Source of the DNA: Capnocytophaga catalasegens
GTDB lineage: Bacteria > Bacteroidota > Bacteroidia > Flavobacteriales > Flavobacteriaceae
Assembly (NCBI RefSeq): GCF_026005215.1
Contig: NZ_BPMA01000002.1
Location: forward strand, 62,001 to 126,000
Length of the DNA: 64,000 nt
Reading direction: 5' to 3'
Shown: positions 1 through 64,000 of the stretch, in pieces
Position numbering within the stretch: the stretch's first letter is position 1
Layout of the letters: each line of letters opens with the position of its first letter
Translations under genes and position numbers: made by a program
The notes under the pieces: generated by a model
Database searches by the model: none
Told to the model about the DNA's origin: nothing
What the model saw: only the letters and a program-made list of their open reading frames with translations

Positions 1-125
1 GTAAAAGTAAGTATGTGCTGAATCTCTTAAATTTTATTTCTTGATTTTTGTCAAAACGATAAAAACATCGTCTTTACCCTATCTAATACGCTAAAGCTTC
101 ATTATATTTTCACAATACTATTTTT

Positions 126-809
126 TTAAAATTGATGAGAAAATCCAGTAGATAAAAAGAATTTATTTTCACTATTATATATAGAATGTCCCAAACATAT
201 ATCTATCTGCCAAGTATCTGTTAGTAAATACATAACTCCTATATCTATATTATGATCTGGATTAGCTTCCTTTGAAAAATTTGCAAAATACTCTACAAAT
301 AAATTAAGTGAATTTATGGGTGTATAATTTAATTCTGAAGTAATTAAATATGTATTAAATTGATTGATTAGTCCAAAATTTCCTACAAAAGATAACTTAT
401 TTATCAGTTCATATTCAAATGAAGATACTATTTCTACCGAAAGTTTTCTTTCAGGATAAATACTATAATTTGCATATCCAACTAAAGTAATTGCAGGTAA
501 TAATTCTTTTCCATTAGTTATACGCTGCTTTGCACTTAATACAACTCCATCTAATTCTATTATATGTTTATATTTTGAAAATAATGTTTCTAAACGGAGT
601 TCTGTATGTTGTAATATTCCATATCTAAACATCAAATCATTTGTTATATTTTCTTTATTAAATATTAAACCCTCTTCTATTTGAAGTATTTTTTTAGGTA
701 ATATATATGTACCTTCACTCTGATCAGGTCTATCTGTATTGATAACTCCTAACTCTTGTCCTTGTATTTTGAAAAAAATAAAAATTATTAGTAAAAATAT
801 CCTTTTCAT
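126..809 (-). CDS. Transporter-like outer membrane beta-barrel protein
   Basis: 227 residues beginning with a short signal peptide (Met-Lys-Arg followed by an Ile/Phe/Leu stretch, likely cut near GQE at residues 17-19). The mature start contains NTDRPDQSEG, a motif common at the N-terminus of Bacteroidota proteins related to the phenol-degradation/MetA outer-membrane family. The rest alternates short amphipathic strands with turns and ends in Phe (SHQF), as outer-membrane barrels do. No enzymatic motif is visible. It stands alone, with about 110 AT-rich bases separating it from the upstream gene on the same strand. Family placement is by motif and overall look; the substrate is unknown. Confidence 0.6.
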   Translation of the reverse strand: MKRIFLLIIFIFFKIQGQELGVINTDRPDQSEGTYILPKKILQIEEGLIFNKENITNDLMFRYGILQHTELRLETLFSKYKHIIELDGVVLSAKQRITNGKELLPAITLVGYANYSIYPERKLSVEIVSSFEYELINKLSFVGNFGLINQFNTYLITSELNYTPINSLNLFVEYFANFSKEANPDHNIDIGVMYLLTDTWQIDICLGHSIYNSENKFFLSTGFSHQF

Positions 810-920
810 CTATTTTTTTAATAATTATTATATATAAAAAATATCTATTTTAAAATAATAATAACTTACTTTAAAAAAATATTTCTTTTTAATTTTTTAA
901 TAAACAATAACAACTAATTA

Positions 921-1241
921 TTATCTTTTATCATTGATACCAAATTCTTTCCAAAGAGATTGATCTATAGAAAGTTTTACTACTTTTTTAGCTTCACTCA
1001 TTTTTGATTGAATTTTTTCAACAATTTCATTAAAAGATTTTGTTTTATTTTTAAGCTCTGCTTTTAATTTTTCTTGTTGATTATTTTCTTCAATAGCTTC
1101 TACTAATAGTTTCTCTAATTCTTCAATAAAATCAGACTCTAATCCTCTTTTTGATACTTCTTTTAGATTATTTTTTAATCCTGAATTCATCAAATTTCCT
1201 TGTGATACAAGTTCTGCAAAACTCTTTCTTACTTTTGCCAT
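921..1241 (-). CDS. Small coiled-coil protein of unknown function
   Basis: 106 residues, highly charged and rich in Lys/Glu, with heptad-like spacing through residues 35-90 that predicts a coiled coil. There is no signal peptide or membrane segment, so it should be cytoplasmic. I do not recognise the family. A Bacteroidota -7 element TATCTTTG lies at 1290-1297 on the minus strand, about 50 bases before the ATG, which supports real expression. Codon use looks like that of neighbouring genes. The length and the MAKVRKSF start loosely resemble small nucleoid-associated or toxin-antitoxin proteins, but nothing specific supports either. Confidence 0.55.
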   Translation of the reverse strand: MAKVRKSFAELVSQGNLMNSGLKNNLKEVSKRGLESDFIEELEKLLVEAIEENNQQEKLKAELKNKTKSFNEIVEKIQSKMSEAKKVVKLSIDQSLWKEFGINDKR

Positions 1242-1580
1242 AATTATTTTATTTTTAAAATTAAATTTTTATTTATTATATTTTTTTTGCAAAGATATAA
1301 AATTTATTCAAAATATAAATTTTTTAATGTATCTCCGTAATCACTAATAAAAAAATCTATTTGCCAAAAAATAGAATTCAAAAATAAAAAATACCATTGA
1401 AAATAAGATAATTATATTTTATGTTTTTGGTAAATTACCACAATGAAAATTATTTATTACACTAACCGGATATACAATATTTTTTAATTTATTTTTTTAT
1501 TTTAAATACTATTTTTATTTTTAAAATTATATATTATTATTGTATATCTACATAAATAGATAGAATATATAAATAAAAAA

Positions 1581-1706
1581 ATTGAGGAAACTATCCTCAA
1601 TTTATAATTTAATATCCTCAACTTTAAGGAAATTATCCTCAATATAATTTTTATACTCCTCAATATTGAGGAATAATTCCTCAACTTATATTTTTTATTC
1701 CTCAAT
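1581..1706. repeat. Cluster of TCCTCAAT / ATTGAGGA octamers
   Basis: Eight copies of an octamer lie within 126 bases. ATTGAGGA is at 1581-1588 and 1665-1672; TCCTCAAT is at 1594-1601, 1636-1643, 1657-1664 and 1699-1706; TCCTCAAC is at 1615-1622 and 1678-1685. The pair at 1581/1594 forms a hairpin with a 5-base loop, and 1657-1672 is a perfect 16-base palindrome. The cluster sits in the gene-free stretch 1242-1811, which otherwise holds only the promoter of the upstream small gene and the ettA terminator. It could be a protein-binding array, a folded RNA or a degenerate repeat family. Confidence 0.7.
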
Positions 1707-1760
1707 ATAAAAAATTATTATATTCACTTATTTTTTATTCTAAAAAAGATATATAAACAA

Positions 1761-1798
1761 AAAAACATTTCAAAAAATATATTTTGAAATGTTTTTTT
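1761..1798 (-). terminator. Terminator downstream of ettA
   Basis: The stem ACATTTCAAAA / TTTTGAAATGT with an A-rich 5' flank and a T-rich 3' flank lies just beyond the ettA stop. It would work as an intrinsic terminator in both directions. Confidence 0.8.
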
Positions 1799-1811
1799 AT
1801 TAAAAATAAAA

Positions 1812-3503
1812 TTATCTCACCAATTTTTTATATTTGATTCTAGTAGGTGTAACCTCTTTTCCGAGTCTTTTGCGTTTGTTTTCTTCGTATTCGGAGAAAC
1901 TTCCTTCAAAAAAATACACCTGAGAATCTCCTTCAAACGCCAAAATGTGTGTACAAATCCTATCTAAGAACCATCTATCGTGCGAGATGACTACTGCACA
2001 CCCAGCAAAGTTCTCCAAGCCCTCTTCTAAGGCTCTGAGGGTATTAACATCAAGGTCATTGGTAGGCTCATCGAGTAAAAGGACGTTGCCTTCCTCTTTT
2101 AGGGTCATAGCAAGGTGCAAACGGTTACGTTCTCCTCCTGAAAGGGTAGCAACTTTCTTATTTTGGTCGCTTCCACTGAAATTAAATCGGCTGAGGTAGG
2201 CTCTGGAATTTACTTGATGTCCTCCCATAAGGATAAGGTCTTGTCCGTCAGAGAAATTTTCCCAAATAGATTTATTTGGGTCGATATTTTTATGCGTTTG
2301 GTCTACATAAGCGATTTTGACTGTGTCTCCAATGCTGAATTCTCCTGCATCGGGCTTTTCTTCTCCCATAATCATACGGAAAATAGTAGATTTACCTGCT
2401 CCATTAGGTCCAATAACCCCAACAATTCCTGCTTGTGGAAGTACAAAATTAAGATTATCATACAAAAGTTTATCCCCAAAGGCTTTAGCTACTCCTTTTG
2501 CTTCAATAACATTTGTTCCTAAGCGAGGACCATTCGGGATATAGATTTCGAGTTTCTCATCTAACTGTTTTTGGTCTTCATTTAAGAGTCTATCATAGTT
2601 TTGCAAACGTGCTTTTTGCTTTGTTTGGCGTCCTTTTGCTCCTTGACGTACCCATTCTAACTCTCTTTCAAGGATTTTTCTTCGTTTGGAAGCCGATTTT
2701 TCTTCTTGCTCCAATCGTTTTGCCTTTTGGTCAAGCCAAGAAGAGTAATTTCCTTTCCAAGGAATGCCTTCACCTCGGTCAAGTTCCAAAATCCAACCTG
2801 CAACATTGTCCAAAAAGTATCGGTCGTGGGTTACAGCGATTACAGTTCCTGCATATTGTTGTAAATGTTGCTCTAACCATAGCACAGATTCAGCATCAAG
2901 GTGGTTAGTAGGCTCATCAAGGAGCAAAACATCAGGATTTTGGAGTAATAATCGGCAAAGAGCAACGCGTCTTCGCTCTCCTCCCGATAAAACTTTGATA
3001 GGAGTGTCCGCTTCGGGGGTTCTTAGTGCGTCCATTGCTATTTCGAGCTTATTATCTATCTCCCAAGCCCCTGCAGCATCTATTTTATCCTGCAATTCGG
3101 CTTGTTTGTCCATCAATTTTTGCATTTTGTCGGGGTCAGAATAGACTTCTTCCAAGCCAAACATATCATTTATCTTGTTAAATTCGTCTAATAAGGCGAT
3201 AGTTTGGGCTGCTCCCTCACGAACTACCTCTATTACGGTTTTGTTTTCGTCCAATTGGGGTTCTTGTTCCAAATATCCCACCGTATAACCGGGTGCGAAG
3301 ACTACTTCCCCTTGATGATTCTTATCAACTCCGGCAATTATCTTCAAAAGAGAGGATTTTCCAGAGCCATTAAGCCCTAAAATACCTATTTTTGCTCCAT
3401 AAAAGAAGCTAAGGTAAATATCTTTAAGTACTTGTTTATTAGTTGAAGCGTAAGTTTTGCTTACTTTCGACATCGAAAATATTACTTTCTTATCGTCTGA
3501 CAT
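1812..3503 (-). CDS. ettA: Energy-dependent translational throttle protein EttA (ABC-F ATPase)
   Basis: 563 residues, close to the usual EttA length of about 555. Two ABC domains are visible. The first has Walker A GLNGSGKSS (43-51), signature LSGGE (172-176) and Walker B DEPTNHLD (196-203). The second has GPNGAGKST near 365, LSGGERNRL and DEPTNDLD. There are no membrane segments. The C-terminus ends RIKYKKL, typical of EttA. EttA-type ABC-F proteins bind the ribosomal E site and gate entry into elongation according to ADP/ATP level (family knowledge). Monocistronic, with its own terminator at 1761-1798. The ABC-F class is certain; the EttA subtype is strongly supported by the N-terminus (KKVIFSM.KVSK) and C-terminus. 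Confidence 0.95.
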   Translation of the reverse strand: MSDDKKVIFSMSKVSKTYASTNKQVLKDIYLSFFYGAKIGILGLNGSGKSSLLKIIAGVDKNHQGEVVFAPGYTVGYLEQEPQLDENKTVIEVVREGAAQTIALLDEFNKINDMFGLEEVYSDPDKMQKLMDKQAELQDKIDAAGAWEIDNKLEIAMDALRTPEADTPIKVLSGGERRRVALCRLLLQNPDVLLLDEPTNHLDAESVLWLEQHLQQYAGTVIAVTHDRYFLDNVAGWILELDRGEGIPWKGNYSSWLDQKAKRLEQEEKSASKRRKILERELEWVRQGAKGRQTKQKARLQNYDRLLNEDQKQLDEKLEIYIPNGPRLGTNVIEAKGVAKAFGDKLLYDNLNFVLPQAGIVGVIGPNGAGKSTIFRMIMGEEKPDAGEFSIGDTVKIAYVDQTHKNIDPNKSIWENFSDGQDLILMGGHQVNSRAYLSRFNFSGSDQNKKVATLSGGERNRLHLAMTLKEEGNVLLLDEPTNDLDVNTLRALEEGLENFAGCAVVISHDRWFLDRICTHILAFEGDSQVYFFEGSFSEYEENKRKRLGKEVTPTRIKYKKLVR

Positions 3504-3638
3504 TTTTTGTTAGTTTTAAACTTTTATAATTCTATTTTAAGATGATTTTATTCGTTAAAATTTGCAATCAAAATTAACCACAAATGAACACAAATATTTT
3601 TTTGATAAAAATATTAGCAAAATCTGTAATAAACTTTT

Positions 3639-4157
3639 TTATTGTCTATCAATGCTACTGATTTTTTCAATCAATTCTTGCACACTTTCATCAATGGATT
3701 TATGAGCTGTATCAATCACAATTCGGCTTTCTTCCCAAGGAGTGTATTTATATTTTTCGATTTCTTCCCAAGTAGGTAATTTCAAATTTGGAATATCTAC
3801 TTTTCGTTGAGCTACACGTTTTTTATGTTCTTGAATATCAGAACATAAAACTTCTATATTTACCAAAAAACTATCGGTTGTGAGTGCGACATTTTTCCAT
3901 TCTTCACGAGTCAATTCGATAGGGTTACAACAATCAATCACCACATTTTGTTGTAAATTTAGATTATCAGTAGCGATTTTGTAAGCCAAACGATAGCCTT
4001 CTCCTTGCACATCAAAAGAGCATAAATCCCTGATAGCCTGTTCGATAGTGTCTATTCTTAAATAATTAGCTTTGTATTTTTTTACGACAAATTGAGCAAG
4101 TGTAGATTTCCCGGAAGCTGGCAATCCTGAAAAAACAAACAACTTCGTTTTTTGCAT
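3639..4157 (-). CDS. P-loop kinase-like ATPase
   Basis: 172 residues starting with a strand and a Walker A motif GLPASGKST (11-19), followed by an acidic LRID segment near residue 37 and a second nucleotide-domain strand VVIDCCNP. This layout fits small AAA_33-type kinases that phosphorylate small molecules or RNA ends. No lid or specificity motif identifies the substrate. The gene lies 39 bases downstream of cutC on the same strand and is probably cotranscribed with it. The start is the only ATG before the P-loop strand. Confidence 0.75.
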   Translation of the reverse strand: MQKTKLFVFSGLPASGKSTLAQFVVKKYKANYLRIDTIEQAIRDLCSFDVQGEGYRLAYKIATDNLNLQQNVVIDCCNPIELTREEWKNVALTTDSFLVNIEVLCSDIQEHKKRVAQRKVDIPNLKLPTWEEIEKYKYTPWEESRIVIDTAHKSIDESVQELIEKISSIDRQ

Positions 4158-4196
4158 TTTTAGGTATTTTTTTACAAAATTTCTGGTTATTACAAC

Positions 4197-4919
4197 TTAA
4201 ATAGTTGCTTCCATTAGCCTTTTGATGGTTTCAATATCTGAAATGGGGCGTACATTTTCATTCAAAAACTGCATTGAGTTCATTGAAAAAGGCATATTCC
4301 CTGCTGTTTTTTCAAAAATAGTTGCTGAAAAATGTATCTCGTTAAATCCTGCATTTTTTATTTCCTGAATATTCTGTGAATTGATACCTCCACCAGGCAT
4401 TATAGACGGAAAACCTCCTGCTATTTCATTAAGTTTTTTTAACAGTGAGAGCCCTTCAATAGCGCTTTTTTTCTGTCCAGAAGACAAAATTCGTTTCACT
4501 CCCAAATTTTTTAATATCTCAATGGCTTCTTCGGGATTAGGCGTACAATCAAACGCTCTATGATAAATAAAATCCATATCGCCGGCAACCTCAATGAGTT
4601 TTTGGGTTCGCTCTACATCTATACGGCCATCTTTGTGCAATACGCCTGTGACTACACCATCACAATTAAGTTCTCGACAAAATTTTATATCACGTAACAT
4701 CACATCAAATTCTGAGTCAGAATACGTAAAATCACCACTTCTGGGGCGTATCAGCACACAATTACTTATGGATAATTCATCCATAACTTTACTAATTAGT
4801 CCATAACTTGGGGTAATTCCTCCTACTCCCAATTCGGTACATAATTCTATTCGTTGAGCTCCTGCTAATTGAGCATTTCTTGCGGATTCAAACGAACTTG
4901 CACATACTTCAAATATCAT
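4197..4919 (-). CDS. cutC: CutC family protein (copper homeostasis protein CutC)
   Basis: 240 residues without a signal peptide. The N-terminus MIFEVCASSFESA followed by GAQRIELC and GGITPSYGLI is diagnostic of CutC, a TIM-barrel family. The C-terminal part has the MPGGGI and FNEIHFSA segments of the last barrel strands. CutC was named for copper tolerance in Escherichia coli, but its biochemical role is unsettled, so the name reflects family rather than a proven function. First gene of a likely two-gene unit with the P-loop kinase. Confidence 0.93.
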   Translation of the reverse strand: MIFEVCASSFESARNAQLAGAQRIELCTELGVGGITPSYGLISKVMDELSISNCVLIRPRSGDFTYSDSEFDVMLRDIKFCRELNCDGVVTGVLHKDGRIDVERTQKLIEVAGDMDFIYHRAFDCTPNPEEAIEILKNLGVKRILSSGQKKSAIEGLSLLKKLNEIAGGFPSIMPGGGINSQNIQEIKNAGFNEIHFSATIFEKTAGNMPFSMNSMQFLNENVRPISDIETIKRLMEATI

Positions 4920-5024
4920 AGTAATTTATTTTGAGCCACAAAAATACAAATTTTCTAAATCAAAAATATACTAATTGATACTTTTTTCATAACTTTGTAT
5001 TTTCTATCTCGAATTTTCTTGAAA

Positions 5025-5501
5025 ATGGAAACAAAAATACATTCTTTTTCATACAAAAAATACGATAACATAAACGATTTACCTACTGATTTGCAAACAC
5101 TTATGCTCGAAGCTATTAAGATAAGAAATCAAGCCTATGTTCCTTATTCTTCTTTTGCTGTAGGCGTTGCTATTCTGCTTGACAATGGGGAAATCATAAC
5201 TGGAAATAATCAGGAAAATGCTGCTTTTCCTTCAGGTACATGTGCTGAAAGAGTTGCTATTTTCTATGCAATGGCACAATATCCCAAAGCTAAGATTATG
5301 AAAATAGCTATTACAGGAACAAATATTAACTTTCCTAAAAATGAACCTGTTACTCCTTGTGGCAATTGCAGACAAGCCATTCTAGAATACGAATCCGTAA
5401 AAAAACAACCTATTGAAATACTTTGTATGGGTGCCACAGGTGAAGTTTTGGTGGTTTCGTCAGTAAAAGATTTTTTACCTTTTTGTTTTGATGAATTTTA
5501 A
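5025..5501 (+). CDS. cdd: Cytidine deaminase
   Basis: 158 residues from METKIHSF. It deaminates cytidine/deoxycytidine to uridine/deoxyuridine in pyrimidine salvage. The zinc site is visible: TCAERVA with Cys73 and catalytic Glu75, and PCGNC with Cys112 and Cys115. VPYSSFAVG (39-47) is the family substrate-binding segment. An upstream TTG at 4995 is in frame, but the -7 promoter element TAACTTTG occupies 4990-4997, so the transcript starts after it and the ATG at 5025 is the better start. Monocistronic, divergent from cutC. Confidence 0.95.
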   Translation: METKIHSFSYKKYDNINDLPTDLQTLMLEAIKIRNQAYVPYSSFAVGVAILLDNGEIITGNNQENAAFPSGTCAERVAIFYAMAQYPKAKIMKIAITGTNINFPKNEPVTPCGNCRQAILEYESVKKQPIEILCMGATGEVLVVSSVKDFLPFCFDEF

Positions 5502-5621
5502 TAATACATAAACATCTGTATTTCAACAACTTGAATAATAAAAATAATTTTTAATATATCTTTTGTTGGTAGATATTAGTATTTTTATCTATTTTTACAC
5601 TCCAAAAAATAAAAAATTATC

Positions 5622-6500
5622 GTGAATAATCCGTTAGAACAATATAATCGTAGAAAGTTAATATCATCGTATTTCTCTGTTACTCTGAGTATTACACTTG
5701 TACTTTTTTTGTTGGGAGCCTTAGGATTTTTGGTACTCAACACTCAAAACATAACCAATAGCTTCAAAGAACAAATGTTAATTACAATATTCTTAAAAAA
5801 TGAAGCCAAAGATGCTGATATTGAACAACTTCAAAAAACACTTTCGGTTGCCGAATATAGCAAATCTGTACATTTTATTTCCAAAGAAAAAGCTGCTGAA
5901 GTGTATAGCGAGGAATTGGGCGAGGATTTCGTTAGTTTTATAGGAGATAATCCTTTGCGAAATTCATTTGACTTGCATTTGAAAGCCGATTATGTAAATC
6001 CGCAACAAATAGTTGAAATTGCAGAAAATATTACTCAAAATCCATCTGTTTCAGAGGTATCTTACGATAAACCTATGATAGCCAAAATTCACGATAATAT
6101 TAGTAAAATCAGTGTAATTATTCTCAGTATTTCGGGTATTTTTACTTTAGTCGCTATTCTGCTAATCAATTCTTCTATTCGACTTTCTGTATACTCTAAA
6201 CGATTCATTATCAAAACAATGCAACTTGTAGGAGCTACTAAGAATTTCATCAGAAAACCTTTTATTTTGACTAATATTATGTTAGGAATTATTGGAGCTA
6301 TTCTGGCATGTGGAGCGCTTTTTGTTTGTCTTTACTATGTTAATTTATATCTTCCTGATTTACAACTATTTAGCAATACCCAAAATTTTAGTATTGTATT
6401 TGGGGGGCTTTTCTTGCTGGGAATTTTCATTAGCTGGTTTAGCACATTTTTTGCAGCACAACGTTTTTTGAATTTGCATACAGACGATTTATATATTTAA
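5622..6500 (+). CDS. ftsX: Cell division protein FtsX
   Basis: 292 residues with a GTG start. A cytoplasmic N-terminal tail is followed by a transmembrane helix (about 18-40), a periplasmic domain of about 110 residues and three further helices in the C-terminal half, which is the FtsX permease fold. With FtsE it forms an ABC-type complex at the septum that activates cell-wall hydrolases (family knowledge). The conserved VGATKNFIRKPF segment sits between helices. It is the first gene of a tight plus-strand unit: DUF3098 begins 16 bases downstream and uppP directly after that, a Flavobacteriia arrangement linking division to undecaprenyl phosphate recycling. Confidence 0.93.
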   Translation: MNNPLEQYNRRKLISSYFSVTLSITLVLFLLGALGFLVLNTQNITNSFKEQMLITIFLKNEAKDADIEQLQKTLSVAEYSKSVHFISKEKAAEVYSEELGEDFVSFIGDNPLRNSFDLHLKADYVNPQQIVEIAENITQNPSVSEVSYDKPMIAKIHDNISKISVIILSISGIFTLVAILLINSSIRLSVYSKRFIIKTMQLVGATKNFIRKPFILTNIMLGIIGAILACGALFVCLYYVNLYLPDLQLFSNTQNFSIVFGGLFLLGIFISWFSTFFAAQRFLNLHTDDLYI

Positions 6501-6516
6501 CAAAAATTTCTTAATA

Positions 6517-6747
6517 ATGAAACAAGATTTTATTTTTAAAAAGAAAAACTATATTTTTATGCTTATTGGATTGTTTTTCATTGGGTTAGGTTTCATTCTA
6601 ATGAGTGGAGGTGGAAGCGATAATCCCAATGTTTTCAATCCAGATATTTTCAATTTCAGGCGGCTTACTTTGGCTCCAACTTTAGTTCTTTTGGGATTCG
6701 CCATCGAAGTCTATGCTATTATGCTTAATGCTGATAAAAAGAAATAG
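6517..6747 (+). CDS. DUF3098 family small membrane protein
   Basis: 76 residues with two hydrophobic helices (about 12-28 and 50-68) separated by a Gly/Ser/Asn-rich loop containing MSGGGSDNPNVFNPDIFNFRR, broken here for length as MSGGGSDNP then VFNPDIFNFRR. This matches DUF3098, found between ftsX and uppP in Bacteroidota. The function is unknown; its constant position suggests a role alongside FtsX or UppP in the envelope. Its stop codon abuts the uppP ATG without a gap, so translation is probably coupled. Confidence 0.85.
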   Translation: MKQDFIFKKKNYIFMLIGLFFIGLGFILMSGGGSDNPNVFNPDIFNFRRLTLAPTLVLLGFAIEVYAIMLNADKKK

Positions 6748-7563
6748 ATGGATACACTACATGCTATTATTATTGCTATTGTTGAAGGATTAACCGAATA
6801 TCTACCTGTGTCGTCTACGGCACATATGATTTTCACTCGAACTATTTTGAGCATTCCTGAAGATGATTTTTTCAATATGTTTGCTATGTGCATTCAATTT
6901 GGAGCTATCTTAGCGGTTGTTACACTATATTGGAAAAAATTTTTTGACTTTACCAAATGGCAATTTTATATAAAATTGGCTTGTGCTGTTGTCCCTGCTT
7001 TGTTTTTAGGTGTTTTGTTTGACGATTATATTGATCAAATATTGGGCAAACCCATTCCCATAGCTATTGTACTAGTTATTGGTGGATTTGTTCTTCTGTT
7101 TGTAGATAATTTTTTCAAAAATCCTACTATTTTTCAAGAAAAAGATATTTCTATAAAAAAAGCAGTTATTATCGGCTTTTGGCAATGCTTGGCAATGATG
7201 CCCGGTACAAGCAGGTCAGCAGCTTCTATCATTGGAGGAATGCAACAAAAACTTTCGCGTGAAACAGCAGCCGAATTTTCATTTTTCCTTGCCGTACCTA
7301 CAATGCTCGCTGTAATGGTTTATTCATTGATTATTAAAAACTACTTGATAGGTAATGCCAAACTCAAAGGATACGAACTTCTAGCTGAAAGTACTGATAA
7401 ACTCTCGCTCTTTATACTGGGAAATATCGTTGCATATATAGTTGCAATTATTGCTATCAAAGGATTTGTTAATCTGATAAAAAAATATGGCTTCAAACCT
7501 TGGGGATACTATCGAATAATTGTTGGTACTTTGTTACTTATTTATTTTAATTTAAAAAATTAG
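6748..7563 (+). CDS. uppP: Undecaprenyl-diphosphatase UppP (BacA)
   Basis: 271 residues, multi-pass membrane protein. It dephosphorylates undecaprenyl pyrophosphate to regenerate the carrier lipid for peptidoglycan and other envelope polymers. The two active-site regions are visible: EGLTEYLPVSSTAHM (13-27) with the catalytic Glu residues and SS, and PGTSRSAAS (152-160), which has Ala where many homologues have Gly (PGxSRSG). The rest is seven or eight hydrophobic helices. It starts immediately after the DUF3098 stop codon. In many relatives truB follows; here a DUF6263 gene follows instead. Confidence 0.95.
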   Translation: MDTLHAIIIAIVEGLTEYLPVSSTAHMIFTRTILSIPEDDFFNMFAMCIQFGAILAVVTLYWKKFFDFTKWQFYIKLACAVVPALFLGVLFDDYIDQILGKPIPIAIVLVIGGFVLLFVDNFFKNPTIFQEKDISIKKAVIIGFWQCLAMMPGTSRSAASIIGGMQQKLSRETAAEFSFFLAVPTMLAVMVYSLIIKNYLIGNAKLKGYELLAESTDKLSLFILGNIVAYIVAIIAIKGFVNLIKKYGFKPWGYYRIIVGTLLLIYFNLKN

Positions 7564-7567
7564 AAAA

Positions 7568-8491
7568 ATGCGTCTATTCTACTTATTTTTAATTAGTTGG
7601 ACTTGTGGCTTTTCACAAGCCGTTGATTTATCTTTGGATTTGAACACCGGTAGTTCGTATCCACAGCATATGAAATCAAAAGTTCATATCAAACAACACA
7701 TTAGCGGACAAGATATAGAAGCCATTGCTCAAACACAAACCGATTTGATTTTTAAAGTTCGAAAACAAGATAATTCTATCTACCAAACAGAGGCTTCTTA
7801 TTCAAACATTTCAATGGATATGCAGACCAATATCAATGGTAAAGAAATGAGCTTAGGAAGAACTAAAGAACTTGTAAATCAAGGCATTGAACAAATCATA
7901 AATAATCCTTTTCAAGTAACAATCAACTCGAAAGGAAAAATTGTAAAAATAACACCTTTGGACATTATTTTTGAAAAAGCCATCCGAACTATTGTAAAAA
8001 ATAATCAAAAAATACAACCTATTTCCAAACCTCAACAGGAGCAAACGCTGGAACAATTAAAAAAATCTTTTGGAGTAGAAACTCTTACTGCCAATTTAGA
8101 ATCATTACTTACTATTTTTCCAAAAAAACGTGTTCAAATAGGCGAAAAATGGACTATTTCTTCTTTTCTTTCCAATGGAATGAATACGCTCATTACAACG
8201 GAATATATACTCAAAGAAATAAATCCTAATTATATTCTTATCTCTGGAAAAGCAAATATACATACTGAAAATGAAAGAGTTACGCTCGAACAAGGGCAAA
8301 CTATTTTCTTTTCAATGAACGGAGAAATTCTTTCAACAATAAAACTTGACCCTAAAACAAAGTGGATTAAGCAGGCACAAATGAAGCAAGTCATCAAAGG
8401 AAATACACGAACCGTTGGTGACCGCTCTCACCCAGAAGGAATTACTATTCCTATTGATACGACTTCGGAGATAACTATTGATAATCAGTAA
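7568..8491 (+). CDS. DUF6263 family exported protein
   Basis: 307 residues with a cleavable signal peptide (MRLFYLFLISWTCGFSQA). The mature protein is beta-rich, with repeated tracts such as VTINSKGKIVKITPLD and IGEKWTISSFL that fit the Bacteroidota DUF6263 family of putative periplasmic proteins. No catalytic motif is seen. It starts 4 bases after the uppP stop, so it belongs to the ftsX unit, and a hairpin at 8507-8544 ends the unit. Function unknown. Confidence 0.75.
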   Translation: MRLFYLFLISWTCGFSQAVDLSLDLNTGSSYPQHMKSKVHIKQHISGQDIEAIAQTQTDLIFKVRKQDNSIYQTEASYSNISMDMQTNINGKEMSLGRTKELVNQGIEQIINNPFQVTINSKGKIVKITPLDIIFEKAIRTIVKNNQKIQPISKPQQEQTLEQLKKSFGVETLTANLESLLTIFPKKRVQIGEKWTISSFLSNGMNTLITTEYILKEINPNYILISGKANIHTENERVTLEQGQTIFFSMNGEILSTIKLDPKTKWIKQAQMKQVIKGNTRTVGDRSHPEGITIPIDTTSEITIDNQ

Positions 8492-8506
8492 GTTAAAATA
8501 TATAAA

Positions 8507-8552
8507 AATCTCTTTTTCAGTTTTTATTAGCCGAAATAGAGATTCTTTTCCT
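8507..8552. terminator. Bidirectional terminator between convergent genes
   Basis: The stem AATCTCT-T-TTTC / GAAA-T-AGAGATT around an 18-base loop, with T-rich sequence beyond, lies between the convergent ends of the ftsX-uppP unit and the rlmD-DUF6048 unit. Confidence 0.6.
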
Positions 8553-8563
8553 TTCAAAAAATA

Positions 8564-9367
8564 TTATTTCTTATTTTCTGATTTTTGTTCAATTGGCTTT
8601 ATTTTCTTATAAAGTGGAATCATATAAGTAATGGTATAATTATAATTTATTCCGTAAGTACTGCTTTCCCATACACGATTAACACCAGGTATCCAAAAAT
8701 TGGGAAAATCATTGTCTTTCTGAAAAAGAATTTTGCTAAACCGAACCGATGCTCCTGCATACAGATTTTTGAATAACTCCACTTTCATTCCGATTACCAA
8801 TTCAAGCCAATGGGCTGTTCGCCCGTTATACGTTGTTAAAATATTCGGATTAGTCCCTGTAATATTTTCGTTCCAATAGTTTCGTAGTGTATGAATTGTG
8901 TATGAATTGACCTCTTGGCTGAATTGCGCAAAACCGTATCTTCCTCCTACATAAATCATATTTTCCATACCATACCAGTTATCATACGAGTTGTAGTCGA
9001 TACCAAGTCGTATGTACTGCCCATCGGTTGTGAAATTGAAATAATCTGTCTGTGAAGTCTTTTTTTCTTTGCCAATTTCTCCTGCCAAATAATATCGATA
9101 GTTCCAACGATAATCTCCTACAAGTTCAATTCCCCAATAATCTTTATCAAAAAACGAACGAATTGGTTTGCTAATATCAGCCCCAATACGCAATCCATAA
9201 CGTTGTGTATAGGTTTGAGGCGCTAGTTCTGGCAATTTTTCTTCTTTTTTTTCTTTTTGTAGAGAATTTTCTCTTTTTGGCATGGCTTTTTCTGTTTTTT
9301 CCTGAGAAAATCCAACAAAAATCACTCCAAAACTAATAATAAATATGAATAGTAGCTTTTTTTTCAT
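8564..9367 (-). CDS. DUF6048 family outer-membrane-like protein
   Basis: 267 residues with a signal peptide (MKKKLLFIFIISFGVIFVGFS), then a Lys/Glu-rich linker (about 20-50), then a domain opening YGLRIGADISKP with alternating aromatic strands typical of a small outer-membrane barrel. It matches the DUF6048 family of Flavobacteriia. The start overlaps the 3' end of the DUF6452 gene by 35 bases, so the two are translationally linked. The order rlmD-DUF6452-DUF6048 recurs in Flavobacteriaceae (my recollection). Function unknown. Confidence 0.8.
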   Translation of the reverse strand: MKKKLLFIFIISFGVIFVGFSQEKTEKAMPKRENSLQKEKKEEKLPELAPQTYTQRYGLRIGADISKPIRSFFDKDYWGIELVGDYRWNYRYYLAGEIGKEKKTSQTDYFNFTTDGQYIRLGIDYNSYDNWYGMENMIYVGGRYGFAQFSQEVNSYTIHTLRNYWNENITGTNPNILTTYNGRTAHWLELVIGMKVELFKNLYAGASVRFSKILFQKDNDFPNFWIPGVNRVWESSTYGINYNYTITYMIPLYKKIKPIEQKSENKK

Positions 9368-9821
9368 TTTCTAAATGATTAAATAATACACGAATCGAAG
9401 AAATCCACGAAGTAGTAGGTGTTTCTGCGGAAATATCTTTATAAATTACTTTGTATCCACAACCTTTATCGGCAAAAACTTGTTCGGGAGTGTAAGTTAT
9501 TTTAAGTTCCGTTTCTTCTCCTGATGTAACAATATTATTAGTTATTACTGCATTTTTAACTAATACAAAAGTTGATTCGTTTTGAAACATTTTGAGCGGA
9601 AGTACGATAGAATCAGTTGAAGAAAATTGTATTGCTTCATTATTTACGTGACCTTTACCATATACGAGCAAATTGGACACAGATTTGGTTGTATTGGTTG
9701 CATCTTTGTCATACACCCGAACAATAAGGCGCGAGGTAACTACTGTATCTGCACAAATATCATCACGCTCACAAGAGGTTAGTCCGATAATAAATACTAT
9801 GAATATAACAATTTTTTTCAT
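9333..9821 (-). CDS. DUF6452 family lipoprotein
   Basis: 162 residues with a lipoprotein signal: MKKIVIFIVFIIGLTSC with the lipobox Cys at residue 17 followed by ERDDIC. The mature part is a compact beta domain with two further Cys residues and a central LVVYGKG-like strand, fitting DUF6452. It lies 12 bases after rlmD and overlaps the following DUF6048 gene, so it is the middle gene of a three-gene unit. Acidic residues right after the lipidated Cys could affect surface export, but no Lys precedes them, so it is not a clear surface signal. Confidence 0.8.
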   Translation of the reverse strand: MKKIVIFIVFIIGLTSCERDDICADTVVTSRLIVRVYDKDATNTTKSVSNLLVYGKGHVNNEAIQFSSTDSIVLPLKMFQNESTFVLVKNAVITNNIVTSGEETELKITYTPEQVFADKGCGYKVIYKDISAETPTTSWISSIRVLFNHLENEKKATIHIYY

Positions 9822-9833
9822 TTTACCAAATAT

Positions 9834-11243
9834 TTATTTTTTTTCTAAAAGTACCACATTTTCAACGTGATACGTTTGTGGAAACATATCAACGGGGCGT
9901 ACTTTGGTTACCTTATATTTTTCGTTGAGTAAAGCCAAATCGCGGGCTTGGGTAGCACTATTGCAGCTTACATAAACAATTTTGAGAGGTGCTATTCGTA
10001 GAATTTGCTCTACAACATCTTTGTGCATTCCATCGCGAGGTGGGTCTGTGATAATCACATCAGGAAAGCCATTTTTTTGTATAAATTCATCATTAAATAC
10101 GGATTTCATATCACCTACAAAAAAATCTATATTATTGATATTGTTATACTTAGCGTTCTCTTTGGCATCAGAAATAGCTTCTGAAACTGCCTCTACTCCA
10201 ATTACTTTTCGCACCTTTTGAGCAACAAATTGAGCAATCGTTCCCGTTCCTGTATAGAGGTCATAAACCAATTCATCTCCTTTCAAATCAGCGAAATCAC
10301 GCGTTACTTTATAAAGTTCATAAGCTTGTGCCGAATTGGTCTGATAAAACGATTTTGCATTGATTTTAAATCGCAAGCCTTCCATCTGTTCATAAATACA
10401 TTCGCTTCCGTGATAGCAAATAATTTCTTGGTCATAGATAGAATCGTTGGCTTTACTATTTATAATGTATTGTAATGAGGTGATTTGTGGGAATTTTTCT
10501 ATCAAAAAATCTAATAATTGCGTTCGTTTTTTTATATTTTCTTCAAAAAATTGAATTACAACCATAATATCACCTGTTGAACTAATACGAATCATCATTG
10601 AACGTAACAATCCGGTTTGATTGCGTGGATTATAAAAAGGCAAATTGTGTCGCAGAGCAAACTCTTTGGTTGCCAACCGAATCGCATTGGAGGGATCTTC
10701 TTGCAAATGGCACTGGTTAATATCCAACACTTTATCCCACGCCCCTGCTATATGAAACCCTAAACCATTTCGATTACTTATCTCTTGCTCTGATTGGATT
10801 TCTTGCGGAGTAAGCCAACGCATATCCGAGAAAGAAAACTCCATTTTGTTACGATAAAAATATTTTTCAGCAGAACTTACAATAGGTAAAAGTTCAGGGA
10901 TTTCAATTCCTCCCAAGCGTTTAAGATTATTTTCTACTTCTTTTTGCTTGTAAAAAAGCTGATGTTCATACGCCATATTTTGCCATTTGCATCCTCCACA
11001 ATACCCAAAATGTTCACAAACGGGCTCGGTTCGCTTTGTTGATTTTTGACGAAAAGCTATTATAGTTCCTTCGTAATAAGATTTGCGTTTTTTGAAAACC
11101 TGTACATCAACTACATCATCAGGGACAACTCCTTCTAAGAAAATCACACGTCCATCAGGAGCCTTAGCAACACTCTTACCTTTAGCTCCTGCATCAATTA
11201 CCAAGATATTTTCAAAAATTTGTTTCTTATCCTTCTTTCCCAT
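9834..11243 (-). CDS. rlmD: 23S rRNA (uracil-5-)-methyltransferase RlmD
   Basis: 469 residues. Methylates C5 of a 23S rRNA uridine (U1939 in E. coli) using SAM. An N-terminal TRAM domain (about 10-65) is followed by Fe-S cluster cysteines Cys76, Cys82, Cys85 (CEHFGYCGGC) and Cys178, a SAM domain (VYDLYTGTGTIAQF) and the catalytic motif VSCNS near 425. A -7 element TATCTTTG at 11249-11256 lies only five bases before the ATG, so the mRNA is probably leaderless or nearly so. First gene of the rlmD-DUF6452-DUF6048 unit. RlmCD-type paralogues have broader specificity, so the exact position modified is inferred. Confidence 0.92.
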   Translation of the reverse strand: MGKKDKKQIFENILVIDAGAKGKSVAKAPDGRVIFLEGVVPDDVVDVQVFKKRKSYYEGTIIAFRQKSTKRTEPVCEHFGYCGGCKWQNMAYEHQLFYKQKEVENNLKRLGGIEIPELLPIVSSAEKYFYRNKMEFSFSDMRWLTPQEIQSEQEISNRNGLGFHIAGAWDKVLDINQCHLQEDPSNAIRLATKEFALRHNLPFYNPRNQTGLLRSMMIRISSTGDIMVVIQFFEENIKKRTQLLDFLIEKFPQITSLQYIINSKANDSIYDQEIICYHGSECIYEQMEGLRFKINAKSFYQTNSAQAYELYKVTRDFADLKGDELVYDLYTGTGTIAQFVAQKVRKVIGVEAVSEAISDAKENAKYNNINNIDFFVGDMKSVFNDEFIQKNGFPDVIITDPPRDGMHKDVVEQILRIAPLKIVYVSCNSATQARDLALLNEKYKVTKVRPVDMFPQTYHVENVVLLEKK

Positions 11244-11314
11244 AGGTGCAAAGATAACTGTTTTTAATTATAAATGAATATGAATTTCAATCCAAATTTA
11301 AAATAATACCTGTT

Positions 11315-14050
11315 TTATTTTTGTTTTTTCCCAAACCCTAATATTCGGGCAAATTCGCCAAGCCAAAGTACAATACTTGTTCCAACTATAATAATCCCCC
11401 AATCTTCTATTTTTAAAGGAGTTACACTAAACATCACTCCTCCAAAAGTCGTAATAATAATTTGTCCTATAATAATAATCAACGCTATAAACAAAAATCC
11501 TTTATTATTAGACAAATTATAAAATGTACTTCTACCTGTTCGATAAGCCTTAGCATTGAACATATTCCAGAATTGCAACATTACAAAAATAGAAAAAAAC
11601 AGCGATAATTCGTAAGGAGAAAGTCCGTTTTCTACATTTGTAAAATTAAAAAAATTAGAAAAATAATCTACAACAGAAAAATCTGTAATCGATTGTATAT
11701 CTGTATTTTTAAAATATTGAACCAGTCCGAAAAGAAAAATAATGAAAAATCCGCCTACACCAAATATCGCTCTTGCCATTGGTAAGGTAATAATATTCGA
11801 TTTTCGTTCGCGAGGTCTATCTTTCATTACTTTTTTACTTGGAGGAAGTGATGCCAAAGCCAAAGCTGCAAAGGTATCCATAATCAAATTGACCCAAAGC
11901 ATCTGTGTAACAGTCAAAGGAGTTTCTGTACCTAAAAAAGCTCCTATAAGAACAATAATACATGCTACTACATTGATTGTCAACTGGAAAAGAATAAAAC
12001 GTTGGATATTCAAATAAAGCGAACGCCCCCACATCACTGCCTTACCAATACTACTGAACGAATTGTCTAAAATAGTTATATCACTGGCTTCTTTGGCTAC
12101 TGAAGTTCCATCACCCATTGAAAGTCCCACTTGGGCTGCTTTGAGTGCCGGAGCATCATTGGTTCCATCACCTGTTACTGCTACAACTCCATCTTTTCTT
12201 TGTAATAAATTGACCAAGCGGGCTTTATCTAACGGACGAGCTCTTGAAATAACTCGCAAATCAGAAAGTTTTTCTGAAAGTTCTTCATCAGAAAGATTAG
12301 CAAAATCAGCTCCTGAAATATGATTTTTATCATCGCACGTTGCGTCCCAAAGTCCAATTTGTCGTGCAATTTCCTTAGCTGTACCAGGAGTATCTCCTGT
12401 TACAATTTTTATTTGAATACCCGCAGACATACATTCTTCAATAGCCTTAGGAACATCTTGGCGAACAGGGTCACTAATAGCTGTTATCCCAATGAAATTT
12501 AATCCATAAACAATCAATTTACCATTTTCTGAAATAATGGTATTTTCATCATCAATCACTTTATAAGCAAATCCAATAGTTCGCATAGCTTGAGATTGAT
12601 ATTGTTCTAATTTACGTTCAAATTCAGGTTGTGAAATTTCAGAAAGTAATTGTTTATCTGATGATTGACAAAAATTCATTATAATTTCGGGAGCGCCTTT
12701 TACATACAAAATTGTTTTTTTCAATACAGGTGATTTCACCAATGTTGCCATATATTTTCGCTCAGTAGAAAACGTCAATTGTGATATAATTGGTGTTGCT
12801 TCGCGAATAGACAGATAATTAATTTTTTGATTATCAAGCCATAACAATAAAGCCCCTTCAGTCGGATTGCCCAAAACTTGTGGTTTTTCATTATCTGAGA
12901 AATCTAAATATGCCGTTGAATTAACTGCCATTGATTCAGCAATAAGTTGTCTTTCGTCAGTTTGATTTGAAAATTTATTAAAAAAAGTTTCGTATATTTT
13001 CATCTGATTTTGCGTAAGCGTTCCTGTTTTGTCAGTACAAATTACGGTGGTGGCGCCCATAGTTTCGCAAGCATGCATTTTTCTCACTAAGTTATTGGTT
13101 TTCATCATACTACGCATACTATATGCTAAACTTAGTGTCACGCTCATTGGCAAACCCTCAGGTACGGCAACTACAATTACTGTAATTGCAATCATCACAG
13201 TATTAAGCAGATATCCTCCAAAACTAACCCAATCTATTGGAGTATGTACTGGATTTGAAAAATAAACTAATAAGCGACCAATAATAACTAAAGTAGCTAT
13301 TGCGTAACTGATTTTGGTTATCATTCCTGCTAAATGGTCAAGTTGTTCATTAAGAGGTGTTTTAACAGAATCATCGATCTGTACACCTTCAAAAACTTTT
13401 CCGTATTCGGTATTATCCCCCACTTTTTTTACTTGAAAAATACAATGTCCATCTACCACAGAAGTTCCGCGACAAATGTAATTAGACGGATACGTAGCCT
13501 CATACTCAAACTCTTGAGGATTAGTCGTTTTTGAAACCAAAGGCTCTCCCGTAAGTGATGATTCATTTATTTGCAAAGAAATAGCCTCTAGAAGTTCTCC
13601 ATCAGCAGGAACCTCTTCACCTGTTTCTAAAATAATTACATCATCAACTACAATTTCTTTTTTGAGAATTTGAGTAATTTTTTCATTTCGGATAACTTTA
13701 TAGTAAATATCATCATTAACCTGATTGAGTATTTCAAATTGTTTATTCGCCCTCATTTCAAAATAAAAAGCCACTCCTGTTGCCAAAAGGATAGCAAATA
13801 AAATTCCAATAGGTTCTAGAAATACACTAAATCCTTTATCGGTATGAACAAAATATTCGTAACAAGAAATTCCAAAAGAAAAGACCAAGGCTACTAATAA
13901 AATAGCTATAATTGGGTCCGAGAATTTCTCTAAAAATTGTTTCCACAGTGGCTCACCTTCCACAGCTGTTAGCGTATTGGTTCCATATTTTTGATGATTT
14001 TCAAGAACTTGTGTATCTGTAAGTCCTTTATAATGATAATTTTGAGACAT
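11315..14050 (-). CDS. Calcium-translocating P-type ATPase, PMCA type
   Basis: 911 residues, full length for a P2B ATPase. Visible motifs: actuator TGEP (167-170), PEGLP in transmembrane helix 4 (297-301) with the calcium-binding site, phosphorylation site with Asp340 in DKTGTLT, nucleotide-domain KGAPE, and the hinge GDGTNDAPALK near 630. About ten membrane helices. It exports Ca2+ from the cytosol at the cost of ATP. A -7 element TATTTTTG at 14084-14091 suggests its own promoter. Monocistronic, transcribed away from the DUF4136 gene. Ca2+ rather than another cation is inferred from overall similarity to PMCA-type pumps. Confidence 0.92.
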   Translation of the reverse strand: MSQNYHYKGLTDTQVLENHQKYGTNTLTAVEGEPLWKQFLEKFSDPIIAILLVALVFSFGISCYEYFVHTDKGFSVFLEPIGILFAILLATGVAFYFEMRANKQFEILNQVNDDIYYKVIRNEKITQILKKEIVVDDVIILETGEEVPADGELLEAISLQINESSLTGEPLVSKTTNPQEFEYEATYPSNYICRGTSVVDGHCIFQVKKVGDNTEYGKVFEGVQIDDSVKTPLNEQLDHLAGMITKISYAIATLVIIGRLLVYFSNPVHTPIDWVSFGGYLLNTVMIAITVIVVAVPEGLPMSVTLSLAYSMRSMMKTNNLVRKMHACETMGATTVICTDKTGTLTQNQMKIYETFFNKFSNQTDERQLIAESMAVNSTAYLDFSDNEKPQVLGNPTEGALLLWLDNQKINYLSIREATPIISQLTFSTERKYMATLVKSPVLKKTILYVKGAPEIIMNFCQSSDKQLLSEISQPEFERKLEQYQSQAMRTIGFAYKVIDDENTIISENGKLIVYGLNFIGITAISDPVRQDVPKAIEECMSAGIQIKIVTGDTPGTAKEIARQIGLWDATCDDKNHISGADFANLSDEELSEKLSDLRVISRARPLDKARLVNLLQRKDGVVAVTGDGTNDAPALKAAQVGLSMGDGTSVAKEASDITILDNSFSSIGKAVMWGRSLYLNIQRFILFQLTINVVACIIVLIGAFLGTETPLTVTQMLWVNLIMDTFAALALASLPPSKKVMKDRPRERKSNIITLPMARAIFGVGGFFIIFLFGLVQYFKNTDIQSITDFSVVDYFSNFFNFTNVENGLSPYELSLFFSIFVMLQFWNMFNAKAYRTGRSTFYNLSNNKGFLFIALIIIIGQIIITTFGGVMFSVTPLKIEDWGIIIVGTSIVLWLGEFARILGFGKKQK

Positions 14051-14215
14051 ATTCTTTTAGCTTTTTCCTTAAAATATCGAAGGCAAAAATATAAAAAATT
14101 TTGATTGCAAATCGTTTTTTTGTACTTTATATTTTAAAGTAATTAATTTTTAGTTTTATATTTCCAATCAACAAATGATAAAATTTTATCAAAAAATAAA
14201 ATTTTATCAAATCTT

Positions 14216-14247
14216 ATTGGAAAAATCATTTTTTGGTACTATTTTTG
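14216..14247 (+). promoter_or_regulatory. Bacteroidota-type promoter for the DUF4136 gene
   Basis: ATTG at 14216-14219, 20 bases, then a perfect TATTTTTG (-7) at 14240-14247. The ATG of the next gene is at 14281. Confidence 0.6.
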
Positions 14248-14280
14248 CTGTGTTTTAAATTAAAAAAATAATAAAAAAGA

Positions 14281-14807
14281 TGAAAAAAATTCTATTACTT
14301 ACAATTATTTTAGGAAGTCTATTAACTTCATGCGCAAGTGTTAGCGTATCTTCAGACTTCGATAGAGAGGTCTATTTTCCTCAGTTCAGAACTTTCGCCT
14401 TCTTAAAAGAAGGTATTGACAAAGTTGAAATTTCAGATTTGGACAAAAAACGTATTTTACGTAGTATCGAAGCAGAATTGACTAAAAAAGGACTTACTCT
14501 TACGGATAACAATCCTGATATTTTAGTTAATTTTTTCACAAAAGAACGAGAACGTCAAGACATTTATAACAATGTCGGTTTTGGCTGGGGTTGGGGACCC
14601 TTTTGGGGTGGTACATCTTACAATGTAAGTCCACCACGTACTGAAGGGACTCTCTTCATTGATATTATCAGTGCTGAGAAAAAAGATTTGATATGGCAAG
14701 GAAAAGGAGTCGGAACACTTTCAAACTACGACAAAGACGAACGAATAAACCAATTTGTTGCCGAGATTCTAAAACAATATCCTCCGCAGGTTAAATCTAA
14801 AAAATAA
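14281..14807 (+). CDS. DUF4136 domain lipoprotein
   Basis: 175 residues starting at the ATG after an A-rich leader. The lipoprotein signal MKKILLLTIILGSLLTSC places the lipidated Cys at residue 18. The DUF4136 body follows: VYFPQFRTFAFL near 33, a DLDKKRILRSIEAELTKKG helix and NPDILVNFF, then a Gly/Trp-rich loop (FGWGWGPFWGG) and a DIISAEKKDLIWQGKG strand. Such proteins sit in the periplasm or on a membrane leaflet; function unknown. It has its own promoter (14216-14247) and terminator (14815-14851), so it is a single-gene unit. Confidence 0.88.
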
Positions 14808-14814
14808 ATGGTCC

Positions 14815-14851
14815 AAAGATTTCCTAAACAAAATTTAGGAAATCTTTTTTT
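14815..14851 (+). terminator. Intrinsic terminator after the DUF4136 gene
   Basis: Perfect 14-base stem AAAGATTTCCTAAA / TTTAGGAAATCTTT with a 5-base loop, followed by a T run. Confidence 0.92.
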
Positions 14852-14888
14852 ATTTTTGTTGTTTTATACAATGAAAAAAAGTTTAAAA

Positions 14889-14920
14889 TTTGACAGATAA
14901 TAAAATATATTGTATCTTTG
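14889..14920 (+). promoter_or_regulatory. Consensus Bacteroidota promoter upstream of lolD
   Basis: TTTG at 14889-14892, exactly 20 bases, then TATCTTTG at 14913-14920. The expected start near 14927 leaves a leader of about 155 bases before the lolD ATG, unusually long for this window. The leader (14927-15084) has no recognisable riboswitch or open frame. Confidence 0.85.
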
Positions 14921-15084
14921 TAAAATCCTCTAATTAAGAGCTATAAAATTACAACAAATAGAGCAAATTATAATCCTGTCATTAAGCAAGTCAATTATGT
15001 AATTATTATTTGCTAGATTAAGATACATTAGTTGCATCTAAAATTAAAAAATTCATTTATTTTAATATTTCGTATAAAAAAACT

Positions 15085-15747
15085 ATGATTCAAGCGACGA
15101 ATATACATAAGAAATTTGGCGGTTTAGAAGTTCTAAAAGGCGTTGATATACAAGTAGATAAAGGCAGTATTGTTTCTATTGTGGGAGCTTCGGGAGCTGG
15201 AAAAACTACACTACTGCAAATATTGGGAACATTGGAAAGAATGTCTGCTGTGCCAAATGCTTCTTTGATAATTAACAATGTAAAAATCAACGAATTGTCT
15301 TCTAAAAAATTAGCCAAATTTCGTAACGAAAATATCGGATTTATTTTCCAATTTCATCAGTTATTACCTGAATTTACAGCGCTTGAAAATGTTTGTATTC
15401 CTGCTTTTATTCAAGGTAAAAACAAATCAGAAGCTATGCCTAAAGCCAAAGAACTTCTTGATTTTTTGGGGCTTTCAAACCGATTTGAACACAAACCCAA
15501 TATGCTATCTGGCGGCGAACAGCAGCGTGTGGCAGTAGCCAGAGCACTTATCAATAATCCCGCTGTGGTCTTTGCCGATGAACCTAGTGGAAATCTTGAT
15601 TCAGAAAGTGCAGAACATCTGCATAAATTATTCTTTCGACTCCGAGATGAGCTAAATCAAACATTTGTCATCGTAACTCACAATACCGATTTGGCAATAA
15701 TGGCTGATAAAAAATTAGTCATGCAAGATGGAAAAATAATTTCATAA
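15085..15747 (+). CDS. lolD: LolD-type ABC transporter ATP-binding protein
   Basis: 220 residues, a single ABC domain with Walker [10 protein letters not shown] (34-42), the Q-loop [16 protein letters not shown], signature [15 protein letters not shown] and Walker B with DEPSGNLD, followed by the H-loop [15 protein letters not shown] and GNLD are typical of the LolD/MacB subfamily that powers lipoprotein release or efflux. No partner permease is adjacent, as is usual in Flavobacteriia. It starts after a long leader and is followed 21 bases later by a TIGR02757 gene, probably in one transcript. Confidence 0.85.
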
Positions 15748-15768
15748 AATATTCTTTTACAACTATTT

Positions 15769-16566
15769 ATGCTAAAAAACAATTTGTCGTTTGAAGAATT
15801 ACGCGATTTTCTTAATCAAAAAACAGACCAATATAACCACCCCGAATTTGTAGAAACTGACCCTATACAAATTCCGAAATTTTTTTCAGAGAAAGAGGAT
15901 ATTGAAATTTCAGGATTCTTAGCCGCTACCATAGCTTGGGGACAACGAAAAACAATTATCAAAAATGCCAAACGCATTATGGATTTACTTGGCAATTCGC
16001 CATATGATTTTATAATGTCTTACAAACCTTCTGACTTAATTCCGCTACAATCTTTTGTTCATCGGACTTTTAACGGACAAGATTTAACCGAGTTTATACA
16101 TTCGTTACGAAAAATATATTTACAATTTGGAAGTTTGGAAGAGGCTGTGTATCAATGTATTGAAAATAACAATCTACAAAAAGGAATTTCAAATTTCAAA
16201 CAACTTTTTTTCAAAGAAACTCAATCAATACGTACATTAAAACATCTATCTGACCCCGAAAAAGGCTCTGCCGCCAAGCGTATCAATATGTATTTCCGAT
16301 GGCTTGTTCGTCATGATAATAAAGGGGTTGATTTGGGAATTTGGAAACGAATTACCCCCTCTCAACTCTCGTGCCCTCTTGATGTTCACTCAGGAAATGT
16401 TGCACGCTGTTTGGGACTAATAACTCGAAAACAAAACGATGCCAAATCGCTTGCCGAACTTGACAAAAATTTACGACTTTTTGATGCAAACGACCCTGCC
16501 AAATATGATTTTGCTCTTTTTGGCTTAGGAATTTTTGAAGATTTCTGCAAACGAAAAGAGTTTTAA
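15769..16566 (+). CDS. TIGR02757 family protein
   Basis: 265 residues without signal or membrane segments. The segments SGFLAATIAWGQRKTII and RFNMYFRWLVR-like (KRINMYFRWLVRHDN) match TIGR02757, a Bacteroidota/Spirochaete family of unknown function with a helix-rich fold. FRWLVR with a following DLGIWK and PLDVHSG resembles HhH-GPD DNA glycosylase C-termini, so a nucleic-acid role is possible (inference). Likely cotranscribed with lolD; converges on the DUF4369 gene. Confidence 0.85.
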   Translation: MLKNNLSFEELRDFLNQKTDQYNHPEFVETDPIQIPKFFSEKEDIEISGFLAATIAWGQRKTIIKNAKRIMDLLGNSPYDFIMSYKPSDLIPLQSFVHRTFNGQDLTEFIHSLRKIYLQFGSLEEAVYQCIENNNLQKGISNFKQLFFKETQSIRTLKHLSDPEKGSAAKRINMYFRWLVRHDNKGVDLGIWKRITPSQLSCPLDVHSGNVARCLGLITRKQNDAKSLAELDKNLRLFDANDPAKYDFALFGLGIFEDFCKRKEF

Positions 16567-16591
16567 TTCAAACCTTTTAACCAATTATATT

Positions 16592-17326
16592 TTATTCTTC
16601 TGTAATAACTGGTGTCTGTTCTTGTCGAGCTATTTCATCAATGTATTTTCTTAACTCTTTTCCGTATTTAGAATTGACAACTTCATTAGATAATGAATTA
16701 TAAATCGAATCTAAGTACTTGCGTTGTAGAGCATATCCATCAGCCAACGCTATGTAAGGTGCTATATACGAATCCTTATGAGTTAATGCATAATTGACTG
16801 AAAATAGATATTGTCGAATTTTATTTTTGTTAGAAAGTTGTAAAATAGAATCCGCAAATTGCAGATTTTTATCTTTAACTGCTTGTATTTGTTGTGCTAA
16901 AAGTTCAGTATTACGTTGTCCGAATTTTCGCATTGTAAGATTGTATTCTTCAAATAATTTTTGAGTTTCAGAACCTGAAATACGTGCATTGAGGTCAAAA
17001 GTTTCGTTATATGTATCAATTATTATAGTTTTGGGCTCACCAAAAAATAAGATTCGATTACTGAAATTTGCATTATTTTTTCTATCCAAATACAAACAGA
17101 AAACTTCGGGACTTTTCAAGGGTACTTTGAATAAAAACGTACCGCTTCCGTTTGCTATAACAGAGTCTATATTATGTGTATTTCCGTGATTATCAAAATT
17201 TTGTAAAAAAATAGTTCCCTGTTTTAGTCCTTCTACATTTCCTTTGACTATCATCAGGTTTTCATCTGATTGCGAACATCCTATGGCAAGGAATATCACC
17301 AGAATTGTTATAAATATTTGTTTCAT
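16592..17326 (-). CDS. DUF4369 domain lipoprotein
   Basis: 244 residues. Lipobox in MKQIFITILVIFLAIGC (Cys17). An N-terminal DUF4369 beta domain follows (about 25-115: VKGNVEGLKQGTIFLQNF then a strand with FLFKVPLKSPEVFCLYL), then a helical, Gln/Lys-rich C-terminal half. DUF4369 is common at the N-terminus of Bacteroidota thioredoxin-like lipoproteins, but here the thioredoxin domain and its CxxC are absent, so this is the stand-alone form. No partner gene is adjacent. About 200 bases without features separate it from dnaX. Confidence 0.8.
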   Translation of the reverse strand: MKQIFITILVIFLAIGCSQSDENLMIVKGNVEGLKQGTIFLQNFDNHGNTHNIDSVIANGSGTFLFKVPLKSPEVFCLYLDRKNNANFSNRILFFGEPKTIIIDTYNETFDLNARISGSETQKLFEEYNLTMRKFGQRNTELLAQQIQAVKDKNLQFADSILQLSNKNKIRQYLFSVNYALTHKDSYIAPYIALADGYALQRKYLDSIYNSLSNEVVNSKYGKELRKYIDEIARQEQTPVITEE

Positions 17327-17534
17327 ATATTCAAAACTTAATTGATTTGTATCTTTTCTATTGTCCTAAAAATGAAATATTTATAATGTTTTTATTTTCA
17401 ATCTTATAAAATACTGAATAATATTTCATTACGTTTTATACGATATCAGCAAAACTTCTTATACAATTTCATAGCCTCTGCGTTTCCTATTATAAATGCG
17501 ATTTTTGTATTCATCGTTTGTAATTTTTTGTAAT

Positions 17535-19213
17535 CTAAAAATCTAAATCAAAAACCTTTTTGAGTTCGGCAAGTAACGGATTTTCAGCAAGCATTTTCTC
17601 ATATTTATCTTCAGGCTTAAGTATATAGCGTTGTTTAAATTCGCTTGCTTTGACCTCTATTTCCAAATTTATTGAGTAATTACGTAATTTTTCTCTAACA
17701 AAAGACAGAATTTCTTCTTGGTTTGCTACTATTTCTTCTTTGGAAATTTCACTTGCAACCTCTATCAGAATAGTATTATTATAAACTTTGGGATGTCCCA
17801 GAGTAAGATTGGCAGCTTGTATTTTCTCTCCTTTTTCAATCAAATTCTGAATATATGTTTGCCAAACTTCGAAAAATTGTTCTTGAGTATAGAATTCATA
17901 GGGTAATTCTTTGGTGTTAGCATTATTATTTCTTCGGATTTGTTCAGCTTCTTTTTTCAATTCTATACTTTTGATAGAAAATACTGAAACTCCTTTTATT
18001 TCTGAATAGGTATCTATTTGTGATGAAGGTTGTAAAACTTTTTTTTCATCAGAAATTATACGTTCAAATGATGATTTATTTTTTTCAATTTTAGTGTTTT
18101 TGTGAAAAAAATCAGGAGGAATTATGAAATATCCATCATTTTTTTTTTATCCCCTTCAAAGGTCAATGAAGCTAATTGCATTAGCATAAGTTCTACCATC
18201 AACCGAGGTGTACGGCTTGTTTTGTATTTCAAATCACAATCATTGACAAGTGTCAGAGCATTCATAAGAAACTCAGTATCTGTACGTTGTGTTTGTTGAA
18301 TATATTTATTTCGTGTCTCCTCTCCTACTTCCAAAAGTTTGATTGTTATATTATTTTTGCAAACTATTAAATCTCTTAGATGGCTTGCTAATCCTGTAAC
18401 AAAATGCTGTCCATCAAAACCTTCTGAAATAATTTGATTAAATTCGACAAGTAACTGTGGAATGTTATTACTTAAAATAAGATCTGTAATTTTAAAATAG
18501 GTGTCGTAATCAAGAACATTGAGTATTTCGGAAACCTGCTGTCTTGTAATATTTTTTCCACAAAAACTCACTACTCTATCAAAAGTAGAAAGTGCATCGC
18601 GCATAGCTCCATCTGCCTTTTGTGCAATAATTTGTAAGGCTTCATCTTCGGCAGAAAGACCTTGTTCTTGTGCAATATATTTAAGATATTCTCGCATATC
18701 ATTGATTGTAATTCTCTTAAAATCAAAGATTTGACAACGAGAAAGTATCGTAGGGATTATTTTATGTTTTTCAGTAGTAGCCAAAATAAAAATAGCATGT
18801 GCGGGTGGCTCTTCCAGCGTTTTGAGAAATGCATTGAAAGCCGCTGTTGATAACATATGAGCCTCATCAATAATATAAACTTTATATTTGCCCACTTGTG
18901 GAGGAATACGCACTTGCTCAATCAGGCTACGAATTCCCTCTACGCTATTGTTTGAAGCGGCATCTAATTCGAAAATATTAAATGAAAAATCACTCTCACT
19001 ATCTAAATCAGAGGTTTTTTCGTTAATTTTTTTAGCCAAAATACGCGCGCACGTAGTTTTCCCAACACCTCGTGGTCCAGTAAAGAGCAAGGCTTGAGCT
19101 AAGTGATTATTCTCAATAGCATTCTCGAGCGTATCTGTAATTGCTTGTTGCCCAACTACATCTCGGAATGTTTGAGGACGATATTTTCTTGCGGAAACTA
19201 CAAAATGATTCAT
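17535..19213 (-). CDS. dnaX: DNA polymerase III tau subunit, made by -1 frameshift or slippage at A10
   Basis: Reading dnaX from the ATG at 19213 to the third Lys codon of the A10 run (18139-18148) and then shifting by -1 gives 60 further codons without a stop (positions 18140 down to 17961). These join in frame with a 141-codon segment ending at 17535, giving about 559 residues, the usual DnaX length in the group. The junction region contains DGYFIIPPDFFHKNTK; the C-terminal domain (YTQEQFFEVWQTYIQNL) is the tau tail that contacts the replicative polymerase. The alternatives are one extra A in the transcript, or a sequencing error in the homopolymer. Openness of all 60 linking codons makes a real tau product very likely. 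Confidence 0.85.
18122..19213 (-). CDS. dnaX: DNA polymerase III gamma subunit (zero-frame product of dnaX)
   Basis: 363 residues from MNHFVVSARKYRPQTF. AAA+ clamp-loader ATPase: Walker A GPRGVGKTT (46-54), Walker B IIDEAHML, the SRC motif LSRCQIF, and the lid and collar domain to about 355. Unlike E. coli DnaX it lacks the Cys4 zinc module after Walker A. It ends five codons after three Lys codons in the A10 run, so the zero frame makes a gamma-like short form. A GTG at 19228 is in frame, but the -7 element TATATTTG covers 19218-19225, so the ATG at 19213 is chosen; the mRNA would be nearly leaderless. Confidence 0.92.
   Translation of the reverse strand: MNHFVVSARKYRPQTFRDVVGQQAITDTLENAIENNHLAQALLFTGPRGVGKTTCARILAKKINEKTSDLDSESDFSFNIFELDAASNNSVEGIRSLIEQVRIPPQVGKYKVYIIDEAHMLSTAAFNAFLKTLEEPPAHAIFILATTEKHKIIPTILSRCQIFDFKRITINDMREYLKYIAQEQGLSAEDEALQIIAQKADGAMRDALSTFDRVVSFCGKNITRQQVSEILNVLDYDTYFKITDLILSNNIPQLLVEFNQIISEGFDGQHFVTGLASHLRDLIVCKNNITIKLLEVGEETRNKYIQQTQRTDTEFLMNALTLVNDCDLKYKTSRTPRLMVELMLMQLASLTFEGDKKKMMDIS
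18139..18148 (-). promoter_or_regulatory. A10 slippery run in dnaX (programmed frameshift/transcriptional slippage site)
   Basis: In mRNA sense the site reads GAT, then ten A, then TGATGG. The zero frame stops five codons later; the -1 frame is open to the end of tau. No strong stem-loop is apparent just downstream. That favours transcriptional slippage, as in Thermus dnaX, over the E. coli type of stimulated ribosomal shift. Confidence 0.75.
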
Positions 19214-19217
19214 ACGG

Positions 19218-19248
19218 CAAATATACACCTTATTTTTTAGTAATCGAA
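19218..19248 (-). promoter_or_regulatory. Promoter of dnaX
   Basis: Minus strand: TTCG (one mismatch to TTTG) at 19245-19248, 19 bases, then TATATTTG at 19218-19225, ending four bases before the ATG. Implies a leaderless or very short 5' end. Confidence 0.6.
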
Positions 19249-19281
19249 ATTTTTAATCAGATTTTAGCAAAAAAACGCTTT

Positions 19282-20442
19282 TTATTTCATTTTATGAATT
19301 TTTTTCGTACCTTCATATATGGAATAATTGAGTAATCGGCTTTCGAGTTTTCCGTTGAAAAGTTTTATTTTTCGAGAAGGGCGAAGTCCAATATTTTTAA
19401 TAGCATCTTCAGAAGAAGTTATCAACCACGCTTCTGTATTTGGGTAATTTTTCTTCAATACATCGCCTATATTTTTATAAAAACTAGGAACATCTATTGA
19501 TAAACGTTCGCCATAAGGCGGATTTGTTACCAAATGCAATTTGTTTTCACTATTCTTCTGCGTTTTGAAAAAATCTTCATTCTTAACATTGATATATTGT
19601 GAAAGTCGAGCATTTTTTACATTTTCTTTTGCTTTTTCAACTGCCGAAGGTGCTTTATCGTATCCTATTATTTGAAAATAAAATTCTTTACTTTTGGCAA
19701 GCGAACTATCAAATATTACCTCAAACAAATCTACATCATAGTCTTTCCATTTTTCAAAAGCAAACTCTCTACGATTAAGATTTGCTGGGATATTGCAGGC
19801 AATCATAGCTGCTTCAATAAGAAATGTCCCACTACCACACATTGGATCAAGAAAATCACATTGTCCTTGCCAACCACTTAGTAGTAAAATACCTGCTGCC
19901 AAAACCTCGTTGATAGGTGCTATATTAGTCGCCGAACGATATCCTCTATGATGAAGTGATGCGCCTGAACTATCAAGCGAAATATGTACTTGGTCATTCT
20001 TGTCAATGTGTATATGTAATTGATAATCAGGGTGAAGTATATCAATATTGGGACGTTTGTTATATAGTTGTCGAAACTTATCAACTATGGCATCTTTGGC
20101 TCTGTGTGCCATATATTGCGAATGTTTGAAAGTTTCGCTTGCAAGTGTAACTTCAATGGCGAATGTTTGTGAAGGCAAAAATACCTCTTGCCACGGATAG
20201 TTATATATCTCATTGTAATAGTCTTTTTCATTTCTGATACGAAAAGAGATTATTGGTTTTAGTATTTTCAAAGCTGTTCTCAAACACAAATTAGCTTTGT
20301 ACATAAATCCTTTATCACCTTCAAAACTAACGCTTCGCACGCCTTTTTCAACGTTCATCGCACCGAGATTTTTGAGTTCTTTTTCCAAAATAGCTTCAAA
20401 TCCATAAAAAGTTTTAGCTATCATTTTATAATTTTGTCCCAT
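19282..20442 (-). CDS. THUMP-domain class I SAM-dependent RNA methyltransferase (RlmL N-domain-like)
   Basis: 386 residues from MGQNYKMIAKT. A THUMP RNA-binding domain (about 45-150) is followed by a Rossmann methyltransferase domain with DPMCGSGTFLIEA (SAM motif I) and the catalytic motif NPPYGERL of the N2-guanine RNA methyltransferase group. It matches the YpsC/RlmL N-terminal family that makes m2G in 23S rRNA; the target site is inferred. An in-frame codon at 20484 would start translation upstream of the -7 element TACATTTG (20464-20471), so the ATG at 20442 is preferred. Monocistronic, divergent from the ZIP gene. Confidence 0.88.
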   Translation of the reverse strand: MGQNYKMIAKTFYGFEAILEKELKNLGAMNVEKGVRSVSFEGDKGFMYKANLCLRTALKILKPIISFRIRNEKDYYNEIYNYPWQEVFLPSQTFAIEVTLASETFKHSQYMAHRAKDAIVDKFRQLYNKRPNIDILHPDYQLHIHIDKNDQVHISLDSSGASLHHRGYRSATNIAPINEVLAAGILLLSGWQGQCDFLDPMCGSGTFLIEAAMIACNIPANLNRREFAFEKWKDYDVDLFEVIFDSSLAKSKEFYFQIIGYDKAPSAVEKAKENVKNARLSQYINVKNEDFFKTQKNSENKLHLVTNPPYGERLSIDVPSFYKNIGDVLKKNYPNTEAWLITSSEDAIKNIGLRPSRKIKLFNGKLESRLLNYSIYEGTKKIHKMK

Positions 20443-20580
20443 AAAATAGTTCTTATAAGGTTGCAAATGTACGATTATTTTCAAAAGAAAATATACCAGA
20501 TGATAAAATTCATTTTATATTGATGTAAAGCCAATTTTTTGTCTAAAAAAATTTGTAATTTTGCTCCCAAAATATTTTCT

Positions 20581-21300
20581 ATGGAAGAATTGATGAATTA
20601 CTTCTTGCCCTTTCTCTCTGTATTTTTAGGTTTTTTAATCATTATTTTGTTACGCCCTGAAAATCAACGCAATATAAAACTATTATTAGCTTTCAGTGGA
20701 GCTTTTCTTTTAGCTATGACTGTTTATACACTTATTCCCGAAGTCTTCCACACTCAAGAACATTTGACAGAGGAACATTCGCACTCTTTTGGAAAAAAAA
20801 TAGGCGTTTGGATTGTATTAGGGATTTTACTACAAATCATATTAGAATTTTTCTCACATGGGGCAGAACACGGACATATGCACAAAGAGGAATCTGCTCT
20901 ACACAAGTCGTTTCCGTGGGCGCTATTTATCAGTTTGAGTATTCACGCTATTTTAGAAGGGTTTCCGTTACATCACCATCATAACTTGGTGTATGGAATA
21001 TTCGTTCACCATTTGCCTATTTCTATGGTACTTAGTGTTTTTTTTCTAAATTCAGGAATTGGTATAAAACGAACTGCTATTTTCTTAATTCTCTTTGCAT
21101 TGATGACACCTTTAGGAGCTTTTTTGGCAACTTCACTTCCTGAATTAGGTAAATATACCATTGAGATTTCTTCACTTGTTATCGGGATATTTTTGCATAT
21201 TTCATCAGTTATATTATTTGAAACCTCTGAAAGTCATCAATTTAACATACGTAAATTATCCGTTATTATCTTAGGATTTGTATTAGCTTACTTTTTTTGA
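20581..21300 (+). CDS. ZIP family divalent metal transporter
   Basis: 239 residues from MEELMNYFL. About eight hydrophobic helices. His-rich loop with HTQEHLTEEHSHSFG and HGAEHGHMH between helices, then the ZIP signature in the middle helices: SIHAILEGFPL with the metal-binding His and Glu, followed by HHLPISMVLS. Imports zinc, iron or a related metal; specificity cannot be read from sequence. The -7 element TAATTTTG at 20556-20563 lies just before this ATG, ruling out the in-frame TTG at 20539. Confidence 0.9.
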   Translation: MEELMNYFLPFLSVFLGFLIIILLRPENQRNIKLLLAFSGAFLLAMTVYTLIPEVFHTQEHLTEEHSHSFGKKIGVWIVLGILLQIILEFFSHGAEHGHMHKEESALHKSFPWALFISLSIHAILEGFPLHHHHNLVYGIFVHHLPISMVLSVFFLNSGIGIKRTAIFLILFALMTPLGAFLATSLPELGKYTIEISSLVIGIFLHISSVILFETSESHQFNIRKLSVIILGFVLAYFF

Positions 21301-21312
21301 TTTTTTCTAAAA

Positions 21313-21350
21313 AAAAGATACTTAAAATGTTAACATTTTAAGTATCTTTT
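21313..21350. terminator. Bidirectional terminator
   Basis: Perfect 17-base inverted repeat AAAAGATACTTAAAATG / CATTTTAAGTATCTTTT with a TTAA loop between the convergent ZIP and peptide transporter genes. Confidence 0.95.
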
Positions 21351-21371
21351 GATCTTACTTTTTGTAAAAAT

Positions 21372-23309
21372 TTATTTTACTCCGTGCATCCACCGAGTGA
21401 TGAATGGTCCCATTAGGAATAGTATTCCACCACAAGCGATGGCAATAAATCCTAACATTGTAAATACAGATAAACCTTTGTCAAGCGATTCATTTTTGAT
21501 TACATTACCGATTGCTGTACTCGGTGATTTCTCAGCCAATGAAGCGTATTCGGCAACACTTTCTACTTTCGTATTTACCTCTTTTCCTTTTTCAGAAAGG
21601 AACGACATTGTAGCCGAATTTTTCACCTTTTCTCGTTTAGCTCCACTATAATTTTCAGCATCTTTCAGAATATCATCAATAACAACCGTTGATACAACAT
21701 ATTGTTTTTCTGGATTTTTAGCATTGAGTTTAGTAATGAAATCATTAGAAACCAATATTTTATCAACTGACATTTTAGATTTTTTCACTTTTTCCATCTC
21801 TTCTTGATTCATCAATTTTAATATTTCTTCATCTGCAAAAATTGATTTAAAATCTTCATTGATTTCAGAGTTTTTAAAAGCATCACTCTTGACAATTGTT
21901 TCTTCGCTTACGGTAGTAAGTTTGGCTATGTGTTTTCCGCCTTGATGAGCGATTGATGACGACAAAAACCAAATTCCCATCATAAAAGCTACCATATGCT
22001 TAGGCGAAAGTTTGGTTACAAGCGAAAGTCCTACGGGTGACAAGGTAAGTTCCCCCAAAGTGTGTAATAAATATAGCAATATCATAAAAATTGCTGGTAC
22101 CATTCCGAAAGTAGCATAACCCCCGCCCAATTTCAACGACAAAAATCCTAAACCTAAAAGTAACAAACCTGTCCCAAACTTATATGGAGCAGCAGGTTCT
22201 TTATTTAGGTTAGAAAGTTTTATCCAAATCCAAGAAAAAACAGGTGCGAAAAGCATAATAAACAACGGGTTAATCGATTGGAAGAACGTAGTTTTGATTT
22301 CCATTCCGAAGATGCTTTTATTTACGTTTCGTGCTGTAAATAAGTTCAATGCCGACCCTGCTAGTTCGAAGAATGTCCAGAAAATAGTCGTAAATAATAA
22401 CAAAATCACTACAACCCAAATACGTTGCTTGGCTGTAATTTCCATTTTGCTTGCCTGATATAGCAAATACCCAATTATAACTACTGCCAAAATACCCAAC
22501 ATCACATCTACGATATCGTTATTGATGATTAGCACCCAAGAAAGAGCTATCATTACAAGTATTGCCACATAAGGTAGTACCGAATTAGGAATTGATTTTA
22601 CAATATTTTTAGTAGGTTTTTCATCTGGTGTAAGTCCTATTTGTTCAAAAGTACCTGATTTATTACCCCACAAGAAGATTAAATACCCAAGCATCATTCC
22701 GATACCTGCTGTCAAGAAACCATATTGCCAACCTTCATTCTCGCCAATAGCCCCACATGTAAGAGGTGCTAGGAATGCTCCCATATTGATTCCCATATAA
22801 AACAATGTGAATGCTCCATCGCGTCTTTTATCACCATCGGCATAAAAACGTCCTATCATTGAAGAAATATTGGGTTTGAAAAAGCCATTTCCAACAACAA
22901 GTAACGCTAGTCCGATAAAAAAAGTTGTTTGATTATTAGCAAACAATGTAAATTGACCAGCAGCCATAAGCAACGCTCCTATAGCAATAGCTTTACGAAA
23001 CCCTATGAGTTTATCAGCAAAATAACCTCCAATAATTGGCGTTAAATAAACCAATGCTCCATAAGCTCCATAAATTCCATAGGCTTTCGCGTCATCAAAT
23101 TGGAAACCTCCGTCAAGCAAATTGGCAGTCATATAAAGTATGAGCAACGCTCGCATACCATAATAACTGAATCGCTCCCAAAGTTCTACCATAAAAAGGG
23201 TAAAAAGGGCTTTTGGATGTATTTTTCGGTTTGAAAATATTACAAAACCAATCCACAACATAACAGCTCCCCAAGCCATTAGCATAAATTTGTAATCAGG
23301 ATTTAACAT
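21372..23309 (-). CDS. Peptide MFS transporter (POT/PTR family) with a large insertion
   Basis: 645 residues; proton-coupled di/tripeptide importer. The family motif ELWERFSYYGMRALL with ExxER is near residues 42-56, and the PTR2 signature FYMGINMGAFLAPL is in helix 5. About fourteen helices. Most members have roughly 500 residues; the extra length is a hydrophilic Lys/Glu-rich segment of about 140 residues (from HIAKLTTVSEE to KNESLDKGLS) before the last helix, probably on the periplasmic side. It lies 40 bases downstream of the DPP IV gene on the same strand, so peptides released by DPP IV can be imported by a cotranscribed carrier. Confidence 0.93.
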   Translation of the reverse strand: MLNPDYKFMLMAWGAVMLWIGFVIFSNRKIHPKALFTLFMVELWERFSYYGMRALLILYMTANLLDGGFQFDDAKAYGIYGAYGALVYLTPIIGGYFADKLIGFRKAIAIGALLMAAGQFTLFANNQTTFFIGLALLVVGNGFFKPNISSMIGRFYADGDKRRDGAFTLFYMGINMGAFLAPLTCGAIGENEGWQYGFLTAGIGMMLGYLIFLWGNKSGTFEQIGLTPDEKPTKNIVKSIPNSVLPYVAILVMIALSWVLIINNDIVDVMLGILAVVIIGYLLYQASKMEITAKQRIWVVVILLLFTTIFWTFFELAGSALNLFTARNVNKSIFGMEIKTTFFQSINPLFIMLFAPVFSWIWIKLSNLNKEPAAPYKFGTGLLLLGLGFLSLKLGGGYATFGMVPAIFMILLYLLHTLGELTLSPVGLSLVTKLSPKHMVAFMMGIWFLSSSIAHQGGKHIAKLTTVSEETIVKSDAFKNSEINEDFKSIFADEEILKLMNQEEMEKVKKSKMSVDKILVSNDFITKLNAKNPEKQYVVSTVVIDDILKDAENYSGAKREKVKNSATMSFLSEKGKEVNTKVESVAEYASLAEKSPSTAIGNVIKNESLDKGLSVFTMLGFIAIACGGILFLMGPFITRWMHGVK

Positions 23310-23349
23310 AACTTATTTAATATTTAAGTTTAACAATTTTTAAATTTTC

Positions 23350-25497
23350 TCACAGATTTTCCAAAACAAATTTAGTCATTTCTTCAAACAAATGAATTCG
23401 TGTATTTCCTCCGTAAATACTATGATTTTTGTCAGGATAGATAAACCATTGGAACGATTTGTTATGTTGTATCAAAGACTCAACTAAGTGCATTGTGTTT
23501 TGCAAATGTACATTATCATCAGCCGAGCCATGTATCAACAGAAATTTTCCAATAAGATTCTGAGTATAATTCAAAGGTGAATTTTGGTCGTATCCTTGCG
23601 GATTTTCAGCAGGAGTTTTCATATAACGCTCTGTGTAAATGGTATCGTAAAATCGCCAATTGGTTACAGGCGCTACGGCTATTGCCATTTTGAAAATATG
23701 ATTACCTTTCAAGATACAATTTGCCGATGTGAAACCACCAAAACTCCACCCCCAAATACCTATTCGTGAGGCATCTATATACGGAAGTTTTGATAAATAT
23801 TCGGCAGTTTTTATCTGGTCTTCGACTTCGTATTTTCCTAATTGAAATTGTGTAATCTTCTTAAAATCAGCTCCTTTCGCACCTGTCCCTCGTCCATCGA
23901 CACAAACAACAATATATCCTCTCTGTGTTAGAAGCAAATGCCAATAATCATTATAATCAAACCATTCATTTTGAACAGATTGAGAGCCTGGACCAGAATA
24001 TTGGTACATTAGAACAGGATACTTTTTCGTTGCATCAAAATTGGAAGGTTTCAACATCCACATATTTAGATTGTTACCATTTATATTGAGTACTTGAAAC
24101 TCTTTACGAACTAAAGTATAGTTATCAACTAATTTTTTCACACGTTGATTATCAATAATTTGTTTATTTTTTTTTCGTGTTTTCGTTTCAAAAATACCTA
24201 TAATTGGTGGTTCTGTTGCACTCTGATGAGTTTCTATAAAATACGAAAAATCGGCGCTGAAAGAAACATCATTTATTCCTTTTTTTTCTGTTAAAAGCAT
24301 CTTTTGGGTTGCTTTTAGAGAAATTGCATACACATCACGATTGATAGCTCCTCTTTCGGTTGATTGATAATATGCCGTTTTGCTTTTTTCGTCAAATCCG
24401 TAAAAATCAGTTACTTCCCAATTTCCGCGAGTGAGTTGTTGCAGTTGCTTTCCTTCTTTACTATAAAGATAAATATGATTAAATCCGTCTTTTTCGCTAG
24501 TTATCATAAAATTATTGTTCGAAAGAATATGTAATGAAGGAATCTCAACGTATGTTGTATTTTTTTCAGAATAAACAATAGTATTTTTTTCAGTTAATAC
24601 ATTGTAATAAAGTAATTTAAATTCATTTTGATGACGATTCATAGTTTGTAAACTAACCACATTAGGGTCTTTTGTCCATTGCAATCGCGGTATATAATAG
24701 GGCATATTTAATTCAATTTCTTGCAACTTATCTTCTGAAAGATAATACACAAGAGCATTTACCTTAGAATTATTTTCACCAGCTTTTGGATACTTGAAAA
24801 CCATTGGTTTTGGATATAATTCTTTACCATATATATCCATTGAAAACTCGGGAACATTTCGTTGGTCAAAACGAATAAAAGCAATTTTTTGGCTATCAGA
24901 ACTCCAATCAAACATACGAACTACGGAAAACTCTTCTTCATAAACCCAATCGGTTATTCCGTTAATTATTTCATTGTCCTTACCATCGAAAGTTATTTGC
25001 GTTGTTTTATCATTTTGTAAATCTTTTATATACAAATTATTCTGATAGGCGAATGCTATTTTTGTTCCATCGGGAGAAAATAAGGGTTCTTGTATTTTTT
25101 GGTTAAAAACAATTGTTTTCTGTTGGGTTTTCAAATCAAAAACATAGTAATTTGCCTTTTGAGAATGTCGAAAAATACTTTCTGTATCGCTTGCAAGTAA
25201 TATCTTTTGCTCATCGGGGCTGAATTTGTAATCATCAAAACGGAAATTAGACAATTCGGTCGATGATATTAAGGTTCGTTTTTTAGAAAATGACGAATAA
25301 TCATACACGTCTATAGAAGGTTGATATGCCTCATCATAATTAACTACAACAAATTCTTTTCCATTAGAAAGAGCGTGCATTTCTTGTAATTTTTCTGTAC
25401 GAAATTTACCTGTATAAATCTCTTGCAAGGTAATTTCTTTCTGTTGAGAAAATATAGAAAAACTTAATAGAAAAAAAAGATGAGTTATATATTTCAT
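23350..25497 (-). CDS. Dipeptidyl peptidase IV (S9B serine peptidase)
   Basis: 715 residues with a signal peptide (MKYITHLFFLLSFSIFS). An N-terminal eight-bladed propeller domain (about 30-470) contains the double-Glu motif in DWVYEEEF that holds the substrate N-terminus, the hallmark of DPP IV. The hydrolase domain has Ser585 in GWSFGG, Asp660 in GSADDNVH and His692 in DKNHS. It removes X-Pro or X-Ala dipeptides from peptide N-termini in the periplasm or at the cell surface. Upstream partner of the peptide transporter. Confidence 0.94.
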   Translation of the reverse strand: MKYITHLFFLLSFSIFSQQKEITLQEIYTGKFRTEKLQEMHALSNGKEFVVVNYDEAYQPSIDVYDYSSFSKKRTLISSTELSNFRFDDYKFSPDEQKILLASDTESIFRHSQKANYYVFDLKTQQKTIVFNQKIQEPLFSPDGTKIAFAYQNNLYIKDLQNDKTTQITFDGKDNEIINGITDWVYEEEFSVVRMFDWSSDSQKIAFIRFDQRNVPEFSMDIYGKELYPKPMVFKYPKAGENNSKVNALVYYLSEDKLQEIELNMPYYIPRLQWTKDPNVVSLQTMNRHQNEFKLLYYNVLTEKNTIVYSEKNTTYVEIPSLHILSNNNFMITSEKDGFNHIYLYSKEGKQLQQLTRGNWEVTDFYGFDEKSKTAYYQSTERGAINRDVYAISLKATQKMLLTEKKGINDVSFSADFSYFIETHQSATEPPIIGIFETKTRKKNKQIIDNQRVKKLVDNYTLVRKEFQVLNINGNNLNMWMLKPSNFDATKKYPVLMYQYSGPGSQSVQNEWFDYNDYWHLLLTQRGYIVVCVDGRGTGAKGADFKKITQFQLGKYEVEDQIKTAEYLSKLPYIDASRIGIWGWSFGGFTSANCILKGNHIFKMAIAVAPVTNWRFYDTIYTERYMKTPAENPQGYDQNSPLNYTQNLIGKFLLIHGSADDNVHLQNTMHLVESLIQHNKSFQWFIYPDKNHSIYGGNTRIHLFEEMTKFVLENL

Positions 25498-25594
25498 TGC
25501 ATATGATTTCTGTTAGAAAGTACAAGATTACGGATTTTTTTTGAAAAAACAATACATTTGACTTAAAAATATCAAATTTTAAGAAATTTTATTT

Positions 25595-26134
25595 TCAGAT
25601 ATTTTGTTCTGAAAAAGGAATTTCTTCTATATTTTCTTTTTTTTCTTCTTGATTTTCTTTCAAAAGAAAAATTTGTGAATACATCAAATTGCTTAGCTTA
25701 GTTACCGGCATAAACAATACTGATTTTTGTGTATATTCCTCAGGAATAATCGGAATATAACCTCGTGTTAGAAATTGCAATGAAGTTCCTACAATTAGCG
25801 TCCATTTAAGCAAGCCGAAAATACCTCCAAAAAATCGATTGACAAATCCTAATGAGGCACCTTCGATTATTTTGGTAAGAATTTTGCTCAAAATACCAAC
25901 CAAAATCATTATTGTTAAAAGCGTAAAAGCAAAAGCTGTTATTTTGATAGTTTGTTTATCCCAATCAAAATTTTGGGTCATATAATCTGAAACATAAAAC
26001 GAGAAGTAAATAGCTCCATAAATACCTAAAACAACTGCCAAAAGTGCCGAAGCTTCTAAAATAAGACCTTTCCAAAGTCCTCTAAAAAAACCTATTGCCA
26101 AAATTATTGCCAAAATAACATCAATTGTATTCAT
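25595..26134 (-). CDS. CvpA family membrane protein
   Basis: 179 residues from MNTIDVILAII. Four hydrophobic helices; FFRGLWKGLILEASALL and GFVNRFFGGIFGLLKW match the CvpA family (colicin V production, also linked to envelope stress tolerance). The C-terminal tail is Glu/Lys-rich. An in-frame codon at 26161 precedes the -7 element TATCTTTG (26151-26158), so the ATG at 26134 is used. It sits next to the bacteriocin-like operon on the same strand but has its own promoter, so I do not assign it to that operon. Confidence 0.87.
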   Translation of the reverse strand: MNTIDVILAIILAIGFFRGLWKGLILEASALLAVVLGIYGAIYFSFYVSDYMTQNFDWDKQTIKITAFAFTLLTIMILVGILSKILTKIIEGASLGFVNRFFGGIFGLLKWTLIVGTSLQFLTRGYIPIIPEEYTQKSVLFMPVTKLSNLMYSQIFLLKENQEEKKENIEEIPFSEQNI

Positions 26135-26229
26135 TTTTACAAAATTTCGGCAAAGATACAAATTTATTAGGTCTCGTAGTATGTTTTTAGTAGGAAAAAA
26201 GTTAATTGAAATATAAATAATTTAAAGAA

Positions 26230-28377
26230 TTATTTTTTCCAATATTGACTATAAAAATTAGAAGTTTTTAAAAGATTGGAAGGAGTATCGTTATACGTAA
26301 TTGTATTTTCTAAAATACAAATATTATCTGCTATTTGCGAAAGCAAATGCAACCGATGAGAGATAAATAGTATAATGCAATGGGGTTTTATCTTTTTTAA
26401 AAGCTCTATTGCAAACTTTTCTGTATTCCTGTCCATTGCTGAAGTAGCCTCATCTAACAACAGAAATTGAGGTTTTTTATACAATGCTCGTGCCAAAGCT
26501 ATGAGTTGTTTTTGCCCACCCGAAAGATTGATACCTTCTTCTCCCAAAAGTGTAGCTATTCCCTGCGGAAATTGATTAAAATACGTATCAAAACCATATT
26601 TTTGCAAAAACAAATAAAATTCTTCTTCCGACAAAGATTTATCTCCTAAAAGAATATTATCAACTACATTTCCGTTAAAAATAGTTACTTCTTGCGGAAT
26701 AACACCTATCATATTTCGATAGCTTTGTAGCGAAATGGTTTCGATATTACGATTATTTACTTTAATAACTCCTTTTTCGGGAGTATAAAACTGCTGTAAT
26801 AATTGCCCAAAAGTACTTTTCCCACAGCCACTCTCTCCAATAAGAGCTGTTATTTGTCCTTTTTTTAGTGTTAAATTTACATCAGAGAATAATTCTTTAC
26901 GTCCTGCAAAACGAAATGACAAATTTTCAACAGAAATTGTATCTATTTTTTTAATATCTTCGCCTGCTACTTTCTCGCAAGGAACGGAAGCAAATTCATA
27001 CATTCGTGAAAAAGCTATTTTGGCTTCATTGATAGGAATCGTGATAAGTGCCAAATTGGCAACGGACGGAAGCAACGACCCTGAAATTCCTAAAATAGCC
27101 ATCATAGCTCCTAATTGTAGCTGGTTATCAAACACTTGGAATGACGCATAAAACAAGGTAACGACCAAAAATACAATACTCGCAACACCCGATTGCCACG
27201 AGAGTTTTAGCCCAAGTATTCCTAAATTAAAGGATTTTTGTTGTAAAAAACTGAAAATATGAGTGTTATTCTGCGCAAAAAATGCCTGTCTATTATTATT
27301 TTTTATCGTTTCAATTCCTTGCATACTCGTAATATAGTTGCTCTCAACAAGGGCATAGTTTTGCATTATTTCTCTTTGGGCTTTGATAAGTGATTGATTG
27401 CTTCGATATACGATGAAAAAATAAATAGGCACACTCAAAAGTGTGATTACTCCTATCTGCCAAGAGTAAAAAAATAAGAAAATTAAAGATACAATCGTTA
27501 CCAAAACGTCAATCACCAAGCTATTAACCAACTGGTTAATTACCCGCTGAATACGTTGTGTATCATTGAGCCGAGCTACTAATTCTCCTATTTTTCGAGT
27601 ATCAAAAAAAGGTTTGGGCAAAGATAATAATCTGGTAAAAAAATTGGTATTTATCCGAATATTAAAATCTTTGGCTTGTTTGAGTAAAAAATAACTTCGT
27701 AGCAAACTCAATCCTACGCGTGCCAAAAGCAATAAAGTAAGTAAAACAATGCCTACAACCAATTTATTTTTGTTGTGTGAGGGCAATATATCATCTATCA
27801 ATTTTTGTGAAAACACCATCATTGCCATTGCCAAAACAGCCACTAATATCCCTATAATCGTACTCGAGATCAATAACTTATAATCATCTTTAAGCAACGA
27901 AAGAAACCACTGACGTTGCCGGATTTTATCGTCTTTATCCAATACAAAATCAGCATTGGGTTCAAGCGTAAGACACGAGTGAGAAATCCATATTTTTTCT
28001 AATTCTTCAACAGAAAGTTCATATATTCCTTGGGCTGGGTCGCCTATTATAAACTTTTTGTTTTCATAACCGAAACACACCACGTAGTGTTGAAGTTTTT
28101 CTTCTAAAACAACGTGCAGAATAGTAGGACTTGGGTGATTGATAAGTGACTGAATATCAGCCTCACAGCCTTCCGCTGTAAAACCCACTTTATTGGCTGC
28201 TTGATACAAACCCAAAAGTGTTGTCCCTTGTCGCGTAGTTCCGCTATATTCACGTAGTTTTTCAAGAGATTGATTTCCGCCATAGTAGCGTATAAGCGAT
28301 AACAGACATGCTACGCCACAATCGTTCTGGTCGTGTTGTAATACGACCGATTTTTTGATGCGTTTTTTATCAAACAT
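26230..28377 (-). CDS. C39-peptidase-containing ABC exporter (PCAT) for double-glycine peptides
   Basis: 715 residues. The N-terminal C39 peptidase domain has Gln14, catalytic Cys20 (NDCGVAC), His97 (QHYVV) and Asp113 (GDPA), a complete catalytic set. A six-helix ABC transmembrane domain (about 165-440) follows, then a nucleotide-binding domain with GESGCGKST, LSGGQKQ and DEATSAMD. PCATs cut leaders after Gly-Gly and export the mature peptide. It is the last gene of an operon that starts with two Gly-Gly leader precursors, which are its evident substrates. No HlyD-type adaptor or TolC-like channel is encoded nearby, so passage across the outer membrane is unexplained. Confidence 0.95.
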   Translation of the reverse strand: MFDKKRIKKSVVLQHDQNDCGVACLLSLIRYYGGNQSLEKLREYSGTTRQGTTLLGLYQAANKVGFTAEGCEADIQSLINHPSPTILHVVLEEKLQHYVVCFGYENKKFIIGDPAQGIYELSVEELEKIWISHSCLTLEPNADFVLDKDDKIRQRQWFLSLLKDDYKLLISSTIIGILVAVLAMAMMVFSQKLIDDILPSHNKNKLVVGIVLLTLLLLARVGLSLLRSYFLLKQAKDFNIRINTNFFTRLLSLPKPFFDTRKIGELVARLNDTQRIQRVINQLVNSLVIDVLVTIVSLIFLFFYSWQIGVITLLSVPIYFFIVYRSNQSLIKAQREIMQNYALVESNYITSMQGIETIKNNNRQAFFAQNNTHIFSFLQQKSFNLGILGLKLSWQSGVASIVFLVVTLFYASFQVFDNQLQLGAMMAILGISGSLLPSVANLALITIPINEAKIAFSRMYEFASVPCEKVAGEDIKKIDTISVENLSFRFAGRKELFSDVNLTLKKGQITALIGESGCGKSTFGQLLQQFYTPEKGVIKVNNRNIETISLQSYRNMIGVIPQEVTIFNGNVVDNILLGDKSLSEEEFYLFLQKYGFDTYFNQFPQGIATLLGEEGINLSGGQKQLIALARALYKKPQFLLLDEATSAMDRNTEKFAIELLKKIKPHCIILFISHRLHLLSQIADNICILENTITYNDTPSNLLKTSNFYSQYWKK

Positions 28378-28383
28378 ACTATT

Positions 28384-28899
28384 TTACAGGTATTTTAAGA
28401 TGGTTTTGGCACGTGTTTGCCCTTTGTGCTGAAATACTAACTGATGTGTTGAATTATATACAAATAAAGAAGGTATATGATTAGAATCAAATATGGTAGC
28501 AAACTTGTTCAAACTATCTTGTAGAAAAATAACATTAGAAACCTTATCCAATCCTTGGTTTTGAGCAAATTTACGAATTTTATAACTTTCCTCTGTTGAA
28601 ACAAAAATAAGTTGGGTATTTTTAAACTCACTTATATGTTCTTTTATATCTTGGGTTTCGTACCAGCAATAACTACATTCTGTATTGAAGTAGAGAAATA
28701 CAACCGAAGTATTTTGAGTAATATTTTTGTTTGTAAAAGGCTTTCCGTCTGTTTGAGCAAAAGAAAATTTGGGTAATGAAACAATATGCCGAGCAAGTAC
28801 CTTTTTTTGTTCTATTTTCTGATAGATATAATATCCACCTATCATAACGAAAATAACAATACTTACAAGCAATATTTTCTTAATGATTTGTTTAGCCAT
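28384..28899 (-). CDS. Membrane-anchored thioredoxin-like (TlpA/redoxin) protein
   Basis: 171 residues with an uncleaved N-terminal helix (8-25) placing the domain in the periplasm. The redox motif Cys75-Ser-Tyr-Cys78 is in FNTECSYCW and the cis-proline is Pro143 in IPSLFVY, so it should be active as a thiol-disulfide exchanger. CSYC is not the DsbA (CPHC) or typical TlpA motif. The gene lies 6 bases upstream of the exporter and inside the peptide operon. Both precursor peptides carry two cysteines, so forming or proofreading their disulfide is the likely job (inference). A generic role in exporter maintenance cannot be excluded. Confidence 0.85.
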   Translation of the reverse strand: MAKQIIKKILLVSIVIFVMIGGYYIYQKIEQKKVLARHIVSLPKFSFAQTDGKPFTNKNITQNTSVVFLYFNTECSYCWYETQDIKEHISEFKNTQLIFVSTEESYKIRKFAQNQGLDKVSNVIFLQDSLNKFATIFDSNHIPSLFVYNSTHQLVFQHKGQTRAKTILKYL

Positions 28900-28908
28900 C
28901 TTTACTTT

Positions 28909-29547
28909 TTATGAATAATTAAGTGTGAAAAACATTACCACAACTACCCACAAAAGCAATAAAACTCCGTAACTTGACGCTACAAAATAAAACCGCTCCT
29001 TAAAACTAATTTTCAGTACCTTGCCCAGCAAATAGGTCAGCAATAGCCAATAACCTACCTCAAAAAGATTGGCTAACTGCAACGGATATACGTACCATTG
29101 CGCTACTTGCTTATAGTCTGTTAGGTTAAGAAGCGATAAGGGGTAGAAAAATTGTATATCTTCAAGTGTGTGTTGAGGTTGAAAGAAATAAAACCATATT
29201 ATTTTGCATACAGGTACAAGCAAAAAGATGATTTCTGCCTCTGCAACAATAACAAAAAGCCTCTTGTACGGCACTTGGCGGTCAGTAAGCATACAAGCTA
29301 TACTAAGAACTAATGCCGTTATACTCATTTTGATAAGAAGCAAAAACGGAATAAACCCATACCCTACCCATTGCCATTTTTGTTGCGCGTTTAAGAGATT
29401 TTCTACCTGTGTAGCTGTTAATTGCTCTGAAAGCGAATTTGCCAAAAGCGACCTTATATTTAGAATATCTTGTACCAAATATGCCAAAAAAGCATTTAAC
29501 AACAAAAGCGAACAAATATAAAGCCTATTAAGGGTTTTATCTGACAT
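28909..29547 (-). CDS. Multi-pass membrane protein of the peptide operon, unknown family
   Basis: 212 residues with about five hydrophobic segments (roughly 8-26, 62-84, 98-118, 150-172, 185-210). No catalytic motif, signal peptide or Cys-rich site. It lies 15 bases after the 70-residue membrane protein gene and 9 bases before the thioredoxin-like gene. A role in immunity, or as an export accessory, is suggested by position only. I do not recognise the family. Confidence 0.7.
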   Translation of the reverse strand: MSDKTLNRLYICSLLLLNAFLAYLVQDILNIRSLLANSLSEQLTATQVENLLNAQQKWQWVGYGFIPFLLLIKMSITALVLSIACMLTDRQVPYKRLFVIVAEAEIIFLLVPVCKIIWFYFFQPQHTLEDIQFFYPLSLLNLTDYKQVAQWYVYPLQLANLFEVGYWLLLTYLLGKVLKISFKERFYFVASSYGVLLLLWVVVVMFFTLNYS

Positions 29548-29562
29548 TTACTACCGTATTTT

Positions 29563-29775
29563 CTAATGAGAAATTTCTTTTGTTTTACGTTCTTTTTCTA
29601 TTTTTTTCAATTTGTTTTGCTTAGTTATATAAGCTATCATATAAATAAAAAAGAAAAATTTGTTTAAACTCGGGTCTATTTTGAATATGATATTTATTAA
29701 CCATAATATCAAAATAATAAAACACTCTACATATCTTATAATATAGGTTTTTACAGTAGATAATATTTGTTTCAT
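29563..29775 (-). CDS. Small two-helix membrane protein B, candidate immunity protein
   Basis: 70 residues: two hydrophobic helices (about 15-34 and 38-52) and a Lys/Glu-rich C-terminal tail. It aligns with the 65-residue protein encoded just upstream: both open with MK-x-ILxxVKxY, share a FIxLLxL helix, then an acidic residue-Pro-x-Leu-Asn turn (KIDPSLN here, GLEPMLN there) and an FFI helix ending in TK. The pair therefore looks like a gene duplication. Two related small membrane proteins beside two related precursor peptides suggest one immunity protein per peptide (inference). Confidence 0.65.
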   Translation of the reverse strand: MKQILSTVKTYIIRYVECFIILILWLINIIFKIDPSLNKFFFFIYMIAYITKQNKLKKIEKERKTKEISH

Positions 29776-29791
29776 AATAAAAAATTGTTTT

Positions 29792-29989
29792 TTAATTATA
29801 CATATTTTTCTTTTTAGGAAAATTTCTTATTATTCCATATTTTGTAAAAAACAAAATAAAGAGAATAATAAAAAACAACGGGCGATTAAGCATAGGTTCT
29901 AAGCCTGAAATATAATTAAGCCCCAACAAAGCGATAAACACCAATAACACGGCATATCGTTTTACCATTTGTAAAATTTTTTCTTTCAT
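29792..29989 (-). CDS. Small two-helix membrane protein A, candidate immunity protein
   Basis: 65 residues, two hydrophobic helices (about 12-30 and 38-55) separated by GLEPMLNRP, and a basic C-terminus. It is a paralogue of the 70-residue protein 16 bases downstream (see that entry). It is the first gene after the precursor pair, 67 bases beyond the second precursor, across the hairpin at 30007-30040. Small, basic, two-helix membrane proteins directly behind bacteriocin genes are often immunity proteins; no family match is claimed. Confidence 0.65.
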   Translation of the reverse strand: MKEKILQMVKRYAVLLVFIALLGLNYISGLEPMLNRPLFFIILFILFFTKYGIIRNFPKKKNMYN

Positions 29990-30006
29990 AATATTTTTAT
30001 ATTTGT

Positions 30007-30040
30007 AAGAGACTGACTGAAAAAGTTTGGTCAGTCTCTT
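30007..30040 (-). promoter_or_regulatory. Stem-loop between precursor genes and the rest of the operon
   Basis: Perfect 11-base stem AAGAGACTGAC / GTCAGTCTCTT with a 12-base loop and no T run behind it on either strand. The position right after the precursor genes suggests an RNA stability element or partial terminator that would keep precursor mRNA more abundant than the downstream genes. Confidence 0.65.
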
Positions 30041-30056
30041 GGTCTTTCAAAAGTAA

Positions 30057-30206
30057 TTAGCTATTCCAACATTCAGCTATTTCTTTTCTAAAAATAGAAG
30101 CTATAATACCTGTATGAGTTAGCAACGCTGCTCCTAACAAAGCACATCCACCAGGAGAGATTCCCCCAATAATAGTTGCTTGCTGTTCAAAATTCAATTT
30201 TTTCAT
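30057..30206 (-). CDS. Double-glycine leader peptide precursor 2 (bacteriocin-like)
   Basis: 49 residues, ATG at 30206-30204. Leader MKKLNFEQQATIIGG (1-15) ends in Gly-Gly, the cleavage signal for C39 exporters; the expected mature peptide has 34 residues. It is hydrophobic and Gly/Ala-rich and contains two cysteines, at mature positions 6 (GGCALLGA) and 31 (IAECWNS). The first precursor also has Cys at mature position 6 followed by xLLGA and a C-terminal I-x-E-C, so the two are paralogues. Cleavage is predicted, not shown. No lantibiotic, radical-SAM or cyclodehydratase enzyme is encoded nearby, so a disulfide rather than other modification is likely. Confidence 0.85.
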   Translation of the reverse strand: MKKLNFEQQATIIGGISPGGCALLGAALLTHTGIIASIFRKEIAECWNS

Positions 30207-30236
30207 TATTCAAATTTTTAAAAGTTAAACAATTTT

Positions 30237-30392
30237 TTAAGCACATTCTATGATAGTAGCAGTAAGCACTCCAACTCCTGTCGATGGTAAAATAGCAAGA
30301 GATAGAGCAGATAAAGCTCCCAGCAATAAACATTCTCTCCCTTTACCTCCCCCTTGGATTTTTTCCATTTGATTTAAAGTAATCTTTTTCAT
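30237..30392 (-). CDS. Double-glycine leader peptide precursor 1 (bacteriocin-like)
   Basis: 51 residues, ATG at 30392-30390, the first gene of the operon. Leader MKKITLNQMEKIQGG (1-15) is a textbook Gly-Gly leader with the L-x-x-Met-x-x-Ile spacing. The mature peptide (36 residues) is GKGREC then LLLGAL, a long Ala/Leu/Gly/Val helix-prone stretch and a final IIECA. Cys at mature positions 6 and 35 could form a disulfide closing most of the peptide. The hydrophobic body suggests a membrane-active bacteriocin; a signalling peptide is the alternative. Confidence 0.88.
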   Translation of the reverse strand: MKKITLNQMEKIQGGGKGRECLLLGALSALSLAILPSTGVGVLTATIIECA

Positions 30393-30435
30393 CTTTAAAA
30401 AATTTTAAATTGTACATTATTTTATTCATTTTAGA

Positions 30436-30513
30436 AAAGTATCCACAAACGTCGACTTTTTTTGCTCCTCTTCGCTAAAATGATTTTCGTACTGCGAAGT
30501 TATAGTGTTTTTT
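30436..30513 (-). repeat. Promoter-leader repeat, copy 1 (bacteriocin operon)
   Basis: About 78 bases, nearly identical in order to 31198-31274, containing the -7 element and about 60 bases of 5' leader, with the core CAAACGTCGACTTTTTT. The copies differ at about one base in six with one or two single-base indels. Outside the block the two upstream regions are unrelated. Confidence 0.85.
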
Positions 30514-30526
30514 TTTTTTTTGCAAA
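30495..30526 (-). promoter_or_regulatory. Promoter of the bacteriocin-like operon
   Basis: Minus strand: TTTG at 30523-30526, a 20-base spacer made mostly of a 13-A run, then TAACTTCG (one mismatch to TAnnTTTG) at 30495-30502. The A-tract spacer may bend DNA. The start near 30488 leaves a leader of about 95 bases before precursor 1. Confidence 0.75.
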
Positions 30527-30648
30527 ATTTATAAGTTAAATGTTTGTTAAATTATTTTTCACTCTGAAAATCAATGAATTACAAAGTAAAAAAGACAAAC
30601 AAATATAAAGGGTATATGGGTTTTATCAGATATTTATATCTGCTTTTT

Positions 30649-31083
30649 CTAATGTAAAGTTTCTTTATCGACAAATTCTTTTTCCAAAGTAAGCAAGCCT
30701 TTTCTTTTAAATATTTGATTATAAGCAAGATATAAATAAGGAATTATTATTGCCAAAGCGATATAAGGGCTAATGTATTGAAAAAAAAGGAGCAACATAG
30801 CCGATAACATCAAAACATTCGCTCCTACAAACAAAAAATTTTGTACTTTGCTTGAAATCACAATACTATGAATTTTTTCTTCTTGTAGGTTGTCTATCAA
30901 TATTTCGTTGGAAGTATAACGTACTGCTCTGATATACATTGTTTTACTTCCTTCGGGAAGTGATAACACTTTTTCTTTTTTTCGTGTTTTGAAGTAATCG
31001 TAGAACTTTCCGTCAATGTATATTTCGCACAGTAGCGGATACAACATATAATTCCCTGCTGATTTTAATGTTATTCTATTCAT
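30649..31083 (-). CDS. Small membrane protein with N-terminal beta domain, coregulated with the peptide operon
   Basis: 144 residues. The first 75 form a beta-rich domain (CEIYIDGKFYDYF then LSLPEGSKTMYIRAV) resembling the PEGA-like folds that display a surface sheet. Two hydrophobic helices follow (about 82-102 and 106-124) and then a charged tail. Upstream lies copy 2 of the promoter-leader repeat that also precedes the precursor operon, so the two units are probably switched together. I do not recognise the family; immunity or sensing of the peptides is possible. Confidence 0.6.
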   Translation of the reverse strand: MNRITLKSAGNYMLYPLLCEIYIDGKFYDYFKTRKKEKVLSLPEGSKTMYIRAVRYTSNEILIDNLQEEKIHSIVISSKVQNFLFVGANVLMLSAMLLLFFQYISPYIALAIIIPYLYLAYNQIFKRKGLLTLEKEFVDKETLH

Positions 31084-31197
31084 AATCTATATTTTTTACA
31101 AAATTATATTCAATATTTTATTTTTCAAAAATAAATATAAATACTGAAAAATCAATTCAAGTTCATGGAAATTATATTTAGTAAATCTACTTCATAT

Positions 31198-31274
31198 AAA
31201 GTATCTACAAACGTCGACTTTTTTGCTCCCCTTTGTCAAAATGATTTTCATACTGCAAAGTTATAATACTTTTT
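31198..31274 (-). repeat. Promoter-leader repeat, copy 2
   Basis: Second copy of the block at 30436-30513, with a perfect -7 TAACTTTG at 31256-31263 but no TTTG at the -33 position. It lies in the 300-base intergenic stretch 31084-31383, which also holds the leader of the glycogen gene and an imperfect AT hairpin near 31110-31160; nothing else is visible there. Confidence 0.85.
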
Positions 31275-31383
31275 TAAAAAAATTACTATAAAAAATATTG
31301 GTTATATTCATTTTTTTTGTACTTTTACCCCTAGTTTTGTCAAAAACATAGAAAAATACAATAACAATTAAAATTCTATATTT

Positions 31384-34300
31384 ATGAAGGATAAAAAGTT
31401 AATGCCCAATTATCTGTTTGAAACTAGTTGGGAAGTTTGTAACAAAATTGGTGGAATACATACAGTTATCGCTACAAAATCAGAGATTTTATATAAAGAA
31501 TTTGGCGATAATTACATCACTATAGGACCTGATATTTGGACACGAAAAGAAAATCCTGAATTTACTGAAGACTCTGAATTATTAACTTCTTGGAAAAGAA
31601 AAGCTGAAAAAGAAGGCTTGCGAATACGGATAGGTCGTTGGAACATCAAAGGAAATCCTATTGCTATTTTAGTTGATTTTTCTCAATATATCAACGAAAA
31701 AAATCAAATTTTACAATATTTCTGGAATGTACATCAATTAGATTCGTTAGATGCTGGTTGGGATTTTACCGAATCTGCACTCTTTGGGTATGCTGTAGGA
31801 AAAGTAGTTGAAAGTTTTACGAACTTCCAAGTAGGTACGCGCGAGAAAGTTATCTGCCATTGCCATGAATGGATGACTGCAACCGCTTTGTTATACTTGA
31901 AAAAAGAAATTCCTATGGTGGGGACTGTTTTTACAACTCATGCCACAGTTTTAGGGCGTTCTATAGCAGGTAATGGGCTTTCGCTTTACAATTATCTAAC
32001 TGATTACAATCCGAAAGATATGGCATATCAGTTGGGAGTTCAACACAAGCATTTTTTGGAAGCAAAAGCAGCTCAACTAACAGATAATTTTACGACTGTG
32101 AGCGAAATCACAGCTCGCGAATGTGCACACTTTCTTAACCGAGTTCCCGATGTACTAACTCCCAATGGATTTGACGAACAACTCATTTTAGACAAAAAAT
32201 CTTACAAAAACAAACGAGCAAAAGCACAACAAAAATTATTACAAATTGCTGAAAATCTTTCGGCTGAAACTTTCGAAAATCCTTTTTTGGTAGGAATTAG
32301 TGGGCGTAACGAATTCAGAAACAAAGGTGTTGATATTTTTATAGAAGCATTGGGGAAAATTAACCAAACTGCCAATTCATCTCGGAAAATACTGGCTTTT
32401 ATTCTCATTCCTTCTTGGCACGAGAGCCCAAATCCCGATTTATTAGAAAATTTGAAATCATCTACCAAAAAACCTTGCTTACAGCCATATAGTACGCACA
32501 TAATCAGAGATGAATATCAAAATATTATCCTTAACAAAATACGTAAACAACAACTTTTTAACAAAAAAACAGATGCTGTTAATGTTTATTTCTGTCCAAG
32601 TTATTTAGTAGGAAATGACGGAGTCTTCGATATGTCTTACTACGATGTACTTACAGGGCTTGATCTAACCATTTTCCCTTCATATTACGAGCCTTGGGGG
32701 TACACACCTATGGAAAGTATTTGTTTTAAAGTACCTACTATAACCACCTCGCTTGCTGGTTTTGGAACTTGGGCAAAATCACAAGGCAATAATACTTCTG
32801 TAACAGTTATTGACCGAGATGATACAAATAATGCCGTTGTTATTGAAAAAATTATCCAAAAAATAGAAGAAATAGCTACTTTATCGCAAGAACACTATAC
32901 TTCTGTTCAAGAAAATGCTGCTTTGGTAGCAAAAAATACACTTTGGAAAAATTTTATAAAACATTACTTTAAAACATATCAAAATACAATAGAAAAAATA
33001 AATATCAAAATGAAAGAATTACCACAATCCGATACAAATGCTATGTACTTAGAACAATCTAAATCTGTCAATCAACCTCATTGGCGAAGTGTTATCGTGC
33101 ATCGTTCTACACCCGAAAAGCTAAAAGCTCTTGAAATATTGGCTAAAAATCTGTGGTGGTGCTGGAATGAAGAAGCTGAGCAATTATTCAAAAGTATTGA
33201 CCCCATAGAGTGGAAAAAAGTTCACAAAAACCCAATTATGCTTTTGGATACCATTTCTGTTTCAGAATACAAAGCACTGGAAAATAACCAAGATTTTATG
33301 CAACGATTAGATAACGTGTATCAGAAATTTCTTTCTTATATGGAGAAGAAAAAAGAAATGACACACCCTGCTATTGCATATTTCAGCATGGAGTTTGGAT
33401 TACATTCGTCTTTGAAAATCTACTCAGGCGGATTGGGTATTTTGGCAGGAGATTATTTGAAAGAAGCTAGCGATAAAGCCACAAAAATAACAGGAATTGG
33501 GCTTTTGTATCGCTACGGATATTTCACTCAGAAAATTTCATCTTTCGGAAATCAAGAATCTGAATACGAACCGCAAGACTTTACCAAAATTCCGGTATCA
33601 CCTGCCACTGATGCTGATGGTAATTGGATAAAAATTTCGTTAGAACTTCCTGAACGTATGTTATATGCTCGTGTGTGGCGTGTTGATGTGGGGCGTATCG
33701 AATTGTATCTGTTAGATACTGATTTTGAAGAAAATACCGACTACGACCGCTCTATCACGCATCATCTTTATGGAGGAAATTGGGAAAATCGTCTAAAACA
33801 AGAAATGTTATTGGGTTTAGGAGGTATCCAAATGCTTCGTAAGTTGGGTATTGAAGCCGATATTTACCATTGTAATGAAGGACATGCTGCCTTCATTGGG
33901 TTAGAACGATTAAACGAATATATCAATAAGCATAACCTTTCTTTTTCGGAAGCTACTGAGATTGTTAAAGCATCATCTTTATTTACCACACACACACCAG
34001 TTCCTGCTGGACACGATTTCTTTGAAGAAGGAATGCTTAAAGCCTTCATCGGTAATTATGCAGAGAAATTGCATGTGCGTTGGGAGCAAATCCTTTCACT
34101 TGGAAAAATTGACTTGAACAACCCTCATGAAAAATTCTCAATGAGTTTCCTCGCTGCCAACCTCTCGCAAGATGTTAATGGAGTAAGTTGGCTTCACGGA
34201 GATGTAAGTCGGGATATTTTCAAAGACCTCTGGCCTGGTTATATGCCCGAAGAATTACATCTAAGTTACGTAACCAACGGAGTGCATCAGCCAACTTGGA

Positions 34301-35607
34301 CTTCGCCTCTTTGGAAAGAAATCCAGCGAAAATACTTCAAAAAAGATGTAGACCGGAATAATTACTCACCAAAATGCTTTGAAGGAATTTACGATGTTCC
34401 CAATGAAAAAATTTCACATATAAAAAATGAACTTCGAGCCAAATTGGTACAACGAATTAAAAATGGTCTTAACGATGGACAAAATATCACGTACTTCACT
34501 CCACGCGAAATTGTTGAAATCCAAGACAACTTACGTGATGATGTACTAACTATCGGGTTTGCACGCCGTTTTGCTACCTATAAGCGCGCACATTTGTTAT
34601 TTACCAATTTAGAAAAATTAGATGCGATTGTCAATAATCCTGAACGCCCTGTTCAATTTATTTTTGCAGGAAAAGCACACCCTGCCGATAAAGCAGGACA
34701 AGATTTGATTAAAAATATTGTTGAAATCTCTAAACAACCTCGTTTTTTAGGAAAAATTCTTTTCTTACCCAATTATGATATGGATTTAGCTCGTACAATG
34801 ATACAAGGTGTCGATGTATGGATGAATACCCCGACCCGACCCCAAGAAGCCTCTGGTACAAGTGGTGAAAAAGCTGCCATGAACGGAGTGATGCACTTCA
34901 GCGTACTTGATGGTTGGTGGGTTGAAGGATACCGCGAAGATGCAGGTTGGGCATTGCCTCAAAAACGCACTTACGAAAACCAAGCCTATCAAGACGAATT
35001 AGATGCTGAAACTATTTATAACATCATTGAAGACCAAATAGCTCCAACTTTTTACAACAAAGATAGTAAAGGGATTTCGTCTGAATGGTGTGCTTTTATC
35101 AAAAATACAATTGCCAAAGTAGCATCAAATTTTACAACATACCGAATGCTTACCGATTACGAAAATCAGTATTATTTCCCATTGGAAAAACGTGCTAACT
35201 TACTTAAAACTAATAATTTCCAAAAAGCAATCGAGCTTTCGGACTGGAAGAAAAAAGTAAGTAGAGAGTGGGATTCTATCCAAGTAGAAGAGTTTAAAAC
35301 TCTAAACAGAGATAGACAACTTATTTCTCTTGGAAACACATACGAAGCTGAGCTAAAACTTCATATAGGAGAACTCACAGTTGAAGACATAGGAGTAGAA
35401 CTTGTTGTTACCAAAAATGAAGATGGACAAACAAAAATATTTACTACCAAACAAGCACAACCGCTTCATTTTCAGAACAAACAGGTTACTTACAAACTCT
35501 CGGTAGAAGCCGAAGATGCAGGTCTGTTTATGTTGGCATTACGTATTTATCCCAAAAATGAACTTTTGCCACATCGGCAAGATTTCGCATTAGTTAAATG
35601 GTTGTAA
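31384..35607 (+). CDS. glgP: Glycogen synthase (GT3)-alpha-glucan phosphorylase (GT35) fusion
   Basis: 1407 residues in two enzyme halves. The N-terminal part (1 to about 540) begins LFETSWEVCNKIGGIHTV, the animal/fungal GT3 type of glycogen synthase, and has the ExxxxxxxE retaining motif in YYEPWGYTPMES. From about 575 the TIGR02094-type phosphorylase half has the ALEILAKNLWWCWN start, IAYFSMEFGLH, the NEGH site and the PLP region EASGTSGEKAAMNG with the cofactor Lys. The fusion joins polymer synthesis and phosphorolysis and is known in Bacteroidota. Monocistronic with a terminator at 35637-35662. Confidence 0.92.
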   Translation: MKDKKLMPNYLFETSWEVCNKIGGIHTVIATKSEILYKEFGDNYITIGPDIWTRKENPEFTEDSELLTSWKRKAEKEGLRIRIGRWNIKGNPIAILVDFSQYINEKNQILQYFWNVHQLDSLDAGWDFTESALFGYAVGKVVESFTNFQVGTREKVICHCHEWMTATALLYLKKEIPMVGTVFTTHATVLGRSIAGNGLSLYNYLTDYNPKDMAYQLGVQHKHFLEAKAAQLTDNFTTVSEITARECAHFLNRVPDVLTPNGFDEQLILDKKSYKNKRAKAQQKLLQIAENLSAETFENPFLVGISGRNEFRNKGVDIFIEALGKINQTANSSRKILAFILIPSWHESPNPDLLENLKSSTKKPCLQPYSTHIIRDEYQNIILNKIRKQQLFNKKTDAVNVYFCPSYLVGNDGVFDMSYYDVLTGLDLTIFPSYYEPWGYTPMESICFKVPTITTSLAGFGTWAKSQGNNTSVTVIDRDDTNNAVVIEKIIQKIEEIATLSQEHYTSVQENAALVAKNTLWKNFIKHYFKTYQNTIEKINIKMKELPQSDTNAMYLEQSKSVNQPHWRSVIVHRSTPEKLKALEILAKNLWWCWNEEAEQLFKSIDPIEWKKVHKNPIMLLDTISVSEYKALENNQDFMQRLDNVYQKFLSYMEKKKEMTHPAIAYFSMEFGLHSSLKIYSGGLGILAGDYLKEASDKATKITGIGLLYRYGYFTQKISSFGNQESEYEPQDFTKIPVSPATDADGNWIKISLELPERMLYARVWRVDVGRIELYLLDTDFEENTDYDRSITHHLYGGNWENRLKQEMLLGLGGIQMLRKLGIEADIYHCNEGHAAFIGLERLNEYINKHNLSFSEATEIVKASSLFTTHTPVPAGHDFFEEGMLKAFIGNYAEKLHVRWEQILSLGKIDLNNPHEKFSMSFLAANLSQDVNGVSWLHGDVSRDIFKDLWPGYMPEELHLSYVTNGVHQPTWTSPLWKEIQRKYFKKDVDRNNYSPKCFEGIYDVPNEKISHIKNELRAKLVQRIKNGLNDGQNITYFTPREIVEIQDNLRDDVLTIGFARRFATYKRAHLLFTNLEKLDAIVNNPERPVQFIFAGKAHPADKAGQDLIKNIVEISKQPRFLGKILFLPNYDMDLARTMIQGVDVWMNTPTRPQEASGTSGEKAAMNGVMHFSVLDGWWVEGYREDAGWALPQKRTYENQAYQDELDAETIYNIIEDQIAPTFYNKDSKGISSEWCAFIKNTIAKVASNFTTYRMLTDYENQYYFPLEKRANLLKTNNFQKAIELSDWKKKVSREWDSIQVEEFKTLNRDRQLISLGNTYEAELKLHIGELTVEDIGVELVVTKNEDGQTKIFTTKQAQPLHFQNKQVTYKLSVEAEDAGLFMLALRIYPKNELLPHRQDFALVKWL

Positions 35608-35636
35608 AACAATTTGTCTATTATTTTGGGATTGAA

Positions 35637-35662
35637 GCCTACCGCTGAGGTAGGTTTTTTTA
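35637..35662 (+). terminator. Terminator after the glycogen fusion gene
   Basis: GCCTACC, loop GCTGA, GGTAGG followed by seven T. Confidence 0.85.
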
Positions 35663-35814
35663 TTTTTGCAAATTTATCTTAATTATTTGGAGTTCAACAA
35701 AAATACTATTTTGTATTATGTATTTTATAATTGATAAAAATTTTCATAAAAACTACTCACAAACACATCTTAGATGTTAAATTTCACTTTTTTTAAATTT
35801 TTTATGATTAAAAA

Positions 35815-35846
35815 CTTGTATATATTTTTTTTCTTTTTTAGTTTTG
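35815..35846 (+). promoter_or_regulatory. Promoter of the cytolysin-like operon
   Basis: CTTG at 35815-35818, 20 bases, TAGTTTTG at 35839-35846; the ATG follows at 35876. Confidence 0.75.
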
Positions 35847-35875
35847 CTTCGTGAATTAACATAAAATAATTTTTT

Positions 35876-36751
35876 ATGAAAAAAATCTTTTCGACAATTA
35901 CAGTAATGGCTTTGCTTGCGACTATGTCGTGTAGCAAAAGTAACGATGACGGAGGTGAGACACCTGCACCTGCCGTAGAAGAAGGAAAAACCTTTAATGC
36001 TTTTATTAAAGATGGTTTTACAGGAGACAAGGGAGAAGAACTTCTCCAACCTAGAAATCTTAAAAACATTAAGGTAGGAGATTTTATCCCTTATACGTTA
36101 ACGATAACGGATACTGATTTAAAAAGTGGAGAACAATTTGCACTTTTTGCCATTAAAGAAGAAGATAAAAATCATCAATCTATGCGAGTAGATTATGATA
36201 TTTATTTAGAAGACGAAAATGGTAAAAAACAGAAAGTAGAAGACCCTAAAATCGTATTTAAAAAAGAAGGGAAGTACAAATTCTACATTAAACCTTTGGT
36301 GCCCGGCACATTTCAACTCCCTTTCTTGTTCCAGAAGGAAGGAGTTGGAGAGATAAAATTACCAAAAGTTAATTTTAGTGCTGTAAAAATAACTGCTTGG
36401 TCGTGGGCAAGAAGAGACCGATGGGTTTGGAAAGGTTTTCCTATACCCGAGCAATGGTCTGTTAATAAAAGAGATTATAAATTTATAATAGATGATGGGG
36501 ATAATGAAACCGATATTTACCTAACTCCTCTCCAAGCTTCTCAACATTTTGAAATTTATTACAACGGAAATAAAGCCTCTGGTTCTTTTGTTGTAAATAA
36601 TCAATATGATTTCCACCCTGAACAAGAAAGAGAAAGAGCTGACCCTCCACTTCCCGCTCCTGTTGTTACTATTACCATAGTGCAAAGACGTGAAGGAAAA
36701 GAAGAAAACCGTATTACATATAATAATGTTTATATTGAAAATAGACACTAA
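35876..36751 (+). CDS. Lipoprotein paired with the cytolysin-like gene
   Basis: 291 residues. Lipobox MKKIFSTITVMALLATMSC (Cys19) followed by SKSNDDGGE, with a Lys and acidic residues near the lipid as in Capnocytophaga surface lipoproteins (a similarity, not a strict match). A proline-rich spacer is followed by two beta-rich segments: 55-170 with DFIPYTLTITDTD and KEGKYKFYIKPLVPG, which look like an Ig-like domain, and a Trp-rich stretch (AWSWARRDRWVWKGFP) near 180 before a second beta domain. Family not recognised. The shared promoter and 25-base gap to the cytolysin-like gene make it the likely partner or immunity factor. Confidence 0.75.
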   Translation: MKKIFSTITVMALLATMSCSKSNDDGGETPAPAVEEGKTFNAFIKDGFTGDKGEELLQPRNLKNIKVGDFIPYTLTITDTDLKSGEQFALFAIKEEDKNHQSMRVDYDIYLEDENGKKQKVEDPKIVFKKEGKYKFYIKPLVPGTFQLPFLFQKEGVGEIKLPKVNFSAVKITAWSWARRDRWVWKGFPIPEQWSVNKRDYKFIIDDGDNETDIYLTPLQASQHFEIYYNGNKASGSFVVNNQYDFHPEQERERADPPLPAPVVTITIVQRREGKEENRITYNNVYIENRH

Positions 36752-36776
36752 ATAATAAATTTAAAATTAAAACACA

Positions 36777-37889
36777 ATGAATTTAAAAAATTTATCTATT
36801 CTTTCCCTTATTGTATTGGGAAGTATCGCTACTTCTTGTAGCAAAAACGAAAGTTTTGAAGAAAAACTTGGAGGACTTAAACAAGTAGTATTTCCAGAAG
36901 TTGCAGAGCAAATAAAATCTTCTAAGCCTACAGGACGTGTAGTAGGAAATGAAATAGAAGTTATACAAACTGTAACTAAACAACAGACCTTAGCACCTGT
37001 ACAAATTGTTGATGGAAAAGACTTGGATGTTATCTACCCTGGTAGCGTGTTAGATGGAGAATCTTTCTTAAACGGTACTTATAACCCACTTGTAATAAAT
37101 AACCCACGAGAAATTACGCTCTCCACTACCTTACAAGGACCTAATGCAATTATAAAAGTAGGAGCTATTCCGGTAGTAAGTGACGTTCGTGAGAAAGTTA
37201 ATAAATTAGTAAGTCAAAATTCTACGGCAGTTGATTTCAGCAATACTGCTGCATACCTTACCTATATTTCTAATGAAGTAACAACTATTGAAAGTTTTAG
37301 TAAATCATTTGGTATTCACGCCAAATTAGATGTATTAAGTGGTTTAGTAAAAGCAAATTTTAGCTTTGAACAAACTAGTTTAACTATCAATAGCAAAAAA
37401 TATGTACTTATCAAGGTACGCCAACAATTCTACAATGTTACTGTGGATCCTAAAAATGCTGATACTTGGGGTGATATTCAAAATATAGGTAGCTACGAAC
37501 CTGTATATATCAGTAGTGTAGATTATGGACGAGTTGCTCACTTATTAGTAGAAACTGATGAAACTAGCGCAGAAGTTACCAAAACTATAAAAGCAGGTAT
37601 TAGCGCAACTTTTCCAAAAATAGGAGGAAATGTAGATACTAAGATGCAAGAAACAGCAAGGAATTATTATAAAAATAAAAGAATACAAATAATGATAGCA
37701 GGAGGACCTTTATCAACAAGTCGTTCTGTTACAGATTATGATAGTTTTATGCTATTCCTTCAAAACCCTAAACCTGAAGACTTAGTGAAATCTTCCGCTC
37801 CTATAGGCTATAAAGTTCGTACTTTAAAAGATAATCGTGAGGTAGAAGTTCGTACTCTATATACTGAACAGCGTATTTATCCTGAATAA
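36777..37889 (+). CDS. Cholesterol-dependent-cytolysin-like (CDCL) lipoprotein without domain 4
   Basis: 370 residues, lipobox Cys21. The thiol-activated cytolysin domain is recognisable: IYPGSVLDGESF (86-97) corresponds to the YPGA start motif of the fold, YISSVDYGR (244-252) to the near-invariant YISSVAYGR, and IMIAGGP with the Gly pair 309-310 to the hinge before the transmembrane hairpins' core sheet. The protein ends at 370, where true CDCs continue for about 110 residues into domain 4 with the cholesterol-binding undecapeptide; that domain is absent. Short CDC-like proteins of this type are known from Bacteroidota and need a second protein to make pores. Second gene of a two-gene unit, terminated at 37939-37974. 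Confidence 0.88.
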   Translation: MNLKNLSILSLIVLGSIATSCSKNESFEEKLGGLKQVVFPEVAEQIKSSKPTGRVVGNEIEVIQTVTKQQTLAPVQIVDGKDLDVIYPGSVLDGESFLNGTYNPLVINNPREITLSTTLQGPNAIIKVGAIPVVSDVREKVNKLVSQNSTAVDFSNTAAYLTYISNEVTTIESFSKSFGIHAKLDVLSGLVKANFSFEQTSLTINSKKYVLIKVRQQFYNVTVDPKNADTWGDIQNIGSYEPVYISSVDYGRVAHLLVETDETSAEVTKTIKAGISATFPKIGGNVDTKMQETARNYYKNKRIQIMIAGGPLSTSRSVTDYDSFMLFLQNPKPEDLVKSSAPIGYKVRTLKDNREVEVRTLYTEQRIYPE

Positions 37890-37938
37890 AAAAACAATAG
37901 AATTAAAAATTTATTGACTTATCGTTTCAAAAAAATAT

Positions 37939-37974
37939 AAAAATCAGTTTTCTTAAATGAAAACTGATTTTTTA
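37939..37974 (+). terminator. Terminator after the cytolysin-like gene
   Basis: Stem AAAAATCAGTTTTC / GAAAACTGATTTTT with a 6-base loop and T-rich tail. Confidence 0.92.
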
Positions 37975-38019
37975 TTCTAAATAAAATTGTAACTTTGCAG
38001 CACTTAAACAAATAAAAAA

Positions 38020-39807
38020 ATGCAAGTAATACAAGATATTTTAACTCCCGTAGTTCAAACAGCTGTAAATCAGCTATTTGGAGTTAAGTTAGACACCGTT
38101 GAGTTTCAGCAAACCAGAAAAGAATTTGAAGGAGATATTACCTTAGTTATTTTCCCGATACTTCGCCAAATAAAAGGAAATCCTGAACAAATTGGCTCGC
38201 AAGTTGGCTCGTTTTTACAAGAAAACAGCAACGAAGTTGTCAGATATAATGTGGTAAAAGGTTTTCTTAATCTGGTTATATCCAACACGTATTACACTCA
38301 TTTTCTAAAAGATATTTTACCTCAGAAAGATTTTGGAAAAACTCCCCAAAAACCTCATTCGCCTGCAATTATCGTAGAATACTCTTCCCCTAATACCAAT
38401 AAACCATTGCATTTGGGGCACGTGCGAAATAATTTGCTCGGATATTCGGTAGCAAAAATTATTGAAGCCTCAGGCAAAAAAGTATATAAAACCCAGATTA
38501 TCAACGATAGAGGTATTCATATTTGTAAATCAATGCTAGCTTGGCAACGCTTTAGTAATGGGGAAACTCCTGAAAGTACAGGGCTAAAAGGAGACAAATT
38601 GGTAGGCAATTACTATGTTATTTTTGACAAAAAATACAAAGAAGAAATAAATCAACTCATTTCAGAGGGAAAAACCAAAGAAGAGGCTGAAAAACAAGCA
38701 CCTATATTCTTGCAAGCCCAAGAAATGCTTCGCAAGTGGGAAGCTGGCGATCCAGAAGTTATTTCCCTTTGGAAACAAATGAACCAATGGGTATATGACG
38801 GATTTTCAGTAACTTACAAAAATTTAGGTGTTGATTTCGACTCGTATTACTACGAAAGCAATACCTATTTGCTTGGCAAAGATATCATTGATGAAGGATT
38901 GCAAAAAGGCGTTTTCTATCGTAAAGAAGACGGTTCGGTATGGTGCGACCTTACTGCCGACGGATTAGATGAAAAATTGGTACTTCGCTCCGATGGAACT
39001 TCTGTATATATAACCCAAGATATTGGGACGGCAATTCAACGCACCAAAGATTATCCTGATGTAAAAGGAATGGTCTATACGGTTGGTAATGAACAAGATT
39101 ATCATTTCAAAGTTTTGTTTCTAATCTTAAAAAAATTAGGTTTCGATTGGGCTAAAAATTTATATCATTTGAGCTATGGAATGGTCGAACTTCCCAACGG
39201 GAAAATGAAAAGCCGCGAAGGTACTGTGGTTGATGCCGATGATTTGATACAAGAAGTTACGTTTGTTGCCAAAGAAATCTCCCAAGAATTGGGCAAATTG
39301 GAAGGATATTCCAAAGTGCAAAAACAAGAATTGTACCGAATTATTGGGTTGGGTGCTTTGAAGTATTACATTTTAAAATATGACCCAAAAAAGACTATCA
39401 AATTCAATCCCGAAGAATCAATTGATTTTCAAGGAAATACAGCGCCTTTTATCCAATATGCTTATGCTCGTATTCGTTCTATTTTAAGAAAAGCTAATGC
39501 TGAAAATCAATCCTTTACTTTCTCAACAAATATTGAATTGCACGAAAAAGAAAAGGAATTGATAAAACTTATTTTGCAATTTCCAGAAGTGATACAAAAC
39601 GCTGCGAATAATTATAGTCCTGCGCTAATTGCTAATTTTGTCTATGATTTGGTCAAAGAATTCAATTCTTTTTATCAGAATGTATCCATTTTGGGAGAAG
39701 AAAATACAGATATACGCAATTTCAGAATAGAACTTTCACGAAAAGTAAGCGAAGTTATTGCCAGCGGATTTGACCTTTTGGGCATTCAAGTTCCCGAAAG
39801 AATGTAA
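38020..39807 (+). CDS. argS: Arginyl-tRNA synthetase
   Basis: 595 residues, class I synthetase charging tRNA-Arg. The N-terminal Add-1 domain (1 to about 110) is followed by the HIGH-type motif HLGH (131-134) in NKPLHLGHVRNN. The KMSKS counterpart is KMKSREGT near 395, as usual for ArgRS variants that lack the canonical KMSKS Lys arrangement. A C-terminal DALR anticodon domain contains QYAYARIRSILRKA. The -7 element TAACTTTG at 37990-37997 precedes the ATG by 22 bases. Single gene, upstream of the two tRNA genes. Confidence 0.97.
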   Translation: MQVIQDILTPVVQTAVNQLFGVKLDTVEFQQTRKEFEGDITLVIFPILRQIKGNPEQIGSQVGSFLQENSNEVVRYNVVKGFLNLVISNTYYTHFLKDILPQKDFGKTPQKPHSPAIIVEYSSPNTNKPLHLGHVRNNLLGYSVAKIIEASGKKVYKTQIINDRGIHICKSMLAWQRFSNGETPESTGLKGDKLVGNYYVIFDKKYKEEINQLISEGKTKEEAEKQAPIFLQAQEMLRKWEAGDPEVISLWKQMNQWVYDGFSVTYKNLGVDFDSYYYESNTYLLGKDIIDEGLQKGVFYRKEDGSVWCDLTADGLDEKLVLRSDGTSVYITQDIGTAIQRTKDYPDVKGMVYTVGNEQDYHFKVLFLILKKLGFDWAKNLYHLSYGMVELPNGKMKSREGTVVDADDLIQEVTFVAKEISQELGKLEGYSKVQKQELYRIIGLGALKYYILKYDPKKTIKFNPEESIDFQGNTAPFIQYAYARIRSILRKANAENQSFTFSTNIELHEKEKELIKLILQFPEVIQNAANNYSPALIANFVYDLVKEFNSFYQNVSILGEENTDIRNFRIELSRKVSEVIASGFDLLGIQVPERM

Positions 39808-39905
39808 ATTTGAATTCTATTTATTTTCATTTTCTTATTTTTTTAAATTATAAATTACTGATAAATATGTAGTTACATTTTTTTTGTAAAAAATTAGAAA
39901 AACGC

Positions 39906-39936
39906 CTTGTTTATTTTAATAATAGTTGTATCTTTG
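39906..39936 (+). promoter_or_regulatory. Promoter of the tRNA-Gly/tRNA-Leu unit
   Basis: CTTG at 39906-39909, 19 bases, TATCTTTG at 39929-39936. Confidence 0.75.
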
Positions 39937-39982
39937 CACCGCAAGTAAAGTAATAAAAATTATTACTTTATTTCTAATAATT

Positions 39983-40055
39983 GCGAAAATAGCTCAGTTG
40001 GTAGAGCGCAACCTTGCCAAGGTTGAGGTCGCGGGTTCGAACCCCGTTTTTCGCT
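39983..40055 (+). tRNA. tRNA-Gly(GCC)
   Basis: 73 bases without encoded CCA. Acceptor GCGAAAA / TTTTCGC, D-arm GCTC...GAGC, anticodon stem CAACC / GGTTG around TTGCCAA, T-arm GCGGGTTCGAACCCCG. Anticodon GCC reads GGC/GGT. Confidence 0.97.
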
Positions 40056-40074
40056 CTCTTTTTATTTAAAAAAG

Positions 40075-40160
40075 GCTCGGATGGTGGAATCGGTAGACAC
40101 GCTGGACTTAAAATCCAGTGGGCAGCAATGCCTGTGCGGGTTCAAGTCCCGCTCCGAGTA
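40075..40160 (+). tRNA. tRNA-Leu(UAA)
   Basis: 86 bases with the long variable arm expected of tRNA-Leu. Acceptor GCTCGGA / TCCGAGT (G-T at the terminal pair), anticodon loop CTTAAAA (UAA), T-arm GCGGGTTCAAGTCCCGC. It follows tRNA-Gly by 19 bases in one transcript. Confidence 0.97.
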
Positions 40161-40171
40161 CACGAAAAAAA

Positions 40172-40209
40172 CGCAATATCTTATAATACAGGATGTTGCG
40201 ATTTTTTTT
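40172..40209 (+). terminator. Terminator after the tRNA pair
   Basis: CGCAATATC / GATGTTGCG stem (one G-T pair) followed by eight T. Confidence 0.85.
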
Positions 40210-40274
40210 ATGTCAAAAATTATCCAACTAATCAATACCAAGTATAAAAGCGAGTATACATAAATGGTTATTTC

Positions 40275-40797
40275 CTATTCGTTTTCAATGGGTTGCAATC
40301 CTTGCAAATAGATATTATATTTCAAATGGTTGACGGGAGTGCTATTATAACCAGGATATACGTAATTATCTTGATAATTAGTAAATTTTTCAGTTATCAG
40401 GATAATATCGCCGTCAAATTGGCTTTTGCTACCACCGCGCATTTTGCCATCTGTGGTTTATTGAAAAACAACCAAAAACAACTTGCCGTCATACTTTTTG
40501 CACAAATCTTTGTCTATTTCAAATTTGCTATAAATCATCATTTAGCTTTATCTCTATTTCTCCTTTGTTTAAAAACTCCTGATACCCCGAAAATTCAACA
40601 ACACGAAATTTGAACTCCTTTTCAAGGATTGGAAAATACCAAGTGTGATAATTCTGCTCCAACAAAAAAGTAACAAAATCAAAATACTTACTTTTATCAG
40701 CCAATAAAAATGATAATTCAATATTTTTTTATCCTATTTAGGTACTATTTCTAACCCGTAATATTCTGCCTAATAGTTGCGAACGCTTTTCAGAAGG
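40275..40797 (-). pseudogene. Decayed gene beside the tRNAs, helicase-like remnants
   Basis: On the minus strand, protein-like segments appear in pieces. 40738-40797 reads PSEKRSQLLGRILRVRNST, containing QxxGRxxR, the form of SF2 helicase motif VI. Two in-frame stops follow, then 40545-40726 reads as continuous protein (NIELSFLLADKSKYFDF, YHTWYFPILEKEFKFRVVEF and on to a stop). 40275-40526, in another frame, reads KFEIDKDLCKKYDGKLFLVVF, broken here as KFEIDKDLCKKY and DGKLFLVVF, then a stop, TTDGKMRGGSKSQFDGDIIL, and on to a stop at 40275-40277. Stops plus a frameshift show decay. The stretch 40161-41077 otherwise has no gene. Location next to tRNAs suggests a relic of an integrated element. 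Confidence 0.6.
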
Positions 40798-41077
40798 GTA
40801 TAAAACCAAACTAAACCTTCGATAAGTAACGTGGCTGTAAAATCGGATATGTTTTTTTAGAAAAATAAAAACAAACACGAAAATTTGATTTTAAACAAAA
40901 AAGCCCAAAAACTTCATACAGGAAAAGGCATTTATCGAAGTTCTTACAAAAATGCTTAATAAACTTTCTTGTTGTTTCATTTTTGTGAAAAAAAAATTGT
41001 ATATTTACACCCAACAAAATACATTTTAAAATATATTTATTTAATAAAAATTTCAACCTTTACAAATTAAAATAATC

Positions 41078-42154
41078 ATGCTCAGATTTTTATCTTTTAC
41101 AACCGTATGCTTACTACTTTTTTTTGCTTGTAAAAAAGATAGTATAGAGTCAATTCAGATTAACTCAGAAAAACCTGAAATCCTTACCCCTGAGAAACAA
41201 AAACCCATCGCGTATGATTGGGATTTCTATCTACAGCCCTCTCGATTGTATATGGTGAAAAATGAACCCAATATCGAGCTTAAAAAAATCTATTATCAAA
41301 TAGCAGCTACCCCGTGTGGCGACTGGTTCGATGGCGTTACTCCCAATAGCGAGAAAAGCGATAATCGGTTGAAAAACTACATTGATAATGCCGAAAAAGC
41401 TCAGAAAACGCCTATTGTAGTCGTGTATGGTATTCCGAATCGCGATTGTGGAAGTTTTTCGGCAGGTGGTCATAAAAATGCAACAGATTACAAGGCGTGG
41501 ATAAACCGCGTTAGTAATATTATTGGTCAGCGTCGTGCTGTGGTCATTATAGAACCCGATGCTATCAATTATTGTGGCTTAAAACCCAATGACCCTAAGC
41601 GTATTGAACGTGCTGAATTACTTACTTACGCAGGCAAAACTATTTCTGAGAGAAATAAAAATGCTGTAACTTACATTCACGCAGGAAGTTCTGGATTGCG
41701 AGTGAATGACGTTGCCAATACCATTATCGAAAGTGGTGTAAAATATATGCGCGGTTTCGCGACCAATGTTTCAGGAGTTCGTGGTACCAAAGAGGAACAA
41801 GAATGGGCAGAAAAATTAGTCCAACGATTAGGAGAATTAGGCATATCAGGCAAACATTATGTAATAGATACAGGACGCAGTGGCATTCACGCTCCCAAAA
41901 ATCCGAACCCTAATGCGACGTATAATTCTTGTAATAATTTTGCAGCGGCATTAGGTCCACGTAGTACTAAAAATACCACAGGAACACACGCCGATGCTTA
42001 TCTGTGGATCAATGGTGGAGGCGGCTCTGACGGTGCTTGTGGTATGGGAGCTCCAGCTGCGGGACAACCCTATCCCGAATATGCCCGAGCTTTAGTTAAT
42101 AATGCTATTCGAGTAGGTTCAATCGAAATATTAGAATTACCTAATGGATTATAG
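41078..42154 (+). CDS. Lipoprotein glycoside hydrolase family 6 (cellulase/cellobiohydrolase-type)
   Basis: 358 residues. Lipobox Cys18 in LLLFFACKKDS, with Lys-Lys-Asp right after the lipid, compatible with surface export. The catalytic domain carries both GH6 signatures: VVYGIPNRDCGSFSAGG with Asp123, and VVIIEPDAIN with Asp161, the general acid. Further GH6 landmarks are HYVIDTGRSG and LWINGGGGSDG. GH6 enzymes invert beta-1,4-glucan bonds. They are commonest in Actinomycetota and fungi and unusual in Flavobacteriia, and base composition here looks richer in G+C than the flanks, so transfer is likely. The true substrate in this organism is unknown. Single gene between the pseudogene and the LysM gene. 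Confidence 0.92.
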   Translation: MLRFLSFTTVCLLLFFACKKDSIESIQINSEKPEILTPEKQKPIAYDWDFYLQPSRLYMVKNEPNIELKKIYYQIAATPCGDWFDGVTPNSEKSDNRLKNYIDNAEKAQKTPIVVVYGIPNRDCGSFSAGGHKNATDYKAWINRVSNIIGQRRAVVIIEPDAINYCGLKPNDPKRIERAELLTYAGKTISERNKNAVTYIHAGSSGLRVNDVANTIIESGVKYMRGFATNVSGVRGTKEEQEWAEKLVQRLGELGISGKHYVIDTGRSGIHAPKNPNPNATYNSCNNFAAALGPRSTKNTTGTHADAYLWINGGGGSDGACGMGAPAAGQPYPEYARALVNNAIRVGSIEILELPNGL

Positions 42155-42428
42155 CATTTTTCAATAAAATTTATTTACTTGATAATCAATAGATTTTAAA
42201 GATATTTTTTCTGTTGATTCTTTTTGCTTATGAAAAAAAATTATCTATGCACGATAATACCATTTCTGCTCCAGAAGATTGAGTTTATTACAGAGGAGAT
42301 GAATTTGATGCAAATCAATTAAATAAATCACATAAACTATATTTATAATTCGATTTTAAGAAAAATATTTTTTTTATTTTTCAAAAAATTGTAATTTTAC
42401 ACCCGTAAAACATAAAAACAATATCCTT

Positions 42429-42809
42429 ATGAGTTTTAAAGAAAAATACAACTCTTTGCTTACTTTTGCCAAAGATTTGGGTATGCGCAATACCAACGTA
42501 GAAGAAAAAACCGATGCTCTTTATATAAAAGGAGAAGTGAACACTCCCTATGAAAAAAATATTTTCTGGGATAAGTTAAAAGAAATCGGTGGGGAGGCAG
42601 CCTCTGATATCAAAGCAGATATTAGCGTATTAGACAACTCTATTTATCACATTCATACAGTGGTTAAAGGAGAAACTCTTAGCAAAATTGCTAAAAAATA
42701 TTATGACGATGCCAACAAGTATCAAATTATTTTTAAAGCCAATACTGACAAACTTAAAAATCCTGATTTGATTCAGATAGGGCAACAACTAATCATTCCT
42801 AAATTGTAA
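42429..42809 (+). CDS. LysM domain protein (YgaU/Kbp-like)
   Basis: 126 residues. A BON-like N-terminal domain (1 to about 70) is followed by one LysM repeat (74-125: HTVVKGETLSKIAKKYY to IGQQLIIPKL). The layout matches the potassium-binding protein Kbp (YgaU) of E. coli; no signal peptide is seen, so a cytoplasmic place is likely. Monocistronic, with a terminator hairpin 30 bases on. Confidence 0.88.
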   Translation: MSFKEKYNSLLTFAKDLGMRNTNVEEKTDALYIKGEVNTPYEKNIFWDKLKEIGGEAASDIKADISVLDNSIYHIHTVVKGETLSKIAKKYYDDANKYQIIFKANTDKLKNPDLIQIGQQLIIPKL

Positions 42810-42838
42810 TAACAAATTTAGCTAATTTAAGAGATATG

Positions 42839-42871
42839 AAAACTCCTGTGTAACATACATAGGAGTTTTTT
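42839..42871 (+). terminator. Terminator after the LysM gene
   Basis: AAAACTCCT / AGGAGTTTT stem with a 13-base loop, followed by T's. Confidence 0.85.
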
Positions 42872-42908
42872 ACTTCAATAAAAATAAATCATAAAATTTT
42901 TAAGAAAA

Positions 42909-45755
42909 ATGTATTTTTTTAAGAAAAACACTACAAAATCAATACTTTTATTACTCATTCTTTTTATAAATTGTTCAATTTCTTCTGCACAAGAAATTGT
43001 GCTTCCTATATCTTCCAAAACGATTATAAACATATTCAACACAGGCGAAAAAAATATCAAATGGGAATTCCCAATTGATAATTCAAATGAAATATCATTG
43101 GTTTGGAGTGAAAAACAAACTTCTTTTTCAGTTCAAAATATAAAAACTTTTGTAGGTTACGAAAATGACACATTCCGTGCAACTCTTTCTTTTCAAAATG
43201 ACCAAATTAGTGGAAATTTAATGCTTTCTGATAGAGAAATTACACTTTTTACCAATCCACAAGGAAGCATCTCAATAACCTCTTCCCATTTACACAACGC
43301 ACATTGTGGAAATTGTGTTTCAAACGAATGCAGTATATCCCCTCCTGCATCTATCAGATTTCAATCTGGCATAGAAACTCCATTACAATTGAGTGAATTT
43401 ACAACCAATCAAAGTAAAAGTCTTGCCGATGATGTACTTCGTGTATATAGACTTGCGATGCCTATTACTTATGAATATTATACATCAAAATTTCGAAATA
43501 ATCTTCTTGATGTACAACTTTTTTGGGCAAATACGGAAATATCTCTTAACGAAATTTATCTAAGAGACCTTGCTGTAAAATTTCAAGTAGTCAATAACGA
43601 AAAACTTGTTATTACAACCATAGACGACCCTATAAACAATGCCAATTTTAGAAAGAATGCACGAGAAATTATATTAAATTCTACCGAAAATATCAACAAA
43701 CTAATCACTGCTAATGATTACGATATAGGAATTGTTATTGGCAAAAACTCTCAATTACAAGAATTTCCTGATGGAACTCCTCAAGGAGGCTTGCTTGGTT
43801 TAGCAGGCGTTGGGGCTGGTTATATTAGCTCGTTTAAGGCACAAGGTATAGCTATTGCTTCTACCTTGACTATTGCCCACGAAATAGGACATATGCTGGG
43901 GGCTCAACACACGTTTTCTGAAGGAGGAGATGGTTCTGTAAAAACAGAACCCAAAGAAGGTCAATCAATAATGAGTTACGGAACTCCTGCCAACTTTTTT
44001 TCATTGGTTAGTATTTTCGAACATATAAAACCTTTGCTTGCTCGTATGCCATATTATTCAGATAATGCAAGGAAGAATTTAGTAGGAATTCCCTTCTACA
44101 ATGACAATTTTTACTACAATAATGCTTCTTACGGAATAAAAACAGGTAACAAAGCGCCATCTTTGAACAAAAGCAATCTAAAAACAAAATATACTCTTCC
44201 ACAAAATACTTTTTTCCAATTTCAGATGAAAGCTACCGATCCAGAAAATCAGAAATTGTATTATCTTGCTCATCAAGCCGATATAAAAAGTCTTGATACG
44301 AATGAAGCTTCTAATGCTGTCTTTCTGACACAACCTGCTTCTGTCAAAAATAGAAGCTGTTTTCAAACAGAATATGAACCAAATCTCATCAATTTTTATA
44401 AATTGAATGAAGAACTTTATACAGAGAGGGCATTTTCAACTCCAACACAAACAGGGACTTTTACATTTTGGCTTGGCGTAAGAGATTCTGACCTTGATCC
44501 GAACTACACTGAGCGAACCAATCGAGCAACCACTTATGATATGATGCAAACAAGCGTAGAAATAAAACAAGGTATTCCTTTTGTATTGACCAATGAGTTT
44601 GCACAAAGTTACAAAGCTGGGCAGAAACTCAATCTCAAATGGAATGTAGATGCCAATAGCTTTGGTAGCCATTCCAACGTACGTATTTTACTCTCTGATG
44701 ACTTCGGAGACACTTTCAGATATGTATTAGTGGATAAAACTGAAAATGACGGAACTTGTGAGATTGTTTTTCCTTCGGATATTTCGATAGGGACAACAAA
44801 AATTAAATCGCCTTTCTCAGCAACTGATACATTTGATATTCCGGCAGGAGTTATCAAGATTGAAGTAATTGACCATATAGCTTATGCTATCTCGCATACA
44901 CGTCCGTTTTCAGCAAAAAGGCGCTTGTCATCTATTGAAACTCAAATTATTGGTGGATTTACCCTTGAAAAATCAGAAATTACCTTCCAAAATACACCCG
45001 AGCGTGAGATTACAGTGTTTTGCCATCAAATACCTGAAAAAGCTACAGTTACTGCTATTTCAACTTGTAATGCAAATACCTCACCAAATATTTCTTATAA
45101 AGAAACCAATGTGCAATCGCAATGTAAGCAACATACCTTGATTAGAGAATGGACAGCAACAGACCTATGTGGTAATACTGCTATTTTCCAACAACTGATT
45201 CACATAATACCTGCCAGTGAACCTCTTGTTTTCATAGGAAATTTACCTCAAAATATAGTTGTTAGCTGCAATAACATTCCACTTCCTGCCACTTACTTAG
45301 CTACAAAAGGCGGTTGTGATGCGGTTCAAATAACCTATGAAGAACAGAAAGACAGCAACACATCGTGTAAGGAAACCTATACCATTACTCGATACTGGAC
45401 GGCAACAGACCAATGTGGCAACAAAGCCACACATACACAAACCATTATGGTTTTGCCTGAAATAAAAATATACAATGCCGTTTCTAAAAATTATAATACA
45501 AATTACTTCAAAATAGAAGGATTAGAGGCTTATACTGATACACATGTTTTAATTTTCGACCAGATGGGCTTGCGTGTTTATGAAACGTATAATTATGGCG
45601 TAAATGGCAATGTTTTCAAAGGAATTTCAAATGTTAAAGGCTTCTCGCAAGGGAAAAAAGTTCCCAACGGAACCTATTTTTATATACTTTCGTATAAAGA
45701 TTTCCAAAAACAATCTTATCGTAAGAGTGGATTCTTATACGTAGGAGGCGATTAA
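42909..45755 (+). CDS. Secreted reprolysin-like metalloprotease with T9SS type B sorting domain
   Basis: 948 residues. Signal peptide (hydrophobic 11-27, ending SSAQ). After a propeptide-like region comes the zinc site HEIGHMLGAQH with His324, Glu325, His328 and His334, followed by a Met-turn in SIMSYG, the metzincin (reprolysin/M12B) plan. The middle holds immunoglobulin-like and HYR-like domains with paired Cys (TDLCGNTA, TDQCGNKA). The last 90 residues (VPNGTYFYILSYKDF to FLYVGGD) are the gliding-motility-associated type B C-terminal domain that directs secretion by the type IX system. It should be exported to cleave extracellular protein. Ends at a strong terminator. Confidence 0.9.
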   Translation: MYFFKKNTTKSILLLLILFINCSISSAQEIVLPISSKTIINIFNTGEKNIKWEFPIDNSNEISLVWSEKQTSFSVQNIKTFVGYENDTFRATLSFQNDQISGNLMLSDREITLFTNPQGSISITSSHLHNAHCGNCVSNECSISPPASIRFQSGIETPLQLSEFTTNQSKSLADDVLRVYRLAMPITYEYYTSKFRNNLLDVQLFWANTEISLNEIYLRDLAVKFQVVNNEKLVITTIDDPINNANFRKNAREIILNSTENINKLITANDYDIGIVIGKNSQLQEFPDGTPQGGLLGLAGVGAGYISSFKAQGIAIASTLTIAHEIGHMLGAQHTFSEGGDGSVKTEPKEGQSIMSYGTPANFFSLVSIFEHIKPLLARMPYYSDNARKNLVGIPFYNDNFYYNNASYGIKTGNKAPSLNKSNLKTKYTLPQNTFFQFQMKATDPENQKLYYLAHQADIKSLDTNEASNAVFLTQPASVKNRSCFQTEYEPNLINFYKLNEELYTERAFSTPTQTGTFTFWLGVRDSDLDPNYTERTNRATTYDMMQTSVEIKQGIPFVLTNEFAQSYKAGQKLNLKWNVDANSFGSHSNVRILLSDDFGDTFRYVLVDKTENDGTCEIVFPSDISIGTTKIKSPFSATDTFDIPAGVIKIEVIDHIAYAISHTRPFSAKRRLSSIETQIIGGFTLEKSEITFQNTPEREITVFCHQIPEKATVTAISTCNANTSPNISYKETNVQSQCKQHTLIREWTATDLCGNTAIFQQLIHIIPASEPLVFIGNLPQNIVVSCNNIPLPATYLATKGGCDAVQITYEEQKDSNTSCKETYTITRYWTATDQCGNKATHTQTIMVLPEIKIYNAVSKNYNTNYFKIEGLEAYTDTHVLIFDQMGLRVYETYNYGVNGNVFKGISNVKGFSQGKKVPNGTYFYILSYKDFQKQSYRKSGFLYVGGD

Positions 45756-45792
45756 ACTATTATGGATAGAAAACTCATACGAATATATAACC

Positions 45793-45829
45793 AAAAATCA
45801 GTAGAAATGCTTAGTCTCTACTGATTTTT
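45793..45829. terminator. Terminator between the metalloprotease and uvrA
   Basis: AAAAATCAGTAGA / TCTACTGATTTTT with an 11-base loop; usable on both strands between convergent genes. Confidence 0.92.
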
Positions 45830-45854
45830 TATAAATACATACAATGAGATTCTA

Positions 45855-48617
45855 TTACAAATAGCGAGCGGTATAACTTATGGTATTTTGAGCCACTTGT
45901 GTAGGAGTTCCTTCGGCTACGATAGTTCCTCCGTCTTTTCCTCCATCAAGTCCTAAATCTATAATATAATCGGCACAGCGAATAAGCTCCATATTGTGTT
46001 CAATTACAATAATGGAGTGTCCGCGTTCAATGAGCGCATTAAACGACTTGAGTAACTTGCTAATATCATGAAAGTGCAAGCCTGTGGTGGGTTCATCAAA
46101 GATAAACAAGGTATGATTCTCGGAGAAGGACTTAACCAAGAATGAAGCCAGTTTTATTCGTTGAGCCTCGCCTCCTGATAGTGTTGAAGATGATTGCCCA
46201 AGTGTTACATATCCTAATCCGACTTGTTGTAATGGTATCAATTTTTGTGCTATTTTTGTTTGTTTATGCTCTGTGAAAAAGGCTACGGCGTCGTCAATGG
46301 TTGTATTCAAGATATCATCAATAGATTTGTTGTGAAACTTAACATCGAGTACCTCTTTTTTGAATCGTTTTCCGCCACATGCTTCGCAGGGCAAATGTAC
46401 ATCAGCCATAAATTGCATCTCGATAGTTACTTCTCCTTCGCCTTTGCACACTTCGCATCTTCCTCCATCGACATTGAACGAAAAATGTTTTGATGAAAAG
46501 TTATTCAACTGGGCTAACTTCTGCGATGCGAACAAATTGCGTATATCATCGTAGGCTTTTATATAAGTTACAGGGTTAGAACGCGAAGACTTACCGATGG
46601 GGTTTTGATCAACAAATTCTACCTGTTTGATATGATTGTATTTTCCGCTAATTGATGTAAATTGTCCTGCCTTCTCCCCTGCTATTCCCAATTGTTTCAA
46701 CAGAGCTGGGTACAAAATATTTTTAACCAAAGTACTTTTTCCGCTACCAGAAACACCCGTTACTACTGTGAGTCTATCTAACGGAAAAACAACATCAATA
46801 TTCTTCAAATTATGTTCTCTTGCACCTGTTATTTGAATAAAATGGGGTGAGGTACGCACTTTATTAGGCGGTTCGATACGCAATTTGCCACTGAGATACT
46901 TTCCGGTAAGCGAATCGGCGTGTAGGAGCTGCTCATATGTACCTTGTGCAACGACTTCTCCGCCTAGAGTACCTGCTTGGGGCCCAATATCAATGATGTA
47001 ATCAGCGGCTTTCATAATCTCGGCATCGTGTTCTACAACAATTACCGTATTGCCTAAGTCGCGTAACGATTTGAGTACCTGAATGAGCTTCTCCGTATCT
47101 TTGGGGTGCAATCCGATACTAGGCTCGTCTAAAATATACATAGAACCAACCAGACTACTCCCAAGAGAGGTCGCTAAGTTAATTCGTTGACTTTCTCCTC
47201 CTGAAAGCGTATTTGATTTTCGGTTAAGGGTTAAATATCCTAGTCCGACATCTATCAAAAATTGTAATCGAGTACGTATTTCTTTCAAAAGACGCTTTGA
47301 AACCTGCTCTTGATAGGTTGTCAGAGAAAGTTTTTCGAAAAAAGCATATAACTGATTCACAGGCATTTCTACTAAATCGGTTATTGATTTATCGGCAATA
47401 CGAACATAGGTTGCTTCTTTGCGTAATCGCTTACCATCACAGGTAGTACAGCGTGTTTTTCCTCGATAGCGAGCCAATAATACACGGTTTTGTATCTTAT
47501 AATTCTTCTCTTCCAATTCTTTGAAGAAATCGGTCAGCCCAACAAAGTATTTATTACCTGTCCAGATGAGTTTTCGTTGCTCTTCGGTTAGTTCAAACCA
47601 AGGTTTATGTATGGGAAAGTCAAATTTGTACGCATTATTGATTAGTTGGTCTCTGAACCAGCTCATAGTCTCGCCACGCCACGGATAGATAGCATTGTCA
47701 TAGACCGAAAGTGCTGTGTTGGGAATGATAAGGCTCGGGTCTAAGCCAATTGTATCTCCATATCCATCGCAAGTAGGGCAAGCACCATACGGATTATTAA
47801 AACTGAACAAATGGACATTGGGTTCAAGAAAAGTAAGTCCGTCCAATTCAAATTTGTTAGAAAACTCGGTACGTTCTCCGCTGTCAAGTGCTATAATCAG
47901 ACAAGAACCTTTTCCTTCGAAGAAAGCCGTAGCTACCGAGTCGGCAAGTCGATGTGCAAAATCTTCATCAGTAGCAACCACAATGCGTTCTACCACGAGC
48001 ATAAAGTCCGTTGTTACTTGCTCGAAATCCAATTCGTCTAAACGCAAGACCTCTTCTTGATAAAAGATACGAACATAGCCTTGTTCTTGCAAGAGACGAA
48101 GCGTATCGGCATAAGTACGCTCGGGAGCAAGGCTAATAGGCGCTAAAAGAAGTAATTTGCTTGCCACAGGAAAAGTCTTGACAAAATCGACCACGTCAGA
48201 AACGTTGTGTTTTTTGACCTTTTTACCTGAAATAGGCGAGAACGTTTGCCCGATACGAGCAAATAATAGTTTCAGATAATCGTATATTTCGGTAGAAGTA
48301 CCCACCGTTGAGCGTGGATTAGAGGTGCTGACCTTCTGTTCGATGGCAATAGCAGGAGCGATGTTCTCGATAAAATCAACTTGGGGTTTATCTAATCTTC
48401 CCAAGAATTGTCGTGCGTAAGACGATAAGCTCTCCACATAGCGACGCTGACCTTCGGCATACAACGTATCAAAAGCAAGGCTAGACTTGCCCGAACCTGA
48501 AAGTCCCGTAATGACTACCAATTGGTTACGCGGAATACACACGTCTATATTCTTCAAATTATGAAGTTTTGCTCCTTTTACAATAATGTTATCAGTTGTA
48601 TCAATCTTTGTTTTCAT
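45855..48617 (-). CDS. uvrA: UvrABC excision nuclease subunit A
   Basis: 920 residues, DNA damage recognition ATPase of nucleotide excision repair. Two ABC modules ([12 protein letters not shown] near 40, [10 protein letters not shown] near 620), two LSGGE signatures, and zinc-binding sites [16 protein letters not shown] and the C-terminal CEVCKGEGE...CEACGGKR. N-terminal [17 protein letters not shown] is diagnostic. The -7 element TACTTTTG at 48635-48642 is 18 bases before the ATG. Single gene; uvrB is not in the window. Confidence 0.96.
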
Positions 48618-48684
48618 CAGAAATAAATAAAGGGCAAAAGTACAAATTTTAATTAGAAAATTACTACTTGCAAATGCTTATTTT

Positions 48685-48720
48685 CATAAAAAAAGCGAAT
48701 GAAATTCTTCACTCGCTTTG
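48685..48720 (-). terminator. Terminator after the DUF6261 gene
   Basis: Minus strand: AAGCGAGTGAA / TTCATTCGCTT stem with a 4-base loop followed by a T run. Confidence 0.85.
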
Positions 48721-48740
48721 TTGTTTTATGCCTTGGTATA

Positions 48741-49484
48741 TCAAGCTCCGGTTTGTTCTTGTAACTTAGAGGTTGAGGTGGTTGATTTGCTTGCTAACAA
48801 GGTATCGTCAATGAGTTTGTTCAAGTGAGTAACGAAAGTTTCTGACTCAGACGAAGGAGCAACCACGTTTTGCGATTGCGCTCGTAGGGCAATACCATCA
48901 AACTGCTCGTCGGTTTGTTTGCGGATATCTTTGGCATTGCTTACCGAGGTCGTTGCTTGTCCTTGCATTCTATCGCCCATTTGGGTTTCAAAGTCGGTAT
49001 TGACCTGCGAGAGCAAACTTACACTATCGGACAAACCAAGTGTGGCAAGGTGTGCCACATTGTCAGCTTTGGCAAAATCAGCAAGTAATGCCTTGATAGC
49101 CAAAGACTCTTCTCGATACGGAAGCTGTGCGATTCCTTTATAATTCTTGGTGGCTTGATAGAGTGCCGTAGCAGCTACTTTGCGCTGTGCGTTGTGCGAC
49201 TTACGCTCTACACGAATCACGTCCAACAAATAACCTACCAACTCATCGCGCTGTTTGTCGAGCTTTACTAACACTTGAGTCTGCGAATTGGTTCGGTTTT
49301 CGTATGCCAATTGTGTAAGTTGCTGAATATTTTGCTTCAAGGCATCGAACAATTCGCTTTCGATGAATAATTTCTCGGGAGTAGCTTTGGCAATGAGCTT
49401 CTCAACCTCACTCAAAAATTGCGTATATTGGGCGTTATTAAGCCTACGCAAACTTATTGTTTTTATTTTTGCATATTTTTTCAT
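48741..49484 (-). CDS. DUF6261 family protein
   Basis: 247 residues, all alpha, no signal peptide, Gln/Ala/Thr-rich. It matches DUF6261, a Bacteroidota family of unknown function with an N-terminal IKTISLRRLNNAQYTQFL helix and a conserved long-helix body. Its codon use is richer in G+C than flanking genes, suggesting acquisition or high expression. It stands alone between uvrA and the repeat array, and the array lies upstream of its start. Confidence 0.8.
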   Translation of the reverse strand: MKKYAKIKTISLRRLNNAQYTQFLSEVEKLIAKATPEKLFIESELFDALKQNIQQLTQLAYENRTNSQTQVLVKLDKQRDELVGYLLDVIRVERKSHNAQRKVAATALYQATKNYKGIAQLPYREESLAIKALLADFAKADNVAHLATLGLSDSVSLLSQVNTDFETQMGDRMQGQATTSVSNAKDIRKQTDEQFDGIALRAQSQNVVAPSSESETFVTHLNKLIDDTLLASKSTTSTSKLQEQTGA

Positions 49485-49698
49485 ACGTATTTATTTTATT
49501 ATGATAAATTGTTATTTGAATAAACAAAAATCATACCAAAAACATAGTATTGATACCTTATTTCTGTCTTTTTAACAAAAGTTTATATCAAACCTTTATT
49601 CCCTTGGCTATTTTTCTTTAAGTTTTCGATTGAAAATCTATCTTTTTGAAATACAAATACTATAAAAACAATTCAAAAAGAATTAGTTTAACTTTTAA

Positions 49699-50018
49699 AC
49701 ACCCAAGATACAGCTGTGAATTTCATAAACTGAGTACAAAAAACCCAAGATACAGCTGTGGATTTCATAAACTGAGTACAAAAAACCCAAGATACAGCTG
49801 TGGATTTTATAAACTAAGTATAAAACAACCAAGATACAGCTGTGGATTTTATAAACTAAGTATAAAACAACCAAGATACAGCTGTGGATTTCATAAACTG
49901 AGTATAAAACACCCAAGATACAGCTGTGGATTTCATAAACTGAGTATAAAATACCCAAGATACAGCTGTGGATTTCATAAACTGAGTACAAAACACCCAA
50001 GATACAGCTGTGGATTTT
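49699..50018. repeat. 42-bp tandem repeat array (7.5 copies)
   Basis: Seven full units and a partial eighth, each 42 bases, with the core CAAGATACAGCTGTGGATTT containing the palindrome CAGCTG, then CATAAACTGAGTA and an A-run. Units differ at four or five positions (C/T in ATTTCATAAA, CTGAGTAC versus CTAAGTAT, the 3-base junction). Units 3-5 share variants, so the array evolved by duplication. Because 42 is a multiple of three, frames on both strands stay open throughout; differences are not biased to silent positions, so coding is not supported. It fills the gene-free stretch 49485-50256. Confidence 0.95.
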
Positions 50019-50188
50019 TTCTATTTATCAAAAAATAAATAAAAACGCATTGAATTTTTCAATCTACTAAGGAACTACAACCCCAAAACAATCAAGGCTG
50101 ATTTGTTAGTATTTTCATAAATTATTTCCTGCATTTATATTTGGTATTTATCAATGAAAAAAGTTTAAAAAAAAAGACACTTTTGTAT

Positions 50189-50220
50189 ATTGCATATATC
50201 AAATAAATATCCTATCTTGC
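50189..50220 (+). promoter_or_regulatory. Probable promoter of the START-like gene
   Basis: ATTG at 50189-50192, 20 bases, TATCTTGC (one mismatch) at 50213-50220. Confidence 0.5.
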
Positions 50221-50256
50221 GCCCTGCAAACGAAACCTTTTTTGAAAAAACATTTT

Positions 50257-50643
50257 ATGCAAAATTATACAAAATACGAGTTAGAATACCCGTTTCACGC
50301 CTCACCTCAGTTGCTGTACCAGTACATTTCAACTCCATCGGGGCTGTCTGAATGGTTTGCCGACAATGTGAATTCGCGTGGTGAGTTATATACATTTATT
50401 TGGGAAGACACCCAAGAGCAAGCACATCTTATTCGCAAAAGAGTAGACGAATTGGTCAAATTCCGATGGTTACACCACACCGACGAATGCTTCTTTGAAA
50501 TGCGAATTATGGTTGATGAACTTACTCAAGATGTTTCGCTACTAATTACCGATTTTATCCGAAATGGCGAAAACTTAGAAGAGGCAAAACTCTTTTGGAA
50601 CAATCAAATAACCGATTTGAAACACGTGTTAGGAAGTTATTAA
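50257..50643 (+). CDS. START-like domain (SRPBCC) protein
   Basis: 128 residues from MQNYTKYELEYPF. It fits the Flavobacteriia START-like family within the SRPBCC hydrophobic-ligand fold: YISTPSGLSEWFAD at 26-39, then a strand-rich middle. No enzymatic residues identified; the ligand is unknown. An in-frame TTG at 50242 exists but the ATG agrees with family starts. 12 bases before the aminotransferase, so one transcript. Confidence 0.85.
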   Translation: MQNYTKYELEYPFHASPQLLYQYISTPSGLSEWFADNVNSRGELYTFIWEDTQEQAHLIRKRVDELVKFRWLHHTDECFFEMRIMVDELTQDVSLLITDFIRNGENLEEAKLFWNNQITDLKHVLGSY

Positions 50644-50655
50644 ATAGGCAAACTT

Positions 50656-51501
50656 ATGACCCTTATAAGCGGTACAAAATCAATATCCTCTGCCAGCATT
50701 TCTCCCGAAAATAGAGGTATCTTGTTTGGCGATGGCGTTTTCGATGTACTTAAATACGCCAGCGGAAAATTATACTTCTGGGAAGCACATTACCTACGAC
50801 TGATGGCAACTATGCGCATCGCACGTATGGAGATACCCGATACCTTCACAATGGAATTCCTCGAAAGTGAAATTCTCTCCCAAATTGAACAAAACCAACT
50901 TGCCAATCAAGCCGTTAGTGTACGCCTGACCATTGTCCGCAAACAAGGTGGCGACTATACTCCACAAACCAATACCATTGAGTATTACATAAGCGTTGCT
51001 CCACTACAATCGCCTTTTTACCAAAATCAACCCATCGAATATCGTATAGAACTCTACAAAGATTTCTACCTGCAACCCGATTTGCTTTCCAATCTGAAAA
51101 CAACCAACCGCCTGCTGAATGTTATGGGGAGTGTTTTCGCTCAAGAAAATGATTATCAGAACTGCATACTGCTCAATTACACACATAAAAACGTAGTAGG
51201 ATTTCTCAGCGGAAACCTATTCTGGGTTAGTGGCACACATATAAAAACCCCACCGCTAAGCGATGGGTGTATCAACGGAATTACACGCAAAAAACTTATT
51301 GAAACCATTACGAAAACAAATGATTTTACCATTGAAGAAACCAGTATCTCGCCTTTTGACCTACAAAAAGCCGATGAACTTTTCGTAACCAATAGTATTA
51401 TAGGTATCCAGTCTGTAAGTCATTACCGAAAAAAAGAATATACCAACCAAGTGGCTAACAATCTGATAGGAAAACTCAATACCTTAGCTCGTTTGGGCTA
51501 A
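50656..51501 (+). CDS. Class IV PLP aminotransferase
   Basis: 281 residues of the IlvE/DAT/ADC-lyase fold: RGILFGDGVFDVLKY (20-34), the FWEAHYLRL segment, a TTNRLLNVM site where the PLP Lys (in LKTTNR) is expected, and a C-terminal GxxTRKK-type phosphate region (GCINGITRKKLIE). It could be 4-amino-4-deoxychorismate lyase (PabC) in folate synthesis or a branched-chain/D-amino-acid transaminase; sequence alone does not decide. The START-like gene upstream is a constant neighbour in Flavobacteriia. Confidence 0.82.
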   Translation: MTLISGTKSISSASISPENRGILFGDGVFDVLKYASGKLYFWEAHYLRLMATMRIARMEIPDTFTMEFLESEILSQIEQNQLANQAVSVRLTIVRKQGGDYTPQTNTIEYYISVAPLQSPFYQNQPIEYRIELYKDFYLQPDLLSNLKTTNRLLNVMGSVFAQENDYQNCILLNYTHKNVVGFLSGNLFWVSGTHIKTPPLSDGCINGITRKKLIETITKTNDFTIEETSISPFDLQKADELFVTNSIIGIQSVSHYRKKEYTNQVANNLIGKLNTLARLG

Positions 51502-51542
51502 AAACGAAGTTTTTTGCAAAAAAATTGCTTGGCAAATTCATT

Positions 51543-51977
51543 TTATGAAAGGTTCATTGAAAAAAGTGTACTCCCCTTCTGGGCAAAACCTAATCGCTTA
51601 TACAACCGATGTGCCGCTTCACGTTTAGGATTTGAAAACAACAAGATAGTTTGTACCCCTAGTTGCTTAGCACGCATAATCAAAGTCTGTGTCAGTTGCT
51701 CCCCTATGCCTTGTTGGCGAAACTCATAGCTTACAACCACATCTTCAATCCATGCTTTACGTCCCGAAATAACCTCATATACCACCATTGTAGCCATTGC
51801 AATAGGGCGTTCGTCTTGCCAGCAAACAACTATATATGGCGGATTTTCTTTACGCAACAAGTCCGAAATGCATATCGGGGGAATGTCCGTCAGTTGTGCA
51901 AATAGCTCCGCTATATAGGCTTCTGTTTTCGGAGAAATTTCTTCTTGTGAAAGAAATTCGATACGATATTTTTTCAT
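51543..51977 (-). CDS. GNAT family N-acetyltransferase
   Basis: 144 residues. Motif A of the acetyl-CoA fold, EFRQQGIGEQL (about 88-98), and the C-terminal NPKREAAHRLYKRLGF motif B are clear. Transfers acetyl to an unknown amine. It overlaps ribE by 4 bases (ATGA), so the two are translationally coupled; a link to flavin synthesis is not implied by sequence. Confidence 0.88.
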   Translation of the reverse strand: MKKYRIEFLSQEEISPKTEAYIAELFAQLTDIPPICISDLLRKENPPYIVVCWQDERPIAMATMVVYEVISGRKAWIEDVVVSYEFRQQGIGEQLTQTLIMRAKQLGVQTILLFSNPKREAAHRLYKRLGFAQKGSTLFSMNLS

Positions 51978-52588
51978 TGTAAAAAGGTTTTTGGAGTTAT
52001 TATTCCCATTTGTGAAGCTCGAAGAATATACTTACCCACTACATCGAATTCTAAATTGACCAAATCGCCCTTAGCAATCCATCGTAAATTGGTATGTTGC
52101 ATCGTATAAGGAATAATAGCTACACTAAACATCCCTTTTTGCGAATTAACCACCGTAAGACTTACACCATTGACCGTAATAGAACCTTTTTCTATGGTCA
52201 GATTTCCTTTGTCAGTATCATACGAAAATGTAAATACCGTGCTACCTTTTTGGTCTTGAACTTGCTGACATACACCTACTTGGTCTATATGTCCTTGCAC
52301 AATATGCCCGTCAAGGCGGTCGCCCAATCGCATTCCGCGTTCTAAGTTAAGTTGTGTTCCTACTTGCCAAGTGTGTAAGTGGGTCTTTTGTAAGGTTTCG
52401 CTAATGGCAGTTACTTTATAAACTTTGCCTTGTATCTCAACAATAGTAAGACATACACCATTGTGAGCAACACTCTGGTCAATTTTCAACTCACTGGCAA
52501 ATTCACTTTCGATAAAATAATGCGTATTGGTTTGTTCTTGTTCTATTTTGACTACTTTTCCTAAGGTTTCTACTATTCCTGTAAACAT
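51974..52588 (-). CDS. ribE: Riboflavin synthase alpha subunit
   Basis: 204 residues from MFTGIVETLG, the canonical first residues. Two lumazine-binding repeats (1-95 and 96-195) each start with a FTG/GHIVQGHIDQVG-type segment. Converts two 6,7-dimethyl-8-ribityllumazine to riboflavin. A -7 element TATATTTG (52624-52631) drives it. MKMF start two codons earlier is possible but not typical. Divergent from pdxA. Confidence 0.94.
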   Translation of the reverse strand: MFTGIVETLGKVVKIEQEQTNTHYFIESEFASELKIDQSVAHNGVCLTIVEIQGKVYKVTAISETLQKTHLHTWQVGTQLNLERGMRLGDRLDGHIVQGHIDQVGVCQQVQDQKGSTVFTFSYDTDKGNLTIEKGSITVNGVSLTVVNSQKGMFSVAIIPYTMQHTNLRWIAKGDLVNLEFDVVGKYILRASQMGIITPKTFLQ

Positions 52589-52641
52589 TTTCAATTTTTT
52601 TATTTATCTTTGCGTTTAAATTGCAAATATAACAAGAAAAA

Positions 52642-53691
52642 ATGAAACGTAAAATAAATATACGAATAGGTATTTCCGTCGGTGATATTAACGGAATAGG
52701 TCCCGAGGTGGTTCTTAAAGCATTATCCGATACACGCATACTTGAACTCTGCACTCCGGTGATTTTCGCCTCTAACAAATTGATTTCTTTCATGAAAAAA
52801 CAACTCAATTTGGAATTCAATTTCAACGGAATAACTACACTAAGTAACATTATTGATGGAAAAATGAACGTAATGAACTGCTGGCACGATATGCCACAGA
52901 TTGAATTCGGACAAGAAACTCCACAGGCAGGAAAATGCGCATTCGAATCGCTCGAACATGCGGTCAATGCACTCAAACAAGAGGCTGTCAATGCCATAGT
53001 TACAGCTCCTATCAACAAGAAAAATATTCAATCTGAGGTGTTTCACTTTCCTGGTCATACAGACTATTTAGCACAAGAGCTAACGGGGGATAGTCTGATG
53101 TTTTTGATTAGTGACGAACTGCGTGTAGGACTTCTGACCGACCACATTCCTATCAAAGATGTGGCATCGCACATTACCCAAGAGCTTATTTTCAAAAAAG
53201 CAACCCTCATCAATGACTCATTGATAAAAGACTTTCATGTTACTCGTCCGAAAATAGCTGTATTGGGGCTTAATCCACATTGTGGAGACCAAGGCGTTAT
53301 CGGGCAGGAAGATGATTTGATTATTCGCCCAGCTATTGAAAAACTCTATCAAGAAGGAATGCTCATATTTGGACCTTACAGCGCCGATAGTTTCTTTGTT
53401 TCTCAGTATCAAGATTTTGATGCTATCATTGCTCCATATCACGACCAAGGACTTATACCTTTCAAAACATTGTCTTTTGGTAAAGGTGTTAATTTTACTG
53501 CCGGACTTGATAAAATTCGCACTTCTCCAGACCACGGAACAGCTTACAGTATCGCTGGAAAAGGAATTGCTGACGAAAACTCCTTCCGCGAGGCTATTTA
53601 CAAAGCAATCGATATCTATAACAACCGCGAAGAATACAAAGAACTTACCTCTAACACTTTGGTTTCAAATAATCTGCCTGCTGAGAAGTAA
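52642..53691 (+). CDS. pdxA: 4-hydroxythreonine-4-phosphate dehydrogenase
   Basis: 349 residues. N-terminal GISVGDINGIGPE and the metal-binding FPGHTDYLA and PYHDQGLIPFK are diagnostic of PdxA, which oxidises 4-phospho-hydroxy-threonine in vitamin B6 synthesis. The TPQAGKC segment is the usual TxxAGxxS phosphate-binding region. -7 element TATCTTTG at 52605-52612. Confidence 0.96.
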   Translation: MKRKINIRIGISVGDINGIGPEVVLKALSDTRILELCTPVIFASNKLISFMKKQLNLEFNFNGITTLSNIIDGKMNVMNCWHDMPQIEFGQETPQAGKCAFESLEHAVNALKQEAVNAIVTAPINKKNIQSEVFHFPGHTDYLAQELTGDSLMFLISDELRVGLLTDHIPIKDVASHITQELIFKKATLINDSLIKDFHVTRPKIAVLGLNPHCGDQGVIGQEDDLIIRPAIEKLYQEGMLIFGPYSADSFFVSQYQDFDAIIAPYHDQGLIPFKTLSFGKGVNFTAGLDKIRTSPDHGTAYSIAGKGIADENSFREAIYKAIDIYNNREEYKELTSNTLVSNNLPAEK

Positions 53692-53729
53692 ATTTTTCTT
53701 TATTACTACTGATTATTAGAACAGAAAAT

Positions 53730-53764
53730 AAAAACTCCCAGCGTTTTTCATAACTGGGAGTTTT
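53730..53764. terminator. Bidirectional terminator between pdxA and infB
   Basis: AAAACTCCCAG / CTGGGAGTTTT with a 13-base loop. Confidence 0.9.
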
Positions 53765-53774
53765 CTTTATATTA

Positions 53775-56570
53775 CTACAATTTCTTTTTTACAGCAACCT
53801 CTTGATAAGCTTCTATAACATCGCCTTCTTTTATGTCGTTATAGTTCTTAATTTGAAGTCCGCAATCGTATCCTTTGGAAACTTCTTTAACATCATCTTT
53901 GAAACGCTTCAATGATGAAAGTTCTCCAGTATGTACAACAACTCCTTCTCTGATAATACGTATTTTTGACGTTCTGAATATTTTCCCATCGGTAACCATA
54001 CAGCCTGCAATAGTTCCTACTTTTGATATTTTAAATATCTCTCTAATTTCAACTGTACCTGTAACTTCTTCTTTCATTTCTGGAGAAAGCATACCTTCCA
54101 TAGCATCTTTCAAATCGTTTATTGCATCATAAATGATTGAATAGGTTCGTATATCAATTTCTTCTTTGTCAGCCAAAACTCGAGCGTTTGCCATTGGTCG
54201 CACATTAAACCCTACGATGATTGCATCGGAAGCCGAAGCTAACAATACATCTGATTCGGTAATTGCTCCTACTCCTTTGTGAATAATAGAAACCTGTATC
54301 TCTTCGGTAGAAAGTTTTTGGAACGAATCGGTCAATGCCTCTACAGAACCATCTACATCTCCTTTGAGAATTACTTTCAATTCTTTGAAATCTCCCAAAG
54401 CAATACGACGTCCTATTTCGTCCAAGGTAATATGCCGTTGTGTTCGTACCGATTGTTCACGAAGTAATTGAGTTCGCTTCGAAGCAATTTGTTTCGCTTC
54501 ACGTTCATCTTCAAATACGTAAAATTTGTCTCCTGCTTGCGGTGCTCCATCTAATCCTAATATGGAAATTGGCGTTGCTGGACTTGCTTTTTTCACATTT
54601 TTGCCTCGTTCGTCGTGCATCGCTCTAATTTTCCCAGAGTGTGTTCCTGCAAGAACAAAATCACCGATTTTGAGCGTACCTTCTTCAACCAAAACCGTAG
54701 AAACATACCCTCGCCCTTTGTCTAACTTAGCTTCAACAACAGTTCCTAAGGCCCGTTTATCAGGATTTGCTTTCAGGTCTAACATTTCAGCTTCCAAAAG
54801 AACCTTTTCGAGCAATTCTTTTACTCCAATTCCCTGTTTAGCTGAGATATCATGTGACTGGATATTCCCACCCCAGTCCTCTACAAGCAAATTCATTCCG
54901 GCTAAACGTTCCTTTATTTTATCAGGATTAGCCGTTGGCTTATCTATTTTATTGATTGCAAATATGATAGGGACATTCGCTGCTTGTGCGTGACTAATAG
55001 CCTCTTTGGTTTGGGGCATTATATCGTCATCGGCAGCAATTACAATAATAGCAATATCAGTAACTTTGGCTCCTCTGGCACGCATTGCTGTAAATGCTTC
55101 GTGTCCAGGTGTATCGAGAAATGTAATTCGTTGTCCATTGTCAAGTTTTACAGAGTAAGCGCCTATGTGCTGAGTGATACCTCCACTTTCACCGGCAATT
55201 ACATTTTCTTTACGAATGTAATCCAAAAGTGAAGTTTTTCCATGATCAACGTGTCCCATTACAGTTACAATTGGTGCTCTATGCTGTAAATCTTCGGGAG
55301 TATCTTCTTGTATCGGAATAGCTTCTTCAATATCGGCAGTAGAAAATTCTACTTCAAACCCAAATTCATCAGCAACAATAGTAAGCGTCTCTGCATCAAG
55401 CCGTTGATTCATCGTAACCATAATTCCTAAGCTCATACAAGCGCCTATTACTTTGGTTACAGGTACGTCCATCATTGTAGCAAGCTCACTAACAGTTACA
55501 AATTCGGTAACTTTTAGTATTTTGCTTTCTTGTTCTTGTTGTGCAATTTCTTGTTCTGTTTTTTGTCGATGACTATCGCGTTTTTCACGGCGATATTTCG
55601 CTCCTTTTGATTTGTTCGATTTTCCTTGTAAACGTTCAAGAGTTTCACGAACTTGTTTTTGTACTTCTTCTTCGGTAGGTTCTGCTTTTATAAATGGTTT
55701 TGTACCTTTTTTACCTTTTTTACCAGATTTTCCGTCTTCCTTACGTGAAAATTGTGCATTGTTCTTCTGAGAAGTTTCTTTATTAGAGACAATGCGTTTT
55801 CGTTTTCGTTTTTTATCTGATTTTTCGTTTCCTTCAGAATTGTTTTTATCTTTATTTTTCCCTTTATCTTTTTTCTTTTTAGGCTTTTCAAACTGACTCA
55901 AATCAATTTTTTCACCTATTACCTTGGGACCTGTGAGTTTGGTATATTTAGTTTCAATAACCCCTCCATCTACTTCTTCTTCTTTTTTAGATTTTATTTT
56001 TGGTTCAATTACTGAGGAAAATTCCAATTCTTTTTCTTTGGTTGGAATATTTTGTTTTATATTATTAGCCTTTTTCTGCTTTTTTTCTGCTCTTGTTTCT
56101 TTATTATTTTTTTGTTGATTTTTTTCTTTTTTAGCTGGGTATTCAACTGATTTTTCTATAGCAGGTAATGACTCAGTTGATTGGTTTGGATTCTCGTTCT
56201 CAACTGATTTTTCTTTTGTTTCTAAATCAATTTTACCAACTGTTTTAAGTTCTACAACGTTAGTTGCTTTGGCTCGAATGACTTCTTGTTCTTTACGCTT
56301 CTCTTCTTCTTTTCTTTCTTTTTCAAGTTCTTGGCGAATCGCTTCTTTTTCTTTGCGTTGCTCTTCACTAATTTCTTGTGAAGCCACACGACGACTTTTA
56401 TCCGACCCGTATTCTTTTTCAAGTAAAGTAATTACTTCTCCTGAAATTTTAGTATTCGGGTTAGACTCTATCGTATGCCCTTTTGATGCTAGAAATTCAA
56501 TAATCCTTTCAGTGGAAACATTAAACTCTTTCGCTGCTTTGTTTAATCGCATTGTTTTATCCTCAGCCAT
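53775..56570 (-). CDS. infB: Translation initiation factor IF-2
   Basis: 931 residues. N-terminal IF2_N helix-turn domain, a long Lys/Glu-rich linker (about 75-350), then the GTPase with [17 protein letters not shown] and NKID, and the C-terminal domains that place initiator tRNA. Last gene of the rimP-nusA-infB operon, 59 bases after nusA. Confidence 0.97.
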
Positions 56571-56629
56571 ATAATTTTATTTTTCGTAATGATTCTAAGT
56601 GTTTTTCTGAAAAAAATCAATTACTTATC

Positions 56630-57862
56630 TTAATTTTCAAATTCTTCTTTTAATATACGTAAAACCTCTTCAATGGTTTCCAATTCCAAATCGGTACGTT
56701 TAACAAGTTCCTCAGCCGAATGCTCTAAAACACTCTTAGCTGTATCTAACCCTACACGGCGAAATTCTTCTATTACCCACACTTCTATTTCGTCATCAAA
56801 TTCTGTAAGTTCGATATCTTCTTCTGCACCTTCTCTAAATACATCAATTTCATAGCCAGTCAATTGGCTCGCCAAACGAATATTTGCTCCTCCTTTTCCG
56901 ATTGCCTTAGACACCTCTTCGGGGGCCAACAAAACTTCGGCACGTTTAGTTTCTTCATTAACTGTTACCATTGAAACTTTGGCAGGAGCTAAAGCACGTG
57001 TAATAAACAATACAGGGTTGGAAGTGTAATTTATCACATCTATATTTTCGTTTCCTAATTCTCGCACAATCCCGTGAATACGTGCTCCACGTACTCCTAC
57101 ACAAGCTCCTACAGGATCCACTCTATCATCATATGTATCAACAGCTACTTTTGCTTTTTCACCAGGAATACGTGCTACACGCTGAATTGTAATAAGTCCA
57201 TCTGCAATTTCTGGAATTTCTTGTTCGAAAAGACGCTCTAAAAACTTTGGTGAAGTTCTCGAAAGAATAATTGATGGTTTATTTCCTTTTAGTTCAACAT
57301 TTTCAACTATTCCCATTATAGTATCACCTTTTTTGAAGAAATCAGAAGGGATTTGCTTATCACGAGGAAGCACAATTTCATTTCCATCATCATCTAAAAG
57401 AATAACAGCTTTACCTCTAATATGGTGAATTTCAGCCGAATAGATTTGTCCAATAATATCTTTAAAGCGACGATATATATTTGTACTATCGTATTCGTGA
57501 ATCTTAGACATTAAATTCTGACGAAGAGCCAAAATTGCTCTACGCCCCAAGTCTTTTATTTTCACTTCTTCTGATACATCTTCTCCTACTTCAAAGTCGG
57601 CTTCTATCTTACGAGCCTCACTCAAAGGTATTTCTTGATTAGGATTTGTAACCATTCCATCTTCAACCACTACTCGATTGCGCCATATTTCCAAATCTCC
57701 TTTATCTGGATTGATAATAATATCAAAATTATCATCAGACCCATATTTTCTCTTTAAAGCGGTTCGAAATACTTCTTCCAGAATAGCCATAAGAGTTTCT
57801 CTATCAATCAATTTTTCGTCTTTAAATTCTGAAAAAGATGCTATCAAATCAAAATTCTCCAT
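56630..57862 (-). CDS. nusA: Transcription termination/antitermination factor NusA
   Basis: 410 residues. N-terminal RNA-polymerase-binding domain (1-125), S1 domain (135-200, GDTIMGIVENVE), and two KH domains (GACVGVRGARIHGIVREL and GKGGANIRLASQL). It ends in a short acidic region lacking the AR repeats of Proteobacteria, as in Bacteroidota. Middle gene of the operon, 8 bases after rimP. Confidence 0.97.
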   Translation of the reverse strand: MENFDLIASFSEFKDEKLIDRETLMAILEEVFRTALKRKYGSDDNFDIIINPDKGDLEIWRNRVVVEDGMVTNPNQEIPLSEARKIEADFEVGEDVSEEVKIKDLGRRAILALRQNLMSKIHEYDSTNIYRRFKDIIGQIYSAEIHHIRGKAVILLDDDGNEIVLPRDKQIPSDFFKKGDTIMGIVENVELKGNKPSIILSRTSPKFLERLFEQEIPEIADGLITIQRVARIPGEKAKVAVDTYDDRVDPVGACVGVRGARIHGIVRELGNENIDVINYTSNPVLFITRALAPAKVSMVTVNEETKRAEVLLAPEEVSKAIGKGGANIRLASQLTGYEIDVFREGAEEDIELTEFDDEIEVWVIEEFRRVGLDTAKSVLEHSAEELVKRTDLELETIEEVLRILKEEFEN

Positions 57863-57870
57863 ATTTTCTT

Positions 57871-58335
57871 CTAAAATTTTATTATCAATTTTGCTTCTTT
57901 TATATCTGTTAAAGCAATATTATGTTGTTCTTTTACTGTTATTTTCCCTTTTCCTACAGGCTTAGGTTTTCTAACCTCTTGTTCTATAATAATTGTCTGA
58001 TTTTCCACTGATTTCAAAACGCCTTCTAGTTCTATTTCATTTGTTTTTACATTAAGTACTCGTCCTATATTTTTAACATACTGACGTAGATTTACCAATG
58101 GAGAAAAAATACCGCACGAAGTTACTTCTAACGAAAAATCGACCTCTTCTCTATCCAAATGATGTTCTACAGCACGGCTTAACGCTACACAATCTTCAAC
58201 ACCAATATTGTTATCACCATCTATAATTATTTTTATAGCATTGCTTGATGATATTGACCAATCAATTAGAAACAAACTCGGATTCTCTTCTAACCCTTTA
58301 TCTATCAATAATTTAACTTTATCTTCGAATTCCAT
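57871..58335 (-). CDS. rimP: Ribosome maturation factor RimP
   Basis: 154 residues: N-terminal RimP_N fold with IIIDGDNNIGVEDCVALSRAVE (shown as IIIDGDNN, then VEDCVALSRAVE) and EVTSCGI, C-terminal SH3-like domain. Assists 30S maturation. First gene of the rimP-nusA-infB operon, with a consensus promoter at 58395-58426. Confidence 0.93.
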   Translation of the reverse strand: MEFEDKVKLLIDKGLEENPSLFLIDWSISSSNAIKIIIDGDNNIGVEDCVALSRAVEHHLDREEVDFSLEVTSCGIFSPLVNLRQYVKNIGRVLNVKTNEIELEGVLKSVENQTIIIEQEVRKPKPVGKGKITVKEQHNIALTDIKEAKLIIKF

Positions 58336-58394
58336 TTTTATTACAAAAAAAGAGGACTAACGCCCTCTTCCATTCCTTTACCATTTATCGGGTG

Positions 58395-58426
58395 CAAAAG
58401 TATAACGTTATTTTCAAAAAAACAAA
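58395..58426 (-). promoter_or_regulatory. Promoter of rimP-nusA-infB
   Basis: Minus strand: TTTG at 58423-58426, 20 bases, TACTTTTG at 58395-58402. Leader about 55 bases. Confidence 0.88.
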
Positions 58427-58475
58427 TTTTTTTTAAATATTTTTTTATAATTTTTCTTGCTCCCTCAGAATTTTA

Positions 58476-59651
58476 CTATTCTGATTCAAAAGCTCTTAAC
58501 AACTGATTAAATGCTTTTTGCAAAATACTACGAGGGCAAGCTACATTGATTCGCATAAACCCACCTCCTTCTTTACCAAACATTTCCCCATCATTTAGAG
58601 CCAAATTCGCTTTATCAACAAAAAAATTAACTAACTCTTTCTGAGTAAGTTGCATTTGTCGGCAATCCAAAAATATCAAATACGAGGCTTGTGGGCGTAT
58701 TATTTTGACTTTCGGGAGATTTTTTTGCACAAAATCAGCAACCCAATTTATATTGTCTTGTACATATTTGAGGAGTTCATCAAGCCATTGTTCTCCTTGC
58801 GCTGTATAAACAGACACCAATGTATTGAAAGAAAATAAATTACCATCGCCAAGCATACATTTTATATAAGTATTTTTTTGAAATTTCTCTCGCATTGTTT
58901 CATTCTCTATTATTGCATAAGCACTTGAAAAACCTGCCATATTGAAAGGCTTACTTGGCGAATTAAACACTAAACAATTCTCTCTTGCTTTCTCGTTAAT
59001 AGTGGCAAAAACCTGATGTTTATAAGGAGAAAGAGTTAAATCAGAATGAATTTCATCAGAAATTACAAATACATTATTTCGATAACAAATATCGGCTATT
59101 CGTTCCATTTCTTCTAATGTCCAGACACGTCCTCCGGGATTATGTGGATTACATAAAATAAATAATTTACAACCTTCTACATTTTTTTCAAATTGCTCAA
59201 AATCAATCTGATAATTCCCATTTACTAATCGCAAAGGACTATTAACTAACGTTCGTTGATTATTCTGAACCGCCAAGATAAAAGGCGGATAAACTGGCTG
59301 TTGTATCATCACTTTATCGCCTTTTTCTGTAAATGCCTGTATTGCCAATGCCAAACCAGGAACAACCCCTGGAGAAAATAAAATAGATTCTTTAGTTATA
59401 TTCCAGTTATTTCGTTTTTTTTGCCAGTTAATAATAGCCTCATACCACGACTCTGGTATTGATGTATATCCAAATATTTCATTTTCTATACGTTTTTCAA
59501 TAGCTTTTTTCACAAATGGAGGTGTTTTAAACTCCATATCAGCAATCCATAATGGGAGTAAATCTGTTCTCCCCCAACGAGGTTCAAGAGCCTCCCATTT
59601 GAGAGAATCTGTTCCACTTCGGTCAATAACTTCATCAAAATTATAGCTCAT
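58476..59651 (-). CDS. MalY/PatB family aminotransferase (cystathionine beta-lyase type)
   Basis: 391 residues, fold type I PLP enzyme. Start FDEVIDRSGTDSLKWE and LPLWIADMEFKTPP are typical of MalY/PatB. PLP Lys in SPSKPFNMAG (usual APSKTFNIAG). Cleaves cystathionine or related C-S bonds, releasing a sulfur product; the exact substrate is inferred. Its ATG lies 27 bases after plsC on the same strand. Confidence 0.9.
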   Translation of the reverse strand: MSYNFDEVIDRSGTDSLKWEALEPRWGRTDLLPLWIADMEFKTPPFVKKAIEKRIENEIFGYTSIPESWYEAIINWQKKRNNWNITKESILFSPGVVPGLALAIQAFTEKGDKVMIQQPVYPPFILAVQNNQRTLVNSPLRLVNGNYQIDFEQFEKNVEGCKLFILCNPHNPGGRVWTLEEMERIADICYRNNVFVISDEIHSDLTLSPYKHQVFATINEKARENCLVFNSPSKPFNMAGFSSAYAIIENETMREKFQKNTYIKCMLGDGNLFSFNTLVSVYTAQGEQWLDELLKYVQDNINWVADFVQKNLPKVKIIRPQASYLIFLDCRQMQLTQKELVNFFVDKANLALNDGEMFGKEGGGFMRINVACPRSILQKAFNQLLRAFESE

Positions 59652-59678
59652 TTAATATATTTTATTGGGTTTGCAAAT

Positions 59679-60419
59679 TTATTCTTCTGTTTGTAAATCT
59701 TTGGCTATTTCATTACGGATTTTTTCTATAAGATTTTCAGCACTATCCGATGAAATAGGAATTGGTTGGTGGGTTATAAAATTAACATCATTACACAATC
59801 CTATCGGAAATGTTCCATAATGTACTATTTTCCACGAATTGTTAATTGTTATCGGAACAATATACCCTTCAGGCATATATTTCATCATTATTTTAAGTCC
59901 TGTCGTCTTAAATGGTTTCAATTTTCCATTTCGACTACGAGTTCCTTCTGGAAAAATAACGCCTGTATATTTATTTTTTGAAAGATATTTGGCAAATTCT
60001 GCCAATTTTGCAATTGATTCTTTTTGATTCTTTCTATCAATAAGTACAGAACCATTATTTTTAAGGTTAATACCTATACTTGGTGTTCCGTTATCAAGTT
60101 CCTTTTTACCTACGAACTTAGGATCATACTTGCGTAAAAACCAAATAAGAGGTGGTATATCGTACACACTCTGGTGATTGGGAACAAATAAAATAGGTAC
60201 ATTCTCAGGAATAGAATTCTTAAAATGAAATTTCACTCCATTTCCTGTAATTTTTAGAAAATTTACCAAAAAGAAATTTAATATTTCAACACATTTTCTA
60301 TGAGTTTTTCTACCAAAAATATGAATACTTATCCATTGTAATGGATGAAAAAATATTAAAAAAGAAGCATAAGCTATATAATGCAATATGCTAAGTGGAT
60401 AGGAAAATATTTTTTTCAT
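59679..60419 (-). CDS. plsC: 1-acyl-sn-glycerol-3-phosphate acyltransferase
   Basis: 246 residues with an N-terminal membrane segment (about 8-34). The acyltransferase motif NHQSVYD has His82 and Asp87; the substrate motif FPEGTRS is at 156-162. Makes phosphatidic acid in phospholipid synthesis. First of a two-gene unit with the MalY-like lyase. Confidence 0.93.
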   Translation of the reverse strand: MKKIFSYPLSILHYIAYASFLIFFHPLQWISIHIFGRKTHRKCVEILNFFLVNFLKITGNGVKFHFKNSIPENVPILFVPNHQSVYDIPPLIWFLRKYDPKFVGKKELDNGTPSIGINLKNNGSVLIDRKNQKESIAKLAEFAKYLSKNKYTGVIFPEGTRSRNGKLKPFKTTGLKIMMKYMPEGYIVPITINNSWKIVHYGTFPIGLCNDVNFITHQPIPISSDSAENLIEKIRNEIAKDLQTEE

Positions 60420-60473
60420 TCACTTTCAAAATAGTTTAAATAACAACATCTTAATCTAAGATAAAAACAGAAA

Positions 60474-60500
60474 ACGAAATTGCCAAAAAGACAATTTCGT
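60474..60500 (-). terminator. Terminator after the bacilliredoxin gene
   Basis: ACGAAATTG / CAATTTCGT stem with a 9-base loop; T-rich on the minus-strand exit side. Confidence 0.75.
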
Positions 60501-60526
60501 CCCTAATAAAATTTCAAAATAATGAT

Positions 60527-60937
60527 TTAACAAAATTCATCATAAGCCTCTTTCAAGTTATCGGCTATAATCTCTGCCGGACGCCCTTCTATATGATGGC
60601 GTTCTAACATATGAACCAATTCTCCATCTTTGAATAAGGCAATACTGGGTGATGATGGCGGAAATGGAAACATATACTCTCGCATTTTTTGAGTTGCTTC
60701 TTTATCAACACCTGCAAAAACTGTTACCAAATAATCAGGCTTTTTATTATTCTTAAGACTTTCTTTAACTGCAGGGCGTGCCATACCAGCAGCACAACCA
60801 CAAACAGAATTAACCATTACAAGCATTGTTCCATTTTTTTTAATCGCTTTATCAACAGCTTCGATGGTTTTAAGTTCTTGAAATCCTACGGAAGTTAAGT
60901 CTTCGATCATAGGTTTTACTAATTCGGGTGGATACAT
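60527..60937 (-). CDS. BrxA/BrxB family bacilliredoxin
   Basis: 136 residues, thioredoxin-like. The Cys46-Gly-Cys48 (CGC) motif in SVCGCAAG is diagnostic of bacilliredoxins. In Bacillus they remove bacillithiol from proteins; in Bacteroidota the thiol partner is inferred. -7 element TAACTTTG at 60959-60966. Confidence 0.94.
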   Translation of the reverse strand: MYPPELVKPMIEDLTSVGFQELKTIEAVDKAIKKNGTMLVMVNSVCGCAAGMARPAVKESLKNNKKPDYLVTVFAGVDKEATQKMREYMFPFPPSSPSIALFKDGELVHMLERHHIEGRPAEIIADNLKEAYDEFC

Positions 60938-61038
60938 AATTTTCTTTTTTTAAAGATGCAAAGTTATATATTTTTTTCAAATAAATATGTTTTCATTTTA
61001 ATTTTTTCTTTTTATATAAACATATTTTTCCAAGTATT

Positions 61039-63183
61039 TTATTTGTCAATACCTTCTAAATTGAGCAAGAAAGCATACTCCTGAGCATCTTCTCGAAGTG
61101 ATTCAAAACGACCTGAAGAACCGCTATGTCCCGCATCCATATTGATATGGAAAAGTAAAAGATTATTATCTGTTTTTAATTCACGCAAAAGCGCAACCCA
61201 CTTAGCTGGCTCCCAATATTGTACTTGCGAATCGTGATACCCTGTGGTAATAAGCATATTAGGATATTGTTTTTTGGTAACATTATCATATGGAGAATAC
61301 GATTTCATATAATCATAATATATTTTTTCATTCGGATTACCCCATTCTTCATATTCGCCTGTGGTTAAAGGAATCGAATCATCAAGCATTGTAGTTACCA
61401 CATCAACAAAAGGAACTTGTGCTATTATTCCGTTGAATAATTTGGGTGCCATATTGGCAACTGCTCCCATTAGAAGTCCTCCTGCTGAACCTCCCATTGC
61501 GTACAAATGCTTGGGTGAAGTATACTTCTGGTTGATAACATGCTTGGCACAAGCTATAAAATCTGTAAATGTATTTTTCTTTTTCAAGAATTTACCATTT
61601 TCATACCATTCTCTTCCCAAATATTCGCTTCCTCGAATATGAGCTATTGCAAAAATAAATCCTCTGTCAAGCAAACTTAATCGAATACTCGAAAACGAAG
61701 GGTCTATCGTTACTCCATACGAACCATATCCGTAAAGCAAAAACGGATTATTCCCGTTGCGTTCCATTCCTTTTCGATAAACAATTGATATAGGAATTTT
61801 TTCGCCATCATCGGCTGTTGCCCAAATCCGTTCAGATGTATAATTATTCTTATCAAATTTTCCGCCCAAAACTTCTTGTTCTTTTTTCACCTCTTGTATT
61901 TTGGTTTTCATATTATAATCAATTACCGAACGTGGCGTTGTAAGAGATGTGTACGAATATCTAAGTATATCGGTATCAAAATCAAGATTGGTCGATGTAT
62001 AAGCCGTATAAGTTTCATTATCGAAAGGAAGATACTCGTCTTGGGTTCCGTCCCAGCGAATAATTCGGATTTTGTTAAGTCCATTGTCACGCTCGGTTAC
62101 CACCAAATAATCTTTGAAAATATCAATATCTTCTAAGCGAACTTCTTTTCGATGAGGGATAACGGGCTTCCAATTTTCTTTTCGCGTGTTGGTAATTGGG
62201 GTTTTGTCTAACTTAAAATTGGTCGCTCCATCTGCGTTATTCAATATATAGAAATAATCTTGATAGTGAGAAATGCTATATTCTAAACCTTTGGTTCGAG
62301 GTTGGAAAATCGTGAATTCCCCTAGAGGATTATCTGCCGAAAGGTATTGATATTCTGAGGTTGTGGTGCTTTCAGAACCAATAATTATATACTTTTCTGA
62401 TTTGGTCGTATATACAAAAGTTCGATATAACTCATCTTTTTCGTGAAAAACTTCTACATCATTTTTAGAGTCTGAGCCTCTTTGGTGTCTCATAATTTTT
62501 TCGGAGCGAAGCGTTTGCGGATTTTTCAGTCCATAAAATAATGTTTTATTATCATTTGCCCAACAAAAGCCTGTAATATTTTTAATCCCTGTTTGAGTTA
62601 CCTTGCCGGTTTCTAAGTTTTTAAAATACAAATGAAATATATTTCTCCCTTGTGTATCAACAGAAAAGGCAGCCCATTTGTTATCGGGGCTTATTTCCAT
62701 ACCGCCTAAGTTATAAAAAGCGTGTCCTTTTGCCATTTCATTCACGTTAAAGAGAATTTCTTCGGGAGCTTCCAAAGATTCTTTGCGACGAGAATAAATA
62801 GGATACTCTCCTCCTTGCTCGTAGCGAGTATTGTACCAATATCCGTTGTGCTTGTACGGAACGGAAGAGTCATCTTCTTTTATCCGCGACTTCATTTCTT
62901 CAAAAAGTCGATTTTCAAAATCTTTGGTCGGAGCTGTCATCTGCTGATAATACTGATTTTCAGCTTCTAAATAGGCTAATACTTCGGGTGAATCACGCTG
63001 GTTCATCCAAAAATAGTTATCTACGCGCTTGTCTGCGAATTTTTCCAATATTTTCTCATGCTTCGGAGCTTTTGGAGGTACTACATTCATTGTTTCTTTC
63101 TTTTTTTCGTTACAAGAAGTTAATAAAATAATCGAAGTGGCTACAAGCACTCCATTTTTCAAGAAATTTCGTTGTGTTTTCAT
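61039..63183 (-). CDS. ptrB: Oligopeptidase B-like S9A peptidase (lipoprotein)
   Basis: 714 residues with a lipobox near residue 24 (TSCNEKKKE). Propeller domain (about 80-440) and hydrolase domain with Ser566 in GGSAGG, Asp651 in GYHDSQVQYWEP and His686 in DAGHSGSSGR. Cleaves short peptides after basic residues. The lipid anchor with nearby Lys/Glu suggests an envelope position. Single gene. Confidence 0.9.
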   Translation of the reverse strand: MKTQRNFLKNGVLVATSIILLTSCNEKKKETMNVVPPKAPKHEKILEKFADKRVDNYFWMNQRDSPEVLAYLEAENQYYQQMTAPTKDFENRLFEEMKSRIKEDDSSVPYKHNGYWYNTRYEQGGEYPIYSRRKESLEAPEEILFNVNEMAKGHAFYNLGGMEISPDNKWAAFSVDTQGRNIFHLYFKNLETGKVTQTGIKNITGFCWANDNKTLFYGLKNPQTLRSEKIMRHQRGSDSKNDVEVFHEKDELYRTFVYTTKSEKYIIIGSESTTTSEYQYLSADNPLGEFTIFQPRTKGLEYSISHYQDYFYILNNADGATNFKLDKTPITNTRKENWKPVIPHRKEVRLEDIDIFKDYLVVTERDNGLNKIRIIRWDGTQDEYLPFDNETYTAYTSTNLDFDTDILRYSYTSLTTPRSVIDYNMKTKIQEVKKEQEVLGGKFDKNNYTSERIWATADDGEKIPISIVYRKGMERNGNNPFLLYGYGSYGVTIDPSFSSIRLSLLDRGFIFAIAHIRGSEYLGREWYENGKFLKKKNTFTDFIACAKHVINQKYTSPKHLYAMGGSAGGLLMGAVANMAPKLFNGIIAQVPFVDVVTTMLDDSIPLTTGEYEEWGNPNEKIYYDYMKSYSPYDNVTKKQYPNMLITTGYHDSQVQYWEPAKWVALLRELKTDNNLLLFHINMDAGHSGSSGRFESLREDAQEYAFLLNLEGIDK

Positions 63184-63275
63184 TGCATTATACTATTATT
63201 TACTATTTTTTTATTCCAAAAGATTTATTATCTATCGGTTAAGAGCAAAAAACGAATATTTTCTGCTTATTACAT

Positions 63276-63875
63276 TTATTTTTTACGAAGAATTGGATTT
63301 AATTCTTCATCATTATACATTTTCATTTGCTTATAAACTTTCATATATTTTTTCCCTTGCTCAATATCAACCAATAATTGGTCTAATGCAAGCGAAAGGT
63401 CTTTTTTCTGTTCCAATAAAACCACCAATTTTGCCTGACAAGCCTCTTTGTGAGCCACAGAGGCATCGGGGCGCTCGACTTCTTGTTGCATATGATAAAT
63501 TTTCAGTGCTAAAATAGAGAGTCTATCAATTGCCCACGCTGGACTTTCGGTATTTATCGTAGCTTCTTTGAGCGGTTGTACATTTTTGTATTTATCCAAA
63601 AAATAACTATCAATGTACTCAACCGTATCGGTCCTATCTTGATTAGAAGCATCAATTTTTCGCTTCAAGTCGAGTGCCTCTATGGGGTCTATCTGTGGGT
63701 CTCGGATAATATCTTCGTAATGCCACTGCACGGTATCTATCCAGTTCTTACGATAAAGCAAATGTTCGATACTGGGCGAAGGATATGGATTGACAAAAGA
63801 TTGATATACGTCGTCTAACACGTGGTACTGACGAATACTTTCTTCAAAAATCTTAAAAGCATTTTTACTAAACAT
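63276..63875 (-). CDS. DUF4254 domain protein
   Basis: 199 residues, helical, cytoplasmic, charged. The segment IEHLLYRKNWIDTVQWHYED and the ALDLKRKIDASNQDRTD stretch match DUF4254, a Bacteroidota family often beside glycosyltransferase genes; function unknown. -7 element TATATTTG at 63892-63899. Confidence 0.88.
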   Translation of the reverse strand: MFSKNAFKIFEESIRQYHVLDDVYQSFVNPYPSPSIEHLLYRKNWIDTVQWHYEDIIRDPQIDPIEALDLKRKIDASNQDRTDTVEYIDSYFLDKYKNVQPLKEATINTESPAWAIDRLSILALKIYHMQQEVERPDASVAHKEACQAKLVVLLEQKKDLSLALDQLLVDIEQGKKYMKVYKQMKMYNDEELNPILRKK

Positions 63876-63953
63876 AATTTTGTATTTTTCGCAAATATAC
63901 CTTTATTTTGTAATCTGAAAAAATATTTGTTCAATTTTTTAATTTTTAAGTTT

Positions 63954-64000
63954 ATGATTATACATCGTTTTGACCTTCAACCCTCTGTATTACACCAATT
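63954..64000 (+). CDS. Start of a gene cut by the window end
   Basis: An ATG at 63954 opens 15 codons (MIIHRFDLQPSVLHQ) to the window edge, divergent from DUF4254. The pattern resembles the N-terminus of uracil phosphoribosyltransferase, but the piece is too short to assign. Confidence 0.35.
   Translation, partial: MIIHRFDLQPSVLHQ

Follow-up and report, generated by a model that had tools for sequence, protein, structure and literature searches.

The window analysed here, a stretch of 64,000 nt from Capnocytophaga catalasegens (assembly GCF_026005215.1, contig NZ_BPMA01000002.1, positions 62,001 to 126,000), carries on its minus strand an operon of seven ATG-initiated ORFs (26230..30392, by ORF inspection; Table 1). 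From 5′ to 3′, these encode products of 51, 49, 65, 70, 212, 171, and 715 aa and are separated by gaps of 30, 67, 16, 15, 9, and 6 bases, in agreement with a preliminary description of this DNA, which interpreted the locus as an undescribed two-peptide bacteriocin system. The same description placed a consensus-type promoter upstream. A candidate site is present, but it shows one mismatch in comparison with the −33/−7-style sequence which we take to be the Bacteroidota consensus, and the search pattern was relaxed to fit this site before counting; in the relaxed form it occurs 17 times in the window versus 9.5 expected (17 reached in 0/100 shuffles), so that one site carries little weight. Between the peptide genes and the remaining operon, the 81 bases at 29985-30065 fold at −15.5 kcal/mol (z −3.3), with none of 200 shuffles equally stable; the predicted hairpin would favour the peptide mRNA.

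Table 1 Features of the operon, listed in the direction of transcription
Feature	Coordinates	Strand	Description	Basis
Candidate promoter	30495..30526	-	TTTG-N20-TAACTTCG, one mismatch; spacer with a run of 14 A	Pattern search
Peptide A precursor	30237..30392	-	51 aa; 15-aa Gly-Gly leader and 36-aa mature part with Cys6 and Cys35	ORF, leader profile
Peptide B precursor	30057..30206	-	49 aa; 15-aa Gly-Gly leader and 34-aa mature part with Cys6 and Cys31; paralogue of A	ORF, position, similarity to A
RNA hairpin	30007..30040	-	11 bp, no U run after it; between peptide genes and remaining operon	Folding
Small membrane protein A	29792..29989	-	65 aa; two hydrophobic segments, basic tail; putative immunity protein	
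Small membrane protein B	29563..29775	-	70 aa; paralogue of small membrane protein A; putative immunity protein	
Five-TM protein	28909..29547	-	212 aa; homologue of the L139 TM protein (bacteroidetocin gene order)	Structure model, profile search
Thioredoxin-like protein	28384..28899	-	171 aa; AhpC-TSA/Redoxin; one N-terminal hydrophobic segment, CSYC; putative disulfide maker	
C39-peptidase ABC exporter	26230..28377	-	715 aa; predicted to cleave after Gly-Gly and export the peptides	

The claim that the first two genes encode Gly-Gly leader precursors holds unevenly. Both leaders have the same length, and a leader profile that excludes window sequences gives that of peptide A 25.2 bits, compared with 10.5 bits for the top ORF in 50 dinucleotide-shuffled windows; the peptide B leader, at 7.8 bits, falls within the range of these shuffled windows and is, therefore, by itself not beyond chance. 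Peptide B is instead supported, at the sequence level, by its operon position and its similarity to peptide A, with scores reached by 0/2000 shuffles for the full-length proteins, 1/2000 for the leaders, and 6/2000 for the mature parts. The two mature parts are uncharged and hydrophobic, and each contains a pair of cysteines, at least two being characteristic of mature bacteroidetocins. According to Coyne et al. (2019; PMC6671954), bacteroidetocin leaders span 15-16 residues, which includes the length found here, and mature bacteroidetocins 35-50 aa, a range from which peptide B is one residue short.

The remaining genes are those of a dedicated maturation and export apparatus. Consistent with the preliminary description, the exporter appears complete: the motifs DCGVAC, HYVV, GDP, Walker A, LSGGQ, and LLLDE are present, the Peptidase_C39, ABC_membrane, and ABC_tran domains all score above cut-off, and the closest solved sequence is 4ry2, an ‘ABC-type bacteriocin transporter’ (E 3.6e-107), with ComA also among the nearest. 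The 171-aa protein matches AhpC-TSA (5e-11) and Redoxin (2.3e-7), both above cut-off, as expected of a thiol oxidoreductase, and CxxC is found in 21/21 thioredoxin-like relatives among the matches listed. The 212-aa protein is modelled with five long helices and additional short ones (mean pLDDT 91.5), in line with the five helices proposed earlier; in the family-model search its similarity to Yip1 is far under the cut-off, and homologues occur across the phylum Bacteroidota. The paralogy of the 65- and 70-aa membrane proteins is confirmed (score reached by 0/2000 shuffles). Neither has a family above cut-off in the family-model search, and their relatives are few (3 proteins, including the window's own), although a near relative keeps them at 92% and 62% identity. 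A scan of the whole operon, the 144-aa gene upstream of it, and five further neighbours (a POT transporter, a DPP-IV-like peptidase, a Colicin_V-production-like protein, a glycogen synthase/phosphorylase, and a 291-aa protein assigned to no family) revealed no modification enzyme, so that the reported lack of lanthionine, radical-SAM, and heterocycle enzymes holds for these genes.

We examined 57 loci, the window included, each picked for having a five-TM homologue. A core cassette, defined by a scripted call as a five-TM homologue, a CxxC protein, and a C39-ABC exporter, was found in 35 of them, and the same cassette recurs in other Flavobacteriaceae and in more distant Bacteroidota, including on a Flammeovirga plasmid. 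Recognised peptides accompany 28 of the 35 cores (none in 7, one in 17, two in 10, and four in 1). Two cysteines are present in 36 of the 41 core peptides (four in 3, three in 1, one in 1), a share that is biased because the leader profile was seeded with two-Cys precursors from some such loci. Searching with the peptide profile retrieved 209 proteins at E ≤ 0.01; among the 120 listed, which include the window peptide, 119 have a usable GG, GA, or GS, located after 15 residues in 112, and 97 have exactly two cysteines after the cut site, these shares being subject to the same seed bias. By these sequence features, the window operon belongs to a branch of hydrophobic peptides with one cysteine near each end.

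One locus, L139, probably from Bacteroidales, links this family to characterised systems. It encodes a TM protein, a four-Cys 45-aa peptide with a 15-aa leader, a CxxC protein, and a C39-ABC exporter; its order and features agree with the published bacteroidetocin description (PMC6671954), and its TM protein matches the window-family profile at 1e-19. The likeness of the window five-TM protein to Bacteroides EH213_01845 and its B. vulgatus counterpart is one of matching description, the computed homology being with the L139 protein. The window exporter is likewise homologous to those of other such cassettes, L139 included. In the work of Coyne et al. (PMC6671954), mutants showed that four genes of the five-TM, peptide, thiol, and exporter kinds produce an antibacterial peptide, and transfer showed them to suffice for toxin activity in E. 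coli; the thiol oxidoreductase gene is present in most bacteroidetocin regions, and the five-TM and thiol genes of Bacteroides are needed for full activity and are not protective. Since this core gene set was thus published in 2019, the label “undescribed” is not supported. What sets the window apart from the described four-gene loci is the pair of paralogous 65/70-residue two-helix proteins.

Because helper genes of the bacteroidetocin kinds (five-TM, thioredoxin-like, C39 exporter) adjoin Gly-Gly peptides, the operon likely makes antibacterial peptides, and comparison with bacteroidetocin loci lends good support to the original view that this is a bacteriocin operon served by a C39 exporter and an enzyme for disulfide formation. 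Our main reading, to which we assign a probability of roughly 0.7, is that the operon uses the bacteroidetocin gene set to export disulfide-closed peptides that kill related Bacteroidota, while the small proteins protect the producer. The C39-ABC protein would cleave both paralogous two-Cys precursors after Gly-Gly and then export the peptides, in which the thioredoxin-like protein likely closes the disulfide, with the five-TM protein acting as a putative membrane helper of maturation or release. The peptides probably kill related Bacteroidota, presumably at the inner membrane, a target suggested by the immunity-like membrane proteins that accompany them; the two small two-helix proteins likely protect the producer.

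Several differences from the bacteroidetocins should be weighed. Compared with bacteroidetocins A-D (class IIf), as described in PMC6671954, the window shares adjacent genes for a five-TM protein, a Gly-Gly peptide whose leader spans 15 residues and whose cysteines are paired, a thiol oxidoreductase, and a C39-ABC exporter, but it has two peptides instead of one and the peptide genes come first, with the five-TM gene downstream, whereas in bacteroidetocin loci the TM gene comes first. The window peptides have two cysteines near the ends, in contrast to four in bacteroidetocins A and B, and their mature parts are uncharged and 36/34 aa long, versus 42 aa with charges of +2 and +6. Finally, the window adds the two small membrane proteins, whereas the published producers inhibit themselves and the loci are described as having no immunity gene; because of this self-sensitivity, immunity is not a rule among bacteroidetocin-type systems.

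Self-protection genes nevertheless likely accompany many cassettes. On the coding strand, 15/35 cores have small membrane ORFs, compared with 2/35 on the antisense strand; ABC-2-type exporters adjoin 11/35, and 11/35, including L139, have neither. When mapped on the five-TM tree, each of the two labels shows clustering (7 changes versus 12.6 shuffled and 8 versus 11.9, respectively; 0/500 shuffles as low for each), and we consider both kinds of genes likely to serve in self-protection, with immunity conferred by the 65/70-aa pair being plausible. The roles could be reversed, the five-TM protein providing immunity and the small proteins being maturation partners, but we regard this as improbable: the five-TM gene is kept with peptides in L028, L145, and L034 (contig end close), where no CxxC protein or intact C39 exporter was found nearby, yet it is the small proteins that vary between cassettes in sequence and presence, as immunity proteins do. 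An immunity role for the 212-aa protein, considered at the outset, also conflicts with its Bacteroides counterpart, required for full toxin activity and giving no protection in trans (PMC6671954).

Class IIb two-peptide bacteriocins typically carry GxxxG motifs. In common with them and the lactobin A-cerein 7B group (TIGR03949, PF10439), the window has Gly-Gly leaders, a hydrophobic peptide pair, a C39 exporter, and small membrane proteins, and a true class IIb system, in which A and B act only jointly and the small membrane proteins are the immunity proteins, would fit two adjacent paralogous peptides of near-equal length in one operon. Cores with two recognised peptides exist, a single small membrane ORF separating the two peptide genes from the five-TM gene in L026, L032, and L005, and of 19 peptide relatives checked, Bacteriocin_IIc matches 3 (best 1.8e-5) and the lactobin A/cerein 7B model 2 (best 0.0011). 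Some relatives thus match these models, whereas the window peptides do not: the best class IIb match of peptide A, NF038034, reaches 15.1 bits where the cut-off is 37, and peptide B has no match at E ≤ 1 in the family-model search. Strict GxxxG is absent from both mature peptides, in which only the looser small-xxx-small pattern occurs, single peptides prevail over pairs (17/35 cores) and one core has four, and two paralogous small membrane proteins fit two peptide-immunity pairs equally well. The cysteine near each end, the dedicated thioredoxin-like protein, the five-TM protein, and the Gram-negative host likewise differ from class IIb. We consider this alternative rather unlikely, and “two-peptide” in the class IIb sense is at most a tentative label.

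Least probable of all is that the peptides are exported signals rather than toxins. C39 exporters do also export Gly-Gly pheromones, and ComA is among the solved sequences closest to the window exporter, but a scan of the operon, the 144-aa gene upstream of it, and the near neighbours detected no sensor or regulator family, and many cassettes come with a small membrane ORF or an ABC-2 exporter of self-protection type. In Bacteroides, moreover, the same gene kinds make toxins (PMC6671954).

Within the favoured bacteriocin reading, we tentatively propose, at somewhat less than even odds, that a phylum-wide bacteroidetocin machinery is loaded with exchangeable peptides. The window would represent its largest and hardly studied branch, in which a single disulfide closes the hydrophobic peptides end to end and their target is the inner membrane, not BamA, the target of bacteroidetocin A (Bd-A) according to Matano et al. 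(2021; PMC8546649), and in which each lineage is protected by its own two-helix protein or ABC-2 exporter. If so, bacteroidetocins would be one corner of a much larger one-disulfide bacteriocin family across Bacteroidota, and the self-protection that was sought but not found in bacteroidetocin loci would here come from the small membrane proteins. Two points would become testable, namely the role of the five-TM protein in maturation and whether different peptides made by one machinery differ in the membrane they attack.

Two further bacteriocin types invite comparison. Pediocin-like class IIa operons comprise a peptide, an immunity protein, a PedC-type thiol-disulfide accessory protein, and a C39 exporter, the same four functions as proposed here; the window differs in that YGNGV is absent from both peptide sequences, the thioredoxin-like protein is of the AhpC-TSA/Redoxin type, and there is an extra five-TM protein. 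Colicin V-type class II microcins share the Gly-Gly peptide, the C39-ABC exporter, and the Gram-negative host, but the window operon contains no HlyD-like or TolC-like gene. The Colicin_V-production-like gene directly downstream (25595-26161; PF02674, 1.2e-25) does not point to a microcin locus, because such a gene is present in 20/20 genomes of the genus. Elsewhere in the same genome, an HlyD-like gene adjoins a second C39 locus.

The seven-gene operon listed in the preliminary description is real and, judged from its sequence, intact. The window is part of contig 2 of an assembly totalling 2.9 Mb, and the operon genes are separated, in order, by gaps of 30, 67, 16, 15, 9, and 6 bases. The thioredoxin-like protein combines an N-terminal hydrophobic segment with a CSYC motif and matches AhpC-TSA and Redoxin above the cut-off in a family scan, and a motif check found the catalytic and nucleotide-binding motifs in the exporter, the closest solved sequence to which is an "ABC-type bacteriocin transporter". 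An 11-bp hairpin, exceeding 200 of 200 shuffles in stability, separates the peptide genes from the remaining genes. With 17 occurrences in the window against 9.5 expected, the promoter-like pattern is common enough that the single site upstream of the operon carries little weight. A run of 14 A residues (30508-30521) lies inside the spacer of this candidate promoter; its length may vary and could switch operon expression. All 20 genomes of the genus that were searched have the Colicin_V-production-like gene found next to the operon, which is therefore probably a housekeeping neighbour.

Features of the bacteriocin region in the window
Feature	Coordinates	Strand	Description	Basis
Operon, seven ORFs	30392 to 26230	-	In order: Gly-Gly precursors of 51 (peptide A) and 49 (peptide B) aa; small membrane proteins of 65 and 70 aa; 212-aa membrane protein (five-TM protein); 171-aa thioredoxin-like protein; 715-aa C39-peptidase ABC exporter	Sequence
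Colicin_V-production-like gene (PF02674)	25595-26161	-	68 bases downstream of the operon, same strand	

The system had been considered undescribed, which was not borne out: its gene set is that of the bacteroidetocins (class IIf bacteriocins) as presented by Coyne et al. (2019, PMC6671954). There, bacteroidetocin loci comprise an unknown five-TM protein, a Gly-Gly peptide, in most regions a thiol oxidoreductase, and a C39-ABC exporter; the precursors carry leaders of 15-16 residues and at least two cysteines, and transfer of these four genes is enough for E. coli to show toxin activity. The window operon contains every element of this gene content, with peptide A falling within the bacteroidetocin size range and peptide B one residue short of it. 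However, bacteroidetocins A and B are basic and have four cysteines, whereas the mature window peptides are hydrophobic, with a net charge of zero and two cysteines each, spaced 29 (A) and 25 (B) residues apart, and the operon encodes two additional small membrane proteins. We regard it as an unreported variant built on the already published bacteroidetocin gene set.

The comparison was extended by script to 57 loci, window included, selected for a five-TM homologue. Thirty-five of these (hereafter, cores) also encode a C39-ABC exporter and a thioredoxin-like protein with a CxxC motif, and 28 of the 35 have a recognised Gly-Gly peptide. One locus (L139) has the published bacteroidetocin order and features, a match to the description rather than to named Bacteroides protein sequences: a five-TM gene is followed by a precursor (15-aa leader, 45-aa mature part, four cysteines), a CxxC protein, and a C39-ABC exporter. 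The profile of the window's five-TM family picks up the L139 TM protein at 1e-19. KFWG directly follows Gly-Gly in the peptides of L139 and L088 (four cysteines each) and L136 (two), loci that group together in the five-TM tree with weak support (89/34), outside the well-supported 14-member clade containing the window (100/99).

Against a leader profile built from relatives only, peptide A scores 25.2 bits, compared with 10.5 for the top short ORF of 50 dinucleotide-shuffled windows; the 7.8 bits of peptide B are within reach of shuffled windows. Peptide B is a paralogue of peptide A, their full-length similarity score being reached by 0 of 2000 shuffles, that of the leaders by 1, and that of the mature parts by 6. 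The two small membrane proteins are likewise paralogues (0 of 2000 shuffles as similar), and a related metagenome contig retains the pair at 92% and 62% identity. This is probably the same contig that encodes a 95%-identical five-TM homologue, since the longest contig recorded for that homologue has the same length, 9051. The preliminary description spoke of a two-peptide bacteriocin; two peptides are indeed present, but in the class IIb sense the term gains no support from the class IIb family models for peptides A and B, nor was a strict GxxxG found in their mature parts. Some relatives of the window peptides do match class IIb-type models. Given two peptides and two paralogous small proteins, a duplicated peptide-immunity pair fits at least as well.

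A profile of 19 precursors retrieved 209 proteins (E ≤ 0.01). Among the best 120, 119 have a usable GG/GA/GS, preceded by exactly 15 residues in 112 and followed by two cysteines in 97, three in 14, and one, four, or five in 8, shares biased by profiles seeded with two-cysteine precursors and mostly 15-residue leaders. Two-cysteine members among the matches listed have the first cysteine at position 5 and the last fourth from the end (medians). Recognised peptides number zero in 7 cores, one in 17, two in 10, and four in 1; 36 of these 41 peptides have two cysteines. Within the limit of the seed bias, the family consists of peptides with one cysteine close to each end.

According to Coyne et al. 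(PMC6671954), the TM gene gives no protection, nor does the thiol gene, and bacteroidetocin producers are self-inhibited. Of the 35 cores, 15 have small membrane ORFs (ATG-started, 45-110 aa, with a hydrophobic segment and no overlap with core genes) on the coding strand, and 2 have them on the opposite strand. ABC-2-type exporters adjoin 11 cores (script result corrected by hand), and 11, L139 among them, have neither. On the five-TM tree, the small-protein label, mainly confined to the flavobacterial clade, requires 7 changes (12.6 when shuffled) and the ABC-2 label 8 (11.9), with 0 of 500 shuffles as low in either case, a clustering that can arise through relatedness alone. Small membrane proteins and ABC-2 exporters look like exchangeable self-protection, a part absent from the published loci.

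The precursors would be synthesised inside the cell. Exporters of this family cleave after Gly-Gly with the C39 domain and at the same time move the mature peptide out through the ABC part; the window exporter would act likewise. The one disulfide would be formed in the periplasm by the anchored CxxC protein, yielding a ring spanning most of the peptide. CxxC is present in 21 of 21 thioredoxin-like relatives among the matches listed. Deleting the TM, thiol, or peptide gene of a bacteroidetocin locus weakens activity, according to PMC6671954; by analogy with these Bacteroides genetics, the five-TM protein may help make or release the active toxin. At L028 and L145 the five-TM gene adjoins peptides, and no CxxC gene or intact C39 exporter was found nearby; the same holds for L034, close to a contig end. 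L028 (G090) carries a peptide, ABC-2 exporter genes, the five-TM protein, and a short C39 exporter remnant. No outer-membrane route is encoded among the seven operon genes; a HlyD-like gene adjoins the second C39 locus of the genome (L035, G000:C28:80000-94164), where the exporter is split over two ORFs (515 and 195 aa) and no precursor of the window type was found among the matches listed. Because immunity-type membrane proteins accompany them, the peptides are proposed to kill relatives through membrane action; BamA, the target of bacteroidetocin A (PMC8546649), is also a conceivable target.

Within the genus, 3 of 20 genomes have a homologue of the 212-aa protein, its own genome being counted here and below wherever it was searched. 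The figures are 13 of 397 for the family (3 weak), 27 of 395 for the phylum (profile search, remote paralogues counted), 12 of 398 for another family, 3 of 123 for one further set, and 17 of 393 for the order of G744. This order, to which the genome with L139 also belongs, is probably Bacteroidales in view of Mfa2 matches. The 22 non-core loci comprise 10 that are partial, broken, cut off, or differently arranged and 12 remote homologues (L078-L087, L140, L142), in whose neighbourhoods the script recognised no peptide or CxxC gene; L080 and L081 nonetheless have a C39-like neighbour. At L078, L079, L082, and L084 the homologue precedes a many-helix membrane protein of ~980-1000 aa, and no C39 exporter was found close by; the family may therefore also serve a second, housekeeping function. 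In one genome of the genus, a cassette (L024, G019:C1:1278000-1291000) has its five-TM gene interrupted by DNA that carries, on the opposite strand, a 264-aa ORF, transposase-like by impression from its sequence. Elsewhere (L131, G1569:C110:86000-102000), a unit that encodes a five-TM protein, a CxxC protein, and a Gly-Gly peptide is repeated, the peptides differing among units in sequence and cysteine number. Another cassette (L067) resides on Flammeovirga pectinis plasmid NZ_CP034564.1, where transposase genes precede it and a LanC-family gene follows.
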